From positions 1,736,001 through 1,800,000 of the forward strand of contig NZ_CP094466.1 in NCBI RefSeq assembly GCF_023347255.1: a stretch of 64,000 nt of DNA. Reading direction: 5' to 3'. The translations under genes and the position numbers were made by a program. Below are positions 1 to 64,000 of the stretch, one piece after another. The stretch comes from Faecalibacterium sp. I4-3-84 (GTDB lineage Bacteria; Bacillota; Clostridia; Oscillospirales; Ruminococcaceae). Every line of letters begins with the position of its first letter. Position 1 is the stretch's first letter. Below the pieces are notes generated by a model. It saw only the letters and a list, made by a program, of their open reading frames with translations, made no database searches and was not told where the DNA came from.

Positions 1-27
1 TTTAGAAGAAATAAAATGAGCGGCAAA

Positions 28-160
28 AACTCCTTCCGTCAAACCCTGACGGGTTTGCCAGCTCCCTCAGTGAGGGAGCCTCTGGCGAAGAGGTGAAGCT
101 TTCCGCACTGCCAAGGCCTCCCTCCTTGAGGGAGGTGTCACCGAAGGTGACGGAAGGAGT
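28..160. repeat. Composite palindromic intergenic repeat upstream of argH
   Basis: Short inverted repeats in a row: a ctccctca/tgagggag hairpin near 62-78, a cctccctc/gagggagg hairpin near 117-134 and a gtcacc/ggtgac hairpin near 137-151, followed by a ggaaggagt tail. Related units occur in two other gaps of the arginine cluster (2540-2690 and 3975-4125). They look like REP/MITE-type elements rather than gene-specific control sites. An in-frame reading from 93 passes through this repeat into argH, but its first 34 residues are repeat-derived and are not taken as coding. Confidence 0.6.
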
Positions 161-194
161 CTCGGCGAGCCGCCTATCAGTAAAGGATAAAATT

Positions 195-1595
195 ATGGCA
201 GAACAACTCTGGAAGGGCCGTTTTTCCAAGGCCGTGGATTCCCGCGTGAACGACTTCAACTCCTCCATCCGGTTCGACCAGCGCATGATCGCGCAGGATA
301 TGCGCGGCAGCGGCGTGCACGCCGCCATGCTGGCAAAGCAGGGCATCATCTCGGAAAAGGACTGTGAGGACATCCTCAACGGTCTGGCTTCCATCGCCGA
401 TGATCTGGCCAGCGGTGCGCTGACCATCGACCCCAATGCCGAGGATGTGCACACCTTTGTGGAGCAGACCCTCACCGCCCGCATTGGCGATGCGGGCAAG
501 CGGCTGCACACCGGCCGCAGCCGCAACGATCAGGTGGCGCTGGATATCCGCCTGACCCTGCGGGACTACAGCCACACCCTGCAGGCCTACATCGTGGAGC
601 TCATCAAGGTCATCTGCAAAAAGGCCGGTGAGAACACCACCGCCGTCATGCCCGGCTACACCCATCTGCAGCGTGCCCAGCCCATCACCTTTGGCCACGC
701 CCTGATGGCATATGCATCCATGCTGCTGCGGGATCTGCAGCGCTTTGAGGATGCCACCGCCCGCATGGACGCACAGTGCCCGCTGGGCAGCGGCGCGCTG
801 GCTGGCACCACCTACCCGCTGGACCGCCAGTTCACCGCCGAAAAGCTGGGCTTTGCGGCTCCCTGTGCCAACAGTCTGGACGGCGTGTCCGACCGCGATT
901 TCTGCATCGAGCTGGCCAATGCCATCTCCATCTGCATGATGCACCTGTCCCGGCTTTCCGAGGAGATCATCCTGTGGTGCAGCTGGGAGTTCAAGTTCAT
1001 TGAGCTGGACGATGCCTTTACCACCGGCTCTTCCATCATGCCGCAGAAGAAGAACCCGGATGTTACCGAGCTGATCCGCGGCAAGACCGGCCGTGTCTAC
1101 GGCGACCTGAACACTCTGCTGGTGATGATGAAGGGCATTCCCCTCGCCTACAACAAGGACATGCAGGAGGATAAGGAAGCCATCTTCGACGCAGTGGATA
1201 CGCTGGAGCTGTGCCTGAAGACGGTCACTCCCATGCTGGACACCATGAAGACCATTCCGGCCAACATGCGCCGCGCCGCCGCCAAGGGCTTTATCAACGC
1301 CACCGACTGCGCCGACTACCTCACCAAGAAGGGAATGCCCTTCCGGGATGCCTACAAGCTGACCGGCTGCATGGTGTCGGACTGCATTGCAAAGGACAAG
1401 ACCCTTGAAGAGCTGACCCTCGACGAGTTCAAGGGCTACAGCGCTCTGTTTGAGAACGATATCTACGATGCCATTGATCTGGTCAAGTGCTGCGAGGGCC
1501 GCACCAGCTACGGCGGCCCCAGCGAAGCCAGCGTGAACAACCAGATCGCACTGGCAAACGCACAGCTGGATGCGTGGGAGGAAAAGAACGCATGA
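195..1595 (+). CDS. argH: Argininosuccinate lyase
   Basis: Last step of arginine synthesis: splits argininosuccinate into arginine and fumarate in the cytoplasm. The 466-residue product has the family length. It carries the fumarase/aspartase signature GSSIMPQKKNP at about residues 278-288, the YTHLQRAQP segment with the catalytic-region His near 156, and HTGRSRNDQ near 105-113. The start at 195 gives the canonical MAEQLWKGRF N-terminus; the frame is open further upstream but that part lies in a repeat. The stop overlaps the argC start (ATGA), so the two are probably translationally coupled. First gene of an arg cluster that runs to 7278; its promoter is not visible in the window. Confidence 0.97.
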   Translation: MAEQLWKGRFSKAVDSRVNDFNSSIRFDQRMIAQDMRGSGVHAAMLAKQGIISEKDCEDILNGLASIADDLASGALTIDPNAEDVHTFVEQTLTARIGDAGKRLHTGRSRNDQVALDIRLTLRDYSHTLQAYIVELIKVICKKAGENTTAVMPGYTHLQRAQPITFGHALMAYASMLLRDLQRFEDATARMDAQCPLGSGALAGTTYPLDRQFTAEKLGFAAPCANSLDGVSDRDFCIELANAISICMMHLSRLSEEIILWCSWEFKFIELDDAFTTGSSIMPQKKNPDVTELIRGKTGRVYGDLNTLLVMMKGIPLAYNKDMQEDKEAIFDAVDTLELCLKTVTPMLDTMKTIPANMRRAAAKGFINATDCADYLTKKGMPFRDAYKLTGCMVSDCIAKDKTLEELTLDEFKGYSALFENDIYDAIDLVKCCEGRTSYGGPSEASVNNQIALANAQLDAWEEKNA

Positions 1596-2533
1596 GCGTG
1601 AAAGTTTTTATTGATGGCTCTTCCGGCACCACTGGTCTGCGCATTGCCGACCGTCTGGCACAACGCCCGGAGATCGAGCTGCTTTCCATTTCCGCAGAGG
1701 GCCGCAAGGATGTGAACGAGCGGGCGAAGGTGATCAACTCTGCCGACCTCGCCTTCCTCTGCCTGCCGGATGCCGCTTCCAAAGAGGTCATGCCCCTGCT
1801 GCGCCCGGACGTGAAGGTGCTGGACACCTCCACCGCCTTCCGCACCGATGCCGCATGGGACTACGGCTTCCCGGAGCTGGCGGGCCAGAAGGAAAAAATC
1901 AAAAATTCCTGCCGCGTGGCAGTGCCCGGCTGCTATGCCAGCGGCTTTATCAGCATTGCCCGCCCGCTGGTGGAGCTGGGCCTTGCACCGGCAGAGTATC
2001 CCTTCAGCTGCACCGGCATCTCCGGCTACTCCGGCGGCGGCAAAAAGATGATCGCCGAGTACGAGAGCGCTGATCGCCCGGCGCACAGCAAGCTGGATGC
2101 ACCCAAGAGCTACGGTCTGGGCCTTGCCCATAAGCACCTGCCGGAAATGCAGAAGATCAGCGGCCTTGCCCACACCCCCATGTTCGTGCCCGTGGTGTGC
2201 GATTACTACTGCGGCATGCAGGTGCTGGTGCCGCTGGATCTGACGCTGGCGGGCAGCACCGCCGAACAGGTGGCCGAGGGCATTGCGGCATATTACAAGG
2301 ATGCTGCCACCGTCAAGGTGCACGCTCTGAACGAAGCCCTGCCGGAGAACGGTCTGTACTCCAATGCCATGGCCGGTACCGACCGCATGGAGCTGTACAT
2401 GACCGTGAACGCTGCAGGCGACCAGATGATGCTGGTCTCCCTGTTCGATAATCTGGGCAAGGGCTCTTCCGGCGCGGCCGTCCAGTGCATGAACCTGATG
2501 CTGGGGCTGGAAGAGACCGAAGGGTTGGAATAA
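1592..2533 (+). CDS. argC: N-acetyl-gamma-glutamyl-phosphate reductase, short type
   Basis: NADPH-dependent reduction of N-acetylglutamyl phosphate to the semialdehyde. At 313 residues it is the short (type 2) AGPR form. The dinucleotide-binding N-terminus is DGSSGTTGLR at 9-18 and the catalytic cysteine is C114 in VPGCYASGF. The start ATG at 1592 overlaps the argH stop by 4 bases; an earlier in-frame ATG at 1487 lies inside argH and is rejected. A gap with a palindromic repeat separates it from argJ. Confidence 0.96.
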   Translation: MSVKVFIDGSSGTTGLRIADRLAQRPEIELLSISAEGRKDVNERAKVINSADLAFLCLPDAASKEVMPLLRPDVKVLDTSTAFRTDAAWDYGFPELAGQKEKIKNSCRVAVPGCYASGFISIARPLVELGLAPAEYPFSCTGISGYSGGGKKMIAEYESADRPAHSKLDAPKSYGLGLAHKHLPEMQKISGLAHTPMFVPVVCDYYCGMQVLVPLDLTLAGSTAEQVAEGIAAYYKDAATVKVHALNEALPENGLYSNAMAGTDRMELYMTVNAAGDQMMLVSLFDNLGKGSSGAAVQCMNLMLGLEETEGLE

Positions 2534-2539
2534 AGATGG

Positions 2540-2690
2540 CTCGTACACGGGCAGCGTCCTCGCCCTCTCCGTCTTTGCTTCGCAAATCCACCTCTCCCAA
2601 AGGGAGAGGCCTTGGCAAAAAGATGAAGTTTGCGTGGACTGCCAAGGGCTCCCACTTTGGGGGAGCTGGCGAACGTATGTGAGCCTGAGA
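2540..2690. repeat. Palindromic intergenic repeat between argC and argJ
   Basis: Contains ctctccc/gggagag (about 2600-2613) and related short hairpins, then a ccaagggctccc...gggggagct segment near 2641-2666. Same style as the repeats upstream of argH and argB. No gene is seen in this 209-base gap, and the argJ ribosome-binding site lies to its right. Confidence 0.5.
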
Positions 2691-2742
2691 GGGCTAGCCC
2701 GTTCGAGTGAGAAGTATTTCTTTGTGGGAAAGGAAGATCATT

Positions 2743-3972
2743 ATGCAGTATCAAGAAGTTGCGGGCGGCATCTGCGCGCCCAAGGGCTTTGCAGCGGCTG
2801 GCGTGCACTGCGGCATCCGCGCAAACCATGCAGAAAAATACGATCTGGCACTTATCAAGGCGGACGTGCGCTGCGCCGCCGCCGGTGTGTATACCACCAA
2901 CAAGGTCTGCGGCGCACCCATCAAGGTGGACCGCGCCCACCTGAAGGACGGCTACGCACAGGCGATCATCGTGAACAGCGGCAACGCCAACACCTGCGCC
3001 GCCAACGGCGTGGCTCTGGCCGAAGAATGCTGTGAGCTGGTGGGCAAGGAGCTGGGCATCGACCCGCAGGACGTTCTGCCCGCCTCCACCGGTGTCATCG
3101 GTCAGCCCATGGTCATCGACCCCTTTGCCCGGGGCATTCCCGCCGCCGCCGCAAAGCTGGCTGCGGACGAGCAGGGCAGCACCGATGCCGCCACCGCCAT
3201 CATGACCACCGACACCCACAAAAAGGAATACGCCATCCAGTTCGAGCTGGGCGGCAAGACCTGCACGGTGGGTGCCATTGGCAAGGGCAGCGGCATGATC
3301 GCCCCCAACATGGCAACCATGCTGGCCTTCTACACCACCGATGCCGCCGTCTCGCCCATCCTGCTGGAAAAGGCCCTCAAGACCGTGGTGCCCGGCACCT
3401 ACAACCAGATGAGCGTGGATCTGGACACTTCCACCAACGATACCTTGATCATCATGGCTTCCGGCCTTGCAGGCAACCCGGAGATCTGCGAGGAGAACGC
3501 GGACTACGAAGCCTTTGTTGCCGCGCTCACCGCCATTGCAGAGCACATGTGTGCCGAGCACGCCGGTGACGGCGAGGGTGCCACCCACCTCATCACCTGC
3601 GAAGTGACCCACGCCCCCGACCTGAAGACCGCCCGTGCCGTCAGCCGCAGCGTGGTGTGCTCCAACCTGTTCAAGGCCGCAGTGTTCGGCCGCGATGCCA
3701 ACTGGGGCCGCATCCTGTGCGCCATCGGCTATACCCCCGGCGATTTCTCCATTGATAAGGTCTGCGTGTGGCTTTCCAGCAAGGCCGGTGAGGTGTATGT
3801 GTGCGAAAACGCCGCCTACCACCCCTACAGCGAGGACGAAGCCGCCAAGGTGCTGGCTGAGCACGATGTGCTGGTCAAGGTGGACATGGGCACCGGCGAT
3901 GCATCCGCCAAGGCATGGGGCTGCGATCTGACCTACGATTACGTCAAGATCAACGGCGATTATAGAACTTAA
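2743..3972 (+). CDS. argJ: Bifunctional ornithine acetyltransferase / N-acetylglutamate synthase
   Basis: Recycles the acetyl group from N-acetylornithine to glutamate and in bifunctional forms also uses acetyl-CoA; this makes the cyclic arginine pathway. The 409-residue product has the self-cleavage region KGSGMIAPNMATML at about 181-194, where cleavage is expected between A191 and T192, making T192 the new N-terminal nucleophile of the beta chain. The start at 2743 follows a ggaaag-type ribosome-binding site; an in-frame ATG at 2707 has no such site. No argA is seen nearby, consistent with a bifunctional enzyme (inference). Confidence 0.96.
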   Translation: MQYQEVAGGICAPKGFAAAGVHCGIRANHAEKYDLALIKADVRCAAAGVYTTNKVCGAPIKVDRAHLKDGYAQAIIVNSGNANTCAANGVALAEECCELVGKELGIDPQDVLPASTGVIGQPMVIDPFARGIPAAAAKLAADEQGSTDAATAIMTTDTHKKEYAIQFELGGKTCTVGAIGKGSGMIAPNMATMLAFYTTDAAVSPILLEKALKTVVPGTYNQMSVDLDTSTNDTLIIMASGLAGNPEICEENADYEAFVAALTAIAEHMCAEHAGDGEGATHLITCEVTHAPDLKTARAVSRSVVCSNLFKAAVFGRDANWGRILCAIGYTPGDFSIDKVCVWLSSKAGEVYVCENAAYHPYSEDEAAKVLAEHDVLVKVDMGTGDASAKAWGCDLTYDYVKINGDYRT

Positions 3973-3974
3973 TG

Positions 3975-4135
3975 GAACTCCCCCAGTCGCCTGCGGCGAC
4001 AGCCCCCTCACGGAGGGAGCCTGAAAGCCTCCCTCCTTGAGAAAGACTCCCCCGGCCGGGGGAGGTGGCACGAAAGTGCCAGAAGGGGAATGGGTGGCAT
4101 CGCGTAGCGATGACGGAAGGAGTTCGTCTGGTGGA
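3975..4135. repeat. Palindromic intergenic repeat between argJ and argB
   Basis: Stacked short inverted repeats: gtcgcc/ggcgac (about 3985-4000), tccccc/gggggag (about 4047-4065), ggcac/gtgcc and atcgc/gcgat, then the same ggaaggagt tail as the argH-upstream repeat. Its arrangement matches the other two arg gaps, suggesting a dispersed element. Confidence 0.55.
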
Positions 4136-4177
4136 AAACGAATGCCGGAGCAAGCGTGCTGGCGGCAAGGAGAGTAT

Positions 4178-5032
4178 ATGAAAAACGAAGAAATGGCGCG
4201 CCTTTTCTCTGAGGCGACACCCTACATCCAGAAGTATCACGGAAAGACCATGGTGGTAAAGTACGGCGGCAATGCCATGATCAACGAAGAACTGAAAAAT
4301 GCCGTCATGAACGATCTGGTCACCCTTACCCTGCTGGGTGTGCGCGTGGTGCTGGTGCACGGCGGCGGCCCGGCCATCAACGAGATGCTGAAGAAAGTGG
4401 GCGTGGAGAGCCATTTCGCAAACGGTCTGCGCGTGACCGACGATGCCACCATGGAGATCGTGCAGCAGGTGCTGGCCGGTAAGGTGAACAAAGATCTGGT
4501 GGCAAAGCTGCGCGGCCGCGGCGTGGGCCTGTGCGGCATGGATGGTCAGATGCTGCGCTGTACCGAGCTGGACCCCCAGCTGGGCCATGTGGGCGAGATC
4601 GTGCATGTGGACGCTACCCTGATCGCAAGCCTGCTGGACGGTGGCTTCATCCCCGTGATCGCCACGGTGGGCATGGACGATCTGGGTCAGGCCTACAACG
4701 TGAACGCCGACACCGCCGCTGCGCAGATCGCGATTGCGCTGAAAGCGGAGAAGCTGGTATCCATGACCGATATCGCGGGCCTGCTGCGGGATAAGGACGA
4801 CGAGAGCACCCTCATCCCCGAGGTGGAGGTGTCCGAGATCGAGGGCTATAAGTCCGCCGGCATCATTGCGGGCGGCATGATCCCCAAGATCGGCGGCATG
4901 GCCGATGCCATCTATCAGGGCGTGCACGAGGCGGTCATCATCGATGGACGCGTGCCCCACTCCATCCTGCTGGAGCTGTTCTCCAACCGCGGCTCCGGCA
5001 CCCGCTTTTACCGCCGCAGCCACCGCGAATAA
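4178..5032 (+). CDS. argB: Acetylglutamate kinase
   Basis: Phosphorylates N-acetylglutamate, the usual control step of the cyclic pathway. The 284-residue amino-acid-kinase fold protein shows the ATP-site motif VVKYGGNAM at about 26-34 and the substrate loop VHGGGPAIN near 63-71. The N-terminal helix before the first strand is of the kind found in arginine-inhibited kinases, so feedback inhibition is likely (inference). The start at 4178 is preceded by aaggagag; an in-frame ATG at 4037 lies in the repeat and is rejected. Confidence 0.96.
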   Translation: MKNEEMARLFSEATPYIQKYHGKTMVVKYGGNAMINEELKNAVMNDLVTLTLLGVRVVLVHGGGPAINEMLKKVGVESHFANGLRVTDDATMEIVQQVLAGKVNKDLVAKLRGRGVGLCGMDGQMLRCTELDPQLGHVGEIVHVDATLIASLLDGGFIPVIATVGMDDLGQAYNVNADTAAAQIAIALKAEKLVSMTDIAGLLRDKDDESTLIPEVEVSEIEGYKSAGIIAGGMIPKIGGMADAIYQGVHEAVIIDGRVPHSILLELFSNRGSGTRFYRRSHRE

Positions 5033-5035
5033 GCA

Positions 5036-5064
5036 TTGCGCCGGTGCCGTGCAGGCGGTATAAT
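5036..5064 (+). promoter_or_regulatory. Predicted sigma-A promoter for argD
   Basis: TTGCGC at 5036-5041 and a perfect TATAAT at 5059-5064 with a 17-base spacer, immediately after argB ends. It gives argD-argF their own transcription start near 5071. Confidence 0.65.
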
Positions 5065-5075
5065 AAGAAAAATGA

Positions 5076-5134
5076 CCCTCTCAAGCCTTTGCCAGCATTT
5101 TCTGGCGCGAAAGCGCCTGAGAGGGTTTTCTGTT
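5076..5134 (+). promoter_or_regulatory. argD leader hairpin / candidate attenuator
   Basis: An outer stem ccctctca (5076-5083) with tgagaggg (5118-5125) encloses a ggcgc-gaaa-gcgcc tetraloop stem (5104-5117) and is followed by ttttctgtt. It looks like an intrinsic terminator placed after the promoter and before the argD ribosome-binding site. A competing stem gccag (5091-5095)/ctggc (5102-5106) overlaps the inner stem. It could also be the argB terminator read by incoming transcripts. Confidence 0.5.
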
Positions 5135-5164
5135 CGCAGTTTCTGTTCACAGGAGGGTACACCT

Positions 5165-6367
5165 ATGGATTCTGAAAAAGTCATCAAGCGGGACGGCGAA
5201 TACGTCCTGCACACCTATAACCGCAACCCTATTGTGCTGGAAAAAGGCCACGGCCTGCGCGCCGCAGGCCCCGAGGGCCAGCAGTATCTGGATTTTACCA
5301 GCGGCATTGGCGTGAACAGCCTTGGCTACTGTGATCTGGACTGGGCCGAAGCCGTCTCCGAGCAGGCCCACAAGCTGCAGCATACCTCTAACCTTTACTA
5401 CACCGCGCCCTGCGGCAAGCTGGCCAAAAAGCTGTGTAAGCGCACCGGCATGAGCAAGGTGTTCTTTGGCAACTCCGGTGCCGAGGCCAACGAGGGTGCC
5501 ATTAAGGCCGCGCGCAAGTACAGCGTGGACCACTACCGCAAGGACCGTACCACGGTCATCACGCTGGTGAACAGCTTCCACGGCCGCACCATCGCCACCC
5601 TGACCGCCACCGGTCAGGAAGTATTCCACAACTACTTCGGCCCCTTCAATGAGGGCTTCCTGTATGCTCCGGCAGGCGATATCGAAGCGCTGGAGGAGCT
5701 GGTGGACCGCACAACCTGCGCCGTGATGCTGGAACTCATTCAGGGCGAGGGCGGTGTGATGGCGCTGGACCCGGACTACGTGCAGGCCGTGCGCAAGCTC
5801 TGCGACGAAAAAGACCTTGTGCTCATCGTGGACGAGGTGCAGACCGGCGTGGGCCGCACCGGCACCTTCCTGTGCTGCGAGCACTACAACCTCAAGCCGG
5901 ACGTGGTCACGCTGGCCAAGGGTCTGGGCGGCGGCCTGCCCATCGGCGCAGTGCTGATGAACGAAAAGGTGGCCGAGGGCATGGGCCCCGGCACCCACGG
6001 CTCCACCTTCGGCGGCAATCCGGTGGTCTGCGCCGGTGCCAATGTGGTGGTGGACCGCATGGACCAGAGCTTCCTTGCCAATGTCAACGAGCGCGCCGTC
6101 CAGCTGCGCGCAGGCATCGCAAAGCTGCCCCATGTCAAGAGCATTTCCGGCATCGGCCTGATGGTGGGCATCGAGTTCTACGACCTCAAGGCCGCAGATG
6201 TGCTGGCCGCCTGCCGCGAAGCGGGCCTGCTGGTGCTGACAGCCAAGACCCGCCTGCGTCTGCTGCCGCCGCTGACCCTCAGCGAGCACGATGTGGACAT
6301 GGCGCTGGAGATCCTGAGCAATGTGCTGGGCAAGATGGAGCCGACGGCTCCGAAGGAGCAGGCATGA
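5165..6367 (+). CDS. argD: Acetylornithine aminotransferase
   Basis: PLP-dependent class III aminotransferase converting N-acetylglutamate semialdehyde to N-acetylornithine. 400 residues, family length. FGNSGAEANEGA at about 101-112 forms the phosphate-binding site, VDEVQTGVGRTG sits near 222-233, and the PLP lysine is K252 in LAKGLGGGLPIGA. The start at 5165 follows a caggagg site; an in-frame extension to 5036 would run through the leader hairpin and is rejected. It overlaps argF by 4 bases. Confidence 0.96.
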   Translation: MDSEKVIKRDGEYVLHTYNRNPIVLEKGHGLRAAGPEGQQYLDFTSGIGVNSLGYCDLDWAEAVSEQAHKLQHTSNLYYTAPCGKLAKKLCKRTGMSKVFFGNSGAEANEGAIKAARKYSVDHYRKDRTTVITLVNSFHGRTIATLTATGQEVFHNYFGPFNEGFLYAPAGDIEALEELVDRTTCAVMLELIQGEGGVMALDPDYVQAVRKLCDEKDLVLIVDEVQTGVGRTGTFLCCEHYNLKPDVVTLAKGLGGGLPIGAVLMNEKVAEGMGPGTHGSTFGGNPVVCAGANVVVDRMDQSFLANVNERAVQLRAGIAKLPHVKSISGIGLMVGIEFYDLKAADVLAACREAGLLVLTAKTRLRLLPPLTLSEHDVDMALEILSNVLGKMEPTAPKEQA

Positions 6368-7278
6368 AAAATCTGCTGAGAATGAGCGACCTCTCCCCTG
6401 CCGAGCTGACCCACATTCTGGATGTGGCCGATCAACTCAAGGCACAGCAGCAGCTGGGCGGCACGGCCCCGCTGCTGGCAGGAAAGACGGTTGCCCTGAT
6501 GTTCTCCAAGGCATCCACCCGCACCCGCACCAGCTTTGAGGTGGGTGTGTACCAGCTGGGCGGTCTGGGCAACTACATGAACACCGCCGAGCTGCAGGCC
6601 GGGCGCGGCGAGCCCCTCAAGGACACCGCCCGGGTGCTGGGCCGCTACTACGACTGCGTGGTGTGGCGCACCTACCGCCAGAGCGATCTGGAAGAGTTTG
6701 CCGAGCTGGCCGGTGTGCCGGTGATCAACGGCCTGACGGATTACGCCCATCCCTGCCAGGTTCTGGCCGACCTGATGACCATTCGGGAGCGCCGGGGCAG
6801 CCTTGCGGGCCGGAAGCTCTGCTTTGTCGGCGACGGCAGTAGCATGGCAAACAGCCTCATCGTGGGCGGACTGCTGGCTGGGATGCAGGTCACCTGCGTC
6901 TGCCCGCAGAGCTACCGCCCGGCGGCGGATGTGCTGATGTTCGCCCACAAGTACGGCAGCGCCTTCCACCTGACCGCAGACCCTGCCGAGGGCATTCAGG
7001 ATGCCGACGTGGTGGCAACGGCTGTGTGGAACACCGCCAAGCCCGGCACGCCGGAAAGTGAGCAGCGCCTGCGGGATTTTGTGGGCTTCCAGCTCACCGG
7101 CAAGCTGCTGGAAAGCGCAAAGCCCGATGTCATGGTGCTGCACTGCCTGCCCGCCCACCGGGGTGAGGAGATCTCCTCGGTGGTGTTCGAGCAGCACGCA
7201 CCGGAGATCTTCGATGAAGCCGAGAACCGCCTGCACGTGCAGAAAGCCGTGCTGGCCATTCTGCTGGCGGGGAAATAA
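6364..7278 (+). CDS. argF: Ornithine carbamoyltransferase
   Basis: Makes citrulline from ornithine and carbamoyl phosphate. The 304-residue product has the carbamoyl-phosphate motif STRTRTSFE at 51-59, HPCQ at 129-132 and the ornithine-site HCLPAHRGEE near residue 255. The start ATG overlaps the argD stop (ATGA). No argG (argininosuccinate synthase) is in the window. A strong terminator follows, so this closes the arg transcript. Confidence 0.96.
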   Translation: MKNLLRMSDLSPAELTHILDVADQLKAQQQLGGTAPLLAGKTVALMFSKASTRTRTSFEVGVYQLGGLGNYMNTAELQAGRGEPLKDTARVLGRYYDCVVWRTYRQSDLEEFAELAGVPVINGLTDYAHPCQVLADLMTIRERRGSLAGRKLCFVGDGSSMANSLIVGGLLAGMQVTCVCPQSYRPAADVLMFAHKYGSAFHLTADPAEGIQDADVVATAVWNTAKPGTPESEQRLRDFVGFQLTGKLLESAKPDVMVLHCLPAHRGEEISSVVFEQHAPEIFDEAENRLHVQKAVLAILLAGK

Positions 7279-7290
7279 AAACAGAACGCC

Positions 7291-7334
7291 AACAGGGCCG
7301 CCGCACATCGTTTGTGCGGCGGCCCTGTTTTTTA
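7291..7334. terminator. Strong intrinsic terminator between argF and the RpiR gene
   Basis: acagggccgccgcac (7292-7306) pairs perfectly with gtgcggcggccctgt (7314-7328), loop of 7, then a T-run. The genes on both sides converge here. Confidence 0.9.
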
Positions 7335-7391
7335 TCGTGGGAGAGTTCGCGGCGGAATAGAGCGCTGGCTGTGCGCTGCGGTGAAATGGCG

Positions 7392-8159
7392 TCAACCGAT
7401 ATGTTGCTGGTGCTCGTCGCCATAGGTCTCTATGTAGCGGAAGAACAGGTATTCGCACAGCATCAGCAGCTGTACGCGGGACTGCACCTGAATGCCGGAG
7501 CACACAAAGTTTGTGGCGTTGACATACAGGTTTTCATCTGCCATGCCGCTGAGAGTATTGCTGCCGAGATTTGTAAAGGAAACCAATGCGGCCCCACGGC
7601 TTTTGGCAACCGTTGCAGCGGCAATGATCAGACTTGTTTCGCCGGAAATGGATAGAGCCAGAACCAGATCATCGGAAGTCAGCTGCCGTGCGCTGATATT
7701 CATCAGGGTGCTGTCATCGTAACAGAAGGCGGCCTTGCCGATGGTTTGCAGCCGCTTTGCAAGTTCGGAGCCGGGCATCCTGCTGCTGCCTACGGCATAC
7801 AGCTCAATGCGGCGGCTGCAGTGGATCAGCTCTACGATACGCTCTACGGTCTCCTCCGGAACCATCTCGATGGTTTTGTGGATATCGCGGAAAAAGTCGG
7901 TCGGGTGAGATTTTCGCGGCGTTTCCTCCGGCTCAAACAGATCCATGCGCAAAGATGCCTTAAAATCGGAATAACCACTGAAACCGAGCTTCTTGCAAAA
8001 GCGGACGACAGAAGCCGGTGAGATGAACAACCGGTCCGCAAGTTCCGTCACCTTGAGATTGGCGATTTCGGTGTGGTTGCGAATGCAGTAAGAAAGAAGC
8101 TCATTATCGTTTTTGTTCAGCTGGGGCGTGTGTTCTGCAATGCGGGTGAAAAAGTCCAT
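7392..8159 (-). CDS. RpiR/MurR-family transcriptional regulator
   Basis: 255-residue regulator with an N-terminal helix-turn-helix (FISPASVVRFCKKLGFSGY region, about 45-65) and a C-terminal SIS phosphosugar-binding domain containing AVGSSRMPGSELAKRL and ALSISGET. RpiR proteins sense sugar phosphates and control sugar uptake genes. It is divergent from the GH4/PTS pair, so it most likely controls those genes through the palindrome at 8202-8215. The start at 8159 sits 5 bases after a GGAGG site; an upstream in-frame ATG at 8243 lacks one. Confidence 0.88.
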   Translation of the reverse strand: MDFFTRIAEHTPQLNKNDNELLSYCIRNHTEIANLKVTELADRLFISPASVVRFCKKLGFSGYSDFKASLRMDLFEPEETPRKSHPTDFFRDIHKTIEMVPEETVERIVELIHCSRRIELYAVGSSRMPGSELAKRLQTIGKAAFCYDDSTLMNISARQLTSDDLVLALSISGETSLIIAAATVAKSRGAALVSFTNLGSNTLSGMADENLYVNATNFVCSGIQVQSRVQLLMLCEYLFFRYIETYGDEHQQHIG

Positions 8160-8201
8160 GATGTCCTCCGGCGGGAAGGCTTTGAAGAAAGTTAGCAGGT
8201 G

Positions 8202-8215
8202 TGAAAATATTTTCA
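8202..8215. promoter_or_regulatory. Candidate RpiR operator
   Basis: Perfect 14-base palindrome TGAAAATATTTTCA in the divergent gap between the RpiR gene and the GH4 gene. It fits the TGAAA-n-TTTCA shape reported for several RpiR-family sites. Additional half-sites resembling TTCAAAA lie between it and the GH4 start, and an AT-rich stretch at 8281-8300 could hold the -10 box. Confidence 0.5.
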
Positions 8216-8370
8216 GACTCTGGAATTGTTTCAACTTGGGCAAACTGATTCAAAACTTTCAAAACGCCTTTAAAAAAATGTTTATATCGATTATATTATA
8301 GTCACTCTCCAAAGCGCGCGCAAGGGTAAAATCAGAAACATGATCGAAAAACGAATGGGAGGTTTCAAAA

Positions 8371-9696
8371 ATGGAAGGTTTTAAAGTTGTCATTGTTGGC
8401 GGTGGTTCCAGTCACACTCCCGGCATTATCCAGAGCCTGATTGCAAATCTTGATCGTTTCCCGCTGAAGAAACTGGTGCTGTATGATATTGATCCGGATC
8501 GTCTGGAGCTGGTGGATACCCTGTGCGGTTCGCTGATCGCAAAGCTGGACCCGGAGTGCGTCTACTTCACCACCACAGACCCGGAAAAGGCCTATACCGA
8601 TATTGATTTTGCTTTTGCTCAGATCCGTCAGGGCGGCATGGAAATGCGCGAAAAGGACGAAAAGATCTCGCTGGAGTTTGGCGTTGTGGGTCAGGAGACC
8701 TGCGGCCCCGGCGGCATGGCATACGGCCTGCGTTCCATCCCCGGCGTGTTCCAGGTGATCGACGATGTGCGCAAGTACGCACCCGAGGCATGGATCATCA
8801 ATTACTCCAACCCTGCTGCGATCGTGGCTGAGGCCACCCGCCGCAAGTACAACAACTATAAGATCCTGAACATCTGCGATATGCCGGTAGCCATCATGCT
8901 GTCCTTCGCAAAGATGCTGGGTCTGGAAAAATACAACGATGTGGACCCGGTCTACTTTGGTTTGAACCACTTTGGCTGGTGGACCCACCTGTACGACAAG
9001 AGCGGTGTGGACCGTATGCCGGAACTGAAGGAAAAGATCATGAAGTTCGGTCTGGCTGCTTCTCATGATAAGCACCACTCCGATCCTTCCTGGCGCCACA
9101 CATGGGAAAACTTTAAGGAAATCCTCACCGACTTCCCGGAGTATCTGCCCAATACCTACCTGCAGTACTATCTGTATGCCAAGGAAAGCGCCGAGGATAT
9201 GGATCCCAACTACACGCGTGCCAACATGGTCATGGATGGCCGTGAGAAGGACATGATCGAGCAGGCAAAGCTGATCCGCGAGAGCGGCGGCAAGAAGGAA
9301 GCAAACCTGAATCTGTTCAATGCTTTTGGCGATTTTATTGTGGATGTGGCATGTTCCATTGCCTATAACAATGCGGACCGCTATCTGGTCATTGTGGAAA
9401 ACAAGGGCTGCATCCCGCAGATGCCGTATGATGCCATGGTGGAAGTTCCCTGCTACCTGCGCAAGTGGGGCCCGGAGCCTGTTACCATCGGCAATATCCC
9501 CCAGTTCCAGCTGGGCATGATGATGCAGCAGGTCTCTTCGGAAAAGCTGATCGTGGATGCTTATTTTGAACACTCCTACCAGAAGGCACTGGAAGCATTC
9601 ACGATGAACAAGACAGTTCCCTCTGCCAAGGTGGCACGCAAGATCCTGGATAAGATGATCGAAGCCAATAAGGGCTACTGGCCTGAACTGCACTGA
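8371..9696 (+). CDS. 6-phospho-alpha-glucosidase, glycoside hydrolase family 4
   Basis: Cytoplasmic NAD- and metal-dependent hydrolase of phosphorylated disaccharides such as maltose-6-phosphate. The 441 residues match the GlvA/MalH/AglB length. The N-terminal Rossmann motif VVIVGGGSSHTP is at 6-17. C169 (in NICDMPVA) and H200 (in GLNHFGWW) are spaced as the metal-ligand Cys and His of the family. Followed 19 bases later by the matching PTS permease. Substrate is inferred from family and neighbour: an alpha-glucoside such as maltose, trehalulose or sucrose isomers. Ribosome-binding site gggagg before the start. Confidence 0.9.
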   Translation: MEGFKVVIVGGGSSHTPGIIQSLIANLDRFPLKKLVLYDIDPDRLELVDTLCGSLIAKLDPECVYFTTTDPEKAYTDIDFAFAQIRQGGMEMREKDEKISLEFGVVGQETCGPGGMAYGLRSIPGVFQVIDDVRKYAPEAWIINYSNPAAIVAEATRRKYNNYKILNICDMPVAIMLSFAKMLGLEKYNDVDPVYFGLNHFGWWTHLYDKSGVDRMPELKEKIMKFGLAASHDKHHSDPSWRHTWENFKEILTDFPEYLPNTYLQYYLYAKESAEDMDPNYTRANMVMDGREKDMIEQAKLIRESGGKKEANLNLFNAFGDFIVDVACSIAYNNADRYLVIVENKGCIPQMPYDAMVEVPCYLRKWGPEPVTIGNIPQFQLGMMMQQVSSEKLIVDAYFEHSYQKALEAFTMNKTVPSAKVARKILDKMIEANKGYWPELH

Positions 9697-9715
9697 GACC
9701 CGCAGGAGGTAAATC

Positions 9716-11284
9716 ATGGAGAAGAGAGAGAAAAAAGTTACCTTTTCACAGTTCCAGAAACTGGGAAAAGTTCTAATGACGCCTGTCATGATCCTGCCCA
9801 TCGCAGGTATTCTGGTGGGCATTGGCTCTGCGTTCACGACAAAGAACATTGTGGCACTGTGGCCGGTTCTGGGCAATACCTATGTCAAGCTGTTCTTTAA
9901 TCTGCTCAAGGCCATGGGCAATACCATTAACTCCTATCTTCCAATCATTTTTGCTGTTTCCGTTGCCATCGGCTATGCGGAAAAGGAAAAGGGCATCGCA
10001 GCATTGTCCAGCGTGATCGGTTTCCTCGCCATGAACAATGTGATGAATATCCTGCTGACCAGTCTGGGCATTCTGGACCCTGCGGCGATGAAGACCGGCC
10101 AGTCCATGGTCATGGGCATCGCTTCGCTTGACACCGGTGTATTCGGCGGTATTCTGGTGGGTCTGCTGGTTGCAAAGCTGCATAACAAATACTATAATAT
10201 TCAGCTGCCGCCGGTTCTGGGCATCTTCTCAGGCACAAAATTCGTGCCGATGATCTCGCTGCTGGCCTGCTCTGCGCTGGGTCTGGTAATGTCTGTGGTG
10301 TGGCCCTTCGTTCAGACCGGTCTGGGCTTCATGGGCGAGATCATTTATGACACTGGCATGGCAGGCAGTGTGATCTATGGTCTGGCAGAGCGTGCGCTGC
10401 TGCCTTTTGGCTTGCATCACTTTATTTACACTCCGTTCTTCTTCACAAACCTTTGCGGTTCCATGGTCATTGATGGCACGCTGTATGAAGGCGCAGTGAA
10501 CATTTACAACGCCATGCTGGCTTCTCCGGATGCCATGTTTGACGTGAACATTACCCGCTTTATCATGAACGGCAAGGTTATTTTTGCTATGTTTGGTCTG
10601 CCCGGTGCGGCTCTGGCCATGTACCATTGCGCAAAGCCGGAGCGTAAGCCTCAGGTCAAGGCGCTGCTGATCGCAGCCATCATCCCCTCCATCTTCACTG
10701 GCATCACCGAGCCCATTGAGTACAGCTTCCTGTTTGCGGCTCCGCTGCTGTTCGTGGTGCACGCTGGCTATGCAGGTCTGGCCTACCTGCTGACTTACAT
10801 CTGCAAGGTGAATATCCCGGGGCCCAGTTCCTTCGGCGGCCCTTTCCTGAGCACGATCTTCAATGGCATCATGCAGGCGGATAAAGGCTCTAACTGGATC
10901 TGGGTGTTCATCATTGGCATTCCCTGCTTCTTCCTGTACTATTTCACCTTCCGCTTCATGATCACCAAGTTCAACTACAAGACTCCCGGCCGCGAAGATG
11001 ATGGCCAGGAGGTCAAGAAGCTGGACAAGAAAATGAGCGACGAGATGATGGCGACCATCATTGAAGGTCTGGGTGGTGCAGACAATATCCAGCATGTGGA
11101 TGCCTGCTTTACTCGACTGCGCGTCAAAGTCAAAGACAAGGCTCTCGTTATGCCGGATACTGACTGGAAGCAGAAGACGGGTGCAAACGGCGTCGTTCAG
11201 GTCGCAGATGGCGTGCAGATCATCTACGGTGCCAAGGCCGATATCTACAAAAACAACCTCAAGAGCGCTCTGAACATGGACTGA
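9716..11284 (+). CDS. PTS transporter subunit EIICB, alpha-glucoside type
   Basis: Imports and phosphorylates a glucoside at the membrane. The 522-residue protein has an N-terminal EIIC domain with about ten membrane segments and the GITEPIEYSF substrate motif near 333-342, then a linker and a C-terminal EIIB domain with the phosphorylated cysteine C464 in VDACFTRLRVKV. No EIIA domain is present, so the phosphate must come from a EIIA elsewhere. Start follows caggaggt. Paired with the GH4 enzyme, which would hydrolyse the imported 6-phosphate. Confidence 0.92.
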   Translation: MEKREKKVTFSQFQKLGKVLMTPVMILPIAGILVGIGSAFTTKNIVALWPVLGNTYVKLFFNLLKAMGNTINSYLPIIFAVSVAIGYAEKEKGIAALSSVIGFLAMNNVMNILLTSLGILDPAAMKTGQSMVMGIASLDTGVFGGILVGLLVAKLHNKYYNIQLPPVLGIFSGTKFVPMISLLACSALGLVMSVVWPFVQTGLGFMGEIIYDTGMAGSVIYGLAERALLPFGLHHFIYTPFFFTNLCGSMVIDGTLYEGAVNIYNAMLASPDAMFDVNITRFIMNGKVIFAMFGLPGAALAMYHCAKPERKPQVKALLIAAIIPSIFTGITEPIEYSFLFAAPLLFVVHAGYAGLAYLLTYICKVNIPGPSSFGGPFLSTIFNGIMQADKGSNWIWVFIIGIPCFFLYYFTFRFMITKFNYKTPGREDDGQEVKKLDKKMSDEMMATIIEGLGGADNIQHVDACFTRLRVKVKDKALVMPDTDWKQKTGANGVVQVADGVQIIYGAKADIYKNNLKSALNMD

Positions 11285-11322
11285 TTTTTCAGTGCCGGTC
11301 AGGGTTTCCCGAATAAACAGCG

Positions 11323-11353
11323 AGGGCATCTGCCAACGGCAGATGCCCTTTCT
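11323..11353. terminator. Bidirectional terminator between PTS gene and MATE gene
   Basis: agggcatctgcc (11323-11334) and ggcagatgccct (11338-11349) form a 12-base-pair stem with a 3-base loop, followed by ttt on the plus strand. The flanking genes converge. Confidence 0.8.
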
Positions 11354-11366
11354 GCATACAAAAAAA

Positions 11367-12734
11367 TCAAACCTTTGCCGCACCGCGGTCGAGGATCTTA
11401 TCGAACCGGGCAAAGAAGGTGATGGTGGTGATGGTGGCGGCCAGAATGTCGCTGACCGGCTCGGCCAGAAACACGCCGAACACCGGGTTCGGCAGAACGT
11501 GCGGCAGAATGAAGATGAGGGGGATCAACAGAATGATCTTGCGCAGGCAGGCCAGCAGCAGGCTGACCTTAGCCTGCCCCAGCGCCATAAAGCTTTGCTG
11601 GCAGGCGATCTGGAAGCCCATGGCAAAAATGCCCGCCATGTAAATGCGCATGGCCCACGTGGTGTACTGGATCAGTGCGGTGTCCGAGGTGAAAATGCCC
11701 GCCACCGCGCCGGGAAACAGCATCATCAACAGCCAGAACAAGCAGGTGTAGGCCCCGCACAGCGTCAGCTGAAAACGGAAGGCTTCCTTGACGCGGGGCT
11801 TTTTGCCTGCGCCAAAGTTGAAGCTCATCACCGGCTGTCCGCCCTGACAGATGCCCTGAATGGGCAGCGTGCACAGCTGGGATGCGCTGGTGATGACGGT
11901 CATGGCACCCACGGCCACATCGCCGCCGTACCGCGCCAGACTGGAGCTGAAGCTGATGGAAAGCAGGCTCTCGGTGGAGAGCATCACAAAGGTGGAGATG
12001 CCCAGAGCCATCACCGGCAGGATGACATTGCGCTCCGGGCGCAGATAGTCCCTGCGCAGGCGCAGGAGGGTCTCTTTGCCGGTGAGAAAGCGCAGGATCC
12101 ACACCGCGCCCACGGCCTGACTGAGCACTGTGGCAATGGCTGCGCCCCGCACACCAAGTCCGAACCCGAAGATCAGGATGGGGTCGAGGATAATGTTGAT
12201 CACCGCGCCGATCACGGTGGTAAGCATACTGGTCTTGGCAAAGCCCTGCGTGGTGATAAAAGGGTTCATGCCCAGCACCACCAGCACGAAAACCGAGCCT
12301 GCAATGTAGATGCGGCTGTAGCTCAGGGCGTACGGCAGGGTGACATCGCTGGCACCGAACAGCCGCAGCAGCACCGGTGCCCCGGCATAGAAGCCGATGG
12401 TCAGCACCACGGCAAAGAACATCAGCACGGTAAAGCTGTTGGAGATGATCTTTTCGGCCCGCTGCCTGTCCCCCTGCCCCAGAGCAATGGCGGTGCGCGG
12501 CGCGCCGCCCGCGCCCACCAGCATGGCAAAAGCGTTCAGCAGCATCAGAATGGGTGTGAACAGCCCTACGCCGGTCAGCGCTGCCGCGCCAATGCCCGCA
12601 ATGTGGCCGATGTAAATGCGGTCCACGATGTTATACAGCAGGTTCACCACCTGCGCCACCACGGCGGGGATCATGAGCTGCAGCATCAGCTTTTTGATGC
12701 TGCCGGTGCCCATATCTTGTTTTGCCTGTGCCAT
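11367..12734 (-). CDS. MATE-family multidrug/metabolite exporter
   Basis: 455-residue integral membrane protein with about twelve hydrophobic segments. The N-terminal segment VVNLLYNIVDRIYIGHIAG and the repeated second-half version are typical of the MatE domain. These exporters use sodium or proton gradients to extrude cationic compounds. The start is preceded by a gaggaga site. It stands alone, convergent with the PTS gene; the substrate cannot be told from sequence. Confidence 0.9.
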   Translation of the reverse strand: MAQAKQDMGTGSIKKLMLQLMIPAVVAQVVNLLYNIVDRIYIGHIAGIGAAALTGVGLFTPILMLLNAFAMLVGAGGAPRTAIALGQGDRQRAEKIISNSFTVLMFFAVVLTIGFYAGAPVLLRLFGASDVTLPYALSYSRIYIAGSVFVLVVLGMNPFITTQGFAKTSMLTTVIGAVINIILDPILIFGFGLGVRGAAIATVLSQAVGAVWILRFLTGKETLLRLRRDYLRPERNVILPVMALGISTFVMLSTESLLSISFSSSLARYGGDVAVGAMTVITSASQLCTLPIQGICQGGQPVMSFNFGAGKKPRVKEAFRFQLTLCGAYTCLFWLLMMLFPGAVAGIFTSDTALIQYTTWAMRIYMAGIFAMGFQIACQQSFMALGQAKVSLLLACLRKIILLIPLIFILPHVLPNPVFGVFLAEPVSDILAATITTITFFARFDKILDRGAAKV

Positions 12735-12908
12735 TGGAATGCTCTCCTCTGTACTTCAAATTTGAAAAATATCGTTCCTATTATACTCGGCTCCCGCCCA
12801 AAAGAACAGCCTTTTTTGCAAAGAAACCGCGCTTTTTGCCCCAAAAACGCAAAACAGCACGGCTGCGTATGGCTTGCAGCCGTGCCGTGCCGTAACGGGA
12901 GAAAAGTG
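12735..12908. other. Gap upstream of MATE gene with one hairpin
   Basis: Non-coding. gcacggctgc (12857-12866) pairs with gcagccgtgc (12876-12885). On the minus strand this hairpin is followed by a T-rich tract (tgttttgcgttttt), so it may stop minus-strand transcription arriving from the right. AT-rich sequence at 12765-12790 could carry the MATE promoter. Confidence 0.4.
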
Positions 12909-12937
12909 TTGACGGGAAACCGCTTTTTTGCTATACT
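12909..12937 (+). promoter_or_regulatory. Near-consensus sigma-A promoter before the tRNA-Ser-like sequence
   Basis: TTGACG at 12909-12914 and TATACT at 12932-12937 with a 17-base spacer. The start would be about 12944, ten bases before the tRNA-like sequence. Confidence 0.75.
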
Positions 12938-12953
12938 GTAAAGGCTAATATAT

Positions 12954-13022
12954 GGAGATGTATCGAAGCGGTCGTAACGAGAACGACTCGAAATCCAAGT
13001 GGATGCTTCGCCAGAGATCTCC
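12954..13022 (+). pseudogene. Degenerate tRNA-Ser (5' part) with no T-arm
   Basis: The first half reads as a serine tRNA: ggagatg acceptor strand, TA, a D-arm, then gactcgaaat with a CGA anticodon at about 12989-12991. After the anticodon stem the sequence departs; there is no variable arm or TTCRA T-loop, and the 3' end atctcc still pairs with ggagat. A strong promoter precedes it, so it is probably transcribed. Best read as a tRNA-Ser gene disrupted by integration or deletion; nothing else is recognised in the gap to 13176. Confidence 0.5.
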
Positions 13023-13176
13023 ATATCACACGGGAGAACGTCAATTTTGATGTCCCGACAGGCTTCAGAACCTGTTTGAACGATGCGTTTTCTAACAATA
13101 TTCTAGCATTAAATTTCTAAGATTCAAGAGGAAATCGACAATATACAAATTGCAATTTCTTCTTAAAATACAACGT

Positions 13177-13267
13177 GGAGTAGTACTCAAGTGGTCGAAG
13201 AGGCGTGACTCGAAATCTCGTAGGCCCTGCAAGGGGCGCCAGGGTTCAAATCCCTGCTACTCCGCCA
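13177..13267 (+). tRNA. tRNA-Ser (CGA)
   Basis: Complete serine tRNA with long variable arm: acceptor ggagtag (13177-13183) pairs with ctactcc (13257-13263), discriminator G, encoded CCA at 13265-13267. Anticodon loop ctcgaaa gives CGA. T-arm caggg-ttcaaat-ccctg is intact. One T-T mismatch is seen in the middle of the anticodon stem (cgtga/tctcg). The 10-base stretch gactcgaaat across the anticodon recurs at 12985 and 32821. Confidence 0.9.
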
Positions 13268-13269
13268 GA

Positions 13270-13312
13270 GCGCACTATCGGACATTTTTTGCTCGATAGT
13301 GCGCTTCTTTTT
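13270..13312 (+). terminator. Terminator after tRNA-Ser
   Basis: gcgcactatcg (13270-13280) pairs with cgatagtgcgc (13294-13304), then ttcttttt. Stops the tRNA transcript before the next tRNA-like gene. Confidence 0.8.
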
Positions 13313-13313
13313 A

Positions 13314-13387
13314 GGCGTATTAGCTCAGTTGGATAGAGCGTAGCCTTCGCAAGGCTTAGGTCGCGGGTTCGACTCCCGCATACGGAC
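13314..13387 (+). tRNA. tRNA-Arg-like gene with damaged acceptor stem
   Basis: D-arm gctc-agttggata-gagc, T-arm gcggg-ttcgact-cccgc and overall length are those of a normal tRNA, and the body (TTGGATAGAGC, AGGTC) is arginine-like. The anticodon loop ttcgcaa would read CGC (Ala) by strict numbering, so identity is uncertain. The 5' strand ggcgtat pairs with only five bases of the 3' strand atacgga; positions 1 and 2 mismatch. A tyrosine integrase C-terminus follows, so this is probably an attachment site whose ends were exchanged. It may be a pseudogene. Confidence 0.55.
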
Positions 13388-13458
13388 ATAATGACGGGAA
13401 AGAGCCGTTTGCATATAGATGTTATCTAAAGTCGCTATGAGATTTCATGGCGGCTTTC

Positions 13459-13659
13459 TTACTTTTTCATTTCTAACAGCTCTGCGATCACGCCAGCAGA
13501 CCCCTCCTTGCTCTTGTAATCAAGATGCGCATAGATGTCAGCGGTGGTCGAGAAGGTGCTGTGTCCCAGCCACTCCTGAACCTGCTTCATCGATACGCCG
13601 TTCATAACCATCAGGCTGGCACAGCTGTGCCTAAGCTCGTGGAAGCGGAAAACAGGGCA
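13459..13659 (-). pseudogene. C-terminal fragment of a tyrosine recombinase/integrase
   Basis: On the minus strand this reads CPVFRFHELRHSCASL, then GVSMKQVQEWLGHSTF and STTADIYAHLDY, ending MKK-stop. These are the HxxR motif, the LGH motif and the nucleophile tyrosine of phage/ICE integrases. Everything N-terminal is missing. It lies 72 bases from the tRNA-Arg-like gene, the usual place for an integrase 3' end beside its attachment site. A different integrase N-terminal part, ending at RFHDLRH, is found at 19325-20398 on the same strand. Confidence 0.8.
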
Positions 13660-13752
13660 TTACTCGTGGTAGCGGAAAGCAGAATATGCTATAATGCAGA
13701 CAGGCTATGGTTTTGCCGTAGCCTGTTTTGCATTAGAAGGAGAGGACTGCGC

Positions 13753-14295
13753 ATGGCACGAAAAAGCCGGAAGCGTCAGACTGTAACGCTGCCACATCTG
13801 CATTCAAAGACTGCCGGGTACATCCGTTTGTCTGTCACAGGAAAGGGCGGCGATGATTCCATAGAAAACCAAAAGAAAGTTATTGAGGCATGGGCGCGAG
13901 AAAACCAGCATCCCATATCGCGATGGTACATTGATGCAGGATGGAGCGGCAGAACATTCTATAAGCAGGAAATACAACGCATGGATTCCATCATTGAAGC
14001 AGCTTCTCTCAAATATGAGGAAGCTACTGATTTCAGCATGAAGCAATATGAAAAGTATGTCATGGGTGAAGGTTCTAAAGAAGCCATTGCGGCTGCACGG
14101 CCTGCAAAGGAGCAGGCCGAAGCGGAACTGAACAGGGCGATTGCAGACAAAGAAGCCTATGAAAAACAGTATCAGGTGTTTTTCAAACTGCTGAAAGCTA
14201 GCAGAAAGGAAGTCCCGTTGAGCGAGATTATTGATTGTATTGAACGGATCGTGGTTGATGTTGATCGAAAGATTATGGTAAAATGGACTGAGTAA
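13753..14295 (+). pseudogene. Internally deleted large serine recombinase
   Basis: 180 residues with a good ribosome-binding site (aaggagagg). Residues about 20-55 match the start of a resolvase domain (TAGYIRLSVTG, IENQKKVIEAWA, YIDAGWSGRTF), with the candidate nucleophile Ser in YIRLSV. It then jumps to the C-terminal coiled-coil (KEQAEAELNRAIADKEAYEKQ) and end of the family. Full enzymes are about 500 residues, so most of the catalytic, recombinase and zinc-ribbon regions are deleted in frame. Presumably inactive; it marks the left edge of the Gabija-carrying segment. Confidence 0.75.
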
Positions 14296-14359
14296 AGAAG
14301 AAGGCGCGCGGTCAGATACTCAGAATTGATAAAGCAATTCCCGATACAAACAGCGTAAT

Positions 14360-14475
14360 ATGATGGAAAGAAAGAAACCCTTCGGCAGATGTTTGCCAAT
14401 TCTCACGTCGATATGATTTATGGCTCTGCTGGTACCGGTAATTCTACACTGATTAATCACGACGCCAGATTATAA
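14360..14475 (+). pseudogene. Remnant of a P-loop ATPase/helicase gene
   Basis: A short stretch encodes MFANSHVDMIYGSAGTGNST followed by LINH and a stop at 14473-14475. GSAGTGNST is a Walker A motif with the essential Lys replaced by Asn. The rest of the protein is absent. It overlaps the ribosome-binding region of the next gene. Confidence 0.5.
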
Positions 14476-14486
14476 AGGTGAACGAA

Positions 14487-16031
14487 ATGGGAGTAATCCA
14501 AGAATTCTTTAATAATCGAGAGATAGCTATCGGGATTTGGGTTATTATTGGTCTTGCTGTCATTCTCCCTACTAAACCTGCAAGACAATTTATAAAAACT
14601 GCTATTCCAATTTTGTTTTGCAAGAAATTTGTGATATTTTACATTGTATTTCTCAGCTTTTTGGGTTTGGTGTTGTTCGCATTAAATTGGGCAGGACTTT
14701 GGGATCTCACTTTGTTAAAAGACACTGTCTTTTGGGTATTGTTTGTTGAACTTCCCCTTTTTGCCAAGGCGATTGAGAAAGCAGACGGTGGACGATTCTT
14801 TTCAAAGCTAATTCGGGAAAATGTTGCTATTGTAGTTGCAATTGAGTTTTTTGTAGGATTTTGGACTTTCAGTTTAATAACGGAAATTATCCTTATCCCT
14901 TTAACAGTTTTGATTTCAGTCCTACAAGTATTGGCTGGACAAGATAAAAAGCACCGATCTGTGAAACGCTTCTTTGATGGTTTGCTGGTACTGTGGGGAA
15001 TAATACTGTTGATTAATGCAATTTACAGCCTTATCCATGCTCCAAATCAATTTTTAAGTTTTGACACCTTAAAATCACTATTGCTCCCGCTGGTACTGTT
15101 AGTGTTCAATCTTCCGGTTGTATATGGATTGGCATTATACAATACTTACGAACAAATCTTCATCAGAATAAAAGGTTCCAAATCAGAACAAAAGAAAATG
15201 AAATGGCAAGTAATTCGCTTTTCTGGAATAAACCTTTCAAAAGTATCGGCTATCAGAAAGAGCCTACCAAATACAATTGTTTGTTGTCGAACTTCAAATG
15301 ACCTACAGATAAATCTTAAAAAACTGGCAAGACGATTGGACTTACAGATAGGAGAAAACTACATGAAACGCTCGCGTTATTATGTATTAGCTTGTATAGC
15401 CGGATTGATTCTGAGTTTTATTGGACTCATAGGTGCTAATTCGGATGTGTCCTTAAAAGACCTTGTTACGTTGAATTTTGTATTTGATATACCAAGAATC
15501 AAGGAAATTCTGACAAATATTTTCTCTACAATGATTGTTTTCAGTGCAACATTGTTTTTCTTTGCAATTGGTTTTGCAAAAAAGCAGAGAGAAGATGTTT
15601 CCCAAATCAAGAAATATGCCTTATATGAGCTTTTGCTATCCGTTAAAATGCAGCATTCTCAACTGGTAGATTACCCTCCTATAGACGAACCCGCGGACTT
15701 GTTTTGTGCTTACGTACATAATGTATATGAAGTTCGGGCCGCTTGTGATAAAGTGTTGGCTGCATATGAGAATCTACTAACAACATGGGAGCAAGAAACG
15801 TTGAAGAACTTACAGCATTCTGCAATGGTCTTGTCAGAGGACTTTGGCATTTCTGCCGAAAATTTTAGAGAGTATTCTGCTACCCAATTTTGTAATTTTT
15901 ATGATGAAAAAGTTCGAACTGCTCCGCAGAATGAAAAAATCAATGTATTTACTCACAAGATCAAAACGGATATAGAAAAATACTCAAAACATATTGAGCA
16001 GTTTTGCGAGGACTTTAAGCACTATTATTGA
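14487..16031 (+). CDS. Unknown multi-pass membrane protein next to the Gabija-like pair
   Basis: I do not recognise a family. The 514-residue product is AT-rich in codon use. It has hydrophobic segments near residues 10-28, 45-65, 75-92, 107-155 and 165-210, a soluble part, then two more segments near 298-317 and 345-365, and a charged C-terminal domain of about 150 residues. The start at 14487 is chosen because AAAGGTG lies 6 bases upstream; a GTG at 14478 is possible. It ends at TGA 16029-16031, but the same frame stays open for 97 more codons. It precedes gajA by 337 bases on the same strand, so it may be a third defence gene. Confidence 0.6.
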   Translation: MGVIQEFFNNREIAIGIWVIIGLAVILPTKPARQFIKTAIPILFCKKFVIFYIVFLSFLGLVLFALNWAGLWDLTLLKDTVFWVLFVELPLFAKAIEKADGGRFFSKLIRENVAIVVAIEFFVGFWTFSLITEIILIPLTVLISVLQVLAGQDKKHRSVKRFFDGLLVLWGIILLINAIYSLIHAPNQFLSFDTLKSLLLPLVLLVFNLPVVYGLALYNTYEQIFIRIKGSKSEQKKMKWQVIRFSGINLSKVSAIRKSLPNTIVCCRTSNDLQINLKKLARRLDLQIGENYMKRSRYYVLACIAGLILSFIGLIGANSDVSLKDLVTLNFVFDIPRIKEILTNIFSTMIVFSATLFFFAIGFAKKQREDVSQIKKYALYELLLSVKMQHSQLVDYPPIDEPADLFCAYVHNVYEVRAACDKVLAAYENLLTTWEQETLKNLQHSAMVLSEDFGISAENFREYSATQFCNFYDEKVRTAPQNEKINVFTHKIKTDIEKYSKHIEQFCEDFKHYY

Positions 16032-16325
16032 TCCAATTCAACAGACGATGTCTGTTGCGTTGAATCAACTTGTGTCACTCTTTGCATCGCTCTTGTTGGC
16101 ACTTACGAAAATATTCTTCAAAAAGTATTTGACCATCTTGCACAGTATCATTGTTCAATATGCAAGAGCAAAAAGGTCAGCATTGATGGTGATGACTCAG
16201 ACGAGAATGGAATGGTTCAAAAATGCTACTTACGCTGCGAGAAATGTGGTTCCATAACAGAAGTCGATTTTGAAAAAAGTAGCGGCGATAGCCCATCGTA
16301 TACTACTGGCAGGGGTGTTGAGTAA
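16032..16325 (+). pseudogene. In-frame zinc-ribbon extension beyond the TGA of the membrane gene
   Basis: After TGA at 16029-16031 the frame runs through 97 sense codons to TAA at 16323-16325. It has no ATG, GTG or TTG start before 16212. The translation contains CSICKSKKVSIDG and CYLRCEKCGSITE, giving paired CxxC knuckles of a zinc ribbon. A perfect 8-bp hairpin, caacagac (16039-16046) with gtctgttg (16050-16057), begins 7 bases after the stop. Either a nonsense mutation split one gene of about 612 residues, or the TGA is read through. Confidence 0.55.
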
Positions 16326-16368
16326 GATAACTGCAGCATTTATACCCCGACTATTCAGATGGAGTTTG

Positions 16369-18018
16369 ATGAATAATATGAAAATCAACAGGCTAAAAAT
16401 TGTCAACTACAAGCTTTTTCAGAATGTTACCATTGAAATGAACGAGAATATAAATATCTTTGTTGGAGAGAATGATTCGGGAAAAAGCACCATCTTAGAG
16501 GCCCTATCAATGGTTCTGACCGGTAAAATTAACGGTAGCAGTGTCGCAAATCGGCTTAATTTGGATTGGTTTAATGCTCAAGTCCGACAAAAATTCAAGG
16601 AATCTATTGAGGCTGGTAATACGCCTGACTTGCCCACCATTGAAATTGAGGTATACTTTGCTTCTCCCGATGAAGATGAAATTGCAATAAAAAAGTATAG
16701 AGGCACAAATAATTCACTTCATGAGGATGCTGAGGGTGTCAAACTGGAAATAATATTTGACACCCAGTATGCACCAGCATACAAGCAGCTCCTGGTTGAA
16801 GGAAAAGTCAGAGACATCCCTGTTGAATACTACAGGGTCAATTTCAGGTCTTTTGCAAATCCAGAATACTATGTCCAGACAACGGCAAGAAAAGTGGCAT
16901 GTATTGATACTACAAAGAAAGACTATGGTCCGGTGCTGAGTCGCTTTGTTTCTACCAGCATAAACGAATATCTCTCGGAAGAAGATATGACCGAGTTGCG
17001 TCATGCTTATAGAGCAAATCGACATGAATTTACTGAAAATCAAGCAGTAATACGGCTTAATCAAAAACTACAAGAGGGTCACAGCTTTGATGGCAAAACG
17101 ATAGGACTAAACTTAAGAGAAAGTGGAATTGATGAATGGAAGGGAGATATGTCTATTTCATTAGATGGCATTCCTCTTGAAAATTCGGGTTTCGGCACTC
17201 AAAATATGTTTAAGTCGGAAATTTTCCTGCTTCAAAATACGGATGTTGATATTTTAATAATTGAGGAACCCGAAAATAACCTTTCCTACTCAAACATGTC
17301 TATTCTCATCTCTAAACTGTCTGAGAGCAACGGAAAGCAGTTGTTTATTTCAACCCATAGCAGCTTTGTCGCAAATAAACTGGGCCTGCAGTGCCTTCAT
17401 CTTGTTGCAAATGCGAGGACGACACCATTCAAATCATTAAGCAGTGATACTTACAACTACTTTCTAAAATTACCGGGCTATAACACGCTACGAATTCTTT
17501 TGGCGAATAAGGCAATATTGGTTGAAGGACCGGCTGACGAATTGATACTGCAAAGAGCATATATTGATAACTATGGAAAACAACCGATAGAAGACGGAAT
17601 TGACGTAGTCGCTGTCGATAGCTTGGCGTTCCAACGATATTGTGAGCTTGCTTCTCTAATTAGTAAACCGCTGACTGTAGTTACAGATAATGACGGTAAC
17701 GCTGAAGCTGTTCGTAAGCGCTACGAAAAATACACAGGCCTTGTTACTCTTTGTGTGGAATCTGATAATACCCTAAACACGCTTGAACCCTCTGTCCTTG
17801 CAGCAAATCTTGATACCTTTGAATCGTTCAAATCCATCATCTACTTAGGAAAGGACATAGAAAGCAGAGATCCAGATAGCATTAAGAGCTTTATGATAGG
17901 AAACAAAACTGAATGGAGTATGCGTGTCTTTACCAGTGAGAAGAAGATAAACTACCCATCATATATTTTAAAAGCCATCGGGATAGATAGTGAAAATGTG
18001 GGTGATAGAGATGAATAA
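16369..18018 (+). CDS. gajA: OLD-family ATP-dependent nuclease, GajA-like
   Basis: 549 residues. N-terminal ABC-type ATPase with Walker A GENDSGKST at 33-41, signature and Walker B region LIIEEPENN, and H-loop FISTHSS. The C-terminal TOPRIM nuclease domain has the acidic motif LVEGPADE (E386) and VVTDNDGN (D440, D442). This domain order is that of GajA, which nicks DNA and is held off by nucleotides in Gabija anti-phage defence. The start at 16369 follows ggag by four bases. The last 8 bases overlap the helicase gene, so they are co-translated. Low GC, unlike the flanks. Other OLD nucleases with helicase partners are possible. Confidence 0.78.
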   Translation: MNNMKINRLKIVNYKLFQNVTIEMNENINIFVGENDSGKSTILEALSMVLTGKINGSSVANRLNLDWFNAQVRQKFKESIEAGNTPDLPTIEIEVYFASPDEDEIAIKKYRGTNNSLHEDAEGVKLEIIFDTQYAPAYKQLLVEGKVRDIPVEYYRVNFRSFANPEYYVQTTARKVACIDTTKKDYGPVLSRFVSTSINEYLSEEDMTELRHAYRANRHEFTENQAVIRLNQKLQEGHSFDGKTIGLNLRESGIDEWKGDMSISLDGIPLENSGFGTQNMFKSEIFLLQNTDVDILIIEEPENNLSYSNMSILISKLSESNGKQLFISTHSSFVANKLGLQCLHLVANARTTPFKSLSSDTYNYFLKLPGYNTLRILLANKAILVEGPADELILQRAYIDNYGKQPIEDGIDVVAVDSLAFQRYCELASLISKPLTVVTDNDGNAEAVRKRYEKYTGLVTLCVESDNTLNTLEPSVLAANLDTFESFKSIIYLGKDIESRDPDSIKSFMIGNKTEWSMRVFTSEKKINYPSYILKAIGIDSENVGDRDE

Positions 18019-19219
18019 TCAAGTAGTATTTGCGGCAGCGGGGCATGGAAAAACATATTCACTGTGTTCACAAGCCAAAACCGCCATAGATAACACCAAT
18101 AAACATGTGCTGCTTATTTCATATACAAATGAGGGAGTTCGTTCTTTAGAGAATGAGTACCGGAAGCAAAACGGCGGTGTATTGGATGCCAGAGTCATAT
18201 TCAAATCTTGGTACAGCACTCTTCTCTCTGAATTTATAAAACCATACCAGTGCTCACTTAAACTAAAAGAAAAGCGCTATAAGCAAGAGTTTCCAGTTAC
18301 ATTGCCAGAAAATTTTGTAAATTCCATTGCATTTTATGATACAGAAGCACCGCCTAAATGGTATAACCAGACCCACGTACAATATTACGTGAATAAGCGT
18401 GGCGATGTTGTTCCTGACAGGACAAGCCATTTAGCTTGGCTATGCAATGAGCATTCTAGCGGAAAAGTGATTAGGCGAATCCAAGAAATATACTCCCACA
18501 TATTTATTGATGAACTCCAAGACTATGCTGGTTGGGATTTGGAAGTCATAACTTTGCTATTCAAGTCCAAAATACCTATAACATGTGTAGGCGACTACAA
18601 GCAGGCAACATATAGGACAAATAATTCACTGAAGAATAAACAGTATAGAGACGAGAAAGTTCGAGCCTATTTTCTCATGCTTGAAGCACAGGGTTTATGC
18701 GTTACTTCATATGCGAATACCACAAGACGATTCAATCAGGAAATATGTGATTTTATCAATACGATCCACGGAGATGCGGATTCGATGGTTGAACCCGATC
18801 CAAATAATCAGCAAGAAATGCCAGTAGAAAATAGCGGAGTCTACATGATGAACGTGGATAGTCTGCGTGAATACTGCGAATACTACCATCCAATAATATT
18901 GCGATATGACAAAAAGGCGAAGGTTGGTTTTCAACATGACTGCGATGTCTTCAACTACGGTGGGTCCAAAGGCGCAACATATGAAAGAGTAGTAATCATA
19001 CCTGTCAGTACAACGTTACCATTTATAGAAAGACAGGTGAAAATCACGTCCAATCAAACGCGAGCTAAATTTTATGTTGCATGTACGCGAGCGAAGCATA
19101 GTGTTGTTTTTGCTATGGAGAACCCCTGCGAAAACGGGGTATTCAAAGCAACCGATATTCATTTCTCTGATAAGTCTATTCCAGCATATAAGTTTAGTAA
19201 GCCTGACTCAGATATTTGA
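18011..19219 (+). CDS. gajB: UvrD-like helicase, GajB-like
   Basis: 402-residue SF1 helicase-like ATPase. Variant Walker A AAGHGKT at 9-15, Walker B FIDELQD with D167/E168, motif III VGDYKQAT, motif V YGGSKGATYE and motif VI FYVACTRAK. Shorter than the best-known GajB (about 490 residues), so part of the 2B-like insert may be missing. It overlaps the nuclease gene by 8 bases. In Gabija the helicase is thought to sense or unwind DNA ends and activate GajA. A terminator follows. Confidence 0.75.
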   Translation: MNNQVVFAAAGHGKTYSLCSQAKTAIDNTNKHVLLISYTNEGVRSLENEYRKQNGGVLDARVIFKSWYSTLLSEFIKPYQCSLKLKEKRYKQEFPVTLPENFVNSIAFYDTEAPPKWYNQTHVQYYVNKRGDVVPDRTSHLAWLCNEHSSGKVIRRIQEIYSHIFIDELQDYAGWDLEVITLLFKSKIPITCVGDYKQATYRTNNSLKNKQYRDEKVRAYFLMLEAQGLCVTSYANTTRRFNQEICDFINTIHGDADSMVEPDPNNQQEMPVENSGVYMMNVDSLREYCEYYHPIILRYDKKAKVGFQHDCDVFNYGGSKGATYERVVIIPVSTTLPFIERQVKITSNQTRAKFYVACTRAKHSVVFAMENPCENGVFKATDIHFSDKSIPAYKFSKPDSDI

Positions 19220-20398
19220 TTAATCGAACCATAGTAAAAACAGAAATCCCAGATTACCACTTGTTGGTGGTTTGGGATTTCTGCTTTTGCAGGAAATATT
19301 TTTTGTCGTGTGCTTGACATACGGGTGGCGCAGGTCGTGGAAGCGGATGTGCGGCAGACTGTACTGCCGGAGCAACCATTCAAAGTGTTCCGTCACAAAG
19401 TTGGGACGGAGCAGCTTGCCCTCCTGATCGGTGCAGACGAAGTCCAGATAATCGGTGCGGTAGCTCTTGCCGAACAGCCTGCGGTAAAGCTGCTGCTTTT
19501 CCTTCTGCTTGAGCAGTTCGGCTTCCACCGCCGGAATCAGCGGCAGGGTGCGGCAGCTGGTCTTGTTCTTCATCACGTCGCTGACGACCGGGACATACTT
19601 GCCGTTCACCCGCTGTTCCGTGACCTTGTGGTTGATGGTCATGGACTTCCGCTCGAAGTCGATGGACGACCACTTCAGTCCCAGCACCTCACTCCGGCGC
19701 AGACCGTAATAGGCCGTGATGAGGATGCACAGGTGGAGCGGGTCATCCTGCGAAACTTCCAGCAGCTGCTGAACCTCGTCCTTGGTGTAGAAGTTGGGCC
19801 GGAAGCTGTTCTTCTTGGGCCGGTCTACTTTCAGCATCGGGTTGACTTCCAGATAATCTTTGCGCACAGCATCCTTGAACGCCTTGCCGAAGATGGCGTG
19901 GTAGTGGATAACGGTGTTGGTGGTGCAGCCATCCAGCAAAATCTTTTCCTGAAACTCGTCCAGCACCTGCGGCGTGACCTCGCAGAGCTTCAGACCCAGC
20001 GGCTTGAAGTATTGTGTGATGCGGCCCTGAATCATCTGGTTGTAGCTGATGAAGGTGGCGGTCTGGATGGATGCCTTGTGAATCTGAATCCACTCGTTGA
20101 GATAATCCAGAAACAGCATCTCCGACTTGCTGGCCGTTCTGACCGGCGCAGGGATGGGCTTTGCCGTCCGGGTGTCTACTTTCTCGTAAGCACCGCCCCG
20201 GCCTGTGGGCAATTCGCCGGTTTCGTCGTAGCGGAGCAGGACTTCGTGGAGCATCGCCTCGGCTTTGCGCTTGTTGCCACGCACGGTCAGGCCGGTGGAG
20301 ATCCACTTGATCTTCCGTTTGCCGTTGGCATCGTAAAGGTTGAGTACGAAATAGAAACGTCCATTTTTCTCTTGGACAGACCCTGTAGTTTTCATCAT
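19220..20398 (-). pseudogene. Tyrosine recombinase/integrase lacking its C-terminus
   Basis: The N-terminal AP2-like arm (KNGRFYFVLNLYDANGKRK), SAM-like core-binding domain and start of the catalytic domain are intact, with the first catalytic Arg in AYYGLRRSEVLGL. It follows the family to RFHDLRH (DNA to 19325) and then runs into unrelated sequence, losing the second Arg context, LGH and nucleophile Tyr. The start at 20398 has an aaaggaggt site. It lies 14 bases downstream of the excisionase gene. Inactive as it stands; the missing C-terminal portion of a similar integrase lies 5.7 kb away at 13459-13659. Confidence 0.85.
19241..19288. terminator. Bidirectional terminator at the right end of the defence segment
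   Basis: cagaaatccc (19241-19250) and gggatttctg pair as the outer stem, with ccac/gtgg inside, and T-runs on both sides. Lies between gajB and the truncated integrase. Confidence 0.75.
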
Positions 20399-20412
20399 AA
20401 ACCTCCTTTGGG

Positions 20413-20688
20413 TCAACAGGCGTGCTGTCCGTTGCTGCACCCACAGCATACCACATCCAGCGGCGGATTTCCAGCCGGAAACGCACTCTGCCCGGTGAGC
20501 AGGAACTCGATGACGCTCAGCTTCGGGATACGATAGGTGCGGCCGATTTTAAGCGCAAACAGGCGGCGGGATCGGATCAGTTCCCCGACCGTGTGGCGGT
20601 TCAGACCAAGCATCTCCGCAGCCTGCTGAAGGCTGACGGCATCGGGGTAGCCGGGAAACATCTGGGAATAGGCATTGTTAAACTTCAT
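20413..20688 (-). CDS. xis: Excisionase-type helix-turn-helix protein
   Basis: 91 residues with the MerR/excisionase-like DNA-binding segment SLQQAAEMLGLNRHTVGELI then RSRRLFALKIGRTYRIPK. Such proteins bend attachment-site DNA to favour excision of integrative elements. It has an aaggagt site and is directly upstream of the truncated integrase, the usual xis-int order. The C-terminal tail after about residue 65 is Cys/Gly/Pro-rich and not typical. Confidence 0.8.
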   Translation of the reverse strand: MKFNNAYSQMFPGYPDAVSLQQAAEMLGLNRHTVGELIRSRRLFALKIGRTYRIPKLSVIEFLLTGQSAFPAGNPPLDVVCCGCSNGQHAC

Positions 20689-21508
20689 AGGTACTCCTTC
20701 AGCATAAGTAGTCTAAGGTCAAAAAGTGTGTTACCTGCGGTTATATCCTTTGCAGCAAAGCGGCGGTCAGGTGACAATGTAAAGAGAACTGGCAGCAATT
20801 CCAGCTCCCCCATCGCAGATGGTTTCAAACCCGTCTGCGTTAATAAGTTAAGGTCTCCCATATTGGTCCTCGACTTCCCTAGGAGTGGGGAATCGTCCAG
20901 CGGCGGGCTTAAACCGTACCATTGGCATTTCAGCCACCCCGCCTTCGTCATGGCCGGGCTGCGAGTTACAGAAGTACCTTTTGTGAAGTACCGGACGATT
21001 GAGCTATTCTGTTTTCAAGGAACAGAGTTTTGTAGAAAATCCCCGGAAGTTGAGCTACCGAAAAATTATCCCTCTAATTGGTAGGTGTCGAGAACGCCTG
21101 TTTCGTAGCATTGGTGAGGAACTTGTAATCAAATTGTAATTCTTGAGACCGAATCTTCGCTTTTGAAAAAGTCCTTTCACTTGGTAGCCGACGAAAACAG
21201 CCCAAAGACAACCATCTTTTTGAGAATTAACAAAAAGGTCACAAATGACCGGCCTTCAAAGAGGAGGTTCTATTATTAACAGAAAAAGTGGCTTGAAATG
21301 GGGGTGTTGACGTTGATTTTTTTGCCTTCATTGAAGGTTGAGAGCGTTCCCTCATTTGGTAGGCATCGAGAAAGGCTGGTTGACAACCTCCATTTTGAAA
21401 ATCAACAGAAAGTTAACAAAGCAAGATGCGCTGAACAAGAAACAACAGCCGCCCACTCCGGGAAAGAGTGAGCGGCGGTTGCAATTCAAGTTCTTAATTC
21501 AAGAAAAA
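20689..21508. other. 820-base non-coding stretch with spaced repeats
   Basis: No convincing gene. A 17-base unit ttggtaggNNtcgagaa occurs at 21078-21094 and 21356-21372, and a weaker form ttggtagccgacgaaa at 21181-21196. Near the right end, aacagccgcccactc (21444-21458) pairs with gagtgagcggcggtt (21466-21480), which on the minus strand is followed by a T-rich tract and would terminate the YaiI-like remnant. The spaced repeats could be iterons, att-arm sites or decayed duplications. Confidence 0.4.
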
Positions 21509-21921
21509 TTAGATGGTTACTAAAATATTTGTCAGTGTGGCGACAAATGCTTCATCCTGTGCCTTCGACCGTTTTGCACTCCCTTTCGGGTGCTTGCCGG
21601 CACGAAGGAGCTTTTTGTTTTCGTACCGCCGCAGCATGAGGGCATCCATGTTGTCAGCAGTGTACTCCAAGCCGTTCTGATTCAGCACTTTGGCACACCG
21701 GGCAAGGCACATACTCGCCAGTCCATAGTCCTGTGTCATGACAATATCCCCCGGCTTTACCCGGTTGACCAGCGCAAAGTCCACGCTGTCAGCACCCTTG
21801 TCGAATACCAGTGTTTGCGCACCCTCACGTTCGATCTGGTGCGAGGTTTCGCACAGGATGATGACGGGGACACCGAACTGCTTTGCAATCTGCAAGGTCA
21901 GGTCAACAACAGGACAGCCAT
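21509..21921 (-). pseudogene. YaiI/YqxD (DUF188) gene missing its start
   Basis: Reads GCPVVDLTLQIAKQFG then continues as a nearly complete DUF188 protein with DKGADSVDFALVNRV and MTQDYGLAS. An intact paralogue at 48777-49214 is very similar through most of its length. Here homology stops at 21921, removing MNVLIDAD and the ribosome-binding site, which is where the next fragment begins. The C-terminal dozen residues also differ. Confidence 0.8.
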
Positions 21922-22993
21922 AGTTGCTATTCGCAAAGATCGTTGGGTCGCAAATTTGTTCTATAGATTAGCAGACAAAAATACACGTAATGGCATTCAA
22001 ATTTTTGAAGATTTCTGTAAAAGCGGGCATATGAAGGAAAAGGATATTCTTGCAATGCGAGTGCTTGGCGATGATGCGCAGATTCCTGCGTATCGGTTTG
22101 AAAATGTCCTTCTTCGTAAGAACCGTCGTTTTTATAACGGTGATGAATCGAATTTTGTGAATTTGTTTGCATCTGATTACAATGACGATTTTCCGGATCC
22201 GTTTGTTCGTGCCGATATATTGAATTGGCTATATCAAGTGCAAGCACTGAGTGGTCCAACGGGTGATAAAGGTCTATTTCAAGTGTCAGAGCTTGCACGA
22301 AGCTTGCAGGTATATGGTCATAGCCTTGCTGTTATTTATCGTGAATTGGCTTACTTGGCAAGGAAGAATTTAGTGCTTTGTGAAAATTCGGCGATGCCAA
22401 TTGAGGAAGGCGATTTGGTTAAGATTACTATCCCGGGTGCCTTACATTTGCAAATGTTAAGAAACGTTTCGTATCTTTCGGCATGCGCAGAAGATACTCT
22501 CTTTAAAAACACTGAGGTTATGACGCGTATATCTAATCGACTTAAATTTCATGAAAGTGATTCAAAACTTGTTGTTGCACTAAATGCAAGAGATTTGGTG
22601 AATTATTTGATTGAATATCGAAAGGAATATTTGACAAATAGTGACGAATTAGTGTCGGAAAAAGCAATTATAAGTTCTGTTGATTTGAATGATTCGCTTC
22701 ATGCTGTTGAACAATGGATTCAGGCAGATGAAAACCTTAAAAAGACAATCAGTGAGATTGATTATTTTACAGTTGATATGGATGTAGATGCATGTGTGGT
22801 TAGTAAAAATAGTGGCGGTGTAGTTTGTACGATTGCTGATAAAGATGTAAAAGGATTCATTTCAAGCTTGGAACCCAAGTACTCATTTCCGCGCGATGTT
22901 TATTCGAAAATCAAACCAGGAGACATCTTGAAATGCAAAGTAATGGAATTTGATTTTACGCATAGAAGCTTTCAGCTTAAATATTTGAACTGA
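21922..22993 (+). pseudogene. C-terminal fragment of an unknown large protein with an S1-like end
   Basis: From 21922 a frame of about 357 codons continues to 22993, with no start codon of its own at the left edge; upstream the frame is antisense of the YaiI-like remnant. The middle (ELARSLQVYGHSLAVIYREL) looks like a winged helix. The end (GVVCTIADKDVKGFIS, KPGDILKCKVMEFDF) looks like an S1/OB RNA-binding fold. The N-terminal portion resembles the lid of a P-loop NTPase, but that is weak. Lower GC than its neighbours. Probably the tail of a mobile-element or defence gene cut by insertion. Confidence 0.5.
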
Positions 22994-23217
22994 AAATAAG
23001 CATAGGTGTTTCTCTAACATTACGGAGATTCATCCATGCTTTTGTAGTGATAGTTGATATATTCAATGATAAATATTGTGGATTGAATAACGTAAGGCTT
23101 CTGTAGCTGTTGAGTATAATAAAGAACCGATTTTTAATTTAAATGTATAATTGATCCCCATACAGCAAATTGGTAATTTTTGTAAAATTGCAACAATAAA
23201 AATCTGGACGATGGATT

Positions 23218-23619
23218 TCATCCCAATGTCGCTCGAATCCGTTCCAGAATCGTCTGGTCAGCCGGGAGCCACTGTACAGAATCCAGTTCGTCTTTTGTCA
23301 GCCAGCGCGCGGCTTCGGCTTCTTTCAGAACAAGGTCACCAGAAAGGACCTCACACCAGAAGCAGTCCATCGAAAGATGAAATGCAGGATAGTCGTATTC
23401 GATGGTGCCGATTTTATCATGTACCGCAATTTCGGTATCCAGTTCTTCCCGGATCTCTCGTTTCAGTGCCTGCTGCGGGGTTTCACCCGGCTCGATTTTG
23501 CCGCCCGGGAATTCCCATCCGCCCTTGTACTCGCCGTAGCCGCGGGCGGTGGCATAAATTTTATGTTTCGTCTGAATATCGTCGCAGATCACAGCTGCAA
23601 CAACGCGAACAACCTTCAT
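23218..23619 (-). CDS. NUDIX hydrolase, MutT-like
   Basis: 133 residues with the complete Nudix box GKIEPGETPQQALKREIREE near 40-60, followed by L and D. MutT-type enzymes hydrolyse 8-oxo-dGTP and related nucleotides. It is downstream of the PLD/helicase gene with a 12-base gap and an aaaggaga site, so it is in the same transcript. In this context the substrate could be a nucleotide made or released by the helicase system rather than 8-oxo-dGTP. Confidence 0.88.
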   Translation of the reverse strand: MKVVRVVAAVICDDIQTKHKIYATARGYGEYKGGWEFPGGKIEPGETPQQALKREIREELDTEIAVHDKIGTIEYDYPAFHLSMDCFWCEVLSGDLVLKEAEAARWLTKDELDSVQWLPADQTILERIRATLG

Positions 23620-23631
23620 GATATTCTCCTT

Positions 23632-26600
23632 TTAACCGACCACCAGCTTGTTGGTCTTTTTGAGAAACTTTGCAGGGATTGGGCGGTTCAGCCGCCATGT
23701 GATATTCATGGGGCGGGAACCATCGTGTTTCACATAGTTCACCGTGCCCAGATAGGTATACGCTCCTGCACCGCCAAAACGGGCATCTGCCTTGAACTCG
23801 CGCACGAACAGCAGCACCCGGCTTCCTTTTTCCCGGTGATGGATGTAGCGCTGCCCGGTGGCAGAGTTTTCGGCGGTGGTGCTCTGGCTCTGCCAGTGGA
23901 ACAGGCTCTCGTTGATGGAATAATCCTTGTACATGGTGGTGGGGGAGTAATCCTTGTCTGCCTTGTTCAGGGTCACAAAGAATACGTCCAGCTGCTTTTC
24001 CGGCAGCCACTTCACGCCCTCGCGGACAGTGGCGGGCTTCAAAAAGTCCAGTGCTACCAGCAGCTGGTCGCGGGTATAGGTGCAGTGCAGGTCCAGCGGA
24101 CAATCAAAGCCCACATCTACCGGCTCGTCAATAAAATCAATGCGGTCATATTGATACTGCAAAAGTGCCTGCAGCTCCCCCAGCAAAACGGGACTATCCG
24201 AGAGAGCATACAGGTTATCGAGAACTTCTTCATCCTCCCAGCTTTCTGCAGTTTTGCCCCAGAGGGTCACATAGAACATTTGCAGCATCCGCTTCTCTAC
24301 TGGCGATAGAGCTGCAAAGTCGGTGTTATCCAATTTTGGCAGAAGCCCCAGCAAAAAACAAATCCACCTGCGGGAATCCACGACTGCAAAGCGTGCAAAG
24401 GCTTTGGTCATGGTCTCTTCCAAAGGCTCTGCAAAATCGGATGCCGCCCCTGCGCGGACGCACAGCCTGCTGAAGCAGACCTTTTTGCTGTAAATTGCAC
24501 GCGGGTCAAGATGATAGTAGTCGAGGAAGTTCCCCAGTGTCAGGGGCAGACCGGTATCCTCGGTAAAGGCAGCCGCCCGCGCCACAAGCCCGGAGGTGCG
24601 GTCATAGGAAGCGCTGATATTATCCAGCACATACTTTGCAGCAATTTTCTCCAACTGAATATAGCAGCCTTTAGGTGCAGAGACAAAGCCCTCTTTGAGC
24701 TCCCGGCTGACGCTGCGGGTGGTGTTCGAGAGCAGTGCTGCGAATTTCTCCTCAAAATTATACTTTTTGTTGGCCTGTCCGATGAAATCCAGAACGGTCA
24801 GGCAATCCTTGTTTTCTGCCAGACGTAAGCCGCGCCCCAACTGCTGCAAAAACACGGTCAGCGACTCGGTAGGACGTAGGAACAGCACCGTGTTCACCTC
24901 GGGGATATCCACGCCCTCGTTGTAAATGTCCACCACAAAGAGAAAACGGAGCTCCCCGGAAACCAGCCGCTGCTTGGCGGCGTTGCGCTCCTCGTCAGGA
25001 GAGTCGCCGGTCAGTGCCATAGATGGAATGCCGTGGGTATTAAAGTAGCGCGCCATGAATTGGGCATGAGCGATGGAAACGCAGAAGCCCAGACCCTTTA
25101 CCTCGTCGATATTGGTGACATATTTCAGGATGGAGTTCACCACAAGGTCAGCGCGGCGCTCCGCCACCATGCCGCTGAGGGTGTACAGGTTGGACAACTC
25201 GTTTTTATCGTAGCCGCCGGTACGCCATTTCAGGCTGCTCAGATCTGCGGTGTCGGTGACGCCGAAATATTGGAAGGGACAGAGCAGTTTCCGGTCGATC
25301 GCTTCCGGCAGACGGATCTCGGCGGCAATGCGCCCGCCGAAATAGTCCAGAACGCTTTTGCCGTCCATACGTTCCGGGGTAGCGGTCAGTCCAAGCAGGA
25401 TCTTCGGCTGGTAATATTCCAACAGCTTCTGATAAGTGGGTGCAGCTGCATGATGGAACTCGTCCACAACGATGTAATCGTAAAAATCTGCTGCCGTTTT
25501 GGCGGCAAGCTCCTGAGAATTGAAGGTCTGGATGGAAACAAACAGATGATCAATGCTGTCGGCTCTGTGACTGCCCACATACAGTTCGCCGAAATTGGCA
25601 TCCTTCAGTACCGCCCGGAAGGTGTACAGGCTCTGCTTCAGGATCTCCTCTCGGTGTGCCACAAACAGTAGACGGCAGGGCTGCCCCGGATACTGCCTGC
25701 AGAAGCGCTTGTAATCCAGTGCAGAGATCACAGTTTTGCCGGTGCCGGTGGCGGCGACTACCAAGTTGCAGTTGTAACCCCGAACGGTGCGCTCGGCATC
25801 CAGTCGGTCCAGAATTTCCTGCTGGTAGGAATAGGGCAAAATATCCAGGGTATAGATCCCGCTGTGGTCGGTCTCGCTGTATTTTTCAGCCTTCAGGGCG
25901 CGGGTCAGCCGTTCCCGCTGCCCTTCATCGTAATATTCAAACTCGCTGGAATTCCAGTAGCTTTCAAAAGTGGCTGCGATCTTTTCAATGGTCTCCGGCA
26001 GGTCCTTTCGGGTCACCTTGACGTTCCATTCCAGACCGCTGGAAATTGCCGCATTGGACAGGTTGGAGGAGCCTACATACGCCGTAGTAAAACCGGTGTC
26101 CCGGTAAAACACATAGGTCTTTGCGTGGAGCCGGGTACGCTTGGTGTCGTAGCTGACCTTGATCTTCGTATTGGGCAGCGCGTGCAGCTCCTCAATGGCT
26201 TTTACGTCCGTAGCGCCCATATAAGAGGTGGTGATGATGCGCAGCTCTCCGCCGTTCTGGGTAAACTGTCGTAGCTCGTCCATAAGCAGGCGCAGACCGC
26301 TCCACTTGATGAAGGATACCAGCATGTCGATGTGGTCGGCAGACACGATCTCCTTTTTCAGTTCAGTGTACATCTGCGGCTCGTGGATGGCACCGGTGAA
26401 CAACGAGCTTTGCGCAAGAGACGTTTCCGGCCGTTCGATGTCTTTGGCCGCTTTTCCGGTTGCAAGGCGGGGGTCATTTTCCCGTAAAAGCGCAAGAAGC
26501 TGCTCTGCACGCTGGTCAACGCCCAGCGCGGCAAAGTCAGGTTCTTTGGTGGTAGTCTGGATGGTGCTTACGATCTGGTTTGCCAGAGCAATCTGTGCTT

Positions 26601-26790
26601 CGATGCCGCCGCCATTGTCCTGTACGTTGTCGAAGCCTTTCTGTACCACTTCGGTCAGGTACTGCGCCAGCACTTTAGAGGCTTCTGCCGTGTCGATGGG
26701 CGCAGTGGATTTACGAGCTTCCGGAACCTCCGAAAGCTCGCGGTTCAGCGCATTGTTAATGACCTGTTCGTACAGTCCGGGGTGAAGCAT
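23632..26790 (-). CDS. PLD-nuclease / DEAD-box helicase / DUF3427 fusion
   Basis: 1052 residues. Phospholipase D-like nuclease domain at about 130-290 with HxK (H222, K224) and YVGSSNLS. SF2 helicase core with Walker A AATGTGKT at 346-353, DEFH at 443-446, LLGLTATPERMDG (motif III) and QQLGRGLR (motif VI). A C-terminal DUF3427 region has CxLxLHxxYTRDQ and GRxxxxxKGSRVLLFVRE-like patterns. It acts on DNA or RNA in the cytoplasm; only one HxK is obvious, so the nuclease would need to dimerise. Followed by a NUDIX gene, a pairing seen in defence and stress islands. A ggaag site precedes the start. Confidence 0.88.
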   Translation of the reverse strand: MLHPGLYEQVINNALNRELSEVPEARKSTAPIDTAEASKVLAQYLTEVVQKGFDNVQDNGGGIEAQIALANQIVSTIQTTTKEPDFAALGVDQRAEQLLALLRENDPRLATGKAAKDIERPETSLAQSSLFTGAIHEPQMYTELKKEIVSADHIDMLVSFIKWSGLRLLMDELRQFTQNGGELRIITTSYMGATDVKAIEELHALPNTKIKVSYDTKRTRLHAKTYVFYRDTGFTTAYVGSSNLSNAAISSGLEWNVKVTRKDLPETIEKIAATFESYWNSSEFEYYDEGQRERLTRALKAEKYSETDHSGIYTLDILPYSYQQEILDRLDAERTVRGYNCNLVVAATGTGKTVISALDYKRFCRQYPGQPCRLLFVAHREEILKQSLYTFRAVLKDANFGELYVGSHRADSIDHLFVSIQTFNSQELAAKTAADFYDYIVVDEFHHAAAPTYQKLLEYYQPKILLGLTATPERMDGKSVLDYFGGRIAAEIRLPEAIDRKLLCPFQYFGVTDTADLSSLKWRTGGYDKNELSNLYTLSGMVAERRADLVVNSILKYVTNIDEVKGLGFCVSIAHAQFMARYFNTHGIPSMALTGDSPDEERNAAKQRLVSGELRFLFVVDIYNEGVDIPEVNTVLFLRPTESLTVFLQQLGRGLRLAENKDCLTVLDFIGQANKKYNFEEKFAALLSNTTRSVSRELKEGFVSAPKGCYIQLEKIAAKYVLDNISASYDRTSGLVARAAAFTEDTGLPLTLGNFLDYYHLDPRAIYSKKVCFSRLCVRAGAASDFAEPLEETMTKAFARFAVVDSRRWICFLLGLLPKLDNTDFAALSPVEKRMLQMFYVTLWGKTAESWEDEEVLDNLYALSDSPVLLGELQALLQYQYDRIDFIDEPVDVGFDCPLDLHCTYTRDQLLVALDFLKPATVREGVKWLPEKQLDVFFVTLNKADKDYSPTTMYKDYSINESLFHWQSQSTTAENSATGQRYIHHREKGSRVLLFVREFKADARFGGAGAYTYLGTVNYVKHDGSRPMNITWRLNRPIPAKFLKKTNKLVVG

Positions 26791-27099
26791 GATGACACTT
26801 CCTTGCAGTTTTTTTCTATTATAGCGCGGACAAAAGCCCTATTCAATGCTCACAATACGGATGAGACATTGCTTAACCACTCAAAAGCACAATAAACAGG
26901 CAGGTTGCTGACATATTTCTGTACTAATCTCTGGAAAGAAGTCAGAAAGGTGTAGCTGTGGTCTCTGCTGTGTAGATGGCGGTAAGGACACTACTTGCGG
27001 CGTGTCATCAGGACCACCGAAGGCGGAAAATATGAGGACTACTGCGAAGAGCTTTCAGAGTGGGTGGAAGTTCCTGACCCGGACGATGATGACTGAACT
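26791..27099. other. Gap with a small coding remnant
   Basis: From 26986 to the TGA at 27094-27096 the plus strand reads GHYLRRVIRTTEGG, then EDYCEELSEWVEVPDPDDDD, an acidic C-terminal tail of a lost gene preceded in frame by TAA. Nothing else recognised; the region 26791-26850 probably carries the promoter of the helicase gene. Confidence 0.3.
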
Positions 27100-27168
27100 C
27101 AAATGGATACAACAAGACCCACAGATTGGGATGAGCATCCAATCTGTGGGTCTTGTTGTATCCATTTG
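27100..27168. repeat. Perfect 30-bp inverted repeat (long hairpin)
   Basis: Arms 27100-27129 and 27139-27168 are exact reverse complements with a 9-base loop. The arms begin caaatggatacaacaagacc. There is no following T-run on either strand, so it is not a simple terminator; it sits just after the coding remnant. Confidence 0.9.
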
Positions 27169-27178
27169 CTGATACTTA

Positions 27179-27198
27179 TTGATACCAATTGGTATCAA
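27179..27198. repeat. Perfect 20-bp palindrome
   Basis: ttgataccaattggtatcaa is its own reverse complement. It lies 10 bases right of the long hairpin. A related half, gatattaattggtgtca, occurs near 28528-28544. Likely a dimeric regulator site. Confidence 0.7.
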
Positions 27199-27261
27199 TA
27201 TACTGACAACCAACAAAAAGTCAAGTAAATAGGGCTACTTTATCCCTTACTCAATGCGGAT

Positions 27262-27290
27262 TCCCTTAAAATTGGCCGTATTTTAAGGGA
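27262..27290. promoter_or_regulatory. Inverted-repeat box downstream of fic
   Basis: tcccttaaaat (27262-27272) and attttaaggga (27280-27290) with a 7-base spacer, followed by cgattaagggatt. The same arrangement, spacer length included, occurs upstream of fic at 28375-28407. Confidence 0.7.
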
Positions 27291-27310
27291 AAGATGGAGC
27301 GATTAAGGGA

Positions 27311-28357
27311 TTACTTCAACCGTAGGTACACAGTTGATTTGCCTGCTCCCTCGCGTTTCAACTCGCCGTTTTCAACGAGTTTCCGCAAGGAACCCTCAAT
27401 GGAACTAAGGCTCAGCGAAGGGCAGAGTTCCCGGATATCCTGCTTGGTAAAGCGCCCGATCTTGTTCTTCGTAGCATTCCGAACAACTTCAATGGCTGGA
27501 AGTTTTGTTTCCACGAGGGCAAAGCGTTCTTCAAAATCGCGGTATGCAGAGAGAATGGTTCCCAAAATATATTTGATGAATGGAACAACATCCTCTGTGC
27601 CCTCGTACCATCCGCTTTGCGCCTGCGCAAGAGCTGAATAGTAGAGGTCTTTGTTCTTGGCAATCTTGGCTTCAAGTGAGATGTATTTCCCGACATAGAA
27701 ACCGTTCTGATACAGCATCAGGGTCGTGAGAAGGCGGCTCATCCGGCCATTGCCATCGTTGAACGGATGAATACAGAGAAAATCATGGATGAACACAGGA
27801 ATTGCGATCAATGGTTCTACTTCAAAGTTCCCGATCACACGGTTATATTCTTCGCAGATTCGATCAAGAGCCGCTGGCGTTTCGTAAGGAGCCAATGGGG
27901 TGAAAAGAACTTCGCTATGTCCATCGGGATAGGTTGCGCTGATATAATTCTGTACGTTCTTCGTCCGTCCTGCGACGGGGTTGTTCATGTGGCTGTACAA
28001 AACCTTATGCAGCTGCAAAATATAATTCTGCGTAATCGGAATCACATCAAAATTTTCATGAATGAGGTTCAGGACATCACGGTAGCCTGCAATCTCTTGT
28101 TCATCACGGTTGCGCGGCGTCGTTTTTTCCTCCACGAGCTGCTTGATTCGGGTGCTGGTGGTCACGATTCCCTCGATGGCATTGGATGCTTCGGTGCTTT
28201 GCACCTTTGCAATCTCCACCAGACGTTCCAGCTCTTCAGGACGCTGCTTCAAGTAAAGTTCCTGCTTACCCGCTTCTTTATAGATTGCAGCAATATAGCC
28301 GAGAATCTCGGAATCCCATTTTTGCTCTTTGATTTTGGAGTAATTGAATGCTCTCAT
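27311..28357 (-). CDS. Fic-family AMPylase-type protein
   Basis: 348 residues. Complete Fic active site HPFNDGNGR at 197-205, so transferase chemistry (usually AMP transfer to a protein hydroxyl) should be possible. An inhibitory helix with S58xxxE62G63 lies in the N-terminal part (class II Fic, self-inhibited). The C-terminal ~80 residues (FTKQDIRELCPSLSLSSIEG) form a winged-helix DNA-binding domain. Stand-alone, no antitoxin gene beside it. Matching inverted repeats flank the gene on both sides and suggest autoregulation. Confidence 0.92.
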   Translation of the reverse strand: MRAFNYSKIKEQKWDSEILGYIAAIYKEAGKQELYLKQRPEELERLVEIAKVQSTEASNAIEGIVTTSTRIKQLVEEKTTPRNRDEQEIAGYRDVLNLIHENFDVIPITQNYILQLHKVLYSHMNNPVAGRTKNVQNYISATYPDGHSEVLFTPLAPYETPAALDRICEEYNRVIGNFEVEPLIAIPVFIHDFLCIHPFNDGNGRMSRLLTTLMLYQNGFYVGKYISLEAKIAKNKDLYYSALAQAQSGWYEGTEDVVPFIKYILGTILSAYRDFEERFALVETKLPAIEVVRNATKNKIGRFTKQDIRELCPSLSLSSIEGSLRKLVENGELKREGAGKSTVYLRLK

Positions 28358-28374
28358 GCCCTTACCACCCTCTC

Positions 28375-28407
28375 TTTCCCTTAAAATATACTACATTTTA
28401 AGGGAAA
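28375..28407. promoter_or_regulatory. Inverted-repeat box upstream of fic
   Basis: tttcccttaaaat (28375-28387) and attttaagggaaa (28395-28407) with a 7-base spacer, 18 bases upstream of the fic start. A further half-site gattaaggga follows near 28416. Position and symmetry fit an operator for the Fic protein's own winged helix or a lost partner. Confidence 0.75.
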
Positions 28408-28534
28408 AGCAAGACGATTAAGGGATTCTGCTCTAAAAAAGTTGGACATTCGAGAAGAACAAGCATATACGGCAGCAATGCCGCCTTAAAGTGAAAAGGC
28501 GGTGGTTTTTGCCCTAACAATGATATAAATGATA

Positions 28535-28923
28535 TTAATTGGTGTCAGCTGACTTCTGATATTCAGCCATGATTTTTCTTGCCCTGCCACGGGTAGTGTC
28601 CTCAAAGGTCTCATCTTCGCTGAAGCGCAGCCAGAAAGGGTCTTCCATCAGGCAGGCATTGGTGCGCTTGACAATTTCCCATGCGTTGTAGTCGGGCAGT
28701 CTCATCATCTCCAGAATCTCTTTGCAATCCATCCGATTTCGGGGAAAATGCGTTTCTTTGCCCAGACGACTACATCGACCAGCGGCACCTTGCGGCTGTT
28801 TCCAATAAAAAGGTTCAAGGGCAGGTCGTACTATAGCACGCCCTCATTAACGCAGAGATACTACCTATCTTCGCTCAGATGAGCGATTTCCCGTTTATCT
28901 AACATCAGTTTCAGGTAAGCCAT
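28535..28923 (-). pseudogene. Broken small gene after the AAA15 ATPase
   Basis: A ribosome-binding site (aaggagcg) and ATG at 28923 start MAYLKLMLDKREIAHLSEDR; the frame then meets TAG, YLCVNEGVL, TAG, and continues YDLPLNLFIGNSRKVPLVDV. A frameshift at the TTTTCCCC run near 28745 moves to MDCKEILEMMRLPDYNAWEI, ending at 28535. Two stops and a shift indicate decay of a protein of about 125 residues. Family not recognised. The start lies 3 bases after the ATPase stop, so it was the second gene of that operon. Confidence 0.6.
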
Positions 28924-28925
28924 AT

Positions 28926-30110
28926 TTATACGCTCCTTAATAATTCTTTCCTCATGTGTGGAATCGCCCCATACCGGCCTTGCAGATAGCCTTTGGCGAT
29001 GTTCTCGCCTTTCCGCGGGGAGAATTCCGTCAAAGCATAAATATCGGTCTGCATGGTCTTTTCGTTCTTCTCTGCAAACCAGATCTGGTCACGGCGCAGC
29101 AGGGTCAGGTCGAGAAGGCCATTATCATGGGTGGTGAAGATAAGCTGGGCGTGGTTCGTATTGATGGCAGTATCCTGTACCATCTCGATCAGATGTCGGG
29201 TCAAAAGCGGGTGCATACTGGATTCGATCTCGTCTACGACCAGCACGGCTCCGGATTCCAGAGCGGCCAGCCACATTCCGATGCGGGAGAAGAAACGCTG
29301 TGTGCCGACCGATTCCAGCCCCAAAGGAAGCCAGAATCCCTTGGAAGTGCCCTCCCTGGAATCCAGCGTGTGCAGGGCAGAGATGACGGGTTCGTCCTTG
29401 GAGCCGGTAATGCGGATGTCCTTGATGCCGAGGTCTGCGCACAGCATTTCATGCAGGATACGGCTCTTTTCAGAGCCGCCCTGCCGGATAGCAGACAATG
29501 TGGCATCCAGCCGCATTTCTGTTCCCATAAATCCTGTCAGTTTTTCAAAAAACCACAGATATGCCTTCTCGGTCTGCGGACAATTCCACTCGTTGGAACT
29601 GGATAGGTACAGACGATTTTCGGCGGTTCGTCCAGAAAGTGTAAGCTGTTCTTGGACGTTTTCACGAAATTGGTAGCTGCTTCCCTCTCTGGAAAAAATC
29701 AACGCTTCCCGGCCATTTGGCCAGTGATAGAGATATTCGGTCAGGACTTTGGACTTGTCAAACGAGAACCCATAGGCATACTTGATGCCGCCATAAAAAT
29801 AGATGGCTTCAAAGCTGGTCGGTTGTGTAGGCTGATTGGTAAAAGCAAACGGTTCCTGCGGAAGCGGTTCACCCTTCAGCAGCTTGGCATATCGGCCGCA
29901 GACCATTTCCCGCATGAGCAAAAGAGCATGGAGAACATTGCTCTTTCCGGCCGCATTTGCGCCATACAGTGCCAGCACAGGCACAAGCTGTTTCTTCTCG
30001 TCCGGTGAAATCAGGCAGTCAGCCAGACTTTTGTCCGTGGATGCTTTCAGGCTGATAATGGATGTTTCCTTGATGGAACGGTGGTTGGTGACTGAAAATT
30101 GAAGCAGCAT
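28926..30110 (-). CDS. AAA15-type ABC ATPase (COG1106/RloA-like)
   Basis: 394 residues, an SMC-like ATPase with Walker A ALYGANAAGKSN at 48-58, Walker B VLVVDEIESSMHP and H-loop IFTTHDNGLLD. Such proteins occur as the ATPase half of two-gene defence or tRNA-cleaving systems (RloA/RloB, AbiL and relatives). Here the downstream partner is broken and does not look like RloB. It starts after a gggagga site. Probably non-functional as a system now. Confidence 0.82.
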   Translation of the reverse strand: MLLQFSVTNHRSIKETSIISLKASTDKSLADCLISPDEKKQLVPVLALYGANAAGKSNVLHALLLMREMVCGRYAKLLKGEPLPQEPFAFTNQPTQPTSFEAIYFYGGIKYAYGFSFDKSKVLTEYLYHWPNGREALIFSREGSSYQFRENVQEQLTLSGRTAENRLYLSSSNEWNCPQTEKAYLWFFEKLTGFMGTEMRLDATLSAIRQGGSEKSRILHEMLCADLGIKDIRITGSKDEPVISALHTLDSREGTSKGFWLPLGLESVGTQRFFSRIGMWLAALESGAVLVVDEIESSMHPLLTRHLIEMVQDTAINTNHAQLIFTTHDNGLLDLTLLRRDQIWFAEKNEKTMQTDIYALTEFSPRKGENIAKGYLQGRYGAIPHMRKELLRSV

Positions 30111-30421
30111 CGCAATTCCTCCCAGATGATTTTCTGAATCCAGTGTACTCTATTCTAGGCGGAAACTCAAATTTTAATTTTGAAATTTGCAAGCATCATG
30201 CAAAAATTAAGAACAAAACTTGAAATATCAGCTTTTGATACCGCTCAGATACTATCAAAGATTATTCTGCGTACACGATCTCCCTCAACATTACCTCCTC
30301 GGCCGGTGCTTTCAGCTCGGTCTAATTTAAAAACATTCTTGAGCTCCGTTCGACAAAAACACATTTCCTAGTTCGAGAGATAGTTATTTACTATTTTAAT
30401 GTTCGATAGTTGCACTATATG
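30111..30421. other. AT-rich gap
   Basis: No gene recognised. The left end should hold the promoter of the AAA15 gene. The sequence becomes strongly AT-rich toward the orphan gene at 30491, marking a separate insertion. Confidence 0.4.
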
Positions 30422-30450
30422 TTGAAAATACGCAAAAGAGAGAGTATACT
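30422..30450 (+). promoter_or_regulatory. Sigma-A promoter for the tail-anchored orphan
   Basis: TTGAAA at 30422-30427 and TATACT at 30445-30450 with a 17-base spacer, 40 bases before the start codon. Confidence 0.75.
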
Positions 30451-30490
30451 TCTGTAAAGTAAAATTGAGATGCAATGGAGGAATCAGAAT

Positions 30491-31447
30491 ATGAATAATC
30501 ATCATGTGGAAGATGATGGATTCGCGGTATGGGTTGTTCCTATTGATAAACGAGACGGATCATGTGATGTTGACCTTCATATAAATCAGTGGATTATGCC
30601 AAGCCGAAAAACGTCTTCAGTGAAAGTATTCTCTGATTTTGGTATAAGAGTTAGTCACGCGCACAATATAAGTAACATTTGCTTTTTTGTGCCTTTTGAT
30701 ATGAAAGAGAGTTATACGGATTTATCTAAAAAATTGAAAAATCCAGATATCTCACGCGGAATTTTTAACACGAATTGCACAATAAATGCGAATGATGGAA
30801 AAAATATTTTTGAATTGAGCTATAATTCTCATCAATCAAACGTTTTAGAAATGATCCCCCGTATGAAGGGGGTAAATAATGGGGTACTTGTGACCTTTGA
30901 TTTGAAATCGATCATTGACAGTTTAACAAAAGATGAAGTGTATGTGCGCTTCAGAATCAAAAATAGTAAATTAGGTGTTTTTTTAGAAAAAGAATCTAAA
31001 ATGATTGAGTCATTTGCAACCCTTTTGTCGAGTCCGATTATTAAAGAGGGTTATTCTTATACTATACGGGTTAATGAAATGCGCTGTCTGCCGGATGAGA
31101 TCAGACGTGATATTTTTTTGCAAGAACAAAAAGTAAAGAAAATAATTTTGACGGTTTGTATGAATGGTCAACTTCTTATAGACAACAATACGTGTTATAA
31201 AACTCGTACACTTGAGAAAGCACTATACAAAGATTATATACCATCCAATTTTATCTCGGAAAATTGTATGGTATACCAATGGTTGCAAGAAAAGCCTAAT
31301 GGAAGTCATTATAATTTAACTACTACATTTTATAAAGAATATATCAATAAAAAGAGCTTCCTTATATATGCAATATTTGTCGTTCTGTTCTCAGCGTTAG
31401 GTGGAGGAGTTGTAGAAATAATAAAACTTATTATTTCATATTTATAA
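30491..31447 (+). CDS. Unknown tail-anchored protein on an AT-rich insertion
   Basis: 318 residues, no recognised domain. A large cytosolic region without obvious motifs is followed by a single C-terminal membrane segment (FLIYAIFVVLFSALGGGVVE region, about 290-318). The start at 30491 has GGAGGA 8 bases upstream. It has its own promoter and no operon partner, and codon use is much more AT-rich than the flanks. It interrupts the frame of a TnpV-like gene next to it. A soluble sensor with a tail anchor would fit a single-gene defence effector, but that is a guess. Confidence 0.6.
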   Translation: MNNHHVEDDGFAVWVVPIDKRDGSCDVDLHINQWIMPSRKTSSVKVFSDFGIRVSHAHNISNICFFVPFDMKESYTDLSKKLKNPDISRGIFNTNCTINANDGKNIFELSYNSHQSNVLEMIPRMKGVNNGVLVTFDLKSIIDSLTKDEVYVRFRIKNSKLGVFLEKESKMIESFATLLSSPIIKEGYSYTIRVNEMRCLPDEIRRDIFLQEQKVKKIILTVCMNGQLLIDNNTCYKTRTLEKALYKDYIPSNFISENCMVYQWLQEKPNGSHYNLTTTFYKEYINKKSFLIYAIFVVLFSALGGGVVEIIKLIISYL

Positions 31448-31454
31448 TTTTAAT

Positions 31455-31550
31455 TCAACTGATAGAATGCGGCAGAGTGAGCAGGGGCAGTTGATAGTCC
31501 CCGACCTGTGCATAGGGAATTGCGGTGCGGACAATCGTTTCCTTTTTCAT
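31455..31550 (-). pseudogene. N-terminal remnant of a TnpV-like transposon protein
   Basis: An intact start with aaaggaga site encodes MKKETIVRTAIPYAQVGDYQ, then LPLLTLPHSIS-stop. The pattern Y.Q.GDYxLPxLTLP is that of the N-terminus of small transposon-encoded TnpV proteins. The remainder is missing at the edge of the AT-rich orphan. Confidence 0.4.
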
Positions 31551-31610
31551 GGTGAATCTCCTTTTCGTTTGGTTTTCAACGTCTTTTGCGGCAATGGTGG
31601 AAAACAGCAG

Positions 31611-32492
31611 TCACTTCTTCCGATTCTGTGCGGTCAGCCAGTTGCCCTGCGCCTGATAGTAGTGCTCCATCGTGGTGGGGGCGTTCAGGATGGTGGTGCG
31701 CAGATAGGCCATGATGTTCTTGATGGGCTGGGTGGTGTTGGACATCACATCGAAGATGTACTCAACGTGCTGGCTGGTCAGCTTGTCCAGCCGCAGCCGA
31801 ATGGCTTTGGTGGTCTGCGGCTGCCTGCCGACGTACTGAGTCTGTCGTGGACAGCAGTACATCTCCACAATGTTGTCCAGCAGTTCCTCCAGCTTGTCGG
31901 GGTCGTACCGCTGGGCAAGGGTGTCGATCTCCAAACGTTCCCGAAACTCCTCCCGTACCTGTGCTTCCATCTGGTCAAAATCTGCGGATTCGCCTGCCTG
32001 CCCTGATAGATTAGTACTTTGTCTTTTAGTATTTTGTTTATTAGTATTTTGTTGCGTTGCCTTTTCCAAATTGGGCTCAGCCAAATTTGGAAAATCCAAA
32101 AATGGTGAAGAACAAGGTTTCATGCGGCTTTTCGGGCTTTTGGTTGCGGACGGGTTCGATGGCCCGCCTTCCTTGCCGGGAACGGCAGGATCGTCCTCAA
32201 CAGGCGATTCATAAACCTGATAATCGTAGTCGATGATCTGCCCTTTGGCATTGCGGACTTTCTGACGGCGGACGTAGCCGTGTTCTTCCAGTTCCAGAAC
32301 AGCGGTGCGTACACTGTCCAGACCATCCTTGCAACCAACGGTCAGCCCTTTCAGGCTGTAATCCCAATCGTCCGGCAGGGAGAGCATATAGGACAGCAGT
32401 CCCTTGGCTTTCAGGGACAGCCTCTTATCCTGCAGGTGGTGGTTGCTCATGACGGTGTAGTTGACATTTTTATTGACGCGGAATGTTGACAT
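31611..32492 (-). CDS. DUF6017/replisome-organiser-like protein of an integrative element
   Basis: 293 residues. The N-terminal winged helix (LSLKAKGLLSYMLSLPDDWD, then GLTVGCKDGLDSVRTAV) is the helix-turn-helix seen in replication initiators of ICEs and phages. A low-complexity, Gln/Asn/Ser-rich linker (about 115-160) leads to a C-terminal helical domain (ETLAQRYDPDKLEELL-like region; DnaD/DUF6017 style). Likely loads or organises replication of the element. An aaggga site precedes the start. It is the right-most intact element gene before the tRNA-Ser fragment. Confidence 0.75.
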   Translation of the reverse strand: MSTFRVNKNVNYTVMSNHHLQDKRLSLKAKGLLSYMLSLPDDWDYSLKGLTVGCKDGLDSVRTAVLELEEHGYVRRQKVRNAKGQIIDYDYQVYESPVEDDPAVPGKEGGPSNPSATKSPKSRMKPCSSPFLDFPNLAEPNLEKATQQNTNKQNTKRQSTNLSGQAGESADFDQMEAQVREEFRERLEIDTLAQRYDPDKLEELLDNIVEMYCCPRQTQYVGRQPQTTKAIRLRLDKLTSQHVEYIFDVMSNTTQPIKNIMAYLRTTILNAPTTMEHYYQAQGNWLTAQNRKK

Positions 32493-32820
32493 GGCGGCTT
32501 CCCTTTCAGCCCAATGCGGGCAAGAGAAAACGCAGCATTTCCCGGCTTTCGGGAAACGCTGCGTTCAGACAGGGAAGCCTGCTGTGAGCTGGCACAGCAA
32601 CGGCAACACTGCATATTTCTAACGGACATCTAACACAACTACACCTGAAATGCAGCCGCTGACGGCCTGTGTGAAAAAAGCTTTTTCTAACGTCATTTCG
32701 CAAAAAGCGGCTGATTTTTGCCTGCAAATTGCGGTGTGACGTGCCTTTTTGGAGGTTACAAGAATGCCCTCAGCTGCCAATGACAGCCGCGAGGAACCAG
32801 CTTCATCCAACAATTTCAAA
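32493..32820. other. Element right-end, non-coding
   Basis: aacgcagc...tttcccg pairs with cgggaaa.cgctgcgtt around 32529-32566, an imperfect hairpin. No gene supported. The plus strand in front of the tRNA fragment reads MPSAANDSREEPASSNNFKD, which may be the leftover 3' end of an integrase or of the attachment region; too short to call. Confidence 0.35.
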
Positions 32821-32881
32821 GACTCGAAATGCGATAGGCCGGGAGACCGGTGCCAGGGTTCGACTCCCTGATGCTCCGCCA
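32821..32881 (+). pseudogene. 3' two-thirds of a tRNA-Ser (attachment-site remnant)
   Basis: Begins at gactcgaaat (anticodon CGA), has a variable arm, the T-arm caggg-ttcgact-ccctg, atgctcc, G and encoded CCA to 32881. The 5' third is missing; upstream sequence does not fold into a D-arm. The break falls exactly at the 10-base stretch shared with tRNA-Ser at 13207 and the degenerate copy at 12985. Typical of an att site in a tRNA gene. Confidence 0.75.
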
Positions 32882-33249
32882 AAAAGAATGGACAGGTGAA
32901 TTTTATTCGTCTGTCCATTCTTTTTTGCCGGAACATCGCCCGTCCACCCTGTCTTGTGGGCGTATGGCATCATGCTGACGCATTGCCATAGGCCATTTTA
33001 TCACCCCATGGCAGATTTCAGGTAGTGCAGACGGTATTTCAGATACTGGCGGATCGCGGACGCTCTTTTTTCGCTCAGCAAGGCAAGAATCGGAGAGATT
33101 GCCTGAAGAATCTTCTGATAATCTGCTGCCCCCGGCCTATGAATTTTGCGTTTTTTCACGCAAAAGGGGCCACCGGTCTTCAGGCAGAAGGAGCGTGGAG
33201 ATTGCACCGCCCCACCACCAGAAAAGCCACAGCGGAACAAGTCCACTCG
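32882..33249. other. Gap between tRNA fragment and sensor kinase
   Basis: gaatggacag...ctgtccattc (32886-32921) forms a hairpin followed by ttttttgcc and would act as the tRNA terminator. An 81-codon minus-strand frame at 33001-33246 is possible but has no supporting feature. Confidence 0.5.
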
Positions 33250-36078
33250 TCAATTATGTACATACCTTAAAATCGTTTTTATAACTTCATCAATCACAAT
33301 CGGCTTTGACAAATGTGCGTTCATTCCTGCATCCAGTGATGCCTGAACATCTTCTGCGAATGAATTAGCTGTCATTGCTATAATAGGAATGTTTTTTCCA
33401 TCCGGTCTGTCATTCATTGCCCTGATTGCTTTTGTCGCTTCATAACCATTCATTTCAGGCATCATGACATCCATCAGGATTACATCAAATGTGCCTTTCG
33501 GATGATTTCTGAAAATCTCAACAGCATTCTTTCCATCCACAGCTCTTTCTACATTCATCCCGAGCTCTTCCAACTGCACGGCAGCAATCTCTGCATTCAG
33601 TTCATTATCCTCTACAAGAAGGACCTTCACACCTGTAAGATCTACCTTTTCAGAAAAACCTGTGTCTGACTTATTACATTCCTTATCTGTAATTTCCAAA
33701 GGAATATCCACAGTAAATGTGGTTCCCTCATGCTTTTTACTCTGCACAGAAATGGTTCCGCCCATCATATCCACATACTTCTTTACGATAGCCATCCCCA
33801 GTCCAACTCCGTGGTACTGCGTTCTCACATCGGAATCTTCCTGTGTAAATTCCTCAAAAACTTCTTTTGTAAATTCCTCACTCATGCCAATACCAGTATC
33901 CGAAATGCGGTAACGTATATTTATATATCCATCCCCGCCCTTTTCCTGACACCGGGCTTCAAATGTAATCGTCCCTCCATCCGGAGTGTATTTTACGGCA
34001 TTGCTCAGAATATTGACCAGCACATCGCGCAGGCGTGCAGGATCCGCAAGTACATTTGGAATCTTTGCGTCTTCACGCTGAATCTTAAAGTTGATATCCC
34101 TGTTCGTAAGAAAGCCTTTTATAATATCCAATGCAGAATCTGTAATGTTTTTCACATCCGCCGGTACCGGATCGTATTTCACTTTTCCACTTTCGATATG
34201 GGTCAGATCTAATACATCATTGATCAGCGACAGTAAATACTCTGAGCTTTCGTCAATCTTTTCCAGACAATTTTTCACTTCGTCTGACGGATTGTTTTTC
34301 ATTGCAATACCGGTAAATCCTATGATTGCATTCATCGGTGTCCTCATATCATGGGACATATGTGACAAAAATGCTGTTTTTGCCTTGTTTGCAGCCTGTG
34401 CATGCTCTGCCAGTTCCGCCATTTCCTCAGCTTTCTCCTGAGCCGCCTTCTGAGCTTTTTTTCTTGCACTGAGACGCACCATTATCACAGCCATAGCAGT
34501 CAGCAGCCATCCAAAAATAAGTAGAGCCCAAACAGTAACAACAGGATACAGACGGATCCAGTCAACAAATGTCAGCTCTGTTGCTTTGTATGTGGTATAC
34601 TGTGCTGCAAGATCTTCAACAAGATTTTGGGGCATGGCATACATTGCTTTCGTCAGAATACCAGCCAGCGCATGGTTCTCAGTTGATGAAATCACCATGC
34701 GGTAGGTGAATGTAGGCTGTTCCAGCAGAGTATATGTCATTGTGCCCGTAGTGTCACTGTTCACAAACGCCTGTGCCATGTAATAGTAGACGAAGGCAGC
34801 ATCTGCTTTACCCTTACGGACAGCTTCCATCATTTCCTGTCGGGTACTGCACATCAGTTTTTCTGCACCGGGTGCCATTGCATCTTCAATTGAATTAGAT
34901 GCTGTCTGGTCAACAGTAGTAACAACATTGATTTTTCCATCAAAGTCACGCCGTGTCACCCTTGCCAGCTGCATCGTAATGAAAGGTGCAGTAATCCCCC
35001 ATTTTTTCGTCTCAGCATAGTTATCTGTTTCCAGGCGCGCATCGATGCTAATATCTGTAGTTTCCTTATTTTTCTGATAAGCAATATACTCATCTCTGGT
35101 GGCAGGTGTAAGAAACTCATAGGAAATCCCGACATAGTCTGCAATTTTCCGGAAGTAATCCGGGATAATACCCTTCATCTCACCATTTTCATTATAAGAA
35201 TATGGATAACGGGTCGGATCACACAGAACATGAAGCGGGTTTTCCTTGGAATACTGTGAAATTATACTTTTTTCTTTCTCCGTATATTCCAGATTCTTAG
35301 TTTGTATGCTTTCATAATTTTTATTACGAAGCGTCGTTTTCCAGTCACCCTCAACTGCATTCATCTGGTCGATTGCATAATTGATCTCATTCAGCAATTC
35401 TGTATTACCTTTTTTAACAATGACATAGAAATCGCTGCTGTCAAATTTATCCACGATACGCTCATTGTTTGTTTTTCTCATAGAAGTGGCAGCAATCGCA
35501 TCAACATTTCCGCTCTGAAGAGCTTCCTCCATCTCTGCTGTCGTATCAAAATAAAATGGATCATATGTAAATCCTTTATTGTCTGCAAAATCCGTAAACT
35601 CTTTATCTCGTGAGCTTCCGTTCAAAAATGCCACACGCATACCGTTGTAGGTACTGTAATTGCCATCCACAATCGTGCTGTTGTCACTGCGGACGGTCAG
35701 AATCCCATTATTGGTTCCGATCGGACGTGAAAAATCAAACGTTTCTTCTCTTTCCGGTGTTTTGCGGGGAGATGTTACCATATCAATCTCGCCATCTTCA
35801 AGCATCTGCTGCATATCATCCCAGCTCTTATCATATCCGACATATTCGTAATCTACATCCCAATAACGGGCCATCAGCCGAAGAAAATCATAGCCATACC
35901 CACTGCGGTTGCCTTCTTCATCCATCACATGATAACCATCCATGGCAAAGAAACCGACTTTGACAGTTTCATGCTGCGAACTGTCCTCGGCTGCATATGC
36001 AGTCAGGGGAAAAAACATCATACACACGCATACAAAAACCAGTAACACTGCCACATATTTCTTTGCTCTCAAAATCAT
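33250..36078 (-). CDS. Hybrid sensor histidine kinase with two solute-binding sensor domains
   Basis: 942 residues. Signal/first membrane segment (VAVLLVFVCVCMMFFPLTAY), two periplasmic-binding-protein type 3 domains (about 35-270 and 285-500), a membrane segment near 520-545, HisKA with the phospho-accepting His in SHMSHDMRTPMNAI, HATPase with SDTGIGM and GVGLGMAIV, and a C-terminal receiver domain with Asp in VILMDVMMPEMNG. It senses an extracellular ligand, perhaps an amino acid given the SBP_bac_3 type. The start at 36078 has ggag 7 bases upstream; an earlier ATG at 36099 lacks one. No separate response regulator nearby. It lies downstream of the Pel operon on the same strand. Confidence 0.9.
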   Translation of the reverse strand: MILRAKKYVAVLLVFVCVCMMFFPLTAYAAEDSSQHETVKVGFFAMDGYHVMDEEGNRSGYGYDFLRLMARYWDVDYEYVGYDKSWDDMQQMLEDGEIDMVTSPRKTPEREETFDFSRPIGTNNGILTVRSDNSTIVDGNYSTYNGMRVAFLNGSSRDKEFTDFADNKGFTYDPFYFDTTAEMEEALQSGNVDAIAATSMRKTNNERIVDKFDSSDFYVIVKKGNTELLNEINYAIDQMNAVEGDWKTTLRNKNYESIQTKNLEYTEKEKSIISQYSKENPLHVLCDPTRYPYSYNENGEMKGIIPDYFRKIADYVGISYEFLTPATRDEYIAYQKNKETTDISIDARLETDNYAETKKWGITAPFITMQLARVTRRDFDGKINVVTTVDQTASNSIEDAMAPGAEKLMCSTRQEMMEAVRKGKADAAFVYYYMAQAFVNSDTTGTMTYTLLEQPTFTYRMVISSTENHALAGILTKAMYAMPQNLVEDLAAQYTTYKATELTFVDWIRLYPVVTVWALLIFGWLLTAMAVIMVRLSARKKAQKAAQEKAEEMAELAEHAQAANKAKTAFLSHMSHDMRTPMNAIIGFTGIAMKNNPSDEVKNCLEKIDESSEYLLSLINDVLDLTHIESGKVKYDPVPADVKNITDSALDIIKGFLTNRDINFKIQREDAKIPNVLADPARLRDVLVNILSNAVKYTPDGGTITFEARCQEKGGDGYINIRYRISDTGIGMSEEFTKEVFEEFTQEDSDVRTQYHGVGLGMAIVKKYVDMMGGTISVQSKKHEGTTFTVDIPLEITDKECNKSDTGFSEKVDLTGVKVLLVEDNELNAEIAAVQLEELGMNVERAVDGKNAVEIFRNHPKGTFDVILMDVMMPEMNGYEATKAIRAMNDRPDGKNIPIIAMTANSFAEDVQASLDAGMNAHLSKPIVIDEVIKTILRYVHN

Positions 36079-36233
36079 ATTAAATCTCCTGTCTGGCAAA
36101 TATATTTCTCTATGTGTCCTTTTCCTGCTTCGCGCATGTACGGCAGGACCGCCTTGTTCCCATTGACTGTGCCGAAGAAGTTCGTATCGAACTGTGCCTT
36201 TGCCTGATCAAGCGGTGTAATGATACAGTGGAA

Positions 36234-36264
36234 CAATTAAAACAAAACGGTTCGTCCGTTTTGT
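36234..36264 (-). terminator. Terminator at the end of the Pel-type operon
   Basis: acaaaacgg (36242-36250) pairs with ccgttttgt (36256-36264); on the minus strand it is followed by tttaattgt. It overlaps the last codons of the DUF4832 gene. Confidence 0.7.
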
Positions 36265-37586
36265 TGCGGTGCATTCATAGCAAATCGCACGGCATCACGG
36301 TCGGTCATGGGATCTACAATGCCAATCGTCAGGTGCTCCTTGTGAAGCAATAAGAGCGCCCATAGATCAACTTCCTTCAGAACAACCTCTACGGTCTGCG
36401 TTTCGCCGGGCATCAATTTCGGAAGAGAAAGAGGAAGCTGCACCGTGCTTAGCGTGGTACCGTCTGCGCTCTCCAGATAAAGATTCGCTGCCCAATCCCA
36501 ATAAAATGGGGCGGCACCCTCATTTGCCACAGTCAAGCTGACCACAGCTTCTCCGTCATGCGGCATCAGCTTCAGTGTTGTCACACGGAGCCGGTAGCCC
36601 AAACGCTTTAAGACCGCCTGATATCCCTGTGAATATGCAGGCTGTGCTGCTTTCGGACCAAGAAAGCTCATGTGAGAAGCATCCAATAGCTGCAGTGTGC
36701 GGGAAAGCTCTGTGTCCAGCAGCTCCTCCATCGGCAGGCTGCTGGTAAACTCGCCGCCTACGGGCGCATCCTGCCAGAAATTCTGCATAGCAGAAAGTCC
36801 ATTCGCTTCTTTGCCGTACCAGCCGCCGTTTTTGATCCAGTTCAGCCACTCATTGGTGTCCTTTTCGTGGCCGGTCATATCGTTGTAAAGACCAAGCCGG
36901 TTACTTACAGCGATGTTGAACGGTCGCCGCATCAGGAGCTTTGCATTGGAAAATGCATTCAGATAGTCTGTTGCATATTGATCCCGAATGGTTTCGTCCG
37001 GCATAGGTACAAGACCATCGCTGCTTTTGATATGCCATTCGCCCCAGTGGCCGAGACTGCCCAGTTCTACATAAGTCACAAAGCCATCTGCGTCAAAATG
37101 CTCGGCCAAGGCTGAAACAACTTTATGGTGTGCGGCACGAAGGATATCGTTTGCATAATCCGGGGAATAACCTTTGCCATACGAGGTACTGTACCAGCTG
37201 CCATCGGCAGTCTGAGCATATAACCACTCCGGAATATCAAGGTGCTTCTTCTGGCCGGGTACGTCACAAACGAACCGCAGTACCAGATGGATGCCCTGCT
37301 CGCGCAGGGCGGCAAGTCCGTACCGCTGTTCGATAGCATCCCACGCATACTGGCCTTCCGTTGGTTCCACCTCTCGCCATGTCAGCTCCAGATAGCGCAA
37401 TGTGGCATTCGGATGGTCCGTACTGCCTACCATTGGAGCGTAGCCGATCTGTGCGTTGGCAAAGGCAGACGGATCTTCCTGATAGGTACGCGTGCAGATC
37501 ATATTCCGAACCATACCAAACCCCACCCCAAGCAGACAAACCGCAGATACGAAACCTTTTGAAAGCTTATCCATGGTATTCGCCAT
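36237..37586 (-). CDS. DUF4832-family secreted glycosidase-like protein
   Basis: 449 residues. An N-terminal signal-anchor (VSAVCLLGVGFGMV) is followed by a TIM-barrel resembling GH42/DUF4874 beta-galactosidase-like folds (LTWREVEPTEGQYAWDAIEQ, YVELGSLGHWGEWH) and a C-terminal beta domain with typical DUF4832 features. Possible acids are E in YVELG and E in GEWH. Probably processes or binds the polymer made by this operon at the cell surface. Start at 37586 or 37574 (overlapping DUF4956 by 20 or 8 bases); neither has a strong ribosome-binding site, so coupling is likely. Confidence 0.75.
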   Translation of the reverse strand: MANTMDKLSKGFVSAVCLLGVGFGMVRNMICTRTYQEDPSAFANAQIGYAPMVGSTDHPNATLRYLELTWREVEPTEGQYAWDAIEQRYGLAALREQGIHLVLRFVCDVPGQKKHLDIPEWLYAQTADGSWYSTSYGKGYSPDYANDILRAAHHKVVSALAEHFDADGFVTYVELGSLGHWGEWHIKSSDGLVPMPDETIRDQYATDYLNAFSNAKLLMRRPFNIAVSNRLGLYNDMTGHEKDTNEWLNWIKNGGWYGKEANGLSAMQNFWQDAPVGGEFTSSLPMEELLDTELSRTLQLLDASHMSFLGPKAAQPAYSQGYQAVLKRLGYRLRVTTLKLMPHDGEAVVSLTVANEGAAPFYWDWAANLYLESADGTTLSTVQLPLSLPKLMPGETQTVEVVLKEVDLWALLLLHKEHLTIGIVDPMTDRDAVRFAMNAPQQNGRTVLF

Positions 37587-38232
37587 TATATTGGATCAGT
37601 GTAACATCCTGTACGCCATTTACGGCGCGCAGGCGATCTGTAAATTCCAGATTCGGGTCTTTGCTGAATACCTCTACCGCCATTTCGGTGCTATCCTTGC
37701 GCATGGTCTTGGACTTTACCACAAATTTGCAGCGGCCAAAGGCACGAACGATATCGTCTTCTGCGTCTGTACCAAGATAGTGAATGACCGCAATGTACAC
37801 TCTGCCTTTGGCCTGCCAGTGGTAGAAAAAGAGGATCATCCCGATCATGACAACGGCTGTTACAAGGCCCAATGCGTACATACCGGCACCGGCTGTAATG
37901 CCGGTAGTGATCGACCAGAACAGGTATAACAGATCCAGAGGGTCTTTGACGGCAGTACGGAAGCGGACGATAGACAACGCACCGACCATACCAAGGGAGA
38001 TGACAACGTTGGTACTGATGGCCAGTGTTACCATGCAGGTCAGCACACACATGCCAACCAACGTGACAGCAAAGCTGCGGGAATATACAACGCCGGTATA
38101 AAACTGCCGATAGACAAGATAGATGAGGATTCCCAATGCCAGTGCAGTCAGCAGGGCAAGCGCCAGTTTGGGAGCATCGTATTGGGTAAAGGTGTTCAGG
38201 ACGGATTTTTTGATAAAGTCTTTTGTGCTCAT
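37567..38232 (-). CDS. DUF4956 membrane protein
   Basis: 221 residues with four or five membrane segments (about 22-42, 50-75, 78-95, 105-135) and a cytosolic C-terminal domain of ferredoxin-like pattern (EMAVEVFSKDPNLEF...VNGVQDVTLIQY). DUF4956 proteins commonly travel with VTC-domain and CotH-type proteins, as here. Function unknown. 26 bases separate it from the VTC gene. Confidence 0.85.
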   Translation of the reverse strand: MSTKDFIKKSVLNTFTQYDAPKLALALLTALALGILIYLVYRQFYTGVVYSRSFAVTLVGMCVLTCMVTLAISTNVVISLGMVGALSIVRFRTAVKDPLDLLYLFWSITTGITAGAGMYALGLVTAVVMIGMILFFYHWQAKGRVYIAVIHYLGTDAEDDIVRAFGRCKFVVKSKTMRKDSTEMAVEVFSKDPNLEFTDRLRAVNGVQDVTLIQYNGEYHG

Positions 38233-38258
38233 GGGCGAAAGGTTCCTTTCTATAGGGC

Positions 38259-39041
38259 TCAGGTCTCCTGCCAGTAAGCAAATCCGTTCATATAGGCGGT
38301 TTTGTCACAACAGAGGACATATTTTGATACAGCCGTAAGCTCCTGCGCACGGGGCGGCAGAAGATTCCGGACGATTTGGGGCAGATATTCTGTAAATTTT
38401 ACTTCCATTACCAGCTTACCCGGTTCCAGCACCGGAAGCGCAGGAAGCGTGGAGTCGAAGATATCCCGGCTGCCAACCGCGGCGCGTACATCCGTATCAA
38501 AGGTGATGCGTACCGTACCGGCATCCATGATCCATGGCTCGCGGTCGTAGTCTACAATAACACGGGGACGCAGCATGTTACAGATACACTCGGTATAGAA
38601 CTCCTGACACAGGCGGTAACGGCTATGCAGGAGAAAATCATAGTCCCCGGCGAGAATGGAATCAAACTCTGCGTGGGTCAGAGGCGCGGCTTCTTTATAG
38701 ATATAACTGCCAAATTTTTTCTTTCGCTCCAGCTTGATGCTGCGGTCGCTGCAGTTATAAATGCGGATGCGGTATTTCTTGCGCAGCAGCACGCCGGCAT
38801 CCTTTTCTTCATAAGCGGTGTTCCAGTAATCGTCAAAATATAAGCTGCGAATGAAGTAGCCGCCGTTCGTTGCATGGGGGTCCAGTTTGAGGATAGGGGA
38901 CATCCGCGCGGTCAGCTCGGCCTTGTCGGCCCACGAGATAAGATACTTTAGTTCATGACGATAGTGCTCTGTGCCTGTGCATCGTGGAGGGGCCAACAAC
39001 TGATGATACAGCATCGATATCTGAGGCTTAGACATCTTCAT
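38259..39041 (-). CDS. VTC-domain (polyphosphate polymerase-like) protein
   Basis: 260 residues. VTC tunnel-fold landmarks: HELKYLIS near the start, RSLYFDDYWNTAYEEK, the basic strand RKKYRIRIYN, LERKKKFGSYIYKE, RPRVIVDYDRE, RITFDTDVR and MEVKFTEYLP. In yeast this fold makes polyphosphate; in bacteria next to CotH/DUF4956 the substrate is not established. The start at 39041 is chosen because GGAGG is 6 bases upstream; it overlaps the CotH gene end by 14 bases. Confidence 0.87.
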   Translation of the reverse strand: MKMSKPQISMLYHQLLAPPRCTGTEHYRHELKYLISWADKAELTARMSPILKLDPHATNGGYFIRSLYFDDYWNTAYEEKDAGVLLRKKYRIRIYNCSDRSIKLERKKKFGSYIYKEAAPLTHAEFDSILAGDYDFLLHSRYRLCQEFYTECICNMLRPRVIVDYDREPWIMDAGTVRITFDTDVRAAVGSRDIFDSTLPALPVLEPGKLVMEVKFTEYLPQIVRNLLPPRAQELTAVSKYVLCCDKTAYMNGFAYWQET

Positions 39042-40827
39042 AGGTGTCCTCCGCAATGCTGCCGTCCGGCTGGACGTAAAAGCAGAGCATGCCATAATGC
39101 TTGCCTGCTTCGGTAACATAGTAGTCAAAGGCATCCTGCGTATAACCAGAGGCATTGGTCGCTCTTACGCGCAAAAAATACTGCCCGGCCGGGAGCGTAT
39201 CCATGGTAAGCTCTGGCAGGATCAGATTCTCCTGCCGAAAGAACGTAGTCGTAAACAGATAATCCTTTGCAAGCTCAACAGTATAGTAAATGTTTTCAAT
39301 CTCGAAGTTATAAGAGGGGTCCCAGGTCAGCAGAAGGGAGCCGTTTACCACCTGCGGCTCGCCAATATAAAATGGCATGGGTTTGCGATAGCTCTCCCAA
39401 TAGTAATTATAATTTTCATCAATTTCCGGCCAGATACTTTTCAGGACCTCTTCGTATTCGTCATGTGTGATGGGAACGTTCATTCGGTCCGGCATCTGCC
39501 AGACATATTTTTCCGTTACGCTTCGGTAATGCTCCATCATGGACTGAATGCGTTCCTCATTCATGTAAGCATAAAGCTCCTTCATGGCGGTATCCAGCAG
39601 ATCGCGGTAACTTTGCGTTTGCAGACAGCGCCGGAACAGGACATTGCCCCAGTAATTGCTTACACCACGTTCCCAACTTTCGGAGTCGGAGAAGTTAATG
39701 ATCTCACGTTCCCGGCGGCGGAGCATACCGTCATTGTCCCAGTCCCACAAGTACCATTTGCTGGAGTTTTGAGGGCTGTACAAGTAGACGTTGCGATTTT
39801 GGGTGTCCGTATTGCCGGTTAACAACTGAAATGCCATCCAATATGCAATGTTTTCTTTATCAAAGTACGTTACAAATAGCTCATCGTCCATAGAAGAGGA
39901 TTCATCATTGAGAACATCCAGCATTTTGATCAGTTTGGAATGGTCGCTGTCTCCTTTTATCTCCAAGTGCTTTTCGAACGCAGTTTGGTCATATGCTGGG
40001 TCTGTTGTAAGACGAATGACATCTTCATATCGGTAGAACTCAAAAGAATTGATTTTATACAGCTGTCCGTTTGGATCCACACCGTGCGCCTTAAGGGCTG
40101 TTTTATTCAGCTGTTCTACCTGCGTGTACAAACCATAATCCTCAAAAACACCGCTGGCGCTATCGGTCAGATCCTTCACATAAAGATGAACGAACTGGGT
40201 GCGCAAGCCCATCATCTGGTCGATGCCTTTAATAAGGTCATAGGCCATTTTGTTACGGAAGCGCAGTCCCTCACCCTGATGCTTATTCAGTGCGATCGTG
40301 CGCTGGCCTCGCCAGCTGCCTTTGTTTTTCTTTAATTTGACCTTGTAGTTTTTCTGAGTATAACGGCTGGAAGTCTGACCGCGTATTTGTACCGTGGCAT
40401 TTGGGGCAAGTGTATCGTAACCAACTTCGCCGGCAAGGGGGCCGTTTTCATCGCCCACCTGCAAAAGACCATTCACCTGATAGCGTGCTACGCCCATCGC
40501 CGTGTAGTCGTAAGCGGAATAATGGTTGATCTCTGCCCAGCTGTGGTTTGTATTTTCGCTGTCATTGCCGCGGCTCACGGTAAGATACATCGTCACAATG
40601 CCGCTGTCATCGTAGACGTTGTACAGCTCTGCGTTGTCGCGCAGGTGGACACTGTTGATTTCAGATGCGGGAGCCTTTTCAATGGACTGGTTGCTTTCTG
40701 CACTGGCGGCAGCGGATCCGGCGCTGTCACTTTCCACAGGTAAAACTGCGCAGCCTGCGCACAGACCAGCCAGCGCAACGCTCAACCCCAGAATCCTGCG
40801 GCGCGAAATCAGAAACTCCTCATTCAT
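39028..40827 (-). CDS. CotH-family protein kinase, lipoprotein
   Basis: 599 residues. An N-terminal SRRRILGLSVALAGLCAGC gives twin arginines and a lipobox cysteine at C26, so it is exported and lipid-anchored. The kinase-like CotH domain spans about 140-480, with VQIRGQTSSRYTQKNYKVKL (ATP-side Arg/Lys region) and WYLWDWDNDGML as the metal-binding acidic motif. A C-terminal Fn3-like beta domain follows. CotH proteins phosphorylate secreted spore-coat proteins in Bacillus; here the substrate may be a polymer-associated surface protein. It overlaps pelG by 4 bases. Confidence 0.85.
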   Translation of the reverse strand: MNEEFLISRRRILGLSVALAGLCAGCAVLPVESDSAGSAAASAESNQSIEKAPASEINSVHLRDNAELYNVYDDSGIVTMYLTVSRGNDSENTNHSWAEINHYSAYDYTAMGVARYQVNGLLQVGDENGPLAGEVGYDTLAPNATVQIRGQTSSRYTQKNYKVKLKKNKGSWRGQRTIALNKHQGEGLRFRNKMAYDLIKGIDQMMGLRTQFVHLYVKDLTDSASGVFEDYGLYTQVEQLNKTALKAHGVDPNGQLYKINSFEFYRYEDVIRLTTDPAYDQTAFEKHLEIKGDSDHSKLIKMLDVLNDESSSMDDELFVTYFDKENIAYWMAFQLLTGNTDTQNRNVYLYSPQNSSKWYLWDWDNDGMLRRREREIINFSDSESWERGVSNYWGNVLFRRCLQTQSYRDLLDTAMKELYAYMNEERIQSMMEHYRSVTEKYVWQMPDRMNVPITHDEYEEVLKSIWPEIDENYNYYWESYRKPMPFYIGEPQVVNGSLLLTWDPSYNFEIENIYYTVELAKDYLFTTTFFRQENLILPELTMDTLPAGQYFLRVRATNASGYTQDAFDYYVTEAGKHYGMLCFYVQPDGSIAEDTYEDV

Positions 40828-42314
40828 GTGATCGATTTTCCCTCCTGATGGTCTGCCTTGCTGTTTTTGGCATCCTGTTTTTCAAGAAAAATGCCAAGGC
40901 GTGTAAAAAGATGTTCTTTGGTTTCGGCTACGATAGGCTGCTGACCCAATACCCGATAGGGCAGGTTGGCGGTAAAGGCATCCAGACGAAACAGAGCAAC
41001 CAGATAAAAAAGCGCTGCACCTGCCAGAAATCCGAAACCATAAAATGCTGTGTTGAAGAGCAGTGAGAGCAGGGTAAAGGCAGTGGTGCTGGCTGCAAAC
41101 ACAGCTGCCGCCAGAACAGCACCCAGATAATCTGTAAAGTAAAGCAGGATCAGCAGCACCGTATTACCAACGGCGTATAAGCCGTATCCCACGCACAATG
41201 TCCGGAAATAGCCATGCATCAGATCATTGAAGCCAAGCGGTAAAAGATTCAGCAGCGTGCCCGCCAGTGAAATGACCCCTGCCGTACAGAACAGCTGCTT
41301 GAGGGCAGTGAAGCGAAGCTCCCGGTTGAGCACTGCCAGCATTTCTTCTTCAGCGGTAACGATATCGCCCACAACACCGCCATCGTTGAACAGGCTGTAA
41401 TAATCCCGGTATTTCGGATAGAAGTTTACCTCTACAGACACCACAAAGTTGATGCTGGTGATCAGGATGCTTAAAAAGGCGATCAGAGCCGGAACGTCGT
41501 AGTAAGGTGCACCGTAAAACAGGCCCTTTACCTGCACGCCGATCGGCCCGGACCAATATAGGACCAGATGGGAGAACAGGCCGAGGTTTGTGCACAGGCC
41601 GGTAAACGCCAGAGGCAGAAACCGATCGACCCAGCGCAGAAAGGTCCATGGGCTGTCATCGCTTTGCGGGAAATAGCGGTAGAGCAGCACCACATCCCAC
41701 ACCATCATCAGGCCATACCCCATCGTAATGGAAAACAGCATGCCTTCCAGTACAGGAGCACCCAGAATAAAGACGAGCAGATATCCCAGCCCGAAAGACA
41801 GCGCGATCGCCGCCAGAAAGGAGCACAGGATGCCCCGGTAATCCTTGATAGCGGTCAGGTAGCTCATGCCGTTCCAGTTCAGGATCATCTCGGCAAACAG
41901 CCATAAACATAACAGCCCCTGCAGGAGCGTTGCGCCGGAGAACAACAGAAAGATGCCGTACAGGATGCAGCCAATCAGCAGCATCAGGACGCTGGACCCC
42001 CAGAAAGAGGGGAGAATTGCATCCTCGCGTTCTTCGTACAGCATATCGGCCAGATAGCGGGTCACAGGCATGGAGAAAAAGCTGGTGACAGTCAGCGAGG
42101 ACAGCAGCGTATAGGTGACCATACACACCAGCAAGTCCTGCTGGGTACGCTCGGCCCCGGCCCAGCTGCACAGCAACAGAATACCAAGCTGCAGCGCAAT
42201 ACCCAGCAGCATCGGTCCGGTGCAGATGATGCCGGCATAGCCGTAGGCGCGCAGCCATGCAAACAAACCCTTGCGCCGAAATAACTTTTTTAATTCAAAT
42301 CCGATTCCTGCCAT
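40824..42314 (-). CDS. pelG: PelG, Pel exopolysaccharide export flippase
   Basis: 496 residues with about twelve membrane segments; the N-terminus MAGIGFELKKLFRRKGL is characteristic of PelG, and NWNGMSYLTAIKDYRGI and VEVNFYPKYRDYYS are conserved-looking loops. A MOP-superfamily transporter that with PelD/E moves the polymer across the membrane. It begins 3 bases after pelF and its stop overlaps the cotH start. Confidence 0.92.
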   Translation of the reverse strand: MAGIGFELKKLFRRKGLFAWLRAYGYAGIICTGPMLLGIALQLGILLLCSWAGAERTQQDLLVCMVTYTLLSSLTVTSFFSMPVTRYLADMLYEEREDAILPSFWGSSVLMLLIGCILYGIFLLFSGATLLQGLLCLWLFAEMILNWNGMSYLTAIKDYRGILCSFLAAIALSFGLGYLLVFILGAPVLEGMLFSITMGYGLMMVWDVVLLYRYFPQSDDSPWTFLRWVDRFLPLAFTGLCTNLGLFSHLVLYWSGPIGVQVKGLFYGAPYYDVPALIAFLSILITSINFVVSVEVNFYPKYRDYYSLFNDGGVVGDIVTAEEEMLAVLNRELRFTALKQLFCTAGVISLAGTLLNLLPLGFNDLMHGYFRTLCVGYGLYAVGNTVLLILLYFTDYLGAVLAAAVFAASTTAFTLLSLLFNTAFYGFGFLAGAALFYLVALFRLDAFTANLPYRVLGQQPIVAETKEHLFTRLGIFLEKQDAKNSKADHQEGKSIT

Positions 42315-42317
42315 TTG

Positions 42318-43742
42318 TTACTCCAAATGAAAATGCTCTGCAGTTGCCTGGTACATCTTCCGATAGTTGTCTAACATTTGTTCGTGATGAAAATATCGGT
42401 CTACGCGCTGCTGACCGATGCGCCCCATTTCTTCCCGACGGGCACGGCTGGCACACATCCGCTCCATGGCATCTGCCAGACCCTGCCGGTACATGGGCGG
42501 CACACAGTACCCCGCTACACCCAGATCATCGCCGGGCGCGCCTTCCAGCAGTTCCCGACAGCAGCCCACTTCAGTCGTCACGCAGGGGCGGCGCGCAGCC
42601 ATGGATTCCAGTACGGAAAGTGGCTGACCTTCCGAGATACTGGTCAGGATAGTAAAGTCCAGCTTTTGCATGTATTGCACCACGTCCACACGGCCGGTAA
42701 AGATCAGATTGTCCAGCCGGAGCTGCTTCACCAGGGCATAACACTCCTGCGCATAGTCCTCATCGTCCACGCCGCCCATGATGTGCAGGCGAACCTGCGG
42801 AACCCGGGAGGAAAGCTCAAAGAAGGCGTAGATCATGGTTTTGATATCCTTGATAGGGGCCAGACGCACTACAGCGCCAATATCGACCCAACCGTCCTCA
42901 GGCTTGAGCGGGATGTCGCAAAAGCGCTGATACTGCACGCCATTGGGGATAACGATGCATTTGCTGCCATCACAGCCCATTTCGATCTGAGTACGGCGGG
43001 CGTTATAGAACAGACTGCTTACCCGGAACGCTCTGCGGTAGATATCCTCGGACAACATATAAAAGAAGCGGATCCAACGGCTTTTGAAAGAGGGAACGAC
43101 CCAGTCAGCACGGATGATCTCTTCTTCACGCTCGCGCGTATAGATGCCGTGCTCTGTCAGAAGCACCGGCGCATGGTTCATGCTGCCGCCCAGACAGGCC
43201 AACAGGCCGCCATATCCGGTGGAGATCGCATGATAGATCTGCGCTTTTGGCACGCGTCCGGTCAGCAGGTACAACACCGGCAACAGCATGGAGCGCATGG
43301 TGTGAAAAGCGTCAGCATAGGGGACATAGGGATATTCCTCCAAGCAGATATCGGTAAACAGTTTCATAAACTCCCGGCTCTGCAAAAAGGAGAGAGGATG
43401 CACCTTTTTCTGCTGAAACAGCCGGAACAGCACGTCCCAGTCCGGCGTTCCGAGCCGCAGTAATTCCCGCAAGGCAGTACGCTCTTCTTCGGTAAACAAA
43501 ACAGGCACATGTTCTCCGTGCAGGCGTAAGGCATCGTCCAGAAATACCTCTTCCACCTCAACAACATTGGATGGAAGGTCGTAGACGAATTTGCCGCGTC
43601 CTTCCGCTTTTGCGCCAATGACCCACAGCACAAACTCGTGCTCCTGCATGGCCTGAATATAGGCGTGCATCCAGGTGGAAACACCGCCATGCACATAAGG
43701 GTAGGAGCCTTCCAGAATCAGACAGATCCGCATTCGGTTCAT
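42318..43742 (-). CDS. pelF: PelF, cytosolic glycosyltransferase of Pel polysaccharide
   Basis: 474-residue GT4 glycosyltransferase. N-terminal GSYPYVHGGVSTWMH is the PelF signature; the C-terminal half has IGAVVRLAPIKDIKTMI and SEGQPLSVLESMAA (the E-x7-E nucleotide-sugar motif). In Pseudomonas PelF uses UDP-GlcNAc/GalNAc. It overlaps pelA by 4 bases (ATGA) with ggaaagga upstream. Confidence 0.94.
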   Translation of the reverse strand: MNRMRICLILEGSYPYVHGGVSTWMHAYIQAMQEHEFVLWVIGAKAEGRGKFVYDLPSNVVEVEEVFLDDALRLHGEHVPVLFTEEERTALRELLRLGTPDWDVLFRLFQQKKVHPLSFLQSREFMKLFTDICLEEYPYVPYADAFHTMRSMLLPVLYLLTGRVPKAQIYHAISTGYGGLLACLGGSMNHAPVLLTEHGIYTREREEEIIRADWVVPSFKSRWIRFFYMLSEDIYRRAFRVSSLFYNARRTQIEMGCDGSKCIVIPNGVQYQRFCDIPLKPEDGWVDIGAVVRLAPIKDIKTMIYAFFELSSRVPQVRLHIMGGVDDEDYAQECYALVKQLRLDNLIFTGRVDVVQYMQKLDFTILTSISEGQPLSVLESMAARRPCVTTEVGCCRELLEGAPGDDLGVAGYCVPPMYRQGLADAMERMCASRARREEMGRIGQQRVDRYFHHEQMLDNYRKMYQATAEHFHLE

Positions 43743-45598
43743 GCTCCTTTCCGCTCAATGCGCACTGTTTCGGCGGTGGCCTTCAGCAAGTAGAGATCTC
43801 CGGTCAGATGGGTCAGCTCGCCATTTGTTACGCGGCCGGGCGTTCCTTCATTGGCACGGAAGAAAAGCCATGCTTCATCGACAAAATTGCCGAGATGCAG
43901 GGTCCACGCGGTGTCGGTGCTGTCCAGCGCAACGGTCAGCTGCGCGTACCGTTGGATGGCACCGGAACACTCGGTCCCGGTCTGACGGCGAAGATCCGGT
44001 GCAGAGGTGCTGAGCCATTTCAGATAGTCCTCCAGACCGCCTTTATACACTTCCCAGCCTTCCGCTGCACCGCGGTCTTCATCCAACAAGTCATCCGGGT
44101 GCATAAAATGCGTGCTGACATAGTGCATATTCAGCTCACTCATAGCCGCTAGGCGCATATAAGTATCACCAACCATACCACCGGACACGATACGAGGCTG
44201 CTCCACGATACCATCCGTTGCCACACCGAACTCCTGTACATAGGGCAGATCTGTGCCGTCTTTAAAATAGGTGCTGGCAATGGTACGGATCTGCGGAACT
44301 TTTGTGCCAAGCACCCGTCGGCCTTCGGCAGAGAGAATGTTGGAGGGCGGAACATATACCGTGCCATTCGTGTAAGGGAGAACGGTTTGCTGAAATTCAA
44401 TCAGCTCTTCCATGGCGGCTGTAATGGCTTCTTCGCTGGGCCACTGCCGATAGGCGTACAGACCCTTGTAATCGGTATTTGGCAGCACCAGAGGCTGGTG
44501 GTTGTAACCGTGAAACCCTATCTCGCCGCCCTGCCGCAGCAGAAGGCTTCCAAAATAACGAAACTGCTGTGTATCTTTTTGACGTGTCGGTTCATCCACG
44601 GTGTCATCCTCGTAGTTTTCAATCATGACACCGGTAAAACGAACTCCGTATTTCTGCGCCAGCTGCACCAGATCCGGCCACCAGACTTTGCTGTAAAAGT
44701 CGCTGATGCTCATGCTGTAATCTCTGCGGATATAGGTACCATCACCGCCGGGAACAGGAGAAGGAAAATCGTCCAGATAGAACACGGAACCGTTAATGAC
44801 AGGGTAAGCAGTGGCATCGCATAGCAAGCTGAAGGATGCTGCATAGATACCGCGCATGATTTTGTCGTAAATGCCGATATTGTCTACCACGATTCTTCCG
44901 CTGCCCAGTGAAACACTCCACACCAGCGGCGTGCCTTCGTCTCCGGTACGGGCATGCACTGTGGCTTCTTCCCGGAGGCTGACACTCAGAGCGGATTCAA
45001 ACGGGTCGCTGAATTCATAGCGCTGTCCACCGCCAAGCATAAATTCCTCCGCAGGAACGATGCTCTCTGCAAGTTTATAGTTCCAGGAAGAGGAAAGCAC
45101 ACCCAGTTTCAGAGAAATCACGTCAAAATAGGAGGTTTTGCTCGGCGTCATAGCAAACAGGATGCTGCCGCCCTGTTGTGCCCAGTTCATCAAAGTGATC
45201 AGATCCTGTCCCAGTACATCCAGATCAGGCACTAACACCACAACCGTCTTGTAATTGGAAAAGTCCGGAAGGAGAGTGGACGATTTGGAAATATCCACTG
45301 CTTGTGTACTGACTTTCATGTCCAGAAGGATCTGATCAAACTGCTTTTTTGCCTCGGACACATTGTCCTGGGTACTGTCATACAACAGGAGATTGGTGAC
45401 CGGCTGGCCAAATAACGCATTTTGAGCCGGCAGCACAGAGGTCCGGCTCAGGTAATCGATCTTGAAATTGGTTGATGCATACTTTATGCCGCAGCGCTCT
45501 GCAAAAAGCACGCCGGCAATCAGCAGAAATACCAGCCAGATCAGCAGCAGTTTGCTCCAGCGAAATTGTTTTAGTTTTGATAGAAAGCGGAGTTTCAT
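43739..45598 (-). CDS. pelA: PelA-type polysaccharide deacetylase (DUF2194), Gram-positive form
   Basis: 619 residues. A membrane anchor (LLLIWLVFLLIAGVLFA) near 17-33 is followed by a domain resembling the reductase-like part of DUF2194, then a CE4-like deacetylase barrel: NGSVFYLDDFPSPVPGG with paired Asp, and GGEIGFHGYNHQPL with the metal His residues. There is no hydrolase domain as in Gram-negative PelA, which matches the deacetylase-only version (PelA-DA) described for Bacillus cereus. Overlaps pelE by 4 bases; an upstream in-frame start at 45745 lies inside pelE and is rejected. Confidence 0.85.
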   Translation of the reverse strand: MKLRFLSKLKQFRWSKLLLIWLVFLLIAGVLFAERCGIKYASTNFKIDYLSRTSVLPAQNALFGQPVTNLLLYDSTQDNVSEAKKQFDQILLDMKVSTQAVDISKSSTLLPDFSNYKTVVVLVPDLDVLGQDLITLMNWAQQGGSILFAMTPSKTSYFDVISLKLGVLSSSWNYKLAESIVPAEEFMLGGGQRYEFSDPFESALSVSLREEATVHARTGDEGTPLVWSVSLGSGRIVVDNIGIYDKIMRGIYAASFSLLCDATAYPVINGSVFYLDDFPSPVPGGDGTYIRRDYSMSISDFYSKVWWPDLVQLAQKYGVRFTGVMIENYEDDTVDEPTRQKDTQQFRYFGSLLLRQGGEIGFHGYNHQPLVLPNTDYKGLYAYRQWPSEEAITAAMEELIEFQQTVLPYTNGTVYVPPSNILSAEGRRVLGTKVPQIRTIASTYFKDGTDLPYVQEFGVATDGIVEQPRIVSGGMVGDTYMRLAAMSELNMHYVSTHFMHPDDLLDEDRGAAEGWEVYKGGLEDYLKWLSTSAPDLRRQTGTECSGAIQRYAQLTVALDSTDTAWTLHLGNFVDEAWLFFRANEGTPGRVTNGELTHLTGDLYLLKATAETVRIERKGA

Positions 45599-46503
45599 TT
45601 GGAATCCTCTTTGCCATACCAGAAATTTACGATTTCCTGTCCTTTGGAGGTAAGATAGACATTCTGCTCCTTGATTTTGTGCAGAATGTCCTGGATCGCA
45701 GTGCCATTGTGCAGTATGGCGGCTATTCGCAGCTGGAGCAGCCAAGGCTCTTCTCTCTGCGGCCAGCGTTCGGAAAGTGCGTCAATGGTCTGGCGGGCGG
45801 TATCATATTCCGCTAAGTCTAACTGGACAGAAGCCAGCTTGCACCCCAAGGTAAAATCCCGACGCGTGCCGATGCGTTTTTTCAGCAGCCGCTCCAACTG
45901 GCGCTGCTGGATCTCGGCCGCACGGCCCTGCACATACCCGGATTCGATGTAGCTTTCCAGATAATCGCAGTAACTGCACAGGATATCAGGGTCGTCCGGG
46001 TCAGAAGCATATTGCTGTTCATGCTGTTGCAGTGTGAGATCAGCTTCCTTGGAAATTTGCGCCAGAGCAGTGGAAGCATAGTGCACAACCTCACTGTCGT
46101 TATTCAGCCGGGCCTGCTGCAAAAGGTGATAATAACTGGTAGGAGCTTCTGTCAGAACTGAGAGGATCAGCTGCCGCTTTTGAAGGGGGTTGTTTACCAG
46201 AAGAGCTTCTTCCAGCGGAATGACCTGCTCCTCGTCTGCGTTTCCGGGAACAAGAATGCTTCGGTGGATCTCTTCGTTGATGTGCATTTTTTCCAACGTC
46301 TTTTCCAGCAGGTCATCGCCAAATAATGCCCGGTTGGTGTGCAGGATCAGAACACACAAAGGTCCCCAGATGGGGATCAACAGAATCACCGGAAAAAAGT
46401 ATCCCTTTATATCCAGAATGCCGCAGCGTATAAGCAGCCATAGCACAAGACAGACCAAAAGATGAAGAAGTAACAATACCAATGTTGAAATACTAGCATT
46501 CAT
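45595..46503 (-). CDS. pelE: PelE-like membrane/TPR protein
   Basis: 302 residues. Two N-terminal membrane segments (about 5-25 and 35-55) precede a helical, TPR-like domain rich in Gln/Glu/Leu (LQQHEQQYASDPDDPDILCS region). In Pel systems PelE joins PelD and PelG in the inner-membrane complex. Located between pelD and pelA, overlapping both genes by a few bases, with an aagga site. Confidence 0.8.
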   Translation of the reverse strand: MNASISTLVLLLLHLLVCLVLWLLIRCGILDIKGYFFPVILLIPIWGPLCVLILHTNRALFGDDLLEKTLEKMHINEEIHRSILVPGNADEEQVIPLEEALLVNNPLQKRQLILSVLTEAPTSYYHLLQQARLNNDSEVVHYASTALAQISKEADLTLQQHEQQYASDPDDPDILCSYCDYLESYIESGYVQGRAAEIQQRQLERLLKKRIGTRRDFTLGCKLASVQLDLAEYDTARQTIDALSERWPQREEPWLLQLRIAAILHNGTAIQDILHKIKEQNVYLTSKGQEIVNFWYGKEDSK

Positions 46504-48616
46504 TAGCAGGATCCTTTTTTGCAGCAGCGATCAGGCGGTGCTGTCCATCCAACGATACAGATGTGACCTGAAATCCTTTTTCGGCCATGCGCTGGGTAAG
46601 GAGCGGCAGGTTTTCCTCTGTGGCCTGATTCAGCAGCAGGTAAACGTTCTCGTCTGTGCCAAGTCCGGCAATATCGCTGCTGCGGATGCTGCGCTCCAAC
46701 TGCGCATAAAATTCCTCTGAAGTTGCAAACTTACCGGAGACGCGCAGCAGCAAATGCTGCGCCATCTTGTCCTCCTGTAAGGTGCAGGCGTTTGCGAGCT
46801 GCTCCGCGAATGGCACGGGCCGCATCAGACAGGTGCCCGGAAGATACCATGTTTCCTGAATGGCACTTTCATATTCAAAAGCGCGGATCAGTGCGGTTTC
46901 TACCAGACCACACAGGATGCGGAACAGGTTCTGATAATAGAGTGTCATCTGGTTTTCCCCGGCTGTCCGCAGGCTGATGAGCACTACGATCGAACCGTTC
47001 TGGCGTACACCGGCTGCATACATGGGAAGATCCGGAGCAAACGTCCGATTGACCCACACACCATCCTGTTCAATGGCACGAAACACATCGATGTATTTAT
47101 CAACGGCAAGTGAACGGGCAGGAGCAGGCTGCAATCCGGAGCTTGCTGCGGTCAGCCGCGCAAAGGCATACCCCTTTTCCAAGTGATAGATCGTGAGGCT
47201 GTGGTTTTCCAAAATATCTTCCATGACCTGTATGGTCTTGCGGTAAATCTCCTGCGGCTGCAGGGTGTTCAGCTGCTGCGTTACAGTATAGATCTTTCCA
47301 AAACTGTCTCTGCGGCCAAGGATCTGATGCCGGAAAAGCTGCTTATCCTCCAAGGTGTCCTCATAGAGCTCCTGCGTAAATTGAAGCCGCTGCCGCAGCA
47401 GGTTGTTTTCATTCTGTACAAAGCGCGAGGTTTCCGTATTGCGCAGCTGCACATATCCGCAGGAAGCACCTATTATGAAATAAACAAGGAACGGCAGCCA
47501 GTAGGACGGCTCGTAAAACAGCAGTACAAGCGTCATTCCCTGCCGAAAGTATCCAAAAATCAAAGAAAGAGACGCGAGAAAAGCTGCAAACACACCGGCG
47601 TTCAGGCCGTATACAGTGCCGATAAGCATTACGAAAGCCAACCGGAAATCAACCATCTGGAATTGCGCGTCTGTGTGGGTAAGCTGTACCAGAAGTTCCG
47701 TGACCCCCGATGCCAACAAGATCTCGAGAAAGCGCAGCAGCCGGATCTGATTGCGCAGAGTATCGATTATCCGGTGGAGCAGCGGCTTTTTCGGCGTTTG
47801 GCTTTTCTGCCATGCATGATAGATCTGCGGCAGGTCGTCCAGCAGACAATAGCGTTGAAACCACCCATATCGGTTGCGTACCACCTTGTCGTCTGCAGGA
47901 TACGTCTGGAGCGTATCGGTACCGTAGGTCACTTCCAGTGTCGGGCGTAGTTTTTGCAGCGCGGTGCCCAGCATCCGGTAGTCGATGTGAAATACCTCCG
48001 GAAGCGTGAAAAGCTCCGGCTGAGGCGTCCATGTATCAAACACGCGATTTACAAGGCTGGCCAGTTCGTCAAAACAGAGTGCGTAAACAGGCTGCGCGGC
48101 TTGCTCGTCAAACGAAACATTTTCGGTGGGGATCTGCTGGAAAAGCCGCTCAAAGCATTTCGGCCCAGCTGCCGAAATGCTGTAGATGTAGGGAAGCCGG
48201 AAAACCTTGACCTGGATCTTGCTTGTTTTTGCATAGTGCAGACAAAGCTCTTCTGCCGTCCGCGTCAGTATGGATTGACTTGTGGGCGGTGTCAGGACGC
48301 TCTCCGGGCCGGAAAAGTAGATCAGCTCCACTTCCTTCTCCCGGAACTCCTGCAAAACGCGGCGAAGCCGATCCAGCTCGCCTTCCGGGTTGTTGTGAGG
48401 CAACAGATATTCTGAAAAGTAGACGATCCGGTCAAAATCGTAGGTAGTGTAAAGCCGATCCAACAGCTGCCTGCTATCCAGAATAACTGATTTTATGCGA
48501 GTGTCCGAAAGCATATCGTCTTTGCGATGTGTCGTCAGAACGTGATCATCGGGAAAGGCTTCCTCGATCCATTCCTTTGTCAGAAACATCGTGTTTCCTG
48601 TAAGCAAAACTTCCAT
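46493..48616 (-). CDS. pelD: PelD-like c-di-GMP receptor fused to an N-terminal SDR-like domain
   Basis: 707 residues. Residues 1-260 form an NAD-epimerase-like domain (MEVLLTGNTMF, YFSEYLLPHNNP, FRLPYIYS). Residues about 305-400 hold four membrane segments. A GAF domain (about 450-590) and a degenerate GGDEF domain follow. The active site reads GTDEN (653-657) instead of GGDEF, while an I-site-like RSSD is kept at 645-648. This fits PelD as a c-di-GMP receptor controlling Pel export. First gene of the operon; the start ATG has only a weak ribosome-binding site. Confidence 0.85.
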   Translation of the reverse strand: MEVLLTGNTMFLTKEWIEEAFPDDHVLTTHRKDDMLSDTRIKSVILDSRQLLDRLYTTYDFDRIVYFSEYLLPHNNPEGELDRLRRVLQEFREKEVELIYFSGPESVLTPPTSQSILTRTAEELCLHYAKTSKIQVKVFRLPYIYSISAAGPKCFERLFQQIPTENVSFDEQAAQPVYALCFDELASLVNRVFDTWTPQPELFTLPEVFHIDYRMLGTALQKLRPTLEVTYGTDTLQTYPADDKVVRNRYGWFQRYCLLDDLPQIYHAWQKSQTPKKPLLHRIIDTLRNQIRLLRFLEILLASGVTELLVQLTHTDAQFQMVDFRLAFVMLIGTVYGLNAGVFAAFLASLSLIFGYFRQGMTLVLLFYEPSYWLPFLVYFIIGASCGYVQLRNTETSRFVQNENNLLRQRLQFTQELYEDTLEDKQLFRHQILGRRDSFGKIYTVTQQLNTLQPQEIYRKTIQVMEDILENHSLTIYHLEKGYAFARLTAASSGLQPAPARSLAVDKYIDVFRAIEQDGVWVNRTFAPDLPMYAAGVRQNGSIVVLISLRTAGENQMTLYYQNLFRILCGLVETALIRAFEYESAIQETWYLPGTCLMRPVPFAEQLANACTLQEDKMAQHLLLRVSGKFATSEEFYAQLERSIRSSDIAGLGTDENVYLLLNQATEENLPLLTQRMAEKGFQVTSVSLDGQHRLIAAAKKDPANEC

Positions 48617-48776
48617 GTCATTTTACCGTTATTGTTTAAGCTTCTGAGAAGAATAAGAGATTTTATAGAATAGTATCATATTGGGTAGAAAGTTGCAAGG
48701 ACGGGTGCTGAATACAGGGAGATACAGCGAAAATCTTCTAAAAAAGACCATCCGCGGTGATATGTATGAAAATCAA

Positions 48777-49214
48777 TCAATGTTTGCAATTCAAAATCTT
48801 TTTCGGTGTTTCTGAAAACTTCATGTCCTGCTCCTTCGTCCGCTTTGCACTCCCTTTCGGGTGCTTGCCGGCACGAAGGAGCTTTTTGTTTTCGTACCGC
48901 CGCAGCATGAGGGCATCCATGTTGTCAGCAGTGTACTCCAAGCCGTTCTGATTCAGCACTCTGGCACACCGGGCAAGGCACATACTCGCCAGCCCATAGT
49001 CCTGTGTTACGACAATATCTCCCGGCTTTACTCGGTTGACCAGCGCAAAGTCCACACTGTCAGCACCCTTGTCGAATACGAGTGTCTGCGCCCCCTCACG
49101 TTCGATCTGGTGCGAGGTATCACACAGGATAATGACCGGGATGCCGAACTGCTTTGCAATCTGCAAAGTCAGATCAACCACGGGACAGCCATCCGCATCA
49201 ATCAAAACATTCAT
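48777..49214 (-). CDS. YaiI/YqxD-family protein (DUF188), intact copy
   Basis: 145 residues. N-terminal MNVLIDADGCPVVDLTLQIA, central VFDKGADSVDFALVNRV and VTQDYGLASMCL are DUF188 landmarks; the fold is a PIN-like nuclease family of unknown role. Start at 49214 follows ggaggatattcg and overlaps the esterase stop by 4 bases. A truncated near-copy lies at 21509-21921. The intact copy differs mainly in its last dozen residues. Confidence 0.88.
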   Translation of the reverse strand: MNVLIDADGCPVVDLTLQIAKQFGIPVIILCDTSHQIEREGAQTLVFDKGADSVDFALVNRVKPGDIVVTQDYGLASMCLARCARVLNQNGLEYTADNMDALMLRRYENKKLLRAGKHPKGSAKRTKEQDMKFSETPKKILNCKH

Positions 49215-49894
49215 CGAATATCCTCCATCACCCATCGAAACGCCCTTGCCGTGCGCAGGTCGGTATCCTTGAAATGCCCGCCGCTGTTCCATTCAAGCGT
49301 GCAGTCTGTGCCACGCTCTATAAGCCGGCTGTGCAGGGTGCGGATGTTATCACCTACCGCAGCCATGACAGCGTTTTTCGTATGCTCTTCCTTGTCGCCA
49401 AGGCTCAGATAAACGCGCTGTGCCTGCATCGGGTGCTGCTGTTCAAACTCCATCCATCCCGGAAACCATACGGAAGGCGAAGCAGCCGCAACACCGGAAA
49501 ACAACGCTGTCTGTGTGGATGCCCACAGCGCGAACAATCCGGCCAGCGAGTAGCCGCCCAGAATGATCCGGACGTTTCCCGGCAGTGCAAACTGCTTTTT
49601 CAGAGTGGGGATCACCTGCTCGGTCAGAAAGCGCAGGGTATCCGCTGCATTGCCGCCGAAACTTTCTTTGCCCCACACCGCAGGAGCTTCCCACGGAGAA
49701 AGTGCATCGTTCCAGCTTTCCACTGGGATGGCCGCAAACAGAAAGTGGTGCGCACTCTGTGCAATAGCGGTAACCTCGCTTTCCATGCTTTGCAGCTCGT
49801 GTTCGCCGGTCATTTGGAGCAGCAGGTATTTTGCATGGGCTTCGCCGTAAATGCGGCAAGGTCGGTTCCCGATTAGCATTGTCTGTGCGGTCAC
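49211..49894 (-). CDS. Alpha/beta-hydrolase, esterase-like
   Basis: 227 residues with GTG start after gggagga. Nucleophile elbow GGYSLAGLFALWAS with Ser at about position 115, an acid in SLGDKEEHT and a C-terminal His in NSGGHFKDTD, completing a plausible triad. Resembles small esterase D/enterochelin-esterase-like proteins. In operon with the DUF188 gene. Substrate unknown. Confidence 0.8.
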   Translation of the reverse strand: MTAQTMLIGNRPCRIYGEAHAKYLLLQMTGEHELQSMESEVTAIAQSAHHFLFAAIPVESWNDALSPWEAPAVWGKESFGGNAADTLRFLTEQVIPTLKKQFALPGNVRIILGGYSLAGLFALWASTQTALFSGVAAASPSVWFPGWMEFEQQHPMQAQRVYLSLGDKEEHTKNAVMAAVGDNIRTLHSRLIERGTDCTLEWNSGGHFKDTDLRTARAFRWVMEDIR

Positions 49895-50122
49895 TGCGGC
49901 ATCCTCCCGAAAATTTTCGATAAGCCCAGTATAGCAACTGAAAAATCATTTTGCAATTCAAAAGGCGTTCGCATTCGCAAGCAGTGTCTTCGTAAAAAAG
50001 CTGGCACCTGATTTGAAGTTGTGCGAGGCTTCCAGAGTGATGTATCAGCAGTTTTTGAACGATCATGCCGTAGCCCATAAGCGGCAGACGAACCGGGCAC
50101 GTGGGATCTGAACAGGGCAGCG
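49895..50122. other. Short gap, esterase promoter region
   Basis: No gene seen in 228 bases; should hold the promoter of the esterase/DUF188 pair. Confidence 0.3.
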
Positions 50123-51568
50123 TTATTCAATACCGCTAAGCTCGCGGTACAGCGTGCGGGCATAGGAATCTGTCATGCCGCTGATATAGTCGGTGACCAT
50201 CAGCAGCCGGAGGTACAAGTCAAAAGATTCAGTGCCGGTTCGGGCGTTTTGGTAATCCTGCTTGTAATTGCCGGAGAAGATGGCGAGAAGCTTTTTGTCG
50301 GCCTTGGAAGGTGCCTGCCCGTCGGTGCAGTATGCAGAGTCATAGTACAGCACGGCGGGAACAAAATGATCCAGCAGAAAATCGAGAATGACCTGTCCGG
50401 ACAGCTCCAGTTTCAGGATGCCGGGCGTATCAAAGGCGAATTTCCGCATGGCCCCTTTCAGGATGTCAATGGTGATGGCGTGATTGGTTCCTTCAAACAG
50501 ATCACCGCAGTAGGTTCCGGCCATGATCTCTTTATATTTGCAGGAAAAACGGTAGATGGCTACATACATCAGCCACTGACGCGTTTGGGTGAGCCATTTT
50601 TTAAATGCAACGCTGTCGTTTTCTGGGGTGTGGTCTGCACCGTGCTGCTTGGAAAGCGCTTGGATCTGCTCATTGGAGAAGTACTCAGGGCTTCTGCTGG
50701 GAATGATCTTTGAATGGTCATAAGAATTTGTGTAATATTCAATGAACTGGTCAAGGGTGAACAGGCCCTTTTTAAAGGCATCTTCCAGATCGGCAGTAGA
50801 GTACGCAATGTCATCGGCTGCTTCCAGCAGGTAGGTCAGCGGATGGCGCACAATGCCTTTGTCGGGAGTGGCGGTCCCAACCGCTTCCGAGATCTGCTCA
50901 AAAGTCTCCTGTTCTGCAGCGAAGAAGCCGAGTTTGTGCTTTCGGATATCCGCACTGCCTTTATCAACGGAGCAGGAGTCGGTGGGGTATTTTACCAGCG
51001 TGCTGATGATCGCTTTGGACAGATTGAGGCTGGAACCGTGTTTTGCTTTCAGCAGGATCCGCAGCGCCTGTGCATTGCCCTCAAAATTTTCCAGATCAGC
51101 GATCATCTGCTCGGATAACCAGCTGCGAAGGGGCTGTCCTTTGTATTTTACATGGTCGAGGTTCTCTTTGAACCAGTCACCGATCACGGTCTCGCCGAAA
51201 TGCCCGAAGGGCGGATTGCCGAGGTCGTGCAAAAGGCCAGCGCAGAGCAGGACGGATGCGATGGCTTCGGCATCCTCCGGAACGGCAATATCAGTTGGCT
51301 TGTACTGTGTTGTGTTTTTGGAGATCATGATGCCAAGCTGCCGGGCGATCGTGGAGACTTCGATCGAGTGCGTCAGGCGGGTTCGGATGAAATCACTCTT
51401 ATCCAGAGGAAACACCTGCGTTTTATCCTGCAGCCTGCGGAATGCAGCGCTGGAAACGATCCGGCTGTAGTCCTTTTCAAATGCATTGATGGGATACTCC
51501 TTGAACGAATCGGGCTCAGGAGGTTCAGAAGAAAGTTTTTCAGTTGACAGCAATTTTGCCCATTCCAT
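50123..51568 (-). CDS. dgt: dGTP triphosphohydrolase-like HD protein
   Basis: 481 residues of the Dgt group of HD-domain enzymes, which cut dNTPs to nucleoside and triphosphate. FRRLQDKTQVFPL, TRLTHSIEVSTIARQLG and HDLGNPPFGHFGE contain the HD metal site; EAADDIAYSTADLEDA supplies the later Asp. The start at 51568 follows a gaggtgt site; an upstream in-frame ATG at 51604 is not supported. Single-gene unit. dNTP hydrolases can also serve in anti-phage depletion, but the context here is neutral. Confidence 0.92.
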   Translation of the reverse strand: MEWAKLLSTEKLSSEPPEPDSFKEYPINAFEKDYSRIVSSAAFRRLQDKTQVFPLDKSDFIRTRLTHSIEVSTIARQLGIMISKNTTQYKPTDIAVPEDAEAIASVLLCAGLLHDLGNPPFGHFGETVIGDWFKENLDHVKYKGQPLRSWLSEQMIADLENFEGNAQALRILLKAKHGSSLNLSKAIISTLVKYPTDSCSVDKGSADIRKHKLGFFAAEQETFEQISEAVGTATPDKGIVRHPLTYLLEAADDIAYSTADLEDAFKKGLFTLDQFIEYYTNSYDHSKIIPSRSPEYFSNEQIQALSKQHGADHTPENDSVAFKKWLTQTRQWLMYVAIYRFSCKYKEIMAGTYCGDLFEGTNHAITIDILKGAMRKFAFDTPGILKLELSGQVILDFLLDHFVPAVLYYDSAYCTDGQAPSKADKKLLAIFSGNYKQDYQNARTGTESFDLYLRLLMVTDYISGMTDSYARTLYRELSGIE

Positions 51569-51954
51569 AATCAGTACACCTCGCTTTTGAAACGTCGTGA
51601 TCAAAAATCTGCAAAAGGCATCGGCCTTCCATCACTGCCATTATACAAAAGAAACGCTGCTCCGGCAACAAAAAACGGATTCTCTGAAAAAAACACAAAA
51701 ACTGCAGCTTGAACATGTGCAGAGTTCCAATTTATTTCGGGATCCGAAAAAAGGAAAGCGGAGTGTTATGCTGCGGTGTACTGCTTCCGTCAGATGCACC
51801 CGAAATTGAATCAGACAAAAGCTTCCCTTTCCGTGGGCTGTGTGCCTGCGGCGGGAAAGCTTTTTTGTATGCCTGAGGGGCAGGAACGGCGGGATATCAG
51901 CCAGATTGCACAAAACGCATTGTACAAAATTGAACAGCTTTTCAGGAAAAAATC
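51569..51954. other. Gap between dgt and the cupin gene
   Basis: Non-coding; contains the dgt promoter side and ttccctttccgtgggctgt...gcgggaaagctttttt near 51826-51868, a weak hairpin with T-run. Confidence 0.35.
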
Positions 51955-51983
51955 TTGCTATTCCGCTTGCGCTCATGTATAAT
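51955..51983 (+). promoter_or_regulatory. Promoter of the cupin/kinase operon
   Basis: TTGCTA at 51955-51960 and perfect TATAAT at 51978-51983, 17-base spacer; start near 51990, just before the first GGATGT site. Confidence 0.75.
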
Positions 51984-51990
51984 GGATTTA

Positions 51991-52066
51991 ACTTGAAAGG
52001 TAGGATGTTTAAAAACACTCTGCCGTATGCTGCTGCAGATGACTTGAAAGGTGGAACATGGGATGT
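51991..52066 (+). promoter_or_regulatory. Candidate GntR operator sites before the cupin gene
   Basis: acttgaaaggt is repeated at 51991-52001 and 52042-52052. The first copy runs into ggtaggatgttt (51999-52010), the second into aacat-ggg-atgtt (52055-52067), which overlaps the start codon. The core ggatgt is shared with sites at 54891, 54933 and 59611. Confidence 0.5.
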
Positions 52067-52416
52067 TGTATAAGAAAGCTTCTGAGATGAAACCCACTCC
52101 GATCCCCCATTGCATGGGCGGCGAGGGCACCGTGATGATGGAACGCCTGCTGGATGCGCCTGCCGAAATGCTGGGCAAGGGCCGCGCCTACGTGCGCCAC
52201 ACGCTGGCACCGGGCGTGACCATTGGCAGGCACACGCATGAGCACGAGATGGAAAGCATGGTCATCGTCTCCGGCCGCGCTGTCCACATCATCAACGGCG
52301 AGGAGCAGATCTTGGAGAAGGGCGACATCATTGCCGCCATGCCCGGCGACACCCACCAGATCGCCTGCCTGAGCGACGAACCGCTGGTGCTGATCGCACA
52401 GGTGCTGTACGAATAA
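52063..52416 (+). CDS. Cupin-domain protein
   Basis: 117 residues, one RmlC-like cupin barrel with metal ligands in RHTHEHEMESM and a second motif near PGDTHQIACL. Small cupins next to sugar-acid genes are often isomerases or ligand-binding proteins. The start at 52063 is chosen because aaaggtgg lies 9 bases upstream; an in-frame GTG at 52051 is the alternative. It is 14 bases from the DUF1537 kinase gene, so co-transcribed. Confidence 0.8.
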   Translation: MLYKKASEMKPTPIPHCMGGEGTVMMERLLDAPAEMLGKGRAYVRHTLAPGVTIGRHTHEHEMESMVIVSGRAVHIINGEEQILEKGDIIAAMPGDTHQIACLSDEPLVLIAQVLYE

Positions 52417-52430
52417 AGGAGGAGCTTCAG

Positions 52431-53858
52431 ATGGAACAGATCCGCAGTGCCGATGTTCTGGCCAATTTTCCGCAGGTGGATGAGGAAAAACTGAACGCCG
52501 CCCTTGCCGCCGAAGCTGCCGCCAGCAACCGCAAGATCATTGTGCTGGACGACGACCCTACCGGCGTACAGACGGTACATGATATTTATGTTTATACAGA
52601 TTGGACGGTAGAAAGCCTGCGCAAGGGCTTTGCTGCGCCGGAAAAGCTCTTCTTTATTCTGACCAACAGCCGCGGCTTTACCGTGGCCGAGACCACCAAG
52701 GCCCACCGCGAGATCGCGGAGAACACCGCCAAGGTGGCCCGCGAGTTCGGCATGGACTACCTTATCATCAGCCGCGGCGACTCCACCCTGCGCGGCCACT
52801 ACCCGCTGGAGACCGATCTGCTGCGCGAGGTGACGGAGGCTGAGAACGGTTACAAAATGGATGGCGACATCCTGTGCCCCTACTTCCGCGAGGGCGGACG
52901 CTTTACACTGGACAACGTGCATTATGTGCGCTACGGCGCAGAGCTTGTGCCCTGCGGCCAGACCGAATTTGCCAAGGACGAGACCTTTGGCTACCACGCC
53001 AGCAACCTGTGCGAATACATTGAGGAAAAAACCGGCGGCAAAGTCCGTGCAGGAGACGTGACCTGCATCTCGCTGGAAAGCCTGCGCGCCATGGACTTTG
53101 ACGGCATCGAGGCCCAGCTGCTGGCGGTGCACGATTACGGCCATGTGATCGTGAACGCAGTGGCGGACTGCGACGTGAAGGTGTTTGCAGTGGCACTGTA
53201 CCGCACCATGGCAAAGGGCCGTCACTTCACCATCCGCAGTGCGGCCGCACTGGTCAAGGCCATCGGCAATATTTCCGACCAGCCGCTGCTCACCCGGGAA
53301 AAGATGGTCACGCAGGAAAGCAAGGCAGGCGGCATCATCGTGGTGGGCAGCCACACCAAAAAGACCACTGCCCAGCTGGAAGAACTGAAAAAAGTACAGG
53401 ACATCGAGTTTATTGAGATGGACAGCGACAAGGTGCTGGTGCCGGGCGAGCTGGAAAAGGAAGCAGCCGCCATCGTGGCCCACTGCTCACAGCAGATCGC
53501 AAAGGGCATCACCTGCTGCGTGTCCACAAAGCGCGTGGTGCTCACCCTGCCGGACGACACCCCGGAAGCAGCCCTCGTGCGCAGCGTTGCCATCAGCGAT
53601 GCACTGCAAAGCTGCGTGGGCAGGCTGACCGCTTCCCCGGCTTTTGTGGTGGCAAAGGGCGGCATCACCAGCAGCGACGTGGGCGTGAAGGCCCTGCGCG
53701 TGAAATGCGCCAAGGTGCTGGGCCAGATCCGGCCGGGCATCCCGGTATGGCAGACCGGTGCCGAAAGCCTGTTCCCCGGCACGCCGTACATCATCTTCCC
53801 GGGCAATGTGGGCGAAGTGCCCACCCTGCGGGAAGCGGTGGAAATTTTGCTGGGCTGA
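52431..53858 (+). CDS. Four-carbon acid sugar kinase (DUF1537/OtnK-like)
   Basis: 475 residues. N-terminal substrate domain with IIVLDDDPTGVQTVHD and ISRGDSTLRGHYPLE; C-terminal nucleotide domain with VAKGGITSSDVGVKAL and FPGNVGEV. Family members phosphorylate threonate, erythronate or 3-oxo-tetronate at C4. With the TRAP transporter and aldolase-family protein downstream this suggests catabolism of a tetronate-type sugar acid (inference). Good aaaggagga site. Confidence 0.9.
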   Translation: MEQIRSADVLANFPQVDEEKLNAALAAEAAASNRKIIVLDDDPTGVQTVHDIYVYTDWTVESLRKGFAAPEKLFFILTNSRGFTVAETTKAHREIAENTAKVAREFGMDYLIISRGDSTLRGHYPLETDLLREVTEAENGYKMDGDILCPYFREGGRFTLDNVHYVRYGAELVPCGQTEFAKDETFGYHASNLCEYIEEKTGGKVRAGDVTCISLESLRAMDFDGIEAQLLAVHDYGHVIVNAVADCDVKVFAVALYRTMAKGRHFTIRSAAALVKAIGNISDQPLLTREKMVTQESKAGGIIVVGSHTKKTTAQLEELKKVQDIEFIEMDSDKVLVPGELEKEAAAIVAHCSQQIAKGITCCVSTKRVVLTLPDDTPEAALVRSVAISDALQSCVGRLTASPAFVVAKGGITSSDVGVKALRVKCAKVLGQIRPGIPVWQTGAESLFPGTPYIIFPGNVGEVPTLREAVEILLG

Positions 53859-54284
53859 CACTCTGATGATTTAGAATGCCCTCCGCTTCGCTCTGGGCAT
53901 ATTCAGCGGAAAAATTATCATGATTGCAAAACAGCCAGACCGCGGTTGCGCAGCAATGAAAGCCCCAGTGGGGCTTTCAAGCGGCAGAACGTTCTTGCGG
54001 GAGCAAGATGGAGGGGCCTTGCCCCGACAAGTTCCGCGGGTCTGGCTGTTTTGCTTTTTCACGAAGATAAGCTGCTTCTTGTGCAGTGGGTATTCGTGTG
54101 GGGCAGGTTTGTATGGCTTTTATAGAATGCATTGCCGCCGGATACGTTCTCTTTTGCGCGCCAAAAGAGAACCAGAAAGGACGGCGGTGCCCGCAGGGCA
54201 TGAAAGCCCCAGTGGGACTTTTGAGCCGCAGACCGGTTTGCGAAGCAAATGCCACTACCTGTTACGACCCTTTCCCGTGAAAAA
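53859..54284. repeat. Intergenic region with two copies of a palindromic repeat
   Basis: gaaagccccagtggggctttc at about 53957-53977 is a near-perfect palindrome and a diverged copy, gaaagccccagtgggactttt, is at about 54201-54221. Each is followed by a second small hairpin (gttcttgcgggagcaag and ggtttgcgaagcaaatg). Repeat style resembles the arg-cluster gaps. No gene recognised. Confidence 0.55.
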
Positions 54285-54320
54285 GCAAAGCCGGAATGAC
54301 CGCAGTCATTCCGGCTTTGC
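54285..54320 (-). terminator. Terminator of the small membrane-protein gene
   Basis: gcaaagccggaatgac (54285-54300) and gtcattccggctttgc (54305-54320) pair perfectly over 16 bp with a 4-base loop; on the minus strand a T-run follows. Confidence 0.85.
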
Positions 54321-54386
54321 AATATACAAAAATAATAATTCCGCTGTTTATGGCGCAGCGCACGCGGAGCCATTTTAAAGGAACGA

Positions 54387-54707
54387 TCACTCTTTTTTGG
54401 CTTTCTTTTTCTTCTTTGCTGCCTTTTCCTCCGGCTTGTTCTTCATCAGCCTGCCGAGGGATGCGGCAGTGTATACGCAGAAGCAGCCCACCACCACGAT
54501 CAGCACGACGGCGCTTGCGTCCAGCGCCACGGTGCCGGCGCGGACAGCGGCCAGATACAGTGCCAGCAGCACAACGCCGCCGCCCAGCCACAGGCTGCTG
54601 CTGTTCACCTGCTTTTGCCACTCCTGCTGCGGCGTGAGCGGATGCTGCTGCGCCTTGCCCTGCCGGGCCTTCTTTTTCCAGATGTTATCACTTTGAAACG
54701 GATTCAT
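54387..54707 (-). CDS. Small two-segment membrane protein
   Basis: 106 residues. A polar N-terminus, two hydrophobic segments (about 38-57 and 63-83) and a strongly basic C-terminus (KAAKKKKKAKKE). No recognised family. Start follows ggaagga; a terminator follows at 54285-54320. Confidence 0.65.
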   Translation of the reverse strand: MNPFQSDNIWKKKARQGKAQQHPLTPQQEWQKQVNSSSLWLGGGVVLLALYLAAVRAGTVALDASAVVLIVVVGCFCVYTAASLGRLMKNKPEEKAAKKKKKAKKE

Positions 54708-54858
54708 GTTCCGGTGGCTCCTTCCCTGTCTTTTTCTTTAAGGGTATTATACGCCGAAAGATGGGATGATGTCCAGAAAGAAGTGGATTTTTCACCACCT
54801 GCATCCCATATTTGTGCAGAACGACCAAAACCGGCCCGAAATATCGGCTATTCGCCAA

Positions 54859-54887
54859 TTTACTTTTTGCGGGCCGAAGAGTAATCT
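54859..54887 (+). promoter_or_regulatory. Promoter of the racemase/TRAP operon
   Basis: TTTACT at 54859-54864 and TAATCT at 54882-54887, 17-base spacer. The first GGATGT site starts four bases after the -10 box. Confidence 0.65.
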
Positions 54888-54890
54888 AAT

Positions 54891-54942
54891 GGTAGGATGT
54901 AAAGACGGACAAGCTGTTGAGATTGAACTAAAGGTAGGATGT
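54891..54942 (+). promoter_or_regulatory. Tandem GGTAGGATGT sites before the racemase/TRAP operon
   Basis: ggtaggatgt occurs exactly at 54891-54900 and 54933-54942, 42 bases apart (about four helix turns), just downstream of the promoter. Same decamer at 51999-52008 before the cupin operon. Candidate repressor operators. Confidence 0.6.
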
Positions 54943-55010
54943 AGCAAAGAACCTTTGCTGCGGGCTTGTCCGGCACGAGAACGCGAAAAACAAAAGGAGG
55001 CTTTTCCGTT

Positions 55011-55682
55011 ATGAAGGTAGGTCTGATCTATACCAGCACCACCCCGGAACTGATCGAACTGGTGGAGCAGGAGGTCAAAAAGCAGCTGGGCGATGATGTG
55101 GAGCTGTACAGCCTGCAGGACCCCAGCATTCTGGCAGATGTCCGCGCGGCAGGCTATGTGACCACTGCACCGGCAGCACGCCTGATCGGCATGTACATGA
55201 AAGCCGCTGAGGAAGGCGTGGATGCCATGCTGAACCTGTGCAGCAGCGTGGGCGAAGTTGCCGACAGCGCACAGGACGTGGCAAAGTACATTGGTGTGCC
55301 TATCGTCCGCGTGGACGAGGAGATGTGCCGCGAGGCTGTCCGCAAGGGCCAGCGCATCGGCGTGATGGCTACCCTGCCCACCACGCTGGAACCCACCAAG
55401 GGCACCATCCTGCGCATGGCCCGCGAGTGCAACAGGCACGTGGAGCTGGTGGACTGTCTGGTGGACGGTGCATTCGGTCTGGATCAGGACCAGTTCAAGG
55501 CCCGCATGACCGAGATGGCCGGTACCATTGCCGACAAGGTGGATGTGATCGTGTTTGCACAGGGCAGCATGGCCTACTGCGAACAGTATATCGCCGATAA
55601 GTTTGGCAAGGTGGTCCTCAGCAGCCCCCGCTTTGGTGCAGCCGAGCTGAAAAAGGCGCTGGAAAAGAAGGGCACCATTTAA
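55011..55682 (+). CDS. Asp/Glu/hydantoin racemase-family protein
   Basis: 223 residues. The fold is indicated by GLIYTSTTPELIELVEQE at the start, MLNLCSSVGEVAD with the first Cys, GVMATLPTTLEPTKGTI and IVFAQGSMAYCEQ. The usual second catalytic Cys position carries S/M here (AQGSMAYC), so racemase activity is uncertain; decarboxylases and isomerases share this family. Start at 55011 follows aaaaggagg. First gene of the TRAP operon. Confidence 0.75.
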   Translation: MKVGLIYTSTTPELIELVEQEVKKQLGDDVELYSLQDPSILADVRAAGYVTTAPAARLIGMYMKAAEEGVDAMLNLCSSVGEVADSAQDVAKYIGVPIVRVDEEMCREAVRKGQRIGVMATLPTTLEPTKGTILRMARECNRHVELVDCLVDGAFGLDQDQFKARMTEMAGTIADKVDVIVFAQGSMAYCEQYIADKFGKVVLSSPRFGAAELKKALEKKGTI

Positions 55683-55748
55683 AAAAGGAACAAGAGCCGG
55701 AGCACGAGACCGGCTCAGGAGAAGATATTTTTTTGAAGGAGAATTCTT

Positions 55749-56822
55749 ATGAAAAAGATGATTTCCCGTCGTGACTTCCTGAAGGTGGCTGGCATTTCCG
55801 CTGCTGCTCTGGGTCTGGCTGCCTGCGGCGGCTCCGGCACCAGCACTGCTGCTTCCACTGCCTCTACTGCAGCTTCCACCGGTTCTTCCGCTGCCGCTTC
55901 CGGCTCGGCTGTCACCCTGAAGCTGGGCTTCTCCACCAACGAAGAAGACCCCCGTGCAAAGGGCGCAAAGCAGTTTGCAGAAGAAGTTGCCGAAAAGACC
56001 GGCGGCGCTGTGGAAGTTCAGCTGTACCCCTCCGGCCAGCTGGGCGGCGATGCTGACCTGATCAACTCTATCGCTCTGGATTCCGGCACGGTGGATATCA
56101 TCATCACCGACGCTTCCAACTTTTCCACCTACGATGCAAAGATGGGCATTTCCGCACTGCCGTTCCAGTTCGAGACCTTCGACGATGCATGGGCATTCAT
56201 GGACAGCGACATCGAGGCTGCCGCTGAGGAAGGCCTGCTGAGCCAGAATATGCGTGTGCTGGCCCACTACTGCAACGGCTTCCGCTGCGTGACCAACTCC
56301 AAGGGCCCCATCAACAGCCCTGCCGACATGAACGGTCTGCTGATCCGCACCCCCGAGAACCCCGTCATCATGGCTACCATGACCGCTCTGGGTGCCAACC
56401 CCCAGCCGCTGAGCTTCTCTGAGCTGTATCAGGCTCTGCAGCAGAAGACCTACGATGCACAGGAGAACCCCATTCCCGTTATCTACAACAATAACCTCTA
56501 CGAAGTTCAGGAGTACCTGAGCATCACCAACCACATCTACTCCGGCATGTGCTTTACCATTGCCGAGAGCAGCTGGAACAAGCTGAGCGCTGACCAGCAG
56601 CAGATCGTTTCCGACGCTGCAAAGGCATCTGCCGATTACGACCGTGAGCTGAACGAGCAGCAGACCAACGATTTGGTCTCCGCTCTGGAAGAGAAGGGCA
56701 TGAAGATCAACAGCCCGGAACTGGCTCCGTTTGCAGCTGCGACCGAAAAAGTCCTGACCGACAACGCTGATACCTACGGCGACCTGCTGGATCAGCTGAA
56801 GGCATGGAAAGAAGCCCGCTGA
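55749..56822 (+). CDS. dctP: TRAP transporter solute-binding protein DctP
   Basis: 357 residues. N-terminus SRRDFLKVAGISAAALGLAA then C25 combines a twin-arginine motif with a lipobox, followed by a Ser/Ala/Thr linker. The DctP domain includes the ligand carboxylate Arg region GLLIRTPENPV and DAQENPIPVIYNNN. Binds an organic or sugar acid outside the membrane. Good aaggaga site. A hairpin terminator lies between it and dctQ. Confidence 0.92.
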   Translation: MKKMISRRDFLKVAGISAAALGLAACGGSGTSTAASTASTAASTGSSAAASGSAVTLKLGFSTNEEDPRAKGAKQFAEEVAEKTGGAVEVQLYPSGQLGGDADLINSIALDSGTVDIIITDASNFSTYDAKMGISALPFQFETFDDAWAFMDSDIEAAAEEGLLSQNMRVLAHYCNGFRCVTNSKGPINSPADMNGLLIRTPENPVIMATMTALGANPQPLSFSELYQALQQKTYDAQENPIPVIYNNNLYEVQEYLSITNHIYSGMCFTIAESSWNKLSADQQQIVSDAAKASADYDRELNEQQTNDLVSALEEKGMKINSPELAPFAAATEKVLTDNADTYGDLLDQLKAWKEAR

Positions 56823-56857
56823 GATCACTGACCAGAAAACCTTGAAATAAAACCGAA

Positions 56858-56900
56858 GCAAAGGGACGAGGGGGCGTGCCCTTCGTCCCTTTGCATTTTA
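56858..56900 (+). terminator. Partial terminator between dctP and dctQ
   Basis: gcaaagggacgagggg (56858-56873) pairs with cccttcgtccctttgc (56879-56894), 16 bp with one G-T pair, then attttat. Would let only part of the transcripts continue, giving more binding protein than membrane subunits. Confidence 0.75.
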
Positions 56901-56931
56901 TCTGAATCGCACTTGGAAAGGAGTTTGTACT

Positions 56932-57426
56932 GTGAAAAAACTGCAAACCACTCTGGACAAGATCACCACCCTCATTTCCGCCATTCTCTGCGCGGCTATG
57001 ATGGTAATTCTGTTCGCAAACGTTGTGCTGCGCCTGATCCCCGGCATCGGCGGCTTCAAGTGGTATATGGAGAGCAGCCAGTATCTGAACGTCTGGTCCA
57101 TGCTCATTGCCTGCATCGGCATCAACGCCATGGGTACCAACCTCCGCGTGGAAGTGGTGGATTCCATCCTTGGTAAGACTCCGCTGGGCAAAAAGATCGT
57201 TGTCATCATCCGTGATGTGTTCATCATCCTGTTCTACGTCATGGTCACCTACGGCGGCTACCAGCTGTGCACCCGCGCAAAGCAGGCCGTTTCCACCATG
57301 CCGCAGTTCACCATGGGTCAGGTGTACACCATCTTCCCCATTGCCGGTGTGCTGTGCATCCTGTCCGCCGTTCTCAACCTGATCGTTGAACTGACCGCAA
57401 AACCGGAAGGGGGCAAATCCAAATGA
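56932..57426 (+). CDS. dctQ: TRAP transporter small membrane subunit DctQ
   Basis: 164 residues, four membrane segments, GTG start after aaaggag. VVLRLIPGIGGFKWYMESSQYLNVWS-type region is the usual DctQ core. Overlaps dctM by 4 bases. Confidence 0.9.
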   Translation: MKKLQTTLDKITTLISAILCAAMMVILFANVVLRLIPGIGGFKWYMESSQYLNVWSMLIACIGINAMGTNLRVEVVDSILGKTPLGKKIVVIIRDVFIILFYVMVTYGGYQLCTRAKQAVSTMPQFTMGQVYTIFPIAGVLCILSAVLNLIVELTAKPEGGKSK

Positions 57427-58700
57427 TCGCATGGCTGCTGATCTCATTCTTTGTTCTGCTGTTTCTGGGTGTGCCCATCGCCATGAGTCTGGGCCTGTCC
57501 GCCATGGGCGGCATCTTGTTCCTAGGCGGCGGCAGCACCGTCACCATTGCCCAGCGCATGTTTGAGGGCATGAACAGCTTTGCACTGCTGGCCATCCCTC
57601 TGTACACCTTTGCCGGCTTCACCATGTCCAAGGGCGGTATTTCCAAGCGCCTGATGGACTTCTGTTACTCCATCGTCGGCCACATCTACGGCGGTCTGGC
57701 TCACGTGAACGTGCTTTCCAGCATGATCTTTGCGGGCATCTCCGGTTCCGCTGTTGCCGATACCGCAGGCGTTTCCGGTATGTTCATGCCGGAAATGGTG
57801 CGCAAGGGCTACTCCAAGAATTTTACCGTTGCCGTTACCGCCATTTCCTCCACCATCGGCATCATCATTCCTCCGTCCATCCCCATGGTGGTCATTGCCG
57901 GTATCTGCGGCATTTCCACCGGTAAGCTGTTCCTCGGCGGCATCATCCCCGGTGTCCTGTGCGGTCTGGCACAGATGATCGTCAGCTATTTCATGGCCAA
58001 GAAGGAAGGCGTGCCCAAGGAGCCGGGCCACTTCACCATCGGCCCCGTGCTGCATGGCCTGTGGGAGAGCTGGCCCGCCCTGCTCATGCCCATCATCATC
58101 GTGGGCACCATCACCATGGGCATCGTCAGCCCCACCGAGGCAGGCGTGATCGCTGTTGTTTACGGTCTGTTTGCCGGCGGCATCATCTACCGCGAACTCA
58201 AGTGGGAGGACATCAAGTTTGCCTTTGCAGAGACCGTCCGCACCAGCGGCCGTATCTTCATCGTTATCGGCGCTGCAAAGCTGTACACCGTCATGCTGAC
58301 CACTGCGGGCTTTGATAAGTGGGTGGCCAAGACCATGCTGGGCTTCTCCACCAACCCCACTGTCATTCTCATCATGATCCTGCTGATCTTCTTCATCGTC
58401 ACCATGTTCATGGAGTCCATCGCAACGCTGACCCTGTTCATGCCCATCCTGTATCCCATTGCTCTGGGTGTGGGCATCGACCCCATCGTGCTCAGCGTCC
58501 TGATCACCGTGGTCATCGGTGTTGGCCTGGTCACTCCTCCGGTGGGCATGTGCATTTACGTTGCCTGCGATCTGATGGATGTTACGGTCGGCGAGGTGTT
58601 CCCCACATTGGTGCCGTTTATTGCGGCCACCTTCGTCTGCATTGCGCTGATGGTCGCCTTCCCCCAGCTGATCCTGCTGCCCACCTATTTGATGGCGTAA
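57423..58700 (+). CDS. dctM: TRAP transporter large membrane subunit DctM
   Basis: 425 residues with about twelve membrane segments; GISGSAVADTAGVSGMF and IIIPPSIPMVV and GLVTPPVGMCIYVACDL are typical DctM motifs. Sodium-driven acid uptake with DctP/DctQ. Start overlaps the dctQ stop. Confidence 0.93.
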   Translation: MIAWLLISFFVLLFLGVPIAMSLGLSAMGGILFLGGGSTVTIAQRMFEGMNSFALLAIPLYTFAGFTMSKGGISKRLMDFCYSIVGHIYGGLAHVNVLSSMIFAGISGSAVADTAGVSGMFMPEMVRKGYSKNFTVAVTAISSTIGIIIPPSIPMVVIAGICGISTGKLFLGGIIPGVLCGLAQMIVSYFMAKKEGVPKEPGHFTIGPVLHGLWESWPALLMPIIIVGTITMGIVSPTEAGVIAVVYGLFAGGIIYRELKWEDIKFAFAETVRTSGRIFIVIGAAKLYTVMLTTAGFDKWVAKTMLGFSTNPTVILIMILLIFFIVTMFMESIATLTLFMPILYPIALGVGIDPIVLSVLITVVIGVGLVTPPVGMCIYVACDLMDVTVGEVFPTLVPFIAATFVCIALMVAFPQLILLPTYLMA

Positions 58701-58703
58701 CCG

Positions 58704-58732
58704 TTGCGTCCGCTTTTCAGATATGGTAAAAT
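58704..58732 (+). promoter_or_regulatory. Promoter of the GntR gene
   Basis: TTGCGT at 58704-58709 and TAAAAT at 58727-58732, 17-base spacer. A gtgatgttt sequence resembling the operator core lies at 58752-58760. Confidence 0.65.
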
Positions 58733-58835
58733 AGTGGCGGAAATTCAACGTGTGATGTTTGGAGGTTTTCTGCCCCGGAACGTTCCACGCTGAACGACCC
58801 CGAATATCCACAAAACCGGATTTGGAGGCGGAACT

Positions 58836-59555
58836 ATGTCAATGGAACATCCTGAAAAACAGAAGAATGCGGTAAAGTCTGTAGTCGATCAGGTCATGGA
58901 TGGGATCATCTCCCAGATCATCGACGGCACCCTGCATCCGGGCGACAAGCTGCCTACCGAAATGGAACTGTGCAAGCAGTTCGGCGCGGGCCGCAACTCG
59001 GTGCGGGAAGCTGTGAAAAAGCTGCAGGCCTACGGCATCCTGTACATCAAGCGTGCCGACGGCACCTTTGTGAGCGAAAACTACAACCAGAAAATGCTGG
59101 ACCCGATGCTGTACAGCATCATCCTGCAGAAGAACAGCTGGCAGGAATTTGTGGAGCTGCGCTCCGTAATTGATATCGGTACGCTGAATATTATCATTCA
59201 GCGCAAGGATATCGCATCCTTTCTGCCGGACCTGTACCGCACCTTCGGCGAGCTTTCTGCCGAAATGCACTCGCCGGAGCCTTCGGTGGATAAGGTGCTG
59301 GAGCTGGACAGCCGGTTCCACACCCAGATCGCCAATGCGGCCCAGAACCCCATGCTGGCCACCATCACCGAGTACATCACCCGGCTGACGCTGCCCAGCC
59401 GTCTGGAGACCACCCGCAAGGTGCTTGCCAAGGGCGAAGCGGAGATCGAGCGGTTCGTAGAGCTGCACCGCCAGCTGCTTAGCGTGATCGAGCGCAGGCA
59501 GGTGGACGAGATCGCCGCTACAGTGCAGGATCACTACATCTTCTGGAAGAAGTAA
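58836..59555 (+). CDS. GntR/FadR-type transcriptional regulator with FCD domain
   Basis: 239 residues. N-terminal winged helix (LPTEMELCKQFGAGRNSVRE, then KLQAYGILYIKRADGTFVSE) and C-terminal FCD helical ligand domain with metal-binding pattern D..FH..I (LDSRFHTQIANAAQNPML) and H in DHYIFWKK. FCD regulators respond to organic or sugar acids. Placed between the TRAP operon and the BMC genes, so the likely controller of this regulon. Good ggaggcgg site. Confidence 0.9.
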   Translation: MSMEHPEKQKNAVKSVVDQVMDGIISQIIDGTLHPGDKLPTEMELCKQFGAGRNSVREAVKKLQAYGILYIKRADGTFVSENYNQKMLDPMLYSIILQKNSWQEFVELRSVIDIGTLNIIIQRKDIASFLPDLYRTFGELSAEMHSPEPSVDKVLELDSRFHTQIANAAQNPMLATITEYITRLTLPSRLETTRKVLAKGEAEIERFVELHRQLLSVIERRQVDEIAATVQDHYIFWKK

Positions 59556-59603
59556 GCATACAGGCCTCCTGCCTGCCGTAAAAGGCGGGCAGGGGACGGT
59601 GAG

Positions 59604-59632
59604 TTTACAAGATGGGATGTTTATGCTAAAAT
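59604..59632 (+). promoter_or_regulatory. Promoter of the BKACE/BMC operon with an operator core in the spacer
   Basis: TTTACA at 59604-59609 and TAAAAT at 59627-59632, 17-base spacer. The spacer contains gatgggatgttt (59611-59622), so a protein bound there would block RNA polymerase. Confidence 0.7.
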
Positions 59633-59689
59633 AGCGTTAGCATCCTTTGTTAAGCTTCTCCAATGCGACATGCAAGGAGTGTTCATCCA

Positions 59690-60514
59690 ATGAAAAAAAT
59701 CATGATCTCCGTGGCCCCCGTTGCGGCCACAGACATTCTCATCAATCCGCGGGCCATTGCCCGGGATGTGTATGAGTGCTACAAAAACGGCGCGTCCATG
59801 GTGCATCTGCACTGCCGCGACCTGAACGGCAACCTCACCCCGGATCTGAGCCTGCTGGAAGAAACGGTGGCCTACATCCGCGAGATGTGCGACATCGTGG
59901 TGGAGATCTCCACCGGCGGCGTGTCCAACCTGACCATTGAGGAGCGCGTGCAGCCCTGCTACCCCTCCTGGGTGGAAGCCAACAGCCTGAATGTCGGCTC
60001 GGTGAATCTGGGTACCTCGGTGTACCAGAACCCCATCAAGGATGTGGAGTACTGCGTCAAGACCATCATGGACAACAAGAAGATCCCGGAGACCGAGGTC
60101 TTTGAGCTGGGCATGATCAACACCGTGCGGGAACTGAACGACAAGTTCCACTTTGTAAAACCCATCCTGTTTGCACTGGTGTTCGGCCATGGCGGCGAGA
60201 TGCCTGCCACGGTGCCGGCCCTGCGCCACATGATCCAGGCGCTGGAAGAGAACTTTCCCAACGGCGACTACCTGTGGGGCTACACGCAGGCCCACCGCGA
60301 GGACTGGGAAATGGTCAAGACTGCGCTGGATATGGGCGCTTCCACCGTGCGCATCGGCTTTGAGGATTCGGACATGATCGCGCCGGGTGTCCATGTGGAC
60401 AACAACGCAGCGCTGATCGCAAAGGTGTCGGACATCGTAAAGTCCAAGGGCATGATGCCCATGACTCCCGACGAGGTGCGCGCCATGCTCAAGATCCCGC
60501 CGCTGCGCCGTTAA
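59690..60514 (+). CDS. BKACE-family enzyme (beta-keto acid cleavage, DUF849)
   Basis: 274 residues. Landmarks: MVHLHCRD with zinc His residues near 40, EISTGG, NLGTSVYQNP, VFELGM, GHGGEMPATV and RIGFEDSDMIAPG. BKACE enzymes condense a beta-keto acid with acetyl-CoA to give acetoacetate and a new acyl-CoA; individual substrates differ widely. In a BMC locus it could feed or drain an acyl-CoA pool. The start at 59690 has aaggag upstream; 18 bases from the next gene. Confidence 0.88.
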   Translation: MKKIMISVAPVAATDILINPRAIARDVYECYKNGASMVHLHCRDLNGNLTPDLSLLEETVAYIREMCDIVVEISTGGVSNLTIEERVQPCYPSWVEANSLNVGSVNLGTSVYQNPIKDVEYCVKTIMDNKKIPETEVFELGMINTVRELNDKFHFVKPILFALVFGHGGEMPATVPALRHMIQALEENFPNGDYLWGYTQAHREDWEMVKTALDMGASTVRIGFEDSDMIAPGVHVDNNAALIAKVSDIVKSKGMMPMTPDEVRAMLKIPPLRR

Positions 60515-60532
60515 AAAGGAGGAAAGAAACGT

Positions 60533-61477
60533 ATGGTGATTCAAGGCGTTACTTACCTCTCAGACTTTGAGGCAAAAAAAGCCATCATGGAAATGGCCCG
60601 TCGGCTGGAAGCCAAGGGCTGGCTGGTGGCCGGTGACGGCAGCATGAGCGTCCGCGTCGGACCGCAGGCCGTGTGGGTGACCGTTGCCGGTGCCGACAAG
60701 GCCGCGCTCACGCAGGATATGCTGGTGCGCGTGGATATGAATGGCAAGGCGATGCTCAGCGCAAAGCCCAAGCCCCTGCCCGAAGACCTGCCCATCCATC
60801 TGAAAATCTATCAGGAAAACGAGAACGCCCAGTGCGTGATGCACACCTATCCGGCCTGCGCGGCTGTGATGGGGATGCAGGGCCAGACCGTGCAGCCTGC
60901 AGCATTCAGCCCCGCAGTGCGGGCGCTGGGACGGGTGCAGCTGCTGCCCGCCCAGAACGTGGACGCACAGGCACAGGCTGTCAGCCTGTTGTGCCGCACC
61001 GATAAGGCTGTCCTGCTGGAAAATGACGGCTGCCTGACCTGGGGCAAGACCCCGGCAGATGCGGCCCATCTGGTGGAAGCACTGGATTACTACGCAGCCG
61101 TCACCGCAAAGCTGGGCTGCGCAGGCTGCTCCAAATGCGGCAGCTGCGGCGGTCACTGCACCGGCTGCAGCAAGTGCGGCGCACCTGCCGTGCAGCCCAT
61201 GGCTCAGCCCGCTGCACAGCCTGTGGCAATGGCAGTACCCTCCGCACAGCCTGCCCAGCCGGTGAGCCTGCCGGGCGTTACCGGGCTGATCCAGCCGGGC
61301 ATGGCGCTGCCCACCCTGCCCAAACAGCAGGCGGCTCCTGCCCCTGCCCCGGTGCCCGCCGCACAGCCTGCGGCAGTCCCTGCAATGGAAGCGGCCCCGG
61401 CCGCACCGAAGTCCGCAAATGCCCGCGATGCCGCAATGGCCGAGGTCATCCGCCGGACGCTGAAGAGCTTTCAATAA
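60533..61477 (+). CDS. Class II aldolase-like protein with altered metal site, Cys-rich linker and BMC targeting tail
   Basis: 314 residues. Residues 10-192 follow the FucA/AraD class II aldolase fold (GDGSMSVRV, LPIHLKIY, CVMHTYPACA, LLENDGCLTWGKTPADA, VEALDYYA). By spacing to FucA, the catalytic Glu is D85, the first zinc His is kept (H104), but the second is Y106 and the third is D165. Residues 196-215 have seven cysteines (C196, 199, 202, 205, 209, 212, 215), including ferredoxin-like CxxCxxCxxxC. After an Ala/Pro/Gln-rich linker, ARDAAMAEVIRRTLKSF is an amphipathic helix like an encapsulation peptide. It may be a decarboxylase-type relative such as OtnC, or a non-enzymatic Fe-S/scaffold protein. 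Confidence 0.75.
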   Translation: MVIQGVTYLSDFEAKKAIMEMARRLEAKGWLVAGDGSMSVRVGPQAVWVTVAGADKAALTQDMLVRVDMNGKAMLSAKPKPLPEDLPIHLKIYQENENAQCVMHTYPACAAVMGMQGQTVQPAAFSPAVRALGRVQLLPAQNVDAQAQAVSLLCRTDKAVLLENDGCLTWGKTPADAAHLVEALDYYAAVTAKLGCAGCSKCGSCGGHCTGCSKCGAPAVQPMAQPAAQPVAMAVPSAQPAQPVSLPGVTGLIQPGMALPTLPKQQAAPAPAPVPAAQPAAVPAMEAAPAAPKSANARDAAMAEVIRRTLKSFQ

Positions 61478-61532
61478 CAAAAAGTTTCGTTTGATCCAAC
61501 GGATATGACCTTTACGGAAAGGAACGAAAACC

Positions 61533-62978
61533 ATGGATATCAGTTCGCAGGAAATTGAAGCGATCGTCAAGCAGGTGCTTGCCGGTATGGGCGGTGCACA
61601 GACAAGCGCCGCCCCCGCAGCCTACACGGCTGCACCCGGCGGTGCAGCAGGCGACCGCGGCGTGTTCGAGAATGTAGACGATGCAGTGGAAGCTGCATGG
61701 AAGGCCCAGCGCGACTGGGCGGCCAACTACAAGATCGAGGACCGCCAGCGCATCATTGAAGCCATCCGCCGCTGTGCCCGCGCACATGTGGAGGAGTGGT
61801 GCCACAAGATCGTGGAAGAGACCGGCATGGGCCGCTATGAGGACAAGGTGGAAAAACATCTGGCCGTCATCAACAAGACCCCCGGCCCCGAATGCCTGAC
61901 CACCGAAGCCAAGAGCGGTGACGCGGGCCTGATGCTGGAAGAGTACGCACCCTTTGGTGTGATCTGCTCCATCACCCCCACCACCAACCCTACCGAGACC
62001 ATCATCAACAACACCATCAGCATGATCGCAGGCGGCAACACCGTGGTGTTCAACGTGCACCCCCGCGCAAAGCGGGTGTCTGCCGACTGCCTGCAGACGC
62101 TGAATACCGCCATCATCGAGGCGGGCGGCCCTGCAAACCTCATTACCATGACCCGTGAGCCGACCATGGAGAATGTGGACAAGATGGCCGCAAACCCCAA
62201 GATCCGCCTGATGGCAGGCACCGGTGGCATGGGCATGGTGAACGCCCTGCTGCGCAGCGGCAAAAAGTGCATCGGTGCCGGTGCAGGCAACCCGCCCGTC
62301 ATCGTGGACGAGACCGCAGACATCGAGCTGGCAGGCCGCAAGATCTACGAGGGCGCTTCGTTCGATAACAACATCCTCTGCTTTGCAGAGAAGGAAGTGT
62401 TCGCCGTGAACACCGCCTACGACGGCCTGCTGCACGAGCTGCAGAAGCAGGGTGCCTACCTGCTGAACAAGGCCCAGACCGAACAGCTGGTGAACATCGT
62501 GCTGCAGCCCAAGAAGGGCGGCGGCCACGAGGTGAACAAAAAGTGGGTGGGCAAGGATGCCGCCCGCATTCTGGAGACCATCGGCGTGCATGTGCCGGAT
62601 ACTTGCCGCCTTGCCATCTGCGAGGTGCCTGCCGACCATCCGTTCGTGCTGGTGGAGCAGATGATGCCGGTGCTGCCCATCGTGCGCTGCCAGAGCTTTG
62701 AACAGGCTGTGGAAGATGCCGTGGTGGCCGAGCACGGCAACCGCCACACCGCTTCCATCTTCTCCAAGGATGTGGACCACATGACCCGCTTTGCCCGGGT
62801 CATTGAGACCACCATCTACGTAAAGAACAGCGCCACCAAGGCCGGTGTTGGCATTGGCGGCGAGGGCCACTGCACCATGACCATTGCCGGCCCCACCGGC
62901 GAGGGCATCACCTGCGCAAAGAGCTTCTGCCGCCGCCGCCGCTGCATGCTGGCCGAGGGCGGGCTGCGCATCATCTGA
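61533..62978 (+). CDS. CoA-acylating aldehyde dehydrogenase, BMC type (PduP/EutE-like)
   Basis: 481 residues. N-terminal encapsulation helix SSQEIEAIVKQVLAGM (4-19) and Ala/Pro linker, then the NAD-binding half (EEYAPFGVICSITPTTNPT) and the catalytic Cys C283 in SFDNNILCFAEKEV. Converts an aldehyde to acyl-CoA inside the shell, recycling CoA with PduL. An aaagga site precedes the start. Which aldehyde is not determined. Confidence 0.93.
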   Translation: MDISSQEIEAIVKQVLAGMGGAQTSAAPAAYTAAPGGAAGDRGVFENVDDAVEAAWKAQRDWAANYKIEDRQRIIEAIRRCARAHVEEWCHKIVEETGMGRYEDKVEKHLAVINKTPGPECLTTEAKSGDAGLMLEEYAPFGVICSITPTTNPTETIINNTISMIAGGNTVVFNVHPRAKRVSADCLQTLNTAIIEAGGPANLITMTREPTMENVDKMAANPKIRLMAGTGGMGMVNALLRSGKKCIGAGAGNPPVIVDETADIELAGRKIYEGASFDNNILCFAEKEVFAVNTAYDGLLHELQKQGAYLLNKAQTEQLVNIVLQPKKGGGHEVNKKWVGKDAARILETIGVHVPDTCRLAICEVPADHPFVLVEQMMPVLPIVRCQSFEQAVEDAVVAEHGNRHTASIFSKDVDHMTRFARVIETTIYVKNSATKAGVGIGGEGHCTMTIAGPTGEGITCAKSFCRRRRCMLAEGGLRII

Positions 62979-63040
62979 GTTTTTGAAGGACGAAACCATC
63001 ACATACAATTTTTTCAGTGTTCTGACAGGAGGAACAACTT

Positions 63041-63631
63041 ATGAAAGCTCTGGGTTTTATCGAGACGAAGGGTCTGGTTGGCAACATCGACGCTACCGAT
63101 GCAATGCTGAAGGCTGCTGACGTTGAGTTCATTGGTTCCGACACCATCGGTGCCGGTCTGACCACCGTGATCGTTACCGGCGAGGTGGGCGCTGTCAAGG
63201 CTGCTACCGAGGCTGGCGAAGAGGCTGCTTCCCGCGTGGGTGAGCTGTTCTGTGTCAACGTCATTGCACGTCCTCACGCAGATCTGGCCCGCATCATGCC
63301 CGCCAAGGGCCCCGCGACCGGCAAGTCCGGCCTGCCCGCAGGCGAGCAGGTGCCGCTGGATGCCGCTCTGGGCATGATCGAGACCAACGGCCTGACCGCT
63401 TCCATCGAGGCAGCCGATGCCATGCTGAAGAGCGCAGATGTCTCTCTGGTGGGTCAGGAGAAGATCGGCGCAGGCCTTGTTACCGTGTTCGTGCAGGGCG
63501 ACGTTGGCGCTGTGAAGGCTGCTGTTGAGGCAGGCCAGACCGCTGCTTCCCGCATTGGCGAAGTGGTCAGCGCACTGGTCATTCCCCGCCCGCACGCAAG
63601 CGTGTCCGAGTGCATGCCTGAGCTGCGCTGA
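63041..63631 (+). CDS. Tandem BMC-domain shell protein (BMC-T)
   Basis: 196 residues with two BMC folds: about 1-90 ([20 protein letters not shown], then [20 protein letters not shown]) and about 107-192 ([20 protein letters not shown], then [20 protein letters not shown]). Forms pseudohexameric trimers tiling the compartment shell; such proteins often carry a gated or Fe-S pore. No pore cysteine is evident here. Good caggaggaa site. Confidence 0.93.
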
Positions 63632-63670
63632 GCCCTGCGCTGACGCTGCATAAGAAAGGAGCGCTGTGCC

Positions 63671-64000
63671 TTGGTTTACCATGACATCAGTCAGGAACAG
63701 CTGCTGCTCCTGATCACGCAGGCCGTGCAGGCAGAGCTGCAAAAGCGCAGCCGTCAGGTGCCGGTAGGCATCTCGGTGCGGCACATCCACCTTACCCGCG
63801 ATGATGTGGACAAGCTGTTCGGCTATGGCTACCAGCTCACCCCCAAAAAGGCGCTGAGCCAGCCCGGCCAGTTTGCCTGCGAGGAATGTCTGGACATCAT
63901 CGGCCCCAAGGGCGAACTGAAGCATGTCCGCATCCTTGGCCCGGAGCGCAGTGCCACTCAGATCGAGCTGGCGCAGACCGACTGCCGCAACATCGGCATC
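63671..64000 (+). CDS. pduL: PduL-type phosphotransacylase (partial, cut by window end)
   Basis: 110 codons visible, TTG start with aaaggag 9 bases upstream. VPVGISVRHIHLTRDDVDKL holds the zinc-binding His pair, followed by QPGQFACEECLDIIGPKGEL and VRILGPERSATQIELAQTDC, all PduL landmarks. Converts acyl-CoA to acyl phosphate and frees CoA within the compartment. The N-terminal helix ISQEQLLLLITQAVQAELQ may be its encapsulation peptide. Confidence 0.92.
   Translation, partial: MVYHDISQEQLLLLITQAVQAELQKRSRQVPVGISVRHIHLTRDDVDKLFGYGYQLTPKKALSQPGQFACEECLDIIGPKGELKHVRILGPERSATQIELAQTDCRNIGI

Follow-up and report, generated by a model that had tools for sequence, protein, structure and literature searches.

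A zinc-less class II aldolase-like microcompartment protein, possibly a disused aldolase retained in the compartment core

The 314-residue class II aldolase-like microcompartment protein encoded at 60533..61477 (+) of the window, by which we mean the whole 64,000-nucleotide stretch of DNA analysed here, lacks the zinc site of its family. It has probably ceased to be an ordinary sugar aldolase, and probably now either helps to build a core or is an enzyme of a new kind. Our leading interpretation, to which we give slightly less than an even chance, is that the protein was once a microcompartment class II aldolase and has been kept as a non-aldolase encapsulated core (scaffold) protein. It is unlikely to act as a FucA-type aldolase, because two zinc His, the phosphate-side residues and the C-terminal part have been lost, the substrate side has become free to vary, and its divergence is the fastest of those compared. 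A frozen D/H/Y/D/C set of residues and an unusually conserved N-terminal part indicate that something in the protein is still selected. Microcompartments are classed largely by their aldehyde-making enzyme, and this protein occupies that enzyme's slot with a site found in none of 26 canonical relatives.

The open reading frame was borne out, with an ATG start. Pfam Aldolase_II (PF00596) matched residues 17-190 (E 1.8e-31, 109.9 bits against a cut-off of 22.2) as the sole Pfam domain, and a whole-genome search found no other PF00596 match in the genome. Assembly error can be set aside because another genome of this species encodes an identical protein. The aldolase-fold domain spans residues 1-192 (60533..61108, +; delimited by AlphaFold2, Foldseek and site columns) and contains the rebuilt site D85, H104, Y106, D165 and C167. 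It is followed by a Cys-rich segment (Cys 196-215; 61118..61177, +; defined by Cys counts in the protein and its orthologues), a Pro/Ala linker (61178..61417, +) and an encapsulation-peptide-like C-terminal helix (residues 296-313; 61418..61474, +), predicted by AlphaFold2, with comparable termini on the orthologues and on many of the canonical relatives. The sequence-only reading had described a FucA-type fold, a microcompartment association and a Pro/Ala linker leading to a C-terminal helix. The Pfam and Foldseek FucA matches, the position of the gene within a microcompartment operon and the predicted encapsulation-type helix bear out each of these points.

We aligned the 14 intact orthologues (the window protein plus 13; alignment A1) and joined them with 26 canonical relatives in a 40-row alignment (A2). 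Several of the related loci are metagenome assemblies; L066, whose reading frames are in pieces, was left out of the alignments, and L048, identical to the window protein, was left out of both alignments and rates. D85, H104, Y106 and D165 had earlier been placed by spacing at FucA E73, H92, H94 and H155, a zinc and catalytic numbering that we take over from that reading. The alignment agrees with the placement, with E/H/H/H at these four columns in 26/26 canonical relatives. D85, H104, Y106, C167 and W170 were invariant in 14/14 orthologues, and D165 was present in 13/14, with E in L061; the canonical rows have A, V, T or S at the C167 column. H104 is the only one of the three zinc His that is kept, the other two being absent from all 14 intact orthologues, and D85 stands at the catalytic Glu in 14/14. 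The catalytic Glu and two of the zinc His have therefore been replaced as claimed, throughout the aligned orthologues. A zinc His set elsewhere in the protein was ruled out, since its only His are 89, 104, 179 and 208.

We take N29, T43, S71 and S72 to be the phosphate-binding residues of FucA. The phosphate-site columns 37, 52, 83 and 84 never held the canonical residue in the 14 orthologue rows, and further switches were N37 to S/C, S55 to D and E127 to P. The columns of T52, S83, S84, M88, T111 and Y140, each kept in at least 23 of the 26 canonical rows, were variable in the orthologues. These patterns indicate a metal side altered to a new, fixed state and a phosphosugar side left free to vary. 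When 16 site columns were taken out before the tree was computed, the orthologues, all 14 of them, still formed one branch, with support of 100/100 and a stem length of 0.93 changes per column. The presence of the substitutions in all 14 orthologues of a single branch supports the scaffold reading, as do columns 52, 83, 84, 88, 111 and 140, which vary and are never canonical.

The same site also speaks against a scaffold: four residues are invariant and D165 nearly so in an otherwise drifting half-domain, which a pure scaffold need not show. The fixation of the new residues favours instead an active enzyme with a rebuilt site, in which D85, H104 and D165 (with Y106) would bind either a harder metal (Mg, Mn or Fe) or no metal and C167 would take part. 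We consider this a substantial possibility, though well below even. The variable substrate-side residues count against it, as does the broken copy in L066, in which a fragment reads E at the D85 position and Q at the H104 position.

The AlphaFold2 model, built on A2, had block-mean pLDDT values of 92-98 up to residue 190, except for one block at 84. The values dropped to 70 for residues 191-200 and 47-56 over 201-240, and were 72-76 over 241-280. No secondary structure was predicted from residue 198 to 295, although a bound cluster could order the segment. After the low-confidence linker, the helix at 296-313 lay in blocks with means of 67 (291-300), 89 (301-310) and 84 (311-314). The region of raised confidence at 241-280 includes a short conserved linker motif, GVTxLIxPG (residues 248-256; window 61274-61300), found by regular expression in 12/14 orthologues and in 2/26 canonical rows (L003 and L062); it is possibly a binding motif. 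The best Foldseek matches were class II aldolases, YgbL, ribulose-phosphate epimerase and the non-haem iron enzymes POD, TqaM and NovR, and PDB titles of the FucA mutants E73Q, N29Q and S71Q were among the matches. That the fold already hosts non-haem iron enzymes favours the rebuilt-site enzyme. Both the alignment and the model show that the C-terminal subdomain of canonical relatives (~30-40 residues) is missing here, which weighs against that enzyme. A control model of the canonical protein of L062 had an extra helix at 207-219, within a confident region that follows the long helix. The zinc-less protein has no counterpart of this helix, and its absence adds support to the scaffold reading.

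The zinc-less protein evolves differently from its canonical relatives. Across 13 loci, its domain had a mean identity of 53.8% compared to 74.3% for the acylating aldehyde dehydrogenase (AldDH), and was the higher of the two in 1/78 pairs; the canonical compartment aldolases showed the reverse (78.3% vs 70.8%, aldolase higher in 19/20 pairs, these being the pairs with AldDH identity of 62-90% among the 120 pairs of 16 loci). The pairs in these rate comparisons share loci and are not independent, and L065 was left out of them. Among 11 locus proteins (up to 66 pairs) the zinc-less protein was lowest at 54.8%, compared to GntR at 60.8, NOX at 62.6, the racemase family at 78.9, BKACE (beta-keto acid cleavage enzyme) at 79.1 and DctM at 86.4. 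The protein's rate of change, formerly below that of AldDH, has thus become the highest among the operon proteins compared. The divergence was unevenly placed: residues 1-72 were 72% identical among orthologues vs 55% among canonical rows, residues 73-192 were 42% vs 53%, and the whole of 1-192 was 53% vs 54%, values of which the pattern and not the levels should be compared because the canonical set is broader. The reversal of the rates and the opposite behaviour of the two half-domains both support the scaffold reading. The fast divergence, opposite to that of canonical aldolases, is a point against the rebuilt-site enzyme.

With AldDH as query, we found 18 related loci at 61-86% identity. 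When these were annotated with the window's proteins, a gene of the zinc-less type lay between BKACE and AldDH, intact in 13 loci and in pieces in L066, where BKACE, AldDH, DctP and PduL were in pieces as well. L062 and L063 have a canonical aldolase and no BKACE. L049 starts at AldDH, and another contig of its genome encodes a zinc-less type protein that has the D and Y residues. L055 has BKACE and AldDH with no aldolase-type gene between them, and the matches in its genome were all of the canonical motif. L055 thus does without the gene, which supports the scaffold reading and speaks against the rebuilt-site enzyme. That AldDH and BKACE keep their motifs across the rows compared also supports the scaffold. 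The absence of the gene from L055 and its fast divergence might also suggest that the gene is a decaying leftover without a role. We regard this as highly improbable: 14 aligned orthologues have an intact frame in the same slot, with BKACE on one side and AldDH on the other, the invariant residues, the unusually conserved N-terminal part and the end helix are kept, and the only broken copy seen sits in the otherwise fragmented L066 locus.

A scan of the genome contigs with the protein itself as query confirmed no relative. An A1 profile at E 1e-50 had matches in 2/396 genomes sampled from the window's family, namely the window's own and one canonical protein. In a phylum sample of 398 genomes there were 39 matches, and of the 30 fetched, all 29 besides the window's had the canonical motif. 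AldDH was present in 2/31 genomes of the genus, both of the same species. The titles of the contigs carrying orthologues include Firmicutes, Clostridia, Eubacteriales, Lachnospiraceae and Pseudoflavonifractor, a spread that makes it likely that the gene either moved between families or was lost repeatedly.

The Cys-rich tail had been read as a gained, ferredoxin-like linker coupled to the loss of zinc. The seven Cys are present directly after the domain and include CxxCxxCxxxC (Cys 196, 199, 202, 205, 209, 212 and 215; the remaining Cys of the protein are 101, 109, 154 and 167), and seven Cys in 20 residues were reached by only 1/20,000 shuffles of the protein. The spacing CxxCxxCxxxC occurred once in the window protein, in 1/14 orthologues (the window's only) and in 0/26 canonical rows. 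Tail Cys after residue 192 numbered 7-13 in 10/14 orthologues; all nine rows of an inner clade had at least seven, as did L056. With 0-2 in the other four (L053, L054, L059 and L064), the cluster is not conserved, and the coupling to zinc loss fails, since the substitutions are fixed, the cluster is not, and canonical relatives are also Cys-tailed. Tails of at least 60 residues were present in 15/26 canonical rows, and 12 of these 15 had 3-7 Cys, with those of the subdomain and end helix counted, which makes it doubtful that the Cys linker was gained. We conclude that the tail is probably not a replacement metal site, because tail Cys are common in compartment aldolases with an intact zinc site and dispensable in the zinc-less clade. 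A ferredoxin-like centre in place of zinc was rejected as the main reading on the spacing and on the four orthologues that lack the cluster; the AlphaFold2 block means over residues 191-220 (70, 56 and 52) also mark the segment as low-confidence.

Could the tail nonetheless hold an Fe-S cluster and make the protein a redox carrier in the compartment? The density and spacing of the Cys in the window protein are in its favour, and so is a flavoprotein of the CoA-disulfide-reductase/NADH-oxidase kind in the operon. Loci that lack the cluster (L053, L059 and L064) have the flavoprotein too, and it was rejected as a partner of the Cys tail. Together with the single occurrence of the spacing, the scarcity of tail Cys in 4/14 orthologues and the low-confidence segment, this leaves such a carrier quite improbable. 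The sequence-only reading had offered a redox or scaffold role, and the scaffold half of it leads here.

A search for repeats over 61090-61260 turned up one 25-base pair. It lies in the linker (61199-61253) and outside the Cys stretch, and on this result an origin of the Cys stretch from DNA repeat slippage was rejected. The canonical compartment aldolases L005, L009, L010 and L014 have a HPGCxxC...CxC motif in the linker, and L011-L013 have HPGCPQC only. The HPGCxxC...CxC motif is a possible metal site of its own.

The gene lies in an operon that reads on the plus strand. Upstream are a DUF1537 acid-sugar kinase family protein (52431..53858, +; PF07005/PF17042), found in 4/18 related loci, several of which end early upstream, and probably accessory; an Asp/Glu/hydantoin racemase family protein (54966..55682, +; PF01177), present in the related loci that reach that far upstream; the TRAP transporter DctP, DctQ and DctM (55749..58700, +; PF03480, PF04290 and PF06808), with its order kept in those reaching that far; a GntR/FCD regulator (58836..59555, +); and BKACE (59663..60514, +; PF05853, E 6e-59). 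The HLH motif of BKACE, which presumably has a metal role, was present in 14/14 rows. Downstream are AldDH (61533..62978, +; PF00171, PRK15398 above cut-off), which has a helix-like N-terminal extension and the FDNN-motif Cys, taken by us to be catalytic, in 18/18 rows; a fused tandem BMC shell protein (63041..63631, +); and a PduL phosphotransacylase (63671..64000, +; NF011652 above cut-off), which runs out of the window to L002:4328. Beyond PduL, on the same strand, follow BMC-P, the CoA-disulfide-reductase/NADH-oxidase-like flavoprotein and Fe-ADH, and the operon thus holds all three enzymes expected of a metabolosome: AldDH, a PduL-type transacylase and an alcohol dehydrogenase. A small divergent ORF without a Pfam match (54387-54707, -) lies just upstream of the racemase gene. 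It has counterparts of ~100-160 residues at L050:1095-1586 (-), L052:1191-1502 (-), L053:1037-1408 (-), L055:2218-2568 (-) and L064:1301-1609 (-); the copies of the related loci match one another in two groups, and the window copy resembles that of L052 by eye.

This setting bears on what a rebuilt site would do. The enzyme would cleave or decarboxylate a non-phosphorylated keto or hydroxy acid imported by TRAP and yield an aldehyde for AldDH. Its gene stands in the slot of the class II aldolase signature enzyme of GRM5, PVM and ACI compartments, as two surveys describe them (PMC4207490, PMC8217296), and it encodes the only Aldolase_II protein of the genome. A second aldolase doing the work was not found in the genome, and without activity of the zinc-less protein the operon has no obvious aldehyde-forming enzyme, which is a further point against the scaffold. 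L062, with its canonical aldolase, lies beside a sugar PTS (EIIA, EIIB and EIIC-GAT), and the loci of the zinc-less type have TRAP and BKACE. This agrees with the loss of the phosphate site and with a move away from phosphosugars, under the scaffold and enzyme readings alike.

A whole-genome PF00936 search (E 0.001) found a single gene, the 196-residue fusion, in which two stretches match EutM-like domains (EutM model best), and no BMC-H; one BMC-P was found in the window's genome, to which the genome-wide search for it was confined. The fused gene was the only PF00936 gene in 6/16 related genomes (G667, of the window's species, G822, G824, G825, G826 and G817); these include the genomes behind L049, L052, L058, L060 and L061. 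G827 had one short PF00936 match; the fusion was accompanied by other BMC genes in G820, G821, G823, G818 and G816; and G828, G829, G830 and G831 had separate BMC genes. Separate genes resembling the two halves of the fusion were present in L053, L056 and L064 (four) and L059 (two). The fused BMC genes at L054:3395-4009 and L055:9515-10102 have a different joining segment, and L054 branches outside the main fused clade; these are possibly a second, independent fusion.

In the 2021 catalogue, a main locus was counted only with a BMC-H, of which none was found in this genome, and each type was said to have a basal BMC-H (PMC8217296). Loci like this one could have been missed because of that demand. 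One paper came up in a literature search on shells without BMC-H. No paper that links DUF849, BKACE or beta-keto acid cleavage to a microcompartment turned up in the literature searched, and the supplementary locus tables of the catalogue may list the operon type; across the loci, the BKACE gene within the microcompartment operon had 79% mean identity. The fuller proposal that D85/H104/Y106/D165 and C167 form a new active site, with a hard metal or none, that turns a non-phosphorylated keto acid into the aldehyde, and that the BKACE-linked microcompartment is of a kind not yet described, with shell hexagons from the fused BMC pair only, is in our judgement rather unlikely. With no BMC-H gene found for the shell, and with unfused and fused states preserved in relatives, it can be tested how fused tiles arose and whether they suffice.

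If the zinc-less protein is the scaffold that we favour, the zinc and phosphosugar site would have disappeared in the ancestor of a single type of operon, the protein itself being retained. FucA is a tetramer. The zinc-less protein may still be a FucA-type oligomer, with several tail helices, and Cys segments where present, on each particle. It could gather AldDH and PduL, whose N-termini are also helix-like, and tie both to the shell in the manner of the carbonic-anhydrase-like CcmM of beta-carboxysomes. The Cys segment would play an accessory part, adjusting assembly through disulfides or metal binding, and the frozen D85/H104/Y106/D165/C167 set could be a structural network or a ligand pocket at the former metal place. 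There is precedent for the elements of this scheme: a scaffold or regulator role was suggested for the defunct second AldDH in GRM1 loci (Axen et al., PMC4207490), and the oligomeric domain and redox-active Cys modules of CcmM organise a compartment (PMC8580825). As for the source of the aldehyde, many compartment types have no obvious signature enzyme (PMC8217296). A literature search on class II aldolase and pseudoenzyme found only PMC4207490. The scaffold and the rebuilt-site enzyme make opposite predictions for one purified protein. If the former is true, a signature enzyme has turned core-organiser, a metabolosome parallel to CcmM; if the latter, new metal chemistry has arisen on a well-studied fold.

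Among known systems, the class II aldolases (PF00596) of GRM5, PVM and PVM-like compartments resemble the zinc-less protein in fold, in an operon shared with BMC genes and AldDH, in a Cys-bearing tail and in the end helix. The nearest canonical rows, L003, L062 ([Clostridium] asparagiforme) and L063, which we read from their loci as GRM5/PVM-like types, share a DFEAKKAI start with it, and L003 and L062 also share GVTxLxxPG. Unlike the zinc-less protein, GRM5/PVM-like aldolases keep E/H/H/H, the phosphate-side residues and the C-terminal subdomain, and they outconserve AldDH in 19/20 pairs. FucA (L-fuculose-1-phosphate aldolase, 1FUA) has the same fold (Foldseek E 5.9e-12, 19% identity), from which the zinc-less protein differs by the absence of two of three zinc His, the catalytic Glu, the phosphate site and the C-terminal part. 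YgbL/OtnC (3-oxo-tetronate 4-phosphate decarboxylase) also shares the fold (6vop), and a DUF1537 kinase occurs in some of the zinc-less loci too. The zinc site of OtnC is missing, and membership was rejected at 56.8 bits, far under the NCBIfam equivalog cut-off of 250 (NF043034). POD, TqaM and NovR bind iron through three His on the same fold, and their titles show that metal and chemistry are changeable on it; their three His are not kept in the zinc-less protein. CcmM of beta-carboxysomes offers a works-like comparison only, in which an enzyme-like oligomer domain and redox-active Cys modules organise cargo (PMC8580825). We claim no homology to CcmM, and the protein compared with it is known here from its sequence and a model in which the Cys segment is of low confidence.
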